Shown in pieces: positions 1 through 32,123 of a stretch of 32,123 bases of DNA. The DNA is taken from the NCBI GenBank assembly GCA_002841195.1, contig PHEO01000007.1, positions 1 through 32,123 of the forward strand, in the 5' to 3' direction. Every line of letters starts with the position of its first letter. Position 1 is the stretch's first letter. The position numbers and the translations under genes were made by a program. The DNA is from Alphaproteobacteria bacterium HGW-Alphaproteobacteria-11. Lineage in GTDB: Bacteria > Pseudomonadota > Alphaproteobacteria > Parvibaculales > Parvibaculaceae. A model generated the notes under the pieces. It saw only the letters and a list, made by a program, of their open reading frames with translations. It was not told the origin of the DNA and made no database searches.

Positions 1-1447
1 AAACCCAGGTGCCCGACGACAGCTTGAAATCCTCCGTCACGCGGCCGTCGAAAACGAGGCCGAGCTCGGGCCGGGCTTCGTCGAGGAATTTCGCGGCGTC
101 GCCGAGGCTGTAGAAACCTTCGTCGTCGAAGACCTCGGCGGTCTTCTTCGGATCGTTGAGATAGCCGGGCGTCACCGTCGGCCCCTTGACGCGGACTTCG
201 AGCTTGGCGCCGTTCGGCACCAGCTTCAGCGTGATGCCCGGCACCGGCAGGCCGACAAGGCCGACGCGCTCGGTCACCCAGTGAACGACGGTGATGCCTT
301 GCGTCTCGGTCGCGCCGTACATCGTCGTCAACGGAATGCGGAACCCCGTCTCGGCGACAGCCAACGCCTGCATCCGGTCGTAGATGTCGCTCGACAGCGT
401 CGCGCCGCCATAGCCCATATATTCGAGATTGCGGAAGAAGTTGGCGCGCAATGTCGGGTCGCGCTCCATCGCGTCGGCCAGCATCGCGAAAGCGACCGGC
501 GCCGAGCCGAAGACGCGGGGTGAAACATCGCGCAGATTGGCGATGGTCTGATCGAACATGCCGGGGATCGGCTTTCCGGCATCGAGATAGACGGTGCCGC
601 CGGCATTCATGTTGCCGTTGAAGCCGATATTGCCGGCCGAGATGTGGTTCCACGGCATCCATTCGAGGCTTTGCGGAACTTCGTCCGGGTCCGGCGCTTC
701 GCTGCGCAGCGCCTCGCCGGCGGCGATCTGCGCCATCATCATGCGATGCGTCTGGATGACGCCTTTCGGCATGCCGGTCGATCCGGAGGTGAAGAGATAT
801 TTCGCCACGGTGTCGTGGCCGACCCGTTCCATCGATGCGGCAACCGCATTGCTGACCGGCGTCGCAACGAGATCGTCGAAGGATGTGGCGCCCGCGACGC
901 TGCCGGTGCAGGTGACGATCTCGGCGCCTTCGCCGACCGCCGCAATGGCCTTGCCGTAGAGATCGCCGTGATCGGCGAAGATCATGCGCGGCCGCGTCAG
1001 CCCGACGACATGGCGCAGCTTCGAGAAATCCGAACTCATCAGCGAATAGGGAACGCTGACCGGCGCGACCGGCACACCCGCCTTCATGGCGCCGAGCGCC
1101 ATCACAGCGTGCGCGATCGAATTGCTCGACAACACCATCAGCGGCGTCTCGGCGTTCATGCCGCGCGCCAGCAGCGCGCTTGCCACCGCATTGGCCTTCA
1201 CATTGGCCTCGCCATAGCCGATGAACCGCCAGGCGCCGTCCGGCCCGCGCTCGCCGATGAAACGGCGCTGCGGATGCATCGCGGCGCGCTCTTCGAGAAT
1301 GTGGACGACGCTGCGCTTCATTTCGCCGAGCGGATAGTCGGACGAAATATAAACCGTGCCGTCGCTCTCGCGGCGGACGGAGATTTTCGGCGGCTTCTGC
1401 TTCAGCGGCTTGAACGGCGCCGGCGCGTCCTGTTCGGCAAGGCTCAT
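1..1447 (-). CDS. AMP-binding acyl-CoA ligase, feruloyl-CoA synthase-like; C-terminus truncated by window edge
   Basis: Frame open on - strand from ATG at 1447 to position 1 (absent from ORF track, no stop in window). Reads MSLAEQDAPAPFKPLKQKPPKISVRRESDGTVYISSDYPLGEMKRS...; AMP-binding signature YLFTSGSTGMPKGV; ends ...DGRVTEDFKLSSGTWV, typical of the feruloyl-CoA synthase branch. Confidence 0.8.
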   Translation of the reverse strand, partial: MSLAEQDAPAPFKPLKQKPPKISVRRESDGTVYISSDYPLGEMKRSVVHILEERAAMHPQRRFIGERGPDGAWRFIGYGEANVKANAVASALLARGMNAETPLMVLSSNSIAHAVMALGAMKAGVPVAPVSVPYSLMSSDFSKLRHVVGLTRPRMIFADHGDLYGKAIAAVGEGAEIVTCTGSVAGATSFDDLVATPVSNAVAASMERVGHDTVAKYLFTSGSTGMPKGVIQTHRMMMAQIAAGEALRSEAPDPDEVPQSLEWMPWNHISAGNIGFNGNMNAGGTVYLDAGKPIPGMFDQTIANLRDVSPRVFGSAPVAFAMLADAMERDPTLRANFFRNLEYMGYGGATLSSDIYDRMQALAVAETGFRIPLTTMYGATETQGITVVHWVTERVGLVGLPVPGITLKLVPNGAKLEVRVKGPTVTPGYLNDPKKTAEVFDDEGFYSLGDAAKFLDEARPELGLVFDGRVTEDFKLSSGTWV

Positions 1448-1493
1448 GGTCGCTCTCCCGTCGGATATGAATATCGTATCGGCGCCGCGCCGG

Positions 1494-3065
1494 TCAGTTG
1501 ACCATGCGCGTACGGCCTTCCCAGTAAGGCGCGCGCAGCTCGCGCCGCAGGATCTTGCCCGACGGGTTGCGCGGCAACGCCTCAATGAAGTCGACCGACT
1601 TCGGCACCTTGTAGCTGGCAATGCGCGTCTTCGCGAAGGCAATGACATCTTCGGCCGACGCCTTCTGGCCGGGCTTCAGCACCACGATGGCCTTGACCGC
1701 CTCGCCCCATTTCTCGTCCGGCACGCCAATGACGGCGGCGTCCGCAATCGCTTCATGGCCGAACAGCGCGTTCTCGACTTCGGCCGGATAAATGTTCTCG
1801 CCGCCCGAAACGATCATGTCCTTCACCCGGTCATGGATGAAGAGATAACCTTCCGTGTCGAAAAAGCCGGCATCGCCCGTATAGAACCATCCGTCGCGGA
1901 TGGCGTCTTTCGTGGCGTCGGGCCGGTTCCAGTAGCCCTTCATGATGGAGGCGCCGCGAATGACGATCTCGCCGACATCGCCGGCGGGAACGCTTTCACC
2001 CTTGTCGTCGACAACGCGTACATCCATGCCCGGATTGGGCACGCCGCAGGAGCGCAGCTTGCCGCGCGCCGGATCATGCGCTTCCGGCGGCAGGTTGGTT
2101 GCGCCGCCCGCCGTTTCGGTGAGGCCGTAGACCTGCACGAAATCGGCGCCCTTGAACGTTTCCTGCGCCTGACGCAACACGTCCTCGGCAATCGGCGAGG
2201 CGCCATAGATGATCTGGCGGATCGACGACACGTCGGTCGTGCCCATGTTCGGCTGCTGGAGCAGGAACAGGATCACCGCCGGCACCATGAAGGCGATGTT
2301 GATTTTCTCGCTTTCGATCAGCTTCAGGATCGCCTGCGGATCGACATCCTTGAGAATGATGTTCTTGCAGCCGTGGATATTGCCGATCAGGCCGATATTG
2401 ACACCCGCCACATGAAACAGCGGCATGCAGACCAGCGCCACTTCGCCCTGGCCCCAATTGGCCCAGCCGGCCTTTTCGCCCTGATCGAAAATCGAGAGAT
2501 AGTTGGCGTTGGTCAGCTGCACACCCTTCGGGTGCCCGGTCGTGCCGCTGGTATAGAGCTGGATCACATCGTCGTCCGGGGCGGCCGGCAGCATCGGATC
2601 GGCATCGCTGGTCGCGTTGCGCCAGTCGTCGAACGAGGTCCAGTCGTTGCGGCCGCCATCCAGCGCCACGACCTTGCGCACGGTCGGGCATTCCGGCAGC
2701 ACCTTCTCGACCATGTCGTAGAATTCGGCGCCGACGAAAAGGATCTCGGTGCGGCTGTCGTTGAGCACATAGACAACCTCGGGCGCCGCCAGCCGCCAGT
2801 TGACGCCGACCACGACGGATTTGGCCTTGAAGGCGCCGTAGAGCATTTCGAAATAGCGGTCCGACCCCTTGCCCATGAAGCCGATGCGCGCATCGGGCTT
2901 GCAGCCATCGGCGATCAGCGCCTGTGCGACCTGGCTGGCGCGGCGGTCGAGCTCGCCATAGCCGGTCTCGCGGCCTTCGAAGACCTGCGCGATGCTGTCG
3001 GGCGCCGCCGCCGCCCAGACGCGGGTAATGTCCGCCACCGAACGCACCTGTGCCGTGTTCGCCAT
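1494..3065 (-). CDS. AMP-dependent acyl-CoA synthetase (fatty-acid-CoA ligase family)
   Basis: 523 aa ORF; LYTSGTTGHPKGVQLTN, GWFYTGDAGFFDTEGYLFIHDRVKDMIVSGGENIYPAEVE, PRNPSGKILRRELR. Confidence 0.95.
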   Translation of the reverse strand: MANTAQVRSVADITRVWAAAAPDSIAQVFEGRETGYGELDRRASQVAQALIADGCKPDARIGFMGKGSDRYFEMLYGAFKAKSVVVGVNWRLAAPEVVYVLNDSRTEILFVGAEFYDMVEKVLPECPTVRKVVALDGGRNDWTSFDDWRNATSDADPMLPAAPDDDVIQLYTSGTTGHPKGVQLTNANYLSIFDQGEKAGWANWGQGEVALVCMPLFHVAGVNIGLIGNIHGCKNIILKDVDPQAILKLIESEKINIAFMVPAVILFLLQQPNMGTTDVSSIRQIIYGASPIAEDVLRQAQETFKGADFVQVYGLTETAGGATNLPPEAHDPARGKLRSCGVPNPGMDVRVVDDKGESVPAGDVGEIVIRGASIMKGYWNRPDATKDAIRDGWFYTGDAGFFDTEGYLFIHDRVKDMIVSGGENIYPAEVENALFGHEAIADAAVIGVPDEKWGEAVKAIVVLKPGQKASAEDVIAFAKTRIASYKVPKSVDFIEALPRNPSGKILRRELRAPYWEGRTRMVN

Positions 3066-3278
3066 GCTGAAATTCCTCCCCTTGATCCCTGGCCTGGCGT
3101 CAGCTCTTCTCCCGCCGGCTCATGTTGGGCGCGAGTTTACCTACCCCGCCGGACGGGGCAAGCAAAGCCCGCGCGCCCTTTCATGGGGCCGGAAGTCCTC
3201 TTGCCGCTGGACGCAGGGGCGGCGCGGGTTAGACTGACCGCAACAAGAACATCAATTTTCCGGGAGGAACGACAGACG

Positions 3279-3830
3279 ATGGCCCGCATTCCCTATTTCG
3301 ATCCGGCCAAGGCCGAAGGCCGCGCCAAGGCGGTCTACGAGAAGCTGCCCAACCTCAACATTTTCCGCATGCTCGGCCATTCGGGCGACATGATCGACGG
3401 CTTCATCAAGCTCGGAAATGCAATCCTGATCCACAGCGAACTCGATCCGGTCTTGCGGGAAATCGCCATTGTGCGCGTCGGCGTGCTGAAAGGCGCCTCC
3501 TACGAGGTCTATCAGCACGAGGCGATCTCGCGGAAGCTCGGCATGTCCGAGGATCTCATCAAGGCGATCCACGAGGGGCCGGAGGCCGAGATCTTCGACG
3601 AAACGCAACGCCAGGTGATGCGCTTCACCGACGATGTGGTGAAGAACACCCGCGCATCCGACGCGACCTTCAACCCGCTGGCAGAAAAGCTCGGCTACAA
3701 GCAGTTGCAGGAACTGGTCATCACCATCGGCTTTTACACCACCGCCTGCTATTTCCTCGAGACCTTCGATGTCGATATCGAGGATGCGGGGCATAAATCG
3801 GGCGTCAAGCTGCCGGGCATGCAGGACTGA
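3279..3830 (+). CDS. Carboxymuconolactone decarboxylase (CMD) family protein, copy 1
   Basis: ATG at 3279 within ORF 1356..3830, preceded by GGGAGGAAC; MARIPYFDPAKAEGRAKAVYEKLPNLNIFRML...; CMD-fold pattern, 183 aa. Confidence 0.88.
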   Translation: MARIPYFDPAKAEGRAKAVYEKLPNLNIFRMLGHSGDMIDGFIKLGNAILIHSELDPVLREIAIVRVGVLKGASYEVYQHEAISRKLGMSEDLIKAIHEGPEAEIFDETQRQVMRFTDDVVKNTRASDATFNPLAEKLGYKQLQELVITIGFYTTACYFLETFDVDIEDAGHKSGVKLPGMQD

Positions 3831-3832
3831 CC

Positions 3833-4399
3833 ATGGCCCGCATTCCCTATCCCGATCCGGCGACGCTCGCGCCCGAGGCGCGGGCCCTTCGCGACAGCCT
3901 GCCGCAACTCAACATTTTCAAGATGATTTCCGGCAGCGGCCCCTCGTTCCTGCCGTTCATGGCGCTGGTCAATGCCTATCTCAACGACGGGCTGCTCGAT
4001 ACCGAACTGCGCGAACTGGTGATCCTGCGCGTCGGCCATCTTTGTGGCTCGACCTATGAGCAGCACCAGCACCGCCGCGTCTCGCGCATGATCGGCATGT
4101 CGGAGGCGCGTATCGAAGCGGCGGCGAGCGCGCTGCCCTCGCCGCATCTGAGCGACACGGAAAATTCCGTGCTCGCTTTCACCGACGATCAGGTGGCGAA
4201 CGTCAAGGCCGACGCAAAGCTGTTCGCCGCGGCGCATGCGGCGCTTGGCGACGCCGCGATGCAGGAACTCGTCATCATCATCGGCATCTATCTTCTCGTC
4301 TGCCGCTACCTCGAAACCTTCGAGATCGAACTCGAGGACAAGGACATCGAGACGAGCGGCCTCGACGAAATCAGGCGGAGCATGAAGAACAATGGCTGA
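3833..4399 (+). CDS. Carboxymuconolactone decarboxylase (CMD) family protein, copy 2
   Basis: 188 aa; MARIPYPDPATLAPEARALRDSLPQLNIFKM..., clearly paralogous to the upstream gene. Confidence 0.88.
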   Translation: MARIPYPDPATLAPEARALRDSLPQLNIFKMISGSGPSFLPFMALVNAYLNDGLLDTELRELVILRVGHLCGSTYEQHQHRRVSRMIGMSEARIEAAASALPSPHLSDTENSVLAFTDDQVANVKADAKLFAAAHAALGDAAMQELVIIIGIYLLVCRYLETFEIELEDKDIETSGLDEIRRSMKNNG

Positions 4400-5228
4400 C
4401 GGTGGATTCGTACAGGCGCTGCCGCCCGAATCGACGGGCGAGGCACCGGGTCGCGGGCGGTTGAAGGGCCGGCGCATTCTGGTCGTCGGCGGCGGCCAGC
4501 GCGTACTCGACGCGGCGACCGATCCCGTCGGCAACGGCCGCGCCATGTCGATCCTCTTTGCCCGCGAAGGCGCCAGCGTTGCGGTTGCCGACATCAACAA
4601 GGCGTCCGCCGGCGAAACGGCGGCAAAGATCGCGGCGGAGGGCGGCAAGGCGAGCGCCATCGTGGCCGACATTTCAAAACCGGACGACATTCCGCGCATG
4701 ATCGCGGAGGCCGAAAAGGCATTGGGAGGGCTTGACGGCCTCGTGCTCAATGTCGGTATCGGCGTCGGCGGCCTCGGCCTCGAAGGCGCGACACCCGAAG
4801 ACTGGGACAAGGTGCTGGGCGTCAACCTGCGCGGGCCGATGCTCTGTTGCAAGGCGGCGCTGCCGCGGCTGGCCGACGGCTCACCGGTCGTTTTCATTTC
4901 CTCGATCGCCGGGCAGATCGCCGGGTCGCGCCTGCCGGCCTATGATGCCTCGAAGGCGGCGCTGGGCGGGTTGATGCGCCATGTCGCGCTTGAAGGTTCG
5001 CGGCGCGGCATCCGCGCCAACATCGTCGCGCCGGGTCTGGTCGACACACCGCTCGGAAGACTGGCGACGCAGGGCCGTCCGTCGCGCGGCCGGACGCCCG
5101 TGCCCTTCGGACGGCAGGCGACCGGCTGGGAGATCGCCAACGCGGCGCTCTTCCTCGTCTCCGACGAAAGCGTCTACATCACCGCGCAGACGCTCGCCGT
5201 CGACAGCGGCCTCACCGGCATTTCTTAG
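4392..5228 (+). CDS. SDR family NAD(P)-dependent oxidoreductase with extended glycine motif
   Basis: 278 aa, overlaps upstream gene by 8 bp; ILVVGGGQRVLDAATDPVGNGRAMS, VLNVGIG, VFISSIAGQ, YDASK, IVAPGLVDTPL. Confidence 0.9.
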   Translation: MADGGFVQALPPESTGEAPGRGRLKGRRILVVGGGQRVLDAATDPVGNGRAMSILFAREGASVAVADINKASAGETAAKIAAEGGKASAIVADISKPDDIPRMIAEAEKALGGLDGLVLNVGIGVGGLGLEGATPEDWDKVLGVNLRGPMLCCKAALPRLADGSPVVFISSIAGQIAGSRLPAYDASKAALGGLMRHVALEGSRRGIRANIVAPGLVDTPLGRLATQGRPSRGRTPVPFGRQATGWEIANAALFLVSDESVYITAQTLAVDSGLTGIS

Positions 5229-5239
5229 GGAGCAGGAAC

Positions 5240-6220
5240 ATGGGTCTCGGACTGAGCCACTTCCAATACACCAAGGGTCTGCACGATCTGGGCAATGGCG
5301 GCTACGCATGGCTGCAACCGGATGGCGGTTGGGGCTGGTCGAATGCCGGCCTGATCGTCGACAGCGGCGAGTCATTCCTCGTCGATACGCTGTTCGACGT
5401 GCCGCTGACGCGCGACATGCTCGCCGCGATGCGCAAGGCCGAGCCGAAGGCGGCGGCGAAAATAAACACCGTCGTCAACACCCATCACAATGGCGATCAC
5501 TGCAACGGCAATGAATGCTGCGCCGGCGCCGAGATCATCGCCCACAAGCTCGCCGTCGAAGCCATGCGCCACGAGCCGCCGGCGCTGCTGGCCGGCTTCC
5601 TCGACATGGCACCCGGCCTCGGCGATCTCGGCAAATATGTGACGCAATGTTTCGGCGCCTTCGACTTCAAGGGCGTGACGCAGACACTGCCGACAACGAC
5701 CTTCGAAACCGAATTGACCCGTCATGTCGGCGCGAAGGAAATCCGCATCATGCATGTCGGCCCCGCGCACACGCCGGGCGACGCGCTGGTCTATGTGCCA
5801 GCCGACAAGACGGTTTTCACCGGCGACATTCTGTTTATCGAAGGCCACCCGATCATGTGGGAAGGCCCGGTCTCGAACTGGATCGCGGCCTGCGACAAAA
5901 TTCTGGCAATGGATGTGGAAACGGTCGTGCCGGGCCACGGCCCGATCACGGGAAAGAATGGCGTCAAGGCGGTGCGCGAATATCTGGTCTATGTGCGCGA
6001 CGAGGCGAAGAAGCGCCACGACGCGGGAATGACGGCGCTGGAGGCCGCGCTCGACATCGACATGACCGATTACGACAGCTGGGGCGACGGCGAACGCATC
6101 GTCGTCAACGTCGCAACGCTCTACAAGGAGTTCAACGGCGACCAAACGCCCAACGACGCCGTAACGCTGTTCGGCCAGATGACCGAAGTCGCAAAGAAGA
6201 AGGGCATCCTGAAGACCTGA
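5240..6220 (+). CDS. MBL-fold metallo-hydrolase
   Basis: 326 aa; NTHHNGDHCNGN metal motif, HTPGDALVYVPADKTVFTGDILF, VVPGHGPITG. Confidence 0.92.
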   Translation: MGLGLSHFQYTKGLHDLGNGGYAWLQPDGGWGWSNAGLIVDSGESFLVDTLFDVPLTRDMLAAMRKAEPKAAAKINTVVNTHHNGDHCNGNECCAGAEIIAHKLAVEAMRHEPPALLAGFLDMAPGLGDLGKYVTQCFGAFDFKGVTQTLPTTTFETELTRHVGAKEIRIMHVGPAHTPGDALVYVPADKTVFTGDILFIEGHPIMWEGPVSNWIAACDKILAMDVETVVPGHGPITGKNGVKAVREYLVYVRDEAKKRHDAGMTALEAALDIDMTDYDSWGDGERIVVNVATLYKEFNGDQTPNDAVTLFGQMTEVAKKKGILKT

Positions 6221-6328
6221 CCCGGCGGCGCCTTGACGCTGCGTCACGTCACGCAGGCGTGATCTCCTGCGCGTGGACAGTGCCCCGCTGCGCGCCGAAG
6301 ATCGCGCAAACGAAACGGGGGACCCGCC

Positions 6329-7114
6329 ATGCCGACACTCTACGAACATCCGCTCTCGCCCTATGCGCAGAAGGTGAAAATCGCAGCGCGCGAAAAGGGC
6401 GTCGAGCTGACGCTGAAGACACCGGACGGCATTGGCGCGGGGACCTCACAAGGCGAGTTCGTCGCCGCCAATCCGCGCGCCGAGGTGCCGGCGCTGATTG
6501 ATGGCGACGTGCAGGTTTTCGATTCGACGATCATCCTCGAATATCTCGAAGACAAATACCCGGCGCCGCCGATGCTGCCGGCCGCGCCGGCCGCGCGCGC
6601 CAGGGTCCGCATGATCGAAGATGTGTGCGACACGCACTACGAGGCCATCAATTGGGGCCTCGGCGAAATCGCCTATTTTCGCCGCGCGTCGGGCGCAAAG
6701 GCCGCCGAGATGCAGACCCGCGCCGCCGAACAGACGGCGCGCATCCACACCTGGCTGACGCGCCAGCTCGGGCAAGCCGACTGGTTCAATGGCGACAGCT
6801 TTGGCTGGGGCGACCTCTCCGTCGTGCCCTATGTCAACGGCTCGACCGGTTTCGGCAACGCACCCGACGAAGGCTCGGCCCTCGGGCGCTGGCTTGCCCG
6901 CATCAATGCGAGGCCAAGCGTCGCGCAGACGGCGAAGGAAGCCCGCGACAGCATCGCCGCCATGGCGCAGGTTGCGAATGTGCTGGAACAGGGCCTCTTC
7001 AAGCGCGAATATCGCGACCACCGTCTTGAATGGATGATGAAGACCGGCGGAGTCGAGATCGTTCTCGACGGCCTGAAGAAAGACAACATCCGCTTCAGTC
7101 ACGACTTCAAATAG
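6329..7114 (+). CDS. Glutathione S-transferase family protein
   Basis: 261 aa; MPTLYEHPLSPYAQKVKIAAREKGVELTLKTPDG, EVPALIDGDVQVFDSTIILEYLEDKYP. Confidence 0.92.
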   Translation: MPTLYEHPLSPYAQKVKIAAREKGVELTLKTPDGIGAGTSQGEFVAANPRAEVPALIDGDVQVFDSTIILEYLEDKYPAPPMLPAAPAARARVRMIEDVCDTHYEAINWGLGEIAYFRRASGAKAAEMQTRAAEQTARIHTWLTRQLGQADWFNGDSFGWGDLSVVPYVNGSTGFGNAPDEGSALGRWLARINARPSVAQTAKEARDSIAAMAQVANVLEQGLFKREYRDHRLEWMMKTGGVEIVLDGLKKDNIRFSHDFK

Positions 7115-7122
7115 GAACGCCC

Positions 7123-8055
7123 ATGCCCGCCGACGCGACGTCCATCATTCTGCACCAATACGACATCTCGCCTTTTTCGGAGAAGGTGCGCGTGGTGCTC
7201 GGGATCAAGGGTCTCGACTGGTTCGCCTGCGACGAGCCCGTCATCATGCCGAAACCCGAACTTGTCGCGCTGACCGGCGGCTACCGGAAAATTCCCGTCA
7301 TGCAGATCGGCGCCGACATTTATTGCGACACGCAGATCATCATACGCGAGCTCGAACGCCGCTTCCCGAAACCGTCGATCTTCACCGGCGGCGACAAGGG
7401 CCTCGGCTGGGGCATGGGGCTGTGGACCGACCGCAGCTTTTTCATGGCGGCTGTCGCGGTCATTTTCGGCAACGCGCCGGACGCAATGGGCGAGGATTTC
7501 AAGGCCGACCGCACGAAACTGATGGGCCGCCCCTTCGACACGGAAGCGATGAAAGCGGGCGCGCCGCTGATGGCCGAACAGCTCCGCGCCAATTTCGGCT
7601 GGCTTGAAGAGCAACTGGCGGATGGCCGAAAATTCCTGATGGGAGAGGCGCCGGGCATCGCCGATGCCAACGCCTATTACAATCTGGCCTTCATCCGCTG
7701 GATCGTGCCGGCCGCGATGAAGAGCGCCGAGGCGATGCCGAATCTCGCCGCCTGGGAGAAACGGGTGAAGGGCATCGGCCATGGGAGCCGACAGGAAATT
7801 TCGCGCGACGCGGCGCTCGACATCGCAAAGGCCGCAACCTCGGGCGAAGCTGTGAAAGCCGATCCGGGCGAACCCAACGGGCTGAAGCCCGGCGACAAGG
7901 TGACCGTAGTGGCCGATGACTACGGACGCGATCCGATTGCAGGCGAACTCGTTTCTTCCTCCGCGCAACACATCGCACTGAAGCGCAACGATCCACGCGT
8001 CGGCAACGTGGTGGTGCATTTCCCGCGTGCGGGCTTCCTCGTCATACGCGGCTGA
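7123..8055 (+). CDS. Glutathione S-transferase family protein with C-terminal beta-rich extension
   Basis: ATG at 7123 within ORF 7030..8055; LHQYDISPFSEKVRVVLGIKGLDW, YRKIPVMQIGADIYCDTQIIIRELERRFP; extra C-terminal segment GLKPGDKVTVVADDYGRDPIAGELVSSS...VVHFPRAGFLVIRG. Confidence 0.88.
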   Translation: MPADATSIILHQYDISPFSEKVRVVLGIKGLDWFACDEPVIMPKPELVALTGGYRKIPVMQIGADIYCDTQIIIRELERRFPKPSIFTGGDKGLGWGMGLWTDRSFFMAAVAVIFGNAPDAMGEDFKADRTKLMGRPFDTEAMKAGAPLMAEQLRANFGWLEEQLADGRKFLMGEAPGIADANAYYNLAFIRWIVPAAMKSAEAMPNLAAWEKRVKGIGHGSRQEISRDAALDIAKAATSGEAVKADPGEPNGLKPGDKVTVVADDYGRDPIAGELVSSSAQHIALKRNDPRVGNVVVHFPRAGFLVIRG

Positions 8056-8056
8056 C

Positions 8057-9121
8057 ATGACGCCGGAACTCGGAACGATCGAAGGTTTCTACGGGCGGCC
8101 CTGGACGGTTGAAGAGCGAGCCGCGAACATCGCCTTTCTCGCGGGCCATGGATACGGGTTTTACCTCTACGCGCCGAAAGCCGACACGTTCCTGCGCCGC
8201 CGCTGGGCCGATCCGCACCCGAAGGATATGGCCGACGATCTCGCGCGCCTCGCCGCGCAATGCCGCAACGCGGGCGTCCGCTTCGGCGTCGGCCTGAGCC
8301 CCTACGAGCTTTATCTGAATTTCGACGCCGCCGCCCGCGAGGCGCTGACTGAAAAGCTCGCCTTCCTCGATGCGATCGGATGCGTCGACCTTGCGATCCT
8401 GTTCGACGACATGCGCGGCGACATCGAGGGTCTCGCCGACAAGCAGATCGAAATTGTCGACTGGATCGCCGCGCGCACCGGCGCGAGCCGCCTCATCACA
8501 TGCCCGAGCTACTACACCGACGACCCGATCCTCGATCGCGTCTTCGGCGCCCGTCCGCCCGGCTATCTCGAGGCGCTGGGTGCGCGCCTCGATCCCGCCG
8601 TCGAAATCATGTGGACGGGTCCGCGCGTCTGCTCGAAGGAACTTCCCGTGGATCACCTCGCGCGCACCGCCGAAACGCTGCGCCGCAAGCCCTTCATCTG
8701 GGACAATTATCCGGTCAATGACGGCCAGCGCATGTCGCCTTTCCTCCACCTGCGCGCCTTCACCGGCCGCGCGCGCGAGATCGGCGCCGAAATTTCGGCA
8801 CATGGCGTCAATCCGGCGTCGCAGGCGTGGCTCAGCCGCATTCCGATGCTGACGCTTGAAATGCTCTACCGCGATGCCGCCTATGATCCCGACAATGCAT
8901 TCCGCGCCGCCGCCGGGGAAATCTGCGGACCGGCGCTCGGGAAAACAATCGGCGAAGACCTCACGGCCTTTCAGGATCGCGGCCTGAATGAAATGACGGA
9001 CAAGGAAAAGGCGGCGCTGCATTCCCGCTACGCCGCCTTCGATCATCCCTGCGCCCGCGAAATCGCCCTCTGGCTCGACGGCCACTGGCGCATCACGGAC
9101 GAAATCGTCCAGACACAGTAG
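8057..9121 (+). CDS. Beta-N-acetylglucosaminidase (NAGidase / GH84-type) catalytic-domain protein
   Basis: ATG at 8057, just after preceding stop; 354 aa; LGTIEGFYGRPWT, YLYAPKADTFLRRRW, LAILFDDMRGDI (catalytic Asp pair), MWTGPRVCSKE, WDNYPVNDG. Confidence 0.88.
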   Translation: MTPELGTIEGFYGRPWTVEERAANIAFLAGHGYGFYLYAPKADTFLRRRWADPHPKDMADDLARLAAQCRNAGVRFGVGLSPYELYLNFDAAAREALTEKLAFLDAIGCVDLAILFDDMRGDIEGLADKQIEIVDWIAARTGASRLITCPSYYTDDPILDRVFGARPPGYLEALGARLDPAVEIMWTGPRVCSKELPVDHLARTAETLRRKPFIWDNYPVNDGQRMSPFLHLRAFTGRAREIGAEISAHGVNPASQAWLSRIPMLTLEMLYRDAAYDPDNAFRAAAGEICGPALGKTIGEDLTAFQDRGLNEMTDKEKAALHSRYAAFDHPCAREIALWLDGHWRITDEIVQTQ

Positions 9122-9931
9122 TCAACGCGCCGTCATGCCACCATCAATGACGAGCTCACTACCCGTCATGTATCGCGACTCGTCGGACGCGAGGAACACG
9201 ATCCCGGCCGCGATGTCGGCGGGCAGCCCCGCATAGCCGAGCGGCGCCGCAACCGCGATCGCATTCGGGTCGATGGAGTTGGCGCCCTCGGCGATCGGCA
9301 ACACGCTGGAGGCAAGCGCGCTGGTGCCGCCTGGCGTCATCTTCTGCCAGATCGCGGTGTCGATGATGCCGGGATGAACCGAGTTGACGCGCACATTCAT
9401 CTGCCCTTGCGCGCATTCGAGCGCCACGGCCTTGGTGAAAAGCCTGACCGCGCCCTTGGTTGCGCAATAGCCGGCAAGCCCCGGCGCGCCCTGAAGCCCC
9501 GCGACCGAAGAAATGTTGATGACCGAGCCGCCACCCGAGGCCGCAATCAGCGGAATGGCATGTTTGACGCCGAAGAACACGCCGTCGACATTGATCGCCT
9601 GCTGGCGCGTCCATTCCTCATGGGACATCTCGAAGATCGAGGCGCCGATGGCGATGCCGGCATTGTTGACGAGGACGTGCAGCCCGCCGAATTCGGATTT
9701 GGCGGCAGCGACAATCTCGGCCCAGCGCGCTTCGCTGGTGACGTCGTGCTTGTGGGCCGAGGCCGTGCCACCGGCCTTGCCGATCAGCGCCGCCGTCTCC
9801 TTCAAGCCCGCCTCGTCGACATCGGTGACGACGAGCTTCGCCCCCTCCGCCGCCAGAGCCAGCGCCGCGCCCCGGCCGATACCGCTCGCCGCGCCCGTTA
9901 CCAGCGCCACCTTGCCGCTTACCCGTCCCAT
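9122..9931 (-). CDS. SDR family oxidoreductase
   Basis: 269 aa; VALVTGAASGIGRGAALALA, VLVNNAGIAIG, NISSVAGLQ, YCATK. Confidence 0.93.
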   Translation of the reverse strand: MGRVSGKVALVTGAASGIGRGAALALAAEGAKLVVTDVDEAGLKETAALIGKAGGTASAHKHDVTSEARWAEIVAAAKSEFGGLHVLVNNAGIAIGASIFEMSHEEWTRQQAINVDGVFFGVKHAIPLIAASGGGSVINISSVAGLQGAPGLAGYCATKGAVRLFTKAVALECAQGQMNVRVNSVHPGIIDTAIWQKMTPGGTSALASSVLPIAEGANSIDPNAIAVAAPLGYAGLPADIAAGIVFLASDESRYMTGSELVIDGGMTAR

Positions 9932-9991
9932 GTTTCGTCTCCCGGTTTTGCTTGTTTTGGCCGATACTCTTTCAGCGTTTGGGTCAATGTT

Positions 9992-10009
9992 CTAGGGTAT
10001 CGCCCCTAG
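9992..10009. promoter_or_regulatory. Perfect inverted repeat CTAGGG-tatcgc-CCCTAG, candidate operator
   Basis: 6-bp arms in the divergent SDR/TetR intergenic region. Confidence 0.45.
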
Positions 10010-10039
10010 CGCCGCAACGGCCCACCCCACCCCCTGCTT

Positions 10040-10070
10040 GCAGAAAAATGTACTGTGGTCTATTTTCTGC
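10040..10070. promoter_or_regulatory. Inverted repeat GCAGAAAA-N15-TTTTCTGC overlapping a possible promoter (TTGCAG-N17-TATTTT)
   Basis: 8-bp perfect arms 29 bp upstream of the tetR ATG. Confidence 0.45.
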
Positions 10071-10098
10071 CGGGCAGCGCGATGTAGAAAGCTGGAGG

Positions 10099-10734
10099 AT
10101 GAAACCGTTGAAATCCGCCGAGATCGAAACGGAAGCGCCGCCCCGCCGCGCCGGCAAGAAGGAGCGGACGCGGCAGGAAATCTACCGGACGGCCATGCGC
10201 CTTTTCGGCGAGCACGGCTATGACGGCGTCACCATCGAGGACATTTGCGGCGGCGCCGGCATCGCCAAGGCGACGTTCTTTCTGCATTTCGCCAGCAAGG
10301 CCGCGCTGATCCACGCCTTCAACGACGAAATCACCGCCTCGCTGTCCGAAAAGCTGGCGACGCTGGACGGCACGGCCGAAGAGCAGCTCAACTTCCTTTC
10401 GTCCGTCTTCGAGGAAGCCTGGCAGAACAACGCCGCCGTCATGCGCAAGATGCTGAACGAATATCTCGACCAGCCGGCAGCGCATCTCGTGACGTCGCAA
10501 TTGAACGAAAGCGTCATCGACCTTGTGGCCGCGGTCTTGCGGCGCGGGCAGGCGCGCGGCGAATTCCGCCGGAACTTCACGCCGGAAGTCGGCGCCGCGG
10601 CCATCGTCGCGACATGGAGCGCGCTGACAGCCTGGTGGAGCGCCCATCCGGAAGCCGACACCTCGGCCTTCAACCGCGAATTTCTCGACATCGCGCTGAA
10701 CGGCTTCAAGGTCAAGGCGATCGCAAAAACATAG
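10099..10734 (+). CDS. TetR/AcrR family transcriptional regulator
   Basis: ATG 10099 with GGAGG upstream; RTRQEIYRTAMRLFGEHGYDGVTIEDICGGAGIAKATFFLHFASKAALIHAF HTH. Confidence 0.92.
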   Translation: MKPLKSAEIETEAPPRRAGKKERTRQEIYRTAMRLFGEHGYDGVTIEDICGGAGIAKATFFLHFASKAALIHAFNDEITASLSEKLATLDGTAEEQLNFLSSVFEEAWQNNAAVMRKMLNEYLDQPAAHLVTSQLNESVIDLVAAVLRRGQARGEFRRNFTPEVGAAAIVATWSALTAWWSAHPEADTSAFNREFLDIALNGFKVKAIAKT

Positions 10735-10772
10735 AAATCGACAACAGGGAAACTTCAGGAAAAGGAAATCCA

Positions 10773-11990
10773 ATGGCAGGCACAAAAATGCGCTTCGGCG
10801 CTTTCATCGCCCCCTTTCACCCCCTCGACGAAAATCCGACGCTGGCGATCGAGCGCGATATCGAACTCGTCCAGTGGATGGACAGGCTCGGCTACGACGA
10901 AGCCTGGATCGGCGAGCACCACTCGGCCGGCTACGAGCTGATCGCAAGCCCCGAGCTCTTCATCGCCACGCTTGCCGAACGCACGAAGCACATCCGTCTC
11001 GGCACGGGCGTCTCCTCGCTCCCCTATCACCATCCGCTGATGCTGGCCGACCGCATCAACCAGCTCGATCACATCACGCGTGGCCGCGTGATGTTCGGCG
11101 TCGGTCCGGGCGCGCTGCCCTCCGACGCGTTCATGATGGGCATCGAGGTCGCAAAGCAACGCGACATGATGGACGAAGCGCTGGACGTGCTGGTGCCGCT
11201 GTTGCGCGGCGAAACCGTGACGGCGAAGACGAGCTGGTTCGAACTCAACGAGGCGCGCCTGCAGATGACGCCTTACTCGCGCCCCGGCGTCGAGATCGCA
11301 GTCGCAAGCCAGGTTTCGCCGACCGGCGCCACCGCCGCCGGCAAGCATGGCGTCGGCTTGCTTTCGATCGGCGCAACATCGGCCGGCGGCTTCAACGCGC
11401 TCGCCACCAACTGGGCGATCTGCGAGGACACCGCGAAGGACAGCCGCACGACAATCGACCGCAATGCCTGGCGTCTCGTCGGCCCGGTTCACATCGCCGA
11501 GACGCGCGAAAAGGCGCGCGAGAATGTCCGCTTCGGTCTTGAAAAGTGGCTCTACTATTTCCGTGAAGTGGCGGCCCTGCCGCTGGCGCCGACCGACGGG
11601 TCGGATCCGGTGGATGCGCTCATCGCGTCCGGCATGGCCGTCATCGGCACGCCGGACGATGCGATCGCGCAGATCGAGCGATTGCAGAGCCAGTCGGGCG
11701 GCTTCGGCGCCTTCCTGCAAATGGCGCATAACTGGGCCGACTTCGACAACACGAAAAAGTCCTACGAACTGATGGCGCGCTATGTCTTCCCGAAGTTCCA
11801 GGATCTGAACGTCAACCGCGAAGCCTCGCTCGACTGGGCGCGTACCAACCGCCCGACCTTCATGGGCCAGGCGATGATGGCCGTCGGCAGCCGCGTCGCC
11901 CAGCACATCGAGAAGAAAGGCACCGAAAACATCCGCCCCGAAATCCTCGATGCCATGGGTCTCGGCAAAAAACCCGACGCCGCGCAGTAA
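10773..11990 (+). CDS. LLM-class flavin-dependent oxidoreductase (limonene 1,2-monooxygenase-like)
   Basis: ATG 10773; MAGTKMRFGAFIAPFHPLDENPTLAIERDIELVQWMDRLGYDEAWIGEHHSAGYELIASPELFIATLAERT, bacterial luciferase-like fold signature. Confidence 0.9.
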   Translation: MAGTKMRFGAFIAPFHPLDENPTLAIERDIELVQWMDRLGYDEAWIGEHHSAGYELIASPELFIATLAERTKHIRLGTGVSSLPYHHPLMLADRINQLDHITRGRVMFGVGPGALPSDAFMMGIEVAKQRDMMDEALDVLVPLLRGETVTAKTSWFELNEARLQMTPYSRPGVEIAVASQVSPTGATAAGKHGVGLLSIGATSAGGFNALATNWAICEDTAKDSRTTIDRNAWRLVGPVHIAETREKARENVRFGLEKWLYYFREVAALPLAPTDGSDPVDALIASGMAVIGTPDDAIAQIERLQSQSGGFGAFLQMAHNWADFDNTKKSYELMARYVFPKFQDLNVNREASLDWARTNRPTFMGQAMMAVGSRVAQHIEKKGTENIRPEILDAMGLGKKPDAAQ

Positions 11991-12009
11991 GCGAGCCACA
12001 CACAAAAGC

Positions 12010-12037
12010 AAAGGGCGGCTCGCAGGAGCCGCCCTTT
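12010..12037. terminator. Bidirectional rho-independent terminator
   Basis: AAAGGGCGGCTC-GCAG-GAGCCGCCCTTT, 12-bp perfect stem with 4-nt loop, between convergent LLM and acyl-CoA synthetase genes. Confidence 0.9.
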
Positions 12038-12056
12038 TCGTTTCCGGCGATGAAAT

Positions 12057-13859
12057 CTAGAGCCTGAGCTCGCCCGCGCAAATCTTGCCGTAAAGGCCCT
12101 GGTCGACCGGGACATATTTCTTCTGCACCGGACAGTTGAAGTAGACCGGGTCGGGCACAATGGAGGGATCGAAGCCTTCCTTCACCAGTTCGACCTTGCG
12201 GTGCTTGAACGTGCCGGTAATCTCGATTTCGGGCTGCAGCCGCACGAACACCGGCACCGCATAATCCGGCAGTTCCTTTTGCATCTGGTCGCGGAAATGG
12301 TCGAGATCGAGCGATCCGTTCTCCGCAACGATCGACGCCATGCCGGCGCGGCCATCGGCGCCGGGCACATGGACACCATAGACATTGGCTTCCTTGACGC
12401 CCGGAAACACCGAAATCGCCTCGGCCACTTCCGACGTCGCCACGTTCTCGCCCTTCCAGCGGAACGTGTCGCCGATGCGGTCGACGAAATAATAATAACC
12501 CCGCTTGTCCTGACGCAGCAGGTCGCCGGTGCGGAACCACGCGTCGCCCTTCTCGAAGACGTCGCGCAGGATTTTCTTCTCGGTTTCTTCCTTCTTGGCG
12601 TAACCATCGAAACGGCCGGTCGGCTGGTCGGGATCGTTGCTGATCCGCCCCAGCGCCTCCCCGGCCTCGCCCGGCTCGGCCGGGATGCAGAACCCGTCCG
12701 GCCCGCGCACCGGCTTCTCGTTTTCGATGTCGAACTTGACGATCTCGACATTGAATTTTTTCTTCGCCCATCCCGGCACGCGCCCGATGGCACCTTGCGT
12801 ACCGTCGAAATTCATCAGCGCCACATTGCCTTCGGTCGCGCCATAGAATTCCAGAATGTGCGGAATCTTGAAACGCTTCTGGAAGGCCGGCCAGATTTCG
12901 GGGCGCAACCCGTTGCCGATCACCATGCGTAGCTTGTGCTTGGTTTCCTTCGGATGATTGGGCGTGTTGAGCAGGTAGCGGCACAGTTCGCCGATATACT
13001 GGAACAGCGTCGCGCCGTATTTTTGCGTATCGTCCCAGAAATTCGTCGCCGAGAACTTCTGCCGGATGATGACCGAGCCGCCGACGGTCAATGTCGCGCC
13101 GACCGCACAGACCCCGCCCGCCGAGTGATAGAGCGGCAGCACAACATACATGCGGTCTTTTTCGTTGGCGTTCGCCCCAGCCGCGAAGGCCGCCATCATC
13201 GTCATCAACCGCACATGCGGGATGCGCGCCGCCTTCGGATTGCCCGTCGTGCCGCTGGTGTATATATAGAGCGCATCGTCTTCGGTCGTGAGGCCCGCGC
13301 GGAAATCGCCCGGCAGCGCATCGCCCGACTGCCGTTCCAGCGCCGCGTCGAGATTGTTGGCGCCCTGCACATTGCCGCCCGTCGCCCAGACCGCCATCGG
13401 CCGCTCAAGCTGATCGCTCGCCGTCGAATAATTCTCGGCAAGCTCGGCCCCGAGGATCAGGTGATTGGCGTTCGAGATGTTGAGACAATGGGCGAGCGGG
13501 CCTTTGGTGAGATTGGTGTTGATCAAGGCCGCCGTCGCGCCCGCCTTGACGATGCCGAGCCAGGCGACGAGATATTCCGGCCTGTTCTCCATCATCAGCG
13601 CAACCACATCGCCGCGCCCGAGGCCCTGCCCCTTGACCCAGCGCGCATAGCGGTTGGCCGCCTCGTTGTATTCGCGGTAGGTGATCTTCCGGTCTTCGAA
13701 ATAGATCGCGATATTGTTTGGCTTCGTCCGCGCCAGCTCCTCCGCCGTGTCGGCAAAGGTATGCGTCGTGTTCTCGCGAATTGCGGTCGCCTTTTTCAGC
13801 GTGCGGAGCGCCGCGCGCAGAAAGGTAATTTCGTTGCCGATCTGTTTGATCAGACCCAT
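12057..13859 (-). CDS. Long-chain acyl-CoA synthetase (FATP/very-long-chain type AMP-binding)
   Basis: 600 aa; LYIYTSGTTGNPKAARIPH, ILEFYGATEGNVALMNFDG, WFRTGDLLRQDKRGYYYFVDRIGDTFRWKGENVAT. Confidence 0.93.
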   Translation of the reverse strand: MGLIKQIGNEITFLRAALRTLKKATAIRENTTHTFADTAEELARTKPNNIAIYFEDRKITYREYNEAANRYARWVKGQGLGRGDVVALMMENRPEYLVAWLGIVKAGATAALINTNLTKGPLAHCLNISNANHLILGAELAENYSTASDQLERPMAVWATGGNVQGANNLDAALERQSGDALPGDFRAGLTTEDDALYIYTSGTTGNPKAARIPHVRLMTMMAAFAAGANANEKDRMYVVLPLYHSAGGVCAVGATLTVGGSVIIRQKFSATNFWDDTQKYGATLFQYIGELCRYLLNTPNHPKETKHKLRMVIGNGLRPEIWPAFQKRFKIPHILEFYGATEGNVALMNFDGTQGAIGRVPGWAKKKFNVEIVKFDIENEKPVRGPDGFCIPAEPGEAGEALGRISNDPDQPTGRFDGYAKKEETEKKILRDVFEKGDAWFRTGDLLRQDKRGYYYFVDRIGDTFRWKGENVATSEVAEAISVFPGVKEANVYGVHVPGADGRAGMASIVAENGSLDLDHFRDQMQKELPDYAVPVFVRLQPEIEITGTFKHRKVELVKEGFDPSIVPDPVYFNCPVQKKYVPVDQGLYGKICAGELRL

Positions 13860-14066
13860 CCCCGTATCCCTCCGGTGCTGATAAAAGCCGCGTTCTTCTC
13901 GTTTTCTCTTTTATGCCCGTGGCCCCGCGCAACCGTCAAGAAAAGCCGGAATTTTAGCGGTAAAATCGGCGTTAGCGCGGGCGGGCCGCTCGAAACGGGG
14001 TGACAGCGCGGCATCGCGCGGCCATCATCCGGCCGCCTGTCAAAGCCCTTCGGAGACGGACCCGGA

Positions 14067-14366
14067 ATGGAAGAAAGCCGCGAAGATGCAGGCGAAATCC
14101 TGCTCGATGTGATCGGTCAGCAATGCCCGCTGCCGGTGCTGCGCGCCCGCAAACGGCTGTTGCGGCTGGCGCCCGGCGTTCTTCTGCGCGTCTTCGCCAG
14201 CGATCCGGTGGCGCGCATCGACATGCCGCATTTTTGCGCCGAGGCCGGCCACGAGCTCGTCGAAATACGCGACCGCGGCACCTGGATCGAATTCCTGATC
14301 CGCCGCGGCGCGAATATCCATGAAGAAGATGCGGATTTGGCAGCCAAGCCGGTGCGCAGTCTCTAG
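14067..14366 (+). CDS. TusA-family sulfurtransferase-like protein
   Basis: 99 aa; LDVIGQQCPLPVLRARKRLLRLAPG...LRVFASDP, CPxP motif. Confidence 0.85.
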   Translation: MEESREDAGEILLDVIGQQCPLPVLRARKRLLRLAPGVLLRVFASDPVARIDMPHFCAEAGHELVEIRDRGTWIEFLIRRGANIHEEDADLAAKPVRSL

Positions 14367-14947
14367 GCGAAGAATTCGTCCGCCAGGATCGCGTAGAGAT
14401 ATTCGTCGCGCCATTCCCCCTGAATGAACCGGCTCTGGCGCAGGGCCCCCTCGCGGCGCATGCCGAGCCGCTCCATCACCCGCGCCGACGCCTTGTTGCG
14501 CTGGTCGCAGGTCGCATAGATGCGTTGCAGCCCGAGCTCGCGGAAGCCGGCCTCCATCAGCGCCTGTGCCGCCTCCGCCGCATAGCCCTGCCCCCAATAG
14601 TCCGGGTGCAGCGCATAGCCGAGATCCCCGGTACGGCGTTCCCAATCGGCGAATTTGAGCCCCACACCGCCGATCAGGCGCGGTTTCTTGCCGTCGCGCA
14701 ACACGATCGCGAGATCGAAATTGACGCGCGGCTTCAGCTTCTGGTCGTCGAGAAAGCCGCGCACCGTCTCCCGGCTCTGCGTCAGCGTGTTCGGTCCCCA
14801 GATCAGGTGCCGCGTCACCTCCTCAAGCGAGGCATAGGCATGAACCTCATCGAGATCGCGGGTGGTGAAATCGCGCAGCACGAGACGCGGCGTTCCGATC
14901 GGCAGCGACAGCGCCGGTGTTGCCGCCTTGCGGCCGCCGAGCCTCAC
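14363..14947 (-). CDS. GNAT family N-acetyltransferase (RimJ/RimL-like)
   Basis: 194 aa; TPRLVLRDFTTRDLDEVHAYASLEEVTRHLIWGP, GDLGYALHPDYWGQGYAAEA, NKASARVMERLGMRREG. Confidence 0.92.
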   Translation of the reverse strand: MRLGGRKAATPALSLPIGTPRLVLRDFTTRDLDEVHAYASLEEVTRHLIWGPNTLTQSRETVRGFLDDQKLKPRVNFDLAIVLRDGKKPRLIGGVGLKFADWERRTGDLGYALHPDYWGQGYAAEAAQALMEAGFRELGLQRIYATCDQRNKASARVMERLGMRREGALRQSRFIQGEWRDEYLYAILADEFFA

Positions 14948-15312
14948 CGGCTCCCCGCTTTGGCCAGCGCTTGCAATGCAGCTTTTTGCGGATCGCGAAA
15001 TCCGACCACGACATCGCCCTTCCCATGCTCGAACACCGGCCGCTTGATCAGCGCCGGATGCTCGGCCATCAGCTTCAGCGCCTCGGCCTCACCGACTTGC
15101 GCGGTCTTGCCTTTGGGCAACCCGCGCCAGGTCGTCCCCGCTTTGTTGAGGAGCTTCTCCCAGCCCGCCGCCTTTGCAAAACGCCGGATGTCGGCAAGCG
15201 CGATACCATCGGCGCGGACGTCATGGAAGCGATGGGGAGTGCCTTGTTCGTCGAGCCACTTCAGAGCCTTGCGGCAGGTGTCGCAATTCTTGAGCCCGTA
15301 AACGGTCAGCAC
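14944..15312 (-). CDS. ArsC/Spx-family (arsenate reductase-like) protein
   Basis: In-frame GTG at 15312 inside ORF 14944..15747; TVYGLKNCDTCRKALKWLDEQGTPHRFHDVRADG..., NKAGTTWRGLP, IKRPVFEHGKGDVVVGF. Overlaps the GNAT start by 4 bp. Confidence 0.85.
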   Translation of the reverse strand: MLTVYGLKNCDTCRKALKWLDEQGTPHRFHDVRADGIALADIRRFAKAAGWEKLLNKAGTTWRGLPKGKTAQVGEAEALKLMAEHPALIKRPVFEHGKGDVVVGFRDPQKAALQALAKAGSR

Positions 15313-15406
15313 CGTCCCCTCCCCGCCAGCTTGATCGTGGCAAGCATAGCCGGGACACGGCAAAGACCAAGCGGTCTTGCCGCGGAAACGGATAAAATCG
15401 GCTGAA

Positions 15407-16201
15407 TCAGGCCGCTTTCTTGAGCGCCTCACGCTCAATGAAGGCCCGTTCCCGCTCGGTCGTGATCGGCTCGACCGCGCGATAGGCCTCGGGCGACGCA
15501 ACATTGAGCAAGGCCCGCACTTCCTCAAGTGGCTTGTCGAGCAGCGCCTCCCAATCGGCCGCCGGCAACCAGGCGGCCCGCTTGCCGTGCCGGAAGCCTT
15601 CGCGAATGACCCGGCCGAGCTTGAGGTCCGGATTGCGCTTGTTGCTGAGACGCCAGCCCACCAGAACGATGAAACCGATGCCGCGATTGCGCGTCTGCGC
15701 GTAGCTGAAGGCGAGCAGGGCGAGTTCGCCGAGCCCGTCGCGGCCATAACCGGTCGTCACATGCCAGAGATCGTGGGCATCGCGCAGGCGGTCGCCGAAA
15801 ATGCGCTCGGCTTCGCTGCGTTCGTCGCGCAGCGGCACCTCGCGGCTCGCCTCGACCAGTCCGTCGGCCGTCAGGTTTTCTTCGGCCATGAATTCGTAAT
15901 AGGTGCGCCCCAGCGTGCCTTCCGGCAGCCGCGACAGACGCTCGCGATCGTTGAGCGTCGCGATGAGGTCGCGCTTCTCGGCGACGATCCGCTGCCCCAT
16001 CCCGGTGGCGATGAACCGCTTGAACTGGCGGTCGCGGACATTGCCGGACAAGGCGTCGATGATCTTGAAAACCTGGCCGGTATCTTCCTTGTCGGCGATC
16101 AGGGCGCGGATCGCCCGAATGGCTTTCAGGGGTTCGATACGCTTGCGCGTCCGCCTGGCAGGGGCGGAACCGTTGAATTCGGCTGGACTGGCTGTCGTCA
16201 T
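15407..16201 (-). CDS. coq4: COQ4 family ubiquinone biosynthesis protein
   Basis: 264 aa; RLRDAHDLWHVTTGYGRDGLGELALLAFSYAQTRNRG, COQ4 HDxxH-type motif. Confidence 0.88.
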   Translation of the reverse strand: MTTASPAEFNGSAPARRTRKRIEPLKAIRAIRALIADKEDTGQVFKIIDALSGNVRDRQFKRFIATGMGQRIVAEKRDLIATLNDRERLSRLPEGTLGRTYYEFMAEENLTADGLVEASREVPLRDERSEAERIFGDRLRDAHDLWHVTTGYGRDGLGELALLAFSYAQTRNRGIGFIVLVGWRLSNKRNPDLKLGRVIREGFRHGKRAAWLPAADWEALLDKPLEEVRALLNVASPEAYRAVEPITTERERAFIEREALKKAA

Positions 16202-16264
16202 CGCTCTAATCCCGTTGCTAGGATGAGGTATACATCTACGCCCGTTGCTGCTTTATGTACCAAA

Positions 16265-16284
16265 TACTGACATTGTTGTCAATA
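16265..16284. promoter_or_regulatory. Imperfect palindrome TACTGACA-TTGT-TGTCAATA, candidate TetR operator
   Basis: 7/8 matching arms between divergent coq4 and tetR; overlaps TTGACA on - strand and a TATAAT hexamer (16283-16288) on + strand. Confidence 0.5.
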
Positions 16285-16307
16285 TAATTTGTCTGAAGGA
16301 GTCCGGT

Positions 16308-16967
16308 TTGCCGAGCGCCGCCAAAACCGCCGTAAACCCCGCCAAACCAGCGGGGAAACGCATCCGCCGCACCGCCGAGGAGGCAAGGCGGCTCATTCTG
16401 GATGCCGCCGAGAAGCGCCTGGCGCAACAGGGGCCCGAAGGCCTTCGGCTGCAGGACATCGCCCGCGACATCGGCATCTCGCACCCGGCAATCCTTCATC
16501 ACTTCGAAAGCCGCGAGGGGCTGGTGCGGGCACTGATCGCGCGCGCCAACACGCAACTGCGCGACACCATGCTGACGGCGCTGGCCGGCGGCCACACGAA
16601 CTCGGATGCCTCCGACCATATCGGCCATGTCTTCGAAGCGCTGAGCGACCGCGGCACGGCGCGTCTCCTGTCGTGGCTGTTGCTGACCGGGCGCGCGAGC
16701 GAGAATTCGCCGACCCACAACATCATGGGCGAGATTGTGGAGGCGCTGCAGGCGCGCCGCGCGGAATATGCGGCGGAGAAAGGTCTGCCGGCACCCGACA
16801 AGGAAGACACATTGTTCATGGCCATGCTGACCGCCAACGCCGCCTTCGGCGAAGCGATCATCGGACGGCAACTCGCCGAAGCCGTCGGCCTCGATGCCGA
16901 CGGCATCAAGCGCTTCCGCAACTGGTTTGCGAAGCTCCTGAACGAACATTGGGACGGCAGGAATTGA
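16308..16967 (+). CDS. TetR/AcrR family transcriptional regulator
   Basis: TTG start at 16308 with AAGGAG at 16296-16301; ARRLILDAAEKRLAQQGPEGLRLQDIARDIGISHPAILHHFESREGLVRAL. ORF track start 16245 lies in the promoter region. Confidence 0.87.
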   Translation: MPSAAKTAVNPAKPAGKRIRRTAEEARRLILDAAEKRLAQQGPEGLRLQDIARDIGISHPAILHHFESREGLVRALIARANTQLRDTMLTALAGGHTNSDASDHIGHVFEALSDRGTARLLSWLLLTGRASENSPTHNIMGEIVEALQARRAEYAAEKGLPAPDKEDTLFMAMLTANAAFGEAIIGRQLAEAVGLDADGIKRFRNWFAKLLNEHWDGRN

Positions 16968-16972
16968 GCGCT

Positions 16973-17473
16973 GTGCCGCAAATCGCGGTGAGAGCGGCAA
17001 CGGAGGCCGATCTGCCCGGCATCCTGGCGATCTACAACGACGCGGTCGCCAACACGACGGCGATCTGGAACGAAACCGAAAGCACACTGGAAGGACGGCG
17101 GAGCTGGATGGCCGAACGAACGGGCCGCGGCTTTCCGGTGCTGGTCGCCGACGAAAATGGCGAGGTCGCGGGCTACGCCACCGTCGGCGATTTTCGCCCG
17201 CATGAAGGCTACCGCTTCACGGTCGAAAACTCGATCTATGTGCGCAACGACCGGCGCGGGCGCGGCATCGCCGCCGCCATGATGCCGCCGCTGATCGAGG
17301 CGGCGGAAAAGCTCGGCATGCATGCGATGATCGCCGGGATCGAAGCCGAGAACCTCTCCTCGATCCGCCTGCATGAGCGCTTCGGCTTTCGCGAGGTCGC
17401 GCGCATGCCCGAAGTCGGCCGCAAATTCGACCGCTGGCTCGACCTGGTGCTGATGCAGAGGATGCTGGGGTGA
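16973..17473 (+). CDS. GNAT family N-acetyltransferase (phosphinothricin acetyltransferase-like)
   Basis: GTG 16973 (alternative TTG 16964) in ORF 16289..17473; IAVRAATEADLPGILAIYNDAVANTTAIWNE, SIYVRNDRRGRGIAAAMM, AGIEAENLSSIRLHERFGFREVARM. Confidence 0.88.
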   Translation: MPQIAVRAATEADLPGILAIYNDAVANTTAIWNETESTLEGRRSWMAERTGRGFPVLVADENGEVAGYATVGDFRPHEGYRFTVENSIYVRNDRRGRGIAAAMMPPLIEAAEKLGMHAMIAGIEAENLSSIRLHERFGFREVARMPEVGRKFDRWLDLVLMQRMLG

Positions 17474-17518
17474 GTGGCCCGCGCCGCGCCTGCCAGCCGA
17501 ATCACGAAGTGCGAAGCG

Positions 17519-17604
17519 TGGTGCCCCTGGCCGGACTCGAACCAGCACGTTGTTGCCAACAACAGATTTTGAGTCTGCCGCGTCTACCATTCCGCCACAG
17601 GGGC
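17519..17604 (-). tRNA. tRNA-Leu (anticodon CAA), CCA encoded
   Basis: - strand GCCCCTGTGGCGGAATGGTAGACGCGGCAGACTCAAAATCTGTTGTTGGCAACAACGTGCTGGTTCGAGTCCGGCCAGGGGCACCA; acceptor GCCCCTG/CAGGGGC, anticodon loop CTCAAAA, long variable arm, TTCGAGT T-loop. Confidence 0.95.
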
Positions 17605-17726
17605 TCCCGAAGCGCGGGGCGCATCATACTGGCCGGGGCCGCCCCTTCAATCGAAAAGAAATGGCGCGGGCAGCGCCGCCGCTGCGGCGACAAGGCGCGC
17701 GACAGGCGGCGGGCCCCCGTGCTTGA

Positions 17727-18257
17727 ATGGCGCCCATGATGGACCGCATCCCCTCGAACGCCATCCCCTGGATACTGGCGGGCGCCAGCGCCGCAACGCT
17801 GGCCGGCGCGTTGTTTTTCGAGCATGTGCTGGGCTATATCCCCTGCTCGCTCTGCCTTGAGGGCCGCATCCCGCATTATTTTGCCATCGGCGCGGCGCTG
17901 ATCGCCGGCGTTCTCTCCCGCGAAGCCAATGTCGGCATCGGCGTATTGCTGTTTCTGGGGATCTGCGTCGCGGCCTACGCCGCCGCTGCTGGTATTTCCG
18001 GCTACCACATCGGCGTCGAACAAAAATGGTGGGAAGGTCCGGTCGCCTGCGGTTCGGGAAACCTCATCGCCGGATCGCTGGAAGAATTGCAGGCCGCCCT
18101 TGAGGGCCGCGTCCACGCGCCGCGCTGCGATGAGGCCGCATGGTCGCTTTTCGGCATTTCGCTGGCGGGCTTCAATCTGCTGATCTCGCTTGTCCTCGGC
18201 GCGCTCGCGGCGCTGCCACTCTGGCGGTTCTACCGCGAGAGCCACGGAGAAGTCTGA
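17727..18257 (+). CDS. dsbB: Disulfide bond formation protein B (DsbB family)
   Basis: YIPCSLCLEGRIPHYFAIG, four hydrophobic segments, EQKWWEGPVAC second Cys loop. Start could also be 17736 or 17739. Confidence 0.88.
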   Translation: MAPMMDRIPSNAIPWILAGASAATLAGALFFEHVLGYIPCSLCLEGRIPHYFAIGAALIAGVLSREANVGIGVLLFLGICVAAYAAAAGISGYHIGVEQKWWEGPVACGSGNLIAGSLEELQAALEGRVHAPRCDEAAWSLFGISLAGFNLLISLVLGALAALPLWRFYRESHGEV

Positions 18258-18853
18258 TGTCGTCATCCGGAAAGGCAGAAGACGGAAAGACGCCCCGCGT
18301 CTCGGCGCAACCCGGCCATGCGCGCAACGAAGCCATCGAGGAAATGATCCGCGTCGATCATGCCGGCGAATACGGCGCCGTACGCATCTACAAGGGCCAG
18401 CTCGCCGTGCTGCGCAATCTGCCGCACAAGCGCGATCTCGTCGCGAAACTCGAACACATGGCGAAGGACGAGGAGGCGCATCTCGCCCGCTTCAACGAAA
18501 TCGTCAACGAGCGCGGCGTCCGCCCGACGGCCTTCGCGCCGGTCTGGCATGTCGCGGGCTTCGCGCTCGGCGCGGCGACCGCCCTTCTCGGCGAAAAGGC
18601 CGCTCATGCCTGCACGGCGGCCGTCGAGGAAGTGATCGACGAGCACTACAAGTCGCAGGTCGGCCGGCTCGACGGCATGGGCGACACCGAAAAGCCGCTA
18701 CGCGACACGATCGAGGAATTCCGTCTGGAAGAAGTGCGCCACCGCGACGAGGCGATTGCGGCGGGCGCGAGAGAAGCACCGGCCTATCCGCTGCTCTCGG
18801 GCGCCATCAAGGCCGCCTGCCGGCTGGCGATACGGATTTCCGAAAAGGCCTGA
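18257..18853 (+). CDS. coq7: 2-polyprenyl-3-methyl-6-methoxy-1,4-benzoquinone monooxygenase (COQ7/UbiF type)
   Basis: TGATG overlap with dsbB; IEEMIRVDHAGEYGAVRIYKGQLAVL, DEEAHLARFNE, AVEEVIDEHYKSQ, EEVRHRDEAI di-iron ligand motifs. Confidence 0.93.
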   Translation: MSSSGKAEDGKTPRVSAQPGHARNEAIEEMIRVDHAGEYGAVRIYKGQLAVLRNLPHKRDLVAKLEHMAKDEEAHLARFNEIVNERGVRPTAFAPVWHVAGFALGAATALLGEKAAHACTAAVEEVIDEHYKSQVGRLDGMGDTEKPLRDTIEEFRLEEVRHRDEAIAAGAREAPAYPLLSGAIKAACRLAIRISEKA

Positions 18854-18858
18854 GCCGC

Positions 18859-19419
18859 TTACGGCTCCAGTTCGCTGTCCCAGTAGAGATAGTCTTGCCA
18901 GCTATCATGCAGATAGTTGGGCGGGAAGGCGCGGCCGTTGCGGTGCAGGTCGCCGACCGTCGGCCGGAACGGCGGATGCATCGGGAACATATGTGCATCC
19001 TTCGGCATCTTGCCGCCCTTTTTGAGATTGCAGGGCGCGCAGGCCGTGATGACGTTTTCCCATGTCGTCTGCCCGCCGCGCGAGCGCGGGACCACATGAT
19101 CGAAGGTGAGCTCGTGCCGCGCCGCGCAATACTGGCAGGTGAACCGGTCGCGGAGGAAGAGATTGAACCTTGTGAACGCGGGAAACCGCGCCGGCTTCAC
19201 ATAGGATTTCAGCGAGACGACGCTCGGCAGCTTCATCTCGAATGTCGGCGAGCGCACGGCGGTGTCGTAGCAGGAGACGATGTTGACGCGGTCGAGAAAG
19301 ACCGCCTTGATCGTGTCCTGCCAGGACCAGAGCGAGAGGGGGTAATAGCTGAGCGGCCTGTAATCCGCGTTCAGCACCAGCGCCGGACAACTATCCGGAT
19401 TCGCAAACGATCCGTGCAC
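18859..19419 (-). CDS. HNH endonuclease family protein
   Basis: ALVLNADYRPLSYYPLSLWSWQDTIKAVFLDRV, FTCQYCAARHELTFDHVVPRSRGGQTTWENVITACAPCNLKKG. GTG 19419 with AGGAGG 5 nt upstream. Confidence 0.9.
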   Translation of the reverse strand: MHGSFANPDSCPALVLNADYRPLSYYPLSLWSWQDTIKAVFLDRVNIVSCYDTAVRSPTFEMKLPSVVSLKSYVKPARFPAFTRFNLFLRDRFTCQYCAARHELTFDHVVPRSRGGQTTWENVITACAPCNLKKGGKMPKDAHMFPMHPPFRPTVGDLHRNGRAFPPNYLHDSWQDYLYWDSELEP

Positions 19420-19525
19420 ACCGTCCTCCTGAAGAGGCGCGCCTTTGCCATGGCCGCTCCCCTGTAGCCGCGAAGCTACTATATCCGGCGCGACAACTTT
19501 GTGAAGGCACGAGATTTCGTCGATG

Positions 19526-20203
19526 TCAGCGCGCCGCGGCAGCCCCGTGACGCCCCGCGAAGGCATCGGCGATAAAGCGCCCGCCCAGCATCAGGCCCGT
19601 CTCGTCGATGCTGTGGCCGAGCCCCGCCGAAACATGCCATTGCACCGCCAGACCGGCTTCCCCAAGGGCCTGCACGGCCTGATGCATCCGCGCGACCGGC
19701 AGCATGTCGTCGCTGTCGCCGTGGACCATCAGCACTGGCGGGCGGGCCCGGATCTCGGCCTGGAGGCGCTCCAGCCCGGCAAGTGCGCCCGAATAGCCGA
19801 CGATGCAGGCCGCCGCGCGGGCCCGGCGCAACCCGACATGCAGCGACATCATGGTGCCCTGGCTGAAGCCGACCAGCGCCAGATGGGCGTCGTCCAGGCC
19901 ATGCAGCCCCAGCTGTGCGTCGATGAAACGGTCGAGCACCGGCGCCGCCGCTTCGACACCGCGGAGGATTTCGTCGGGGTCGAGCCGGCCGATGGGAAAC
20001 CACTGATAGCCCATCGGATTGGCGGGACAAGGTTCAGGCGCGTTCGGCGCGACGAAGGCGGCATCCGGCAGCAGTCGCTGCCAGTAGGGGGCAAGACCGA
20101 TCAGGTCGTTGCCGTCCGACCCGTAGCCATGACAGAGCACGACAAGCTGCCGCGTCGTGCCGCTGGCAGCCGCCACGCTCGGTCCGGTCAGACTTGTCGG
20201 CAT
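19526..20203 (-). CDS. Alpha/beta hydrolase (phospholipase/carboxylesterase family)
   Basis: QLVVLCHGYGSDGNDLIGLAPYWQ, LALVGFSQGTMMSLHVGL, PVLMVHGDSDDMLPV; ATG 20203 preceded by GGGGAGGCGA. Confidence 0.92.
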   Translation of the reverse strand: MPTSLTGPSVAAASGTTRQLVVLCHGYGSDGNDLIGLAPYWQRLLPDAAFVAPNAPEPCPANPMGYQWFPIGRLDPDEILRGVEAAAPVLDRFIDAQLGLHGLDDAHLALVGFSQGTMMSLHVGLRRARAAACIVGYSGALAGLERLQAEIRARPPVLMVHGDSDDMLPVARMHQAVQALGEAGLAVQWHVSAGLGHSIDETGLMLGGRFIADAFAGRHGAAAAR

Positions 20204-20279
20204 TCGCCTCCCCTTTCGCAACATGGCCGCGCACGATAACAATGCGCGTCCGAAACTAAAGGATGGGTCGGCAAGTTCA

Positions 20280-21182
20280 ATGCGGGAAAACGGCGAACTG
20301 ACGGAAGTGCTGCGCTTTGCGCCGAGCCCGAACGGCTGGCTGCATCTCGGCCATGCCTGTTCGGCGCTCTTTGCTCACGAAACGGCGAAAGCGCTGAACG
20401 GCCGCTTTCTGCTGCGTATCGAGGATATCGATGTCGGCCGCTGCCGGCCCGAATACGAAGAGGCGATCCATGAAGACCTCGCCTGGCTCGGCCTCGACTG
20501 GGAACGGCCCGTCCGCCGCCAGTCGGAACATTTCGCCGACTACGAGGCAGCATTGAAACGCCTGCGCGACATGGGCCTCGTCTATCCCTGTTTTGCGACG
20601 CGCAAGGAAATCGCCGACGCCATTGCCGCGACCGGCATCGACGCGCGCAACTGGCCCGTCGATCCCGACGGCGCGCCGATCTATCCGGGCATCTACAAGG
20701 ACCTCGCGCCCGCCGAGATGAACCGCTTGATGTGGGAAGGCCGGACCTATGCCTGGCGGCTCGACACCGAAAGTGCGCTTGCGAAAGCAGAGAAAATTGC
20801 GGGCAAGGCCCTGACATTTTCGGAAGAAGGCGAGGGCCCGAACGGCGAGACCGGAACCTGCGCGGTCAAGCCAGCGCTCTTCGGCGACGTCGTGATCGCG
20901 CGCAAGGATGTGCCGACGAGCTATCACCTCGCGGTGACGATCGATGACGCCATCCAGAATGTGACGCTGGTGACGCGCGGCCAGGACCTGTTTCACGCGA
21001 CCTATATCCATCGCATCCTTCAGGTGCTGCTCGGCCTCCCCGAGCCCCGCTACCGCCATCACCGCCTGATCCGCGACGATGCAGGACGGCGGCTCTCGAA
21101 GTCCGCCCGCGACATGGGCCTGCGCGAACTGCGCGCCGCCGGCAAGACGCCGGCCGACATCCGGCGCATGGTCGGATTTTAA
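20280..21182 (+). CDS. gluQ: Glutamyl-Q tRNA(Asp) synthetase
   Basis: LRFAPSPNGWLHLGHACSALFAHE, LLRIEDIDVGRCRPEYEEAI, RRLSKSARDMGLRELRAAG; lacks the anticodon-binding domain. Alternative start 20223. Confidence 0.9.
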   Translation: MRENGELTEVLRFAPSPNGWLHLGHACSALFAHETAKALNGRFLLRIEDIDVGRCRPEYEEAIHEDLAWLGLDWERPVRRQSEHFADYEAALKRLRDMGLVYPCFATRKEIADAIAATGIDARNWPVDPDGAPIYPGIYKDLAPAEMNRLMWEGRTYAWRLDTESALAKAEKIAGKALTFSEEGEGPNGETGTCAVKPALFGDVVIARKDVPTSYHLAVTIDDAIQNVTLVTRGQDLFHATYIHRILQVLLGLPEPRYRHHRLIRDDAGRRLSKSARDMGLRELRAAGKTPADIRRMVGF

Positions 21183-21272
21183 CCGCATCCGCCGCCGCGG
21201 ATTGGCGCGAAAGCTGCTTCCCTGACCTCAGACAGCCGGTTCGATCCCGAATAGGGACGAATTCCGGTCCGC

Positions 21273-22346
21273 ATGAGCCGGGGAGCTTCGAAATTGGCCG
21301 CCGATACCGCATTTGACGTCTCGAAACAACGCATCGACTGGATCGATATGGCCAAGGGCCTGACGATCGTCCTTGTGGTGATGGAACACACGACCGCCGG
21401 CGTCGGCGCGGCGCTCGGACAGCTTCCCGTCGTTTTCGGCGCGCTGGCGGAATTCGCCAAGCCCTTCCGCATGCCGCTCTTTTTCCTGGTCGCCGGCCTC
21501 TTCGCCTACAAGGCGCTATATGGCGATCTCCGCAAATTCGTCGACGGCAAGGTCGTCCACTTCGCCTATTTCTACCTGCTCTGGTCGGTGATCCAGATCG
21601 GTCTGAAAATCGTGATCCCCCATACAAGCACCTGGCAGGTGACCTATGTCGATCTGCTGCTGATCCCGATCCAGCCTTTCGCGGTACTCTGGTTCATCTA
21701 TTCGCTGGCGATGTTCTTCGTCACCATGCGCCTCCTGCGCGATGCGCGGCCCATCTTCGTGTTCTTTTTTGCGCTGGCGCTCTATTTCGCAAATATCGAC
21801 ACCGGCTGGATGCTGATCGATGAATTCGCCTGGCGTTTCGTCTGGTTCGTCGCCGGCGTCTATGGCGCGAAGCAGATTTTCGAACTCGCCGACTGGGCGC
21901 GGGAGAAACCGCTTCACGCGATCGGTCTCGCCTCGGTCATGCTTGCAAGCGTCGCCACCGTCGTCTTCTCGCGTCTTGTGGAAATTCGCGGCCTCGAACT
22001 GCTGATGGGCATTGCCGGCGCCGGCAGCGCCGTCATGCTGGTGAGCCTGCTGGCCGCCGCGCGGCTGGGCGAGCCGCTCGCCTATATCGGCCGCCACTCG
22101 CTCTATATCTTCCTGGCGTTTTTCCTGCCGATGGCGGCGATGCGCACCGGGCTTGTGCGCCTGGGTGTCGACAATGGCGACCTCGTGACGCTTCTCACCA
22201 CCGCCTTCGCCGTGGTCATGCCGATCATTGCCTATCGAATTGTCGTCAACACGCCGCTCGACGTCTTCTTCGTCAGGCCCGACATGTTCCGTCTGACATC
22301 GCCTCGTCCGCACACGCCGAAGATCATGGTCGCCGCCGGCGACTAG
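21273..22346 (+). CDS. Acyltransferase family 3 integral membrane protein
   Basis: RIDWIDMAKGLTIVLVVMEHT, FRMPLFFLVAGLFAYKAL, about ten hydrophobic segments, 357 aa. Confidence 0.87.
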   Translation: MSRGASKLAADTAFDVSKQRIDWIDMAKGLTIVLVVMEHTTAGVGAALGQLPVVFGALAEFAKPFRMPLFFLVAGLFAYKALYGDLRKFVDGKVVHFAYFYLLWSVIQIGLKIVIPHTSTWQVTYVDLLLIPIQPFAVLWFIYSLAMFFVTMRLLRDARPIFVFFFALALYFANIDTGWMLIDEFAWRFVWFVAGVYGAKQIFELADWAREKPLHAIGLASVMLASVATVVFSRLVEIRGLELLMGIAGAGSAVMLVSLLAAARLGEPLAYIGRHSLYIFLAFFLPMAAMRTGLVRLGVDNGDLVTLLTTAFAVVMPIIAYRIVVNTPLDVFFVRPDMFRLTSPRPHTPKIMVAAGD

Positions 22347-23296
22347 GACGGCGCGAGAAAGAAGCCGAGAAGCACCGTCAAGGTGACGAGGCTGGCAGCC
22401 GTCGAGAGCACGACGGCACTCGACGCGGCACCCGGCGCCGCACCGTAACGGTTGGCGAGGATCGAGGAGTAAACGCCGGTCGGCATGCCGGCAAGCACCG
22501 TCGCCGCCGCAACCCAGAGCGGCTCAAGCCCGAACACGAACTGCGCCAGCACAAACACCAGTGCCGGATGCGCGACGAGCTTGAAGAGGCTCGTCATCGA
22601 GGCCGCGCCGATCGAACGGCGGATGGCATAGCGCGTCAGCATGCCGCCAAGCACGAAAAGCGCGCAGGGGATGGCCGAGCGCGCCACCATTTCGAGCGAG
22701 TTGTCGACAACCGCCGGCAGCGGCACCCCGAGCTGGCCGTACACGACCCCGCCCGCGATGCCGATGATGACGGGGTTCTTCGCGGTGTTGAGCAGCCCTT
22801 CCTTGAGGATCGCCTGAAAGCGCGGTTGCGCCACGCCGTCGCGAACGCGCGTGAGCTCGAGCAGGAAGGTCGCAATGGTAAAAAGAATGATGCCGTGAAA
22901 GGCGAGGATCAGAAAAACCGGCGTGCCTGCCGCTTCACCGAAACCTGTGAGGATGATCGGCAGGCCGAGCATGATCGTGTTGCCCTGCCCGCAACCGAAT
23001 CCGAGCATGACGCTGTCCTTCGCCGGCCGGCGGAGAACATAAAGCGCGATGAGAGAGCCCACCGCCCAGACGGTCAACATGGCGCCGTAGTAGGAAATCC
23101 ATAGGCCCCAGGGCAACGCCGCCGGAAATTCGGTATGCGCGAGATTGCGGAACAGCAGCACCGGCATTGCGAATGTGAAGACATAGGCATCGAGCCCGTC
23201 GATGACGCCGGCGCCCAGGAGCTTCGAGCGCACCGCCGCATAGCCGAGGCCGATAACGCCAAAGATCGGCAGAACAAGACCGAGAGCGACTTCCAT
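22343..23296 (-). CDS. AEC family transporter (auxin efflux carrier-like permease)
   Basis: 317 aa hydrophobic; MEVALGLVLPIFGVIGLGYAAVRSKLL..., LAGMPTGVYSSILANRYG. Confidence 0.88.
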   Translation of the reverse strand: MEVALGLVLPIFGVIGLGYAAVRSKLLGAGVIDGLDAYVFTFAMPVLLFRNLAHTEFPAALPWGLWISYYGAMLTVWAVGSLIALYVLRRPAKDSVMLGFGCGQGNTIMLGLPIILTGFGEAAGTPVFLILAFHGIILFTIATFLLELTRVRDGVAQPRFQAILKEGLLNTAKNPVIIGIAGGVVYGQLGVPLPAVVDNSLEMVARSAIPCALFVLGGMLTRYAIRRSIGAASMTSLFKLVAHPALVFVLAQFVFGLEPLWVAAATVLAGMPTGVYSSILANRYGAAPGAASSAVVLSTAASLVTLTVLLGFFLAPS

Positions 23297-23370
23297 GACG
23301 GGGACCGCGCGAGAGAAAACCCGCGACGGAACCTATAGGGGCCGCAACATGCCGTCAAAGCAGGTAGAGA

Positions 23371-24051
23371 CTACCAGTCGTAGAGACCCGTGAAGTGCTG
23401 GAAGCCGGCGGCTTGCGCCCAGCGTTCCCATTGTTCGCGCGCACGCTTGGTCACCGCCGGGCTGCCGCCACCCTGCCCGACGCCGAGCATCATCAATTCG
23501 GTGCAACCCTGATAGTAAGCTTCCGGCTTCGGCAACGCGCCGCCGCGCAACATGCGGGTCTGCTCGGAATCCTCGAAACCGTCGGTGAGCAGGATGACGC
23601 GCACATCGCCGGCCGCGCAATCGACCTGATGCGACATCGTCTCCATGAAGGAGACGATATAAGTCCATTGCTGCGCCTTGAGCTTGCCTTCGGCGACAAG
23701 CTGCGGCATCGCCGCGACAAGCGCCGAGACGCCTTCGGCCACCGATTCCGGCCGGGCGCGCGCGGAGATGGTTTCGTCGATCTTCAGCGGGTTCTCGGAA
23801 GAATCATAAGCGCCGAAGGTCCGCACCATGACGCGCGAGCGCACCGGCAGCTTGTCGATCTCCGCAACCATGCGCGCCGCGACGCGCGCCGCATAGGCCT
23901 CGTCCTCGACCAGCGGATTGCTCTTCGACAGATCGAGCCCGATGATGACGGTTTGAGCCCGCGCCGGCGCATCGACGGCACCCGCGCCGGCGGCAAGGAA
24001 CGGCGCCGAAAGAAAAGCCAAGGCGACAGCGAGCGGGGCAAAGTTGCGCAT
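23371..24051 (-). CDS. Exported von Willebrand factor A-like domain protein, function unknown
   Basis: ATG 24051 inside ORF 23371..24390; signal peptide MRNFAPLAVALAFLSAPFLAAGAGA; MIDAS-like DLSKS; VRVILLTDGFEDSEQ. Confidence 0.78.
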   Translation of the reverse strand: MRNFAPLAVALAFLSAPFLAAGAGAVDAPARAQTVIIGLDLSKSNPLVEDEAYAARVAARMVAEIDKLPVRSRVMVRTFGAYDSSENPLKIDETISARARPESVAEGVSALVAAMPQLVAEGKLKAQQWTYIVSFMETMSHQVDCAAGDVRVILLTDGFEDSEQTRMLRGGALPKPEAYYQGCTELMMLGVGQGGGSPAVTKRAREQWERWAQAAGFQHFTGLYDW

Positions 24052-24056
24052 GCCGC

Positions 24057-25148
24057 TCACTCGCCCGCCCGGCCGATGGGAATTCGGCGCGAACCGCGCG
24101 GCGGCAGGATTTCGCCGAAAGGTTCGCGAACGGCTTCCATCCGCGACGGTCCGGCCTTCATCGCGTTGCGCGAGCGCCGCTCCCACCAATCGTCGAAAAG
24201 CTTCTCGTAGCGGCCGAGATGACGCGAATCCTCGCAGGCCTTGACGCGCTCGCTGGCATGGCCGTTGACCAGCAACTTCTCCTTGCGCATGCCGAGAAAA
24301 CCGCGTCGCGGCGCCACGGTGATGCCGTTGCGGCGCGCGTCGTCGAGTCCCTGTTCGTAGGCGCGGCATTCGCGCATCAGACCCGTCCACAGAAGATGAC
24401 GCCGGTTCTCCGGGCCTTCCATTTCGGCCAGCGCATGGCGGTTGCTGTCATACTCGGCCTCGAGCGCGGCAAGCCGCTCCATCGCCGTGCGGCGATGCTT
24501 GAAGTCGCGCGCATGGAAGACGCGGCGCAGCGCCGTGATCGCATAGTGAATGCAGAGCGCGGCAACGCCGGTAACGACAAGAAAGACGATCCCGAGCGAG
24601 GCGAGCCATGCGAGCGGCTGCCAGCCGCGCATCTGGTCGACCTCGGAAGCGACGCGCACCGTTTCCTGGGTCGCCGTCGAGGCGATGCCGAGACCGGCCA
24701 GTGCATTGCCGAGCGAGGAGCCGACGCTGCCGTCGCTCGTCGCCGCGATGCCGTTCGGCAGCGACATCAGCGCCAGCAACACGCCGACGCCGAGCAGCAT
24801 GGCGAGCGCCAGCACGAAAACGATGCGGACAAAGACCGCCTTGCCGAAAGCGCCGAGCTGCTCGTAAAGGATATGGGCGGCGACGGTGGCGAAAAGCACC
24901 TGCATCGACTTGAAGGCAACCGACGAGCCGAGCGCACCGGGCAGTTCGAGGAACTCGTTGGCGAGCGCCCGCGTCCAGAATTCGCTGACGATCGCATAGT
25001 CGACGATCAGCGCGCCAACGGCGATGAGCCCGATCAGGATGAAGGCGAAGAAATGAAACGAGGCGAACCGCGCCTCGCGCTCGCTTGCGACATAGTTGCG
25101 CGAAATCTGCGCGCGCGTGTCTTCGGGAATGAGTGTCGTCGCGCTCAT
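24057..25148 (-). CDS. Multi-pass membrane protein with C-terminal charged/coiled-coil cytoplasmic region, unknown function
   Basis: 363 aa; hydrophobic segments FHFFAFILIGLIAVGALIVDYAIV, FVRIVFVLALAMLLGVGVLLALM, LAWLASLGIVFLVVTGVAALCIHYAI; no family recognised. Confidence 0.78.
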   Translation of the reverse strand: MSATTLIPEDTRAQISRNYVASEREARFASFHFFAFILIGLIAVGALIVDYAIVSEFWTRALANEFLELPGALGSSVAFKSMQVLFATVAAHILYEQLGAFGKAVFVRIVFVLALAMLLGVGVLLALMSLPNGIAATSDGSVGSSLGNALAGLGIASTATQETVRVASEVDQMRGWQPLAWLASLGIVFLVVTGVAALCIHYAITALRRVFHARDFKHRRTAMERLAALEAEYDSNRHALAEMEGPENRRHLLWTGLMRECRAYEQGLDDARRNGITVAPRRGFLGMRKEKLLVNGHASERVKACEDSRHLGRYEKLFDDWWERRSRNAMKAGPSRMEAVREPFGEILPPRGSRRIPIGRAGE

Positions 25149-25435
25149 GATTTCGCCCTCCGGCTGAAGAAGCCCTTGCGCTTCGGCGTCTCGGACGCGG
25201 CGCTTTCAAGCGGCGCGGAAAGGCGCTTGGCTAGTTCGACGACTTCGCGTTCCAGCGTTTCCTGCCGCGCGCGCCGCCGCGCCAGCTCGGCGGCATAGGC
25301 CGCGTCGAGCTCGGAAAGCCGCGAGAAAACATGAAGCTCGGGAAGCGGCTCCGCGGCGCGGCCATAGTGATAGGCCGTCTGCCCCTTGCCTTGCGCGCCG
25401 CCCGGCGCACTCCCCGTATCGAAACCGTCGCTCAT
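25145..25435 (-). CDS. Small coiled-coil protein with basic C-terminus, unknown function
   Basis: 96 aa from ATG 25435; AYAAELARRRARQETLEREVVELAKRL... KRKGFFSRRAKS; 4-bp overlap with the downstream membrane protein gene. Confidence 0.68.
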   Translation of the reverse strand: MSDGFDTGSAPGGAQGKGQTAYHYGRAAEPLPELHVFSRLSELDAAYAAELARRRARQETLEREVVELAKRLSAPLESAASETPKRKGFFSRRAKS

Positions 25436-25458
25436 CAGCCCGATCCTTTTCTGACACA

Positions 25459-25492
25459 ACCGGCATTAACACTCTGGGAGAGTAACACCGGT
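25459..25492. repeat. Nested inverted repeat ACCGG...ACTCT-GGG-AGAGT...CCGGT
   Basis: Inner arms 25471-25475/25479-25483, outer arms 25459-25463/25488-25492, upstream of the vWA operon. Confidence 0.6.
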
Positions 25493-25548
25493 CGACAGGC
25501 AGGCGGAGTCTGGAAAAATGAAATCGTCGAGATGAGAGGGCGCCCGCC

Positions 25549-25565
25549 ACACCTTAACAAGGTGT
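25549..25565. repeat. Perfect inverted repeat ACACCTT-AAC-AAGGTGT
   Basis: 7-bp arms, 3-nt spacer, intergenic. Confidence 0.65.
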
Positions 25566-25648
25566 CTCATTGAAGGACTCCAATGCGGCGGAAAGATTAT
25601 GGGAATATGGCAAGAATGTGATGACTGCCCGCTAAATCGGCAGCCGCC

Positions 25649-27652
25649 TCACGCCGCCTCATCCGTGTTGTAATCCACCAGCCGCACGACTTCAGCCATG
25701 ATGTCGGTGATCTGGAAATCCTTGGGCGTGTAGATGGCGGCGACGCCGGCGGCGCGGAGCTTTTCCTCGTCATCCGCGGGGATGATACCGCCGACGACGA
25801 CCGGGATGTCGGTGAGCCCCGCCTCGCGCATCCGCTGCATCACATCCTCAACCAGCGGCACGTGACTGCCCGACAGGATCGACAGCCCGACGACATGCAC
25901 GTCGCCCTGCTGCGCCGATGCGACGATCTGTTCAGGCGTCAGGCGGATACCGTCATAAACGACATCCATGCCGCAATCGCGCGCGCGCACCGCGATCTGC
26001 TCGGCGCCGTTCGAATGACCGTCGAGGCCGGGCTTGCCGACAAGGAACTTCAGGCGGCGGCCGAGCTTCGAGGACACCGCATCGACCATCGCCCGCACCG
26101 GGTCGAGATCGCCCGGCGCATTGCGCGCCGCGCGGGAAACGCCGGTCGGCGCGCGATATTCGCCGAAAATCTGCCGGAGCGCCGTGCCCCACTCGCCGGT
26201 GGTGACGCCGGCCTTGGCACATACGATCGACGGCTCCATGATGTTGCGGCCTTCCTTGGCGGCGCGGCGCAGATCGGCAAGCGCCGCCTCGACTGCCTCC
26301 TTGTCGCGCGCCGCACGCCAGGCTTCGAGCGCCGCGACCTGCTCGGCCTCGACGCCGGCATCGACGACATGGATCGACCCCGCGCCGGTCGAAAGCGGCG
26401 ACGGCGCCGTTTCGACATAGCGGTTGACGCCGACCACGACCTGCCGACCGGCCTCGATTTCCTCAAGCCGCGCCGAATTGGATTCGACGAGGCGTTCTTT
26501 CATATAGGCGCTGTCGACGGCCGCCACCGCGCCGCCCATCTCCTCGATCCGCGCCAGTTCCTCGCGCGCTTCAACCTTCAGCGCCTCAACCTTGGCGTCC
26601 ATTGCCTTCGAGCCGTCGAAGATGTCGCCATATTCGAGAAGGTCGGTTTCATAAGCGAGAATCTGCTGCGCGCGAAGCGACCATTGCTGGTCCCAGGGCC
26701 GCGGCAGACCAAGCGCCTCGTTCCACGCCGGAAGCTGCACCGCGCGGGCACGGGCGTTCTTCGACAGCGTCACCGCCAGCATTTCAAGCAGGATGCGATA
26801 GACGTTGTTTTCCGGCTGCTGCTCGGTGAGGCCGAGCGAATTGACCTGCACCCCATAGCGGAAGCGGCGGAGCTTTGCGTCCTCGACACCGTAGCGGTCG
26901 CGGCAGATCTCGTCCCAGAGATCGACAAAGGCGCGCATCTTGGCGATCTCGGTGATGAAGCGCACACCGGCATTGACGAAAAAGCTGATGCGGCCGACGA
27001 CTTGCGGAAAATCCGTCTCCGGCACCTGTCCGCTCGCCTTCAGCCGGTCGAGCACCGCCTGCGCGGTCGCCAGCGCAAAGGCAAGCTCCTGCACCGGCGT
27101 CGCACCCGCTTCCTGCAAATGATAGGAGCAGACGTTTGTGGGATTCCACTTCGGCACTTCGCGGTAAGTGTAGGAAACGATGTCGGTGATGAGGCGCATC
27201 GAAGGCTCGGGCGGAAACACATAAGTGCCGCGCGAGAGATATTCCTTGATGATGTCGTTCTGGACCGTGCCCTGAAGTTTCGCCCGGTCGGCGCCGTGCT
27301 CGTCCGCCACCGCGATATAGAGCGCCAGCAGCCATGCCGCCGTCGCGTTGATCGTCATGGAGGTGTTCATCTGCTCCATCGGGATCGCGTCGAAGAGAGC
27401 CCGCATGTCGCCGATGTGAGAAACGGGAACGCCAACCTTGCCGACCTCGCCGCGCGCCAGCACATGGTCGCTGTCGTAGCCGGTCTGCGTCGGCAGGTCG
27501 AAGGCGATCGAAAGGCCGGTCTGGCCGCGCGAAAGATTGGTGCGGTAAAGCGCGTTCGAGGCTTTCGCCGTCGAATGGCCGGCATAGGTGCGGAAAATCC
27601 AGGGATTGTCCTTTGCCGGAACGTTCCCGCCGCCCTCACTGCCCTTGCTCAT
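25649..27652 (-). CDS. ecm: Ethylmalonyl-CoA mutase (MeaA-type, B12-dependent)
   Basis: 667 aa; NPWIFRTYAGHSTAKASNALYRTNLSRGQTGLSIAFDLPTQTGYDSDH, KPGLDGHSNGAEQIA (DxHxxG cobalamin motif), VVVGGIIPADDEEKL. Confidence 0.93.
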   Translation of the reverse strand: MSKGSEGGGNVPAKDNPWIFRTYAGHSTAKASNALYRTNLSRGQTGLSIAFDLPTQTGYDSDHVLARGEVGKVGVPVSHIGDMRALFDAIPMEQMNTSMTINATAAWLLALYIAVADEHGADRAKLQGTVQNDIIKEYLSRGTYVFPPEPSMRLITDIVSYTYREVPKWNPTNVCSYHLQEAGATPVQELAFALATAQAVLDRLKASGQVPETDFPQVVGRISFFVNAGVRFITEIAKMRAFVDLWDEICRDRYGVEDAKLRRFRYGVQVNSLGLTEQQPENNVYRILLEMLAVTLSKNARARAVQLPAWNEALGLPRPWDQQWSLRAQQILAYETDLLEYGDIFDGSKAMDAKVEALKVEAREELARIEEMGGAVAAVDSAYMKERLVESNSARLEEIEAGRQVVVGVNRYVETAPSPLSTGAGSIHVVDAGVEAEQVAALEAWRAARDKEAVEAALADLRRAAKEGRNIMEPSIVCAKAGVTTGEWGTALRQIFGEYRAPTGVSRAARNAPGDLDPVRAMVDAVSSKLGRRLKFLVGKPGLDGHSNGAEQIAVRARDCGMDVVYDGIRLTPEQIVASAQQGDVHVVGLSILSGSHVPLVEDVMQRMREAGLTDIPVVVGGIIPADDEEKLRAAGVAAIYTPKDFQITDIMAEVVRLVDYNTDEAA

Positions 27653-27838
27653 TAACTTGCCCTCGCGTCAACCGACCTTCCGCAGACCCATTATCACAGG
27701 CTTTGCTGCGCTGCAAAAGAGGTGTTGCGGCGCTGCTTGCCCCCTCAATCCGGGGCGCGCACGACAATGGATATCGCGCCGCGGCCGGACGCGTTAACCT
27801 GCGCGCACCGAAACTGAAAACACAATGGATGGAATTTG

Positions 27839-29086
27839 ATGTCAGACCTCGACCAGGACCTGTTTCAGCTTGCGATGTCGGAAAAGGCGCGCCCGCTGAT
27901 GGCGGCCGTGCAGAAGCACATTGCCGAAAATGTAGAGCCGATCACGGAAGAATTTTTCCGCCTCCACGACGAGAAGACCGACCGCTGGAGCTGGCATCCG
28001 CGCCAGCTTGAGCTGCTGGAAGGCGCCAAGAACAAGGCCAAGGAATCGGGCTTGTGGAACTTCTTCCTGCCGGATTCCGAAATCGGCTCCGGCCTCACCA
28101 ATCTCGACTACGCCTATATCGCGGTCGAGCTCGGCAAATCGCCGCTCGCATCGGAATCGCTGAATTGCAGCGCGCCCGACACCGGCAACATGGAAGTGCT
28201 GGAACGCGTCGGCACGCCCGCGCAGAAGAAGAAGTGGCTGGAGCCGCTCCTCAATGGCGAAATCCGTTCCGCCTATGCGATGACCGAGCCGGATGTGCCG
28301 AGTTCCGACGCCAAGAACGTGCGCACCAGCGCCGTGCTCGACGGAGACGAATGGGTCATCAACGGAGAGAAGTTCTATATTTCCGGCGCCGGCGATCCGC
28401 GCTGCAAGATCATGATCGTGATGGTGCGCACGAGCCCGGACGCACCGCCAAGCAAACAGCAATCGCAGATCCTCGTACCGATCGACACGCCCGGCGTCGA
28501 AATTCTCGGGCCGATGAAGGTCTTCGGCAAGGACCATGCGCCGCATGGCCACATGCATATCCGCTTCAACAATGTGCGTGTGCCGAAGGAAAATATCCTG
28601 CTGGGCGAAGGCCGCGGCTTCGAAATCAGCCAGGTGCGCCTCGGCCCCGGCCGCATCCATCACTGCATGCGTTCGATCGGCAAGGCGGAAAAGGCGCTGG
28701 AACTGATGGTGAGGCGCTCGGCCACGCGCGAAGCCTTCGGCAAGCCGATCGCCAAGCTCGGCGGCAATCTTGAGATCATTTCGCGCGCCCGCATCGAGAT
28801 CAATGCGATGCGTCTCGCCGTGCTGCAGGCCGCGAGAGCCATGGACGTGCTGGGCAACAAGGAAGCCCGCGTCTATGTCAGCGCGGTCAAGGCGATGGTG
28901 CCGGAGAAAGTCTGCCTCATCATCGATCAGGCGATCCAGATGCACGGCGCCGCCGGCATCTCGCAATGGACGCCGCTCGCCGACATGTACACCGACATGC
29001 GCCATCTGCGCTTTGCCGACGGCCCCGACGAAGTACATCACATGGTCGTCGGCCGCGCCGAGGTGCAGAAGCACGGTCTCTGGTAG
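27839..29086 (+). CDS. Acyl-CoA dehydrogenase family protein (ACAD10/11-like)
   Basis: AYAMTEPDVPSSDAKNVRTSAVLDGDEWVINGEKFYISGAGDP, RSATREAFGKPIAKLGG, QMHGAAGISQWTPLADMYTDMRHLRFADGPDEVH. Confidence 0.93.
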   Translation: MSDLDQDLFQLAMSEKARPLMAAVQKHIAENVEPITEEFFRLHDEKTDRWSWHPRQLELLEGAKNKAKESGLWNFFLPDSEIGSGLTNLDYAYIAVELGKSPLASESLNCSAPDTGNMEVLERVGTPAQKKKWLEPLLNGEIRSAYAMTEPDVPSSDAKNVRTSAVLDGDEWVINGEKFYISGAGDPRCKIMIVMVRTSPDAPPSKQQSQILVPIDTPGVEILGPMKVFGKDHAPHGHMHIRFNNVRVPKENILLGEGRGFEISQVRLGPGRIHHCMRSIGKAEKALELMVRRSATREAFGKPIAKLGGNLEIISRARIEINAMRLAVLQAARAMDVLGNKEARVYVSAVKAMVPEKVCLIIDQAIQMHGAAGISQWTPLADMYTDMRHLRFADGPDEVHHMVVGRAEVQKHGLW

Positions 29087-29117
29087 GGTCGGCGCATAAT
29101 CGGCGCTGAAATGAAAA

Positions 29118-29146
29118 CCGCCGCGTGGAGACAATCCGCGCGGCGG
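29118..29146 (+). terminator. Possible terminator hairpin after ACAD gene
   Basis: CCGCCGCG (29118-29125)/CGCGGCGG (29139-29146), 8-bp stem, no strong T-tract. Confidence 0.35.
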
Positions 29147-29391
29147 GCTTCTGCCGATGCCAAACATGAACACGAAGCCGTTGGGCCTACGCCGTTGCCC
29201 GTCCCGCGGGTTCGACCATGAGGCGTCTTGCTCCGCAGTTCAGTTGACGACAGGTCGAAAAGCCGCGGGTTTCTGCGGTTTTGGCACCAAACTTTCGATA
29301 TTGCAGCGCAAAAAAAGTCCTTGCGTCCCCGGCGTCAAATGCCAATGATCCGCGCCATCGAGCGGTATCGAACGGCGGACGAGGTGGAGTT

Positions 29392-30657
29392 ATGACGGAT
29401 ACGGACAAAAAAGATCTCTACGAGATCGGAGAGATACCGCCGCTCGGCCATGTGCCGGAGAAGATGTATGCCTGGGCGATCCGCCGCGACCGCGAGGGTC
29501 CGCCGCAACAGGCGATGCAGGTGGAGGCGGTGCCCACCTGGGAAATCGACTCAAACGAGGTGCTCGTCCTCGTGATGGCGGCCGGCGTCAACTACAACGG
29601 CATCTGGGCCGGCCTCGGCACACCGGTTTCGGTTTTCGACGTTCACAAGCAGCCCTATCACATCGCCGGCTCGGATGCGTCGGGCATCGTCTATGCGGTC
29701 GGCGCCAAGGTGAAGCGCTGGAAGGTCGGCGACGAAGTCGTCATCCATTGCAACCAGGACGATGGCGACGACGAGGAATGCAATGGCGGCGATCCGATGT
29801 TCTCGCCGACGCAGCGCATCTGGGGTTACGAAACGCCGGACGGTTCCTTCGCGCAATTCTGCCGCGTGCAATCGCAACAGTTGATGCCGCGCCCGAAACA
29901 CCTGACATGGGAAGAAAGCGCCTGCTACACGCTGACGCTGGCAACCGCCTATCGCATGCTGTTCGGACATGCGCCGCATATTCTGGCGCCCGGACAGAAC
30001 GTGCTGGTGTGGGGCGCGAGCGGAGGCCTCGGCTCTTTCGCCGTGCAGCTCTGCGCGACGGCGGGCGCGCACGCCATCGGCGTCATTTCCGACGACAGCA
30101 AACATGATTTCGTGATGTCGATGGGCGCGAAAGGCGTAATCAACCGCAAGCATTTCGATTGCTGGGGCCAATTGCCGAAGGTCAACTCGGCCGAGTTCAA
30201 CGACTTCATGAAGGAAGCGCGCAAATTCGGCAAGGCGATCTGGGACATCACCGGCAAGGGCATCGACCCCGACATCGTGTTCGAGCATCCGGGCGAGGCG
30301 ACGTTCCCCGTTTCCTGCATGGTGACGAAGCGCGGCGGCATGGTTGTGTTCTGCGCCGGCACCAGCGGCTTCAATCTGACATTCGACGCACGCTTCGTAT
30401 GGATGCGGCAGAAGCGCATTCAGGGATCGCATTTCGCGCATCTGAAACAGGCATCGGCCGCCAACCAGCTCGTAATCGAGCGGCGCATCGACCCCTGCAT
30501 GTCGGAAGTCTTTCCGTGGGCGGACATTCCGCTGGCGCATGACAAGATGTGGAAGAACGAGCACCTGCCGGGCAACATGGCGGTGCTTGTGTCGGCCGCG
30601 CGGCCGGGCCTGCGCACCTTCGAGGACACGATCGAGGCGGGCAAAAAGGCGGCCTAA
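29392..30657 (+). CDS. ccr: Crotonyl-CoA carboxylase/reductase
   Basis: ATG 29392, 421 aa; GVNYNGIWAGLGTPVSVFDVH, QRIWGYETPDGSFAQFCRVQSQQLMPRPKHLTWEESACYTLTLATAYRMLFGH, GQNVLVWGASGGLGSFAVQL. Confidence 0.95.
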   Translation: MTDTDKKDLYEIGEIPPLGHVPEKMYAWAIRRDREGPPQQAMQVEAVPTWEIDSNEVLVLVMAAGVNYNGIWAGLGTPVSVFDVHKQPYHIAGSDASGIVYAVGAKVKRWKVGDEVVIHCNQDDGDDEECNGGDPMFSPTQRIWGYETPDGSFAQFCRVQSQQLMPRPKHLTWEESACYTLTLATAYRMLFGHAPHILAPGQNVLVWGASGGLGSFAVQLCATAGAHAIGVISDDSKHDFVMSMGAKGVINRKHFDCWGQLPKVNSAEFNDFMKEARKFGKAIWDITGKGIDPDIVFEHPGEATFPVSCMVTKRGGMVVFCAGTSGFNLTFDARFVWMRQKRIQGSHFAHLKQASAANQLVIERRIDPCMSEVFPWADIPLAHDKMWKNEHLPGNMAVLVSAARPGLRTFEDTIEAGKKAA

Positions 30658-30676
30658 GAGCCCCGAAAAGGGCCTT

Positions 30677-30709
30677 CTGTCACCGAACTGTCAAAAAACT
30701 GTCACAAAC
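30677..30709 (+). promoter_or_regulatory. Pho-box-like array: three CTGTCA direct repeats at 11-bp spacing
   Basis: CTGTCAccgaaCTGTCAaaaaaCTGTCAcaaac; units start at 30677, 30688, 30699. Confidence 0.6.
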
Positions 30710-30724
30710 GGTTTCGGCGAGCAT

Positions 30725-30850
30725 TTATCCCCGGCCCGGCACCGGGGATAAGTCGAACTTGTCCCCGGTTTGCGGCGCACAAACGGCGTGACTTATCCCC
30801 GCTTTCGCTTCGCGGCCGCGATAGGGTGACTGCAAAAAAGTAATCCCCGG
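30725..30850. repeat. Cluster of TTATCCCCGG-like repeats, including perfect inverted pair TTATCCCCGG-N7-CCGGGGATAA
   Basis: Copies: 30725-30734 (+), 30742-30751 (-), TTGTCCCCGG 30759-30768 (+), TTATCCCCGC 30793-30802 (+), TAATCCCCGG 30841-30850 (+). Confidence 0.7.
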
Positions 30851-30862
30851 TTTTCGGGCCCC

Positions 30863-31657
30863 TCACAAAAACACCAGCGCGCCCTGCCCCGCGACATAGA
30901 GCCCGATGGCGATGACCAGCGCGGCGAATATCCGTGTAAGGAGCGCCTTGCGGGCGGCGAGGCGGCGGGCGAGCGCCGTGCCGAGCACCGCGCCGGCGAG
31001 ACCGCCGGCAAGCAGCAGCGCCGCCGCATGCCAGTCGACAAGGCCGGCCAGCGCATAGGAGGAAGCGGTGGCGAAGCCGAAGGCGGAAACCGAAACCAGC
31101 GACGAGCCGACCGCAAAGAGGATCGGCATGTTGGTGGCGCCGATCAGGCCCGGGACGATGAGGAAGCCGCCGCCGACGCCGAAAAAGCCGGAGAGGAGGC
31201 CGACGGCAAGCCCGTAGCCGATCAGCGACGGCAGCAGCTTGCGCGCCGAGGCGCGGTCGAGATGGACCTCCGCATTGCCGCCATCGCCGCGGCGCAGGAA
31301 CATCGAGACGCCGACGGCGATCATCACGAGACCGAACAGCGCCAGCAACAGCTCGCCATCGACCATCTTGCCGAGGCGCGCGCCGCCGAAAGCGCCGACG
31401 ACGCCCGACGCGGCAAAGACCAGGGCGCAAGGCCATTTGACGGTCTTTGCGCGCGCATGAAGGAAGACGCCGGCCAGCGCATTGGCGCCGACCGCGATGG
31501 CGCCGGTGCCGATCGCGACATGGGGCGAGGCGACGCCGACGACATAGACGAGCAGCGGCACGGCGAGAATGGAACCGCCGGCGCCGACAAGCCCGAGCGT
31601 CAGCCCGACAAGCGCGCCCGCGGCGAGCGTGACGAGATCGGCGGCGGCGAATTCCAT
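30863..31657 (-). CDS. Sulfite exporter TauE/SafE family protein
   Basis: 264 aa; AGALVGLTLGLVGAGGSILAVPLLVYVVGV, ATSSYALAGLVDWHAAALLLAGGLAGAVLGTALARR. Confidence 0.92.
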   Translation of the reverse strand: MEFAAADLVTLAAGALVGLTLGLVGAGGSILAVPLLVYVVGVASPHVAIGTGAIAVGANALAGVFLHARAKTVKWPCALVFAASGVVGAFGGARLGKMVDGELLLALFGLVMIAVGVSMFLRRGDGGNAEVHLDRASARKLLPSLIGYGLAVGLLSGFFGVGGGFLIVPGLIGATNMPILFAVGSSLVSVSAFGFATASSYALAGLVDWHAAALLLAGGLAGAVLGTALARRLAARKALLTRIFAALVIAIGLYVAGQGALVFL

Positions 31658-31673
31658 TTCCGCATGCTCCCGC

Positions 31674-32123
31674 TTACGCCCTGAGCGCGCGGTTCCACGG
31701 CATCACGGTCAAGAGCCGCGCCATGCCGCAGAAGCCCGAGACTCCGGCAAAGACCAGCCCCGCGCCGACAAAGGCGGAGAGCAGGTAGAAGCCAGGATGG
31801 ACGACAGCGCCGAGCGCCACGCCGAGCACGACGAGCGACCCCGCCGCGATCTGCACCTGGCGCATCAACTCGATGGGTTGAGAGGCGTCGGCGGCGACAG
31901 GGAGCCCGGCGGCCTTCCACGCTTCGATGCCGCCTTCGAGAATATAGGCCTCGCAGAGACCGGCGGCCTCGGCGAGCTTTGCCGCATTGGCCTTGGTGCG
32001 CATGCCGGACTTGCAGTGATAGACGAGGATGCCGCCCGAATTGTTCAAAGCCATGGGCGGGGCGGCGCCCGGCCCGAGCGCGGCGAGCGGCGCGTTGCGC
32101 GCGCCGGGAATATGTTCGCGAGC
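31674..32123 (-). CDS. Rhodanese-like domain protein with C-terminal DUF2892-type TM region (YgaP-like); 5' end beyond window
   Basis: Frame open to window edge: REHIPGARNAPLAALGPG...ILVYHCKSGMRTKANAAKLAEAAGLCEAYILEGGIEAWKAAGLPV then two hydrophobic segments; active-site Cys in HCKSGMRT. Confidence 0.88.
   Translation of the reverse strand, partial: AREHIPGARNAPLAALGPGAAPPMALNNSGGILVYHCKSGMRTKANAAKLAEAAGLCEAYILEGGIEAWKAAGLPVAADASQPIELMRQVQIAAGSLVVLGVALGAVVHPGFYLLSAFVGAGLVFAGVSGFCGMARLLTVMPWNRALRA

Follow-up and report, generated by a model that had tools for sequence, protein, structure and literature searches.

A dispersed composite element with Pho-box-like arrays keeps its chromosomal positions and changes its spelling across Parvibaculum genomes

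The window, by which we mean the whole 32,123-nucleotide stretch of DNA analysed here, contains a convergent gene pair: ccr, encoding a crotonyl-CoA carboxylase/reductase-like protein with ADH_N and ADH_zinc_N domains (29392–30657, + strand), and tauE, encoding a member of the sulfite exporter TauE/SafE family (PF01925; 30863–31657, − strand). Starting 19 bp past the ccr stop (30657), and co-directional with this upstream gene, is the array CTGTCACCGAA CTGTCAAAAAA CTGTCACAAAC (30677–30709, +). Its units lie on the + strand at 30677–30687 (CTGTCACCGAA; the unit-1 consensus in the genome of the window, G000, is CTGTCATCGAA), 30688–30698 (CTGTCAAAAAA, the same as the consensus) and 30699–30709 (CTGTCACAAAC; consensus CTGTCACAAA), and the tauE 3′ end (30863) follows ~153 bp beyond. 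An earlier note on this DNA had described a triplet of exact CTGTCA hexamers at 11-bp intervals, placed where the ccr and tauE 3′ ends face each other, and both the hexamers and, by the gene calls in the window, their convergent location were confirmed. No second array is present in the window, where the two exact matches to CTGTCA-N5-CTGTCA are the overlapping pairs of this one. The single match in an Rfam scan of the window is a tRNA gene (17522–17604, −).

Beyond the array, four TTRTCCCC boxes (three forward, one reverse; 30725–30801) form strong inverted repeats. The forward boxes are TTATCCCCG (30725–30733, +), TTGTCCCCG (30759–30767, +) and a further TTATCCCCG (30793–30801, +), and the reverse box, TTATCCCCGG (30742–30751, −), makes an inverted repeat with 30725–30734. 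Two boxes together make up a near-perfect 13-bp inverted repeat with a 3-nt loop (30741–30769). The fold predicted for the + strand includes this repeat, and the one for the − strand includes part of it. A degenerate TAATCCCCG box by the tauE 3′ end (30841–30849, +) is retained in the relatives L031/L032. Relatives located via tauE are Parvibaculum. The earlier note had proposed looking for conservation in the orthologous ccr–tauE region, and an array of the same layout is kept there in L031/L032 (94–95% DNA identity to the window over aligned stretches) and in L033/L034; among the relatives compared at tauE, none was present at L035, where tauE has another neighbour, or at L036.

That note had overlooked three things: the boxes at 30725–30801, the conservation of the ccr–tauE site and a family of ~70 arrays. 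G000 (3.25 Mb) holds 68 exact three-unit matches and 143 exact matches to CTGTCA-N5-CTGTCA, 71 on the forward and 72 on the reverse strand, and the Parvibaculum relative G017 holds 73 exact three-unit matches, longer arrays giving overlapping matches that are counted more than once. The array had been taken for an orphan; it is one of ~70 copies in its genome. In a class-wide sample of 386 genomes, just three have exact three-unit arrays, namely G000, G011 (Parvibaculum) and one genome of another genus, with a single copy; this distribution and the 68 matches in G000 exclude a chance origin of the window array. A looser pattern, YGTCA in three units, was found 16 to 76 times in 15 of 27 Parvibaculum genomes, most with ~50 or more, 0–2 times in the remaining 12, and 0–1 times in 13 genomes from other genera of the family. 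For this motif, the control used in the pattern searches, each pattern read backwards, is an unfair null, because the reversed pattern matches the repeats too. Hits to the array pattern in viral contigs were rejected, being three short, unrelated phage-DNA repeats of the CTGTCACA type.

Most copies are a composite element, with a directional three-unit array followed by TTRTCCCC boxes within ~200 bp. The 200 bp downstream of 74 arrays in G017 contain 95 forward and 39 reverse boxes, compared with 4 over the other 68 kb of intergenic DNA (0.06 per kb) and a single one over the 308 kb of coding sequence (0.003 per kb) at the same loci, and confinement of boxes to array elements is similar in G000 and G013. 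Boxes accompany 62 of the 74 G017 arrays and are lacking at 12. Box-less arrays are commoner where a co-oriented gene follows, and the pstS and PiT transporter sites are among them. The literature searched had no hit to any spelling of the array and no relevant work on repeats in Parvibaculum, and the dispersed composite element is undescribed there. Some arrays (L131, L143 and L146 in G017; L014 in G000) have a two-unit array ~90–115 bp upstream, separated from the main array by a recurrent stretch that is CCAAAGGCTTGCG-like in several. G007, which is without the YGTCA array family, has a dispersed core of its own, CTTGCAAGAGATCGAGTGTTTCCATGCAGAGATCG, with GGGGATAA/ATCCCC boxes of a similar kind nearby; its copies are for the most part in convergent regions and at non-orthologous places (L352, L354, L362, L364, L368, L370, L372, L376), and intergenic DNA of G015 has GGGGATAAGT...ACTTATCCCC pairs without any array (L361, L365).

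Placement was counted with a simple home-made gene-finder script, by which convergent regions hold 27 of 72 arrays in G017, 25 of 57 in G000 and 12 of 26 in G013; these are 38–46% of copies, against a background of 7–14% (8%, 7% and 14%, respectively, of the remaining intergenic regions with a length of 100 bp or more). In G017 and G000, arrays are under-represented in divergent regions. The earlier note had suggested that the array could drive a small or antisense RNA, and we considered the general form of this idea, in which the arrays are PhoB-dependent promoters of such RNAs running into the downstream convergent gene. The sequence does fit a Pho box, and some box-less arrays are upstream of genes, for example pstS and the PiT transporter. 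However, a co-oriented gene lies downstream of just 30 of 72, 19 of 57 and 12 of 26 arrays, a search of 74, 66 and 29 arrays found no TANNNT at any fixed distance downstream, conservation past the third unit is slight, and the window scan placed no Rfam RNA family at the array site. With its convergent copy in the window, its convergent excess and no fixed TANNNT, the element departs from the promoter location and fixed −10 of a Pho box, and we regard small-RNA promoters as a very improbable account of the arrays.

Place and orientation are kept across species. An orthologous neighbour stands beside an array in the partner genome for 57 of 74 arrays in G017 and 58 of 66 in G000, and the side is almost always the same; in G013, 21 of 29 arrays have a match in G017, and all 10 canonical arrays recovered from G016, whose elements were retrieved via the boxes with two weak L313 matches excluded by judgement, share at least one orthologous neighbour. 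The spelling differs. The ~70 copies in a genome have a consensus that extends into the spacers. G000 uses CTGTCATCGAA-CTGTCAAAAAA-CTGTCACAAA (CTGTCA), and G017 uses CCCCCCT-CTGTCACAAAA-CTGTCATAAAA-CTGTCACAAA (CCCCCCT plus CTGTCA); the third unit is CCGTCA in G013, and the G016 dialect is CCGTCATCGAA-ACGTCATCGAA-ACGTCA (CCGTCA/ACGTCA). At variable positions, 57 orthologous G000/G017 pairs have an identity of 0.580; non-orthologous pairs across species have 0.555, and pairs within G017 have 0.805. The first spacer retains zero orthologue memory, at 0.48 in orthologous and 0.48 in non-orthologous cross-species pairs versus 0.75–0.78 within species. The dialect genomes are related, so that tests across them are non-independent, and a PstS protein tree left the order of the dialects unresolved. 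The arrays are respelled in place, in concert within each species. A leftover promoter, another suggestion of the earlier note, is not supported for a site whose position, orientation and neighbours are conserved and whose sequence is held in the species dialect. The array may yet be a decoy site, a further suggestion of that note.

A mobile or REP/MITE-like repeat, spread and homogenised by transposition, was also considered: the element is dispersed and intergenic, the box pairs make inverted repeats, copies within a species are more alike than orthologues, and in G007 similar boxes accompany a dispersed core of another sequence. Yet here the sequence changes while place and orientation hold across species, copies within G000 have no shared flanks outside the motif, and the spacing is over-regular, which makes transposition an improbable origin.

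Several of the genomes analysed are draft MAGs. Over-regular spacing was found in three of the four genomes tested: the coefficient of variation is 0.55 versus 0.92 for random placement in G017, 0.67 versus 0.97 in G013 and 0.51 versus 0.84 in G016, and the value for G041 is non-significant (0.76, p 0.11). The largest gap between neighbours is 133 kb, measured within G017 contigs without reference to Ter. Array strand matches the local gene-strand-corrected GC3 skew at 25 of 30 arrays in G013, and the skew component is about +0.05 in G017, +0.05 in G000 and +0.10 in G013. Within 3 kb, GC3 strand skew tracks array orientation and is higher downstream (L111–L185 in G017; L250–L279 in G013); the step at the array may be partly a gene-end effect beside convergent genes. 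A simple replichore polarity of the KOPS type was rejected: in G013 the local strand skew reverses more often than a simple map of replichores would allow, counts of GGGNAGGG gave no clear pattern in the same check, and strand is shared weakly between neighbouring arrays.

The strand agreement and the species dialects, the latter as in DUS (PMC3630211), would suit a DUS/KOPS-like sequence recognised in DNA uptake, recombination or translocation, with the process that uses it dictating dialects and orientation. Such a sequence would be expected to be short and far more numerous, with thousands of copies for DUS versus ~70 per genome here; the motif is long and composite, and adjacent arrays share strand weakly. 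We think a role of this kind distinctly doubtful.

The PhoB box comprises 11-bp direct repeats of CTGTCA with an A/T-rich spacer (PMC4415409, PMC3465305). The earlier note had likened the array to this form and rightly so, with two or more 11-bp CTGTCA-type direct repeats and an A/T-rich spacer. Judged by sequence, the Pho-box resemblance of the arrays appears genuine, and a PhoB-type protein would be the best candidate reader. Single sites of the same build stand upstream of pstS and of a PiT phosphate transporter in Parvibaculum, and G012, G002 and G021, with at most two YGTCA arrays each, have one array 109 bp upstream of the predicted PiT gene, an assignment made by reading the gene's own sequence. 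The PiT-orthologous position holds an array in G000, G017, G013 and G016 too, spelled in the dialect of its own genome in G000, G017 (C-run included) and G016; the G013 copy (L262) has the CCGTCA third unit of the rest of G013. In Sinorhizobium meliloti, orfA-pit has a PHO box and is repressed under phosphate starvation (PMC3131613). The pstS box stays near CTGTCATSGAACCGTCGTAAA in several of the dialect genomes. One of these is G016, where it departs from the genome's own dialect, which suggests that a protein other than PhoB itself may read the dispersed arrays.

If the reader is PhoB, ~70 three-unit sites could act as a sink that titrates PhoB-P and sets the firing threshold of true Pho promoters. 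Arrays and true Pho boxes look alike within a genome, the avoidance of divergent regions by the arrays suits sites not meant to drive genes, and in E. coli many PhoB sites are transcriptionally inert (PMC10294691). A sink needs no even spacing, conserved place and orientation or TTRTCCCC companion, however, and the inert E. coli sites are intragenic and non-conserved (PMC10294691); we consider titration unlikely.

The copy number of ~70, box confinement, convergent bias, regular spacing, conserved place, concerted evolution and the dialect of the PiT site lead us to a different proposal, held with moderate confidence: that the element is a dispersed set of composite stations, mostly not promoters, to which a PhoB-type protein would bind, with a role most likely in chromosome architecture. 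The anatomy of the element, its numbers and placement, its spacing, the conservation of place and orientation and the concerted dialect change are directly observed in the genomes; we infer from them who the protein may be, that it would occupy the arrays and that its role would be architectural. A tandem-binding winged-helix regulator, most likely PhoB or a close paralogue, would bind the array head-to-tail, and a second factor would bind the TTRTCCCC boxes. Most copies would be fixed stations about every 45–75 kb and not promoters, kept for the most part between convergent genes, where transcription would be spared, and their architectural role might tie nucleoid state to phosphate signalling. 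Counterpoints to the stations are the off-dialect pstS box of G016, the spacing in G041 and the 12 of 74 box-less arrays in G017; in addition, 12 of 27 genomes of the genus manage with at most two YGTCA arrays. More tentatively, this could be a previously undescribed chromosome-organising system in which evenly spaced, directional, composite stations are respelled together at fixed positions as the specificity of their PhoB-type reader drifts, and through which phosphate signalling would be tied to the organisation of the nucleoid.

One expects the operators of response regulators to lie in promoters; here ~70 operator-like arrays per chromosome lie mostly elsewhere. Should PhoB or a paralogue bind them, a classical regulator would have acquired a genome-wide, non-promoter role, and the dialects would be a natural experiment in how a DNA-binding protein and its sites, dozens at a time, evolve together. 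Pho-box scans of Parvibaculum would yield many false regulon members.

Compared with known systems, the element shares with the PhoB Pho box 11-bp direct repeats, a CTGTCA core and an A/T-rich spacer (PMC4415409), whereas the arrays number ~70, lie mostly off promoters, are evenly spaced, come with TTRTCCCC boxes and follow dialects that pstS ignores. Nucleoid-occlusion systems have a comparable number of dispersed, sequence-specific chromosomal sites, about 70 NBS for Noc and 24–52 SBS for SlmA (PMC4726725). Those sites are palindromes and the Parvibaculum arrays are directional direct repeats; Noc and SlmA sites are scarce near Ter, and array gaps in G017 are at most 133 kb within contigs, taken without reference to Ter. 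The DUS of Neisseriaceae are likewise a dispersed motif with species dialects, sometimes in intergenic inverted pairs (PMC3630211), but they are short and present in thousands of copies, whereas the arrays are long composites at ~70 per genome. REP and MITE repeats are intergenic, have palindromic parts and prefer gene 3′ ends. The array elements are similarly intergenic, partly palindromic and biased to gene 3′ ends, but unlike such variably inserted repeats they are over-regularly spaced and fixed in position and orientation, their sequence shifting in place, and 58 of 66 arrays in G000 share neighbours with arrays in G017.
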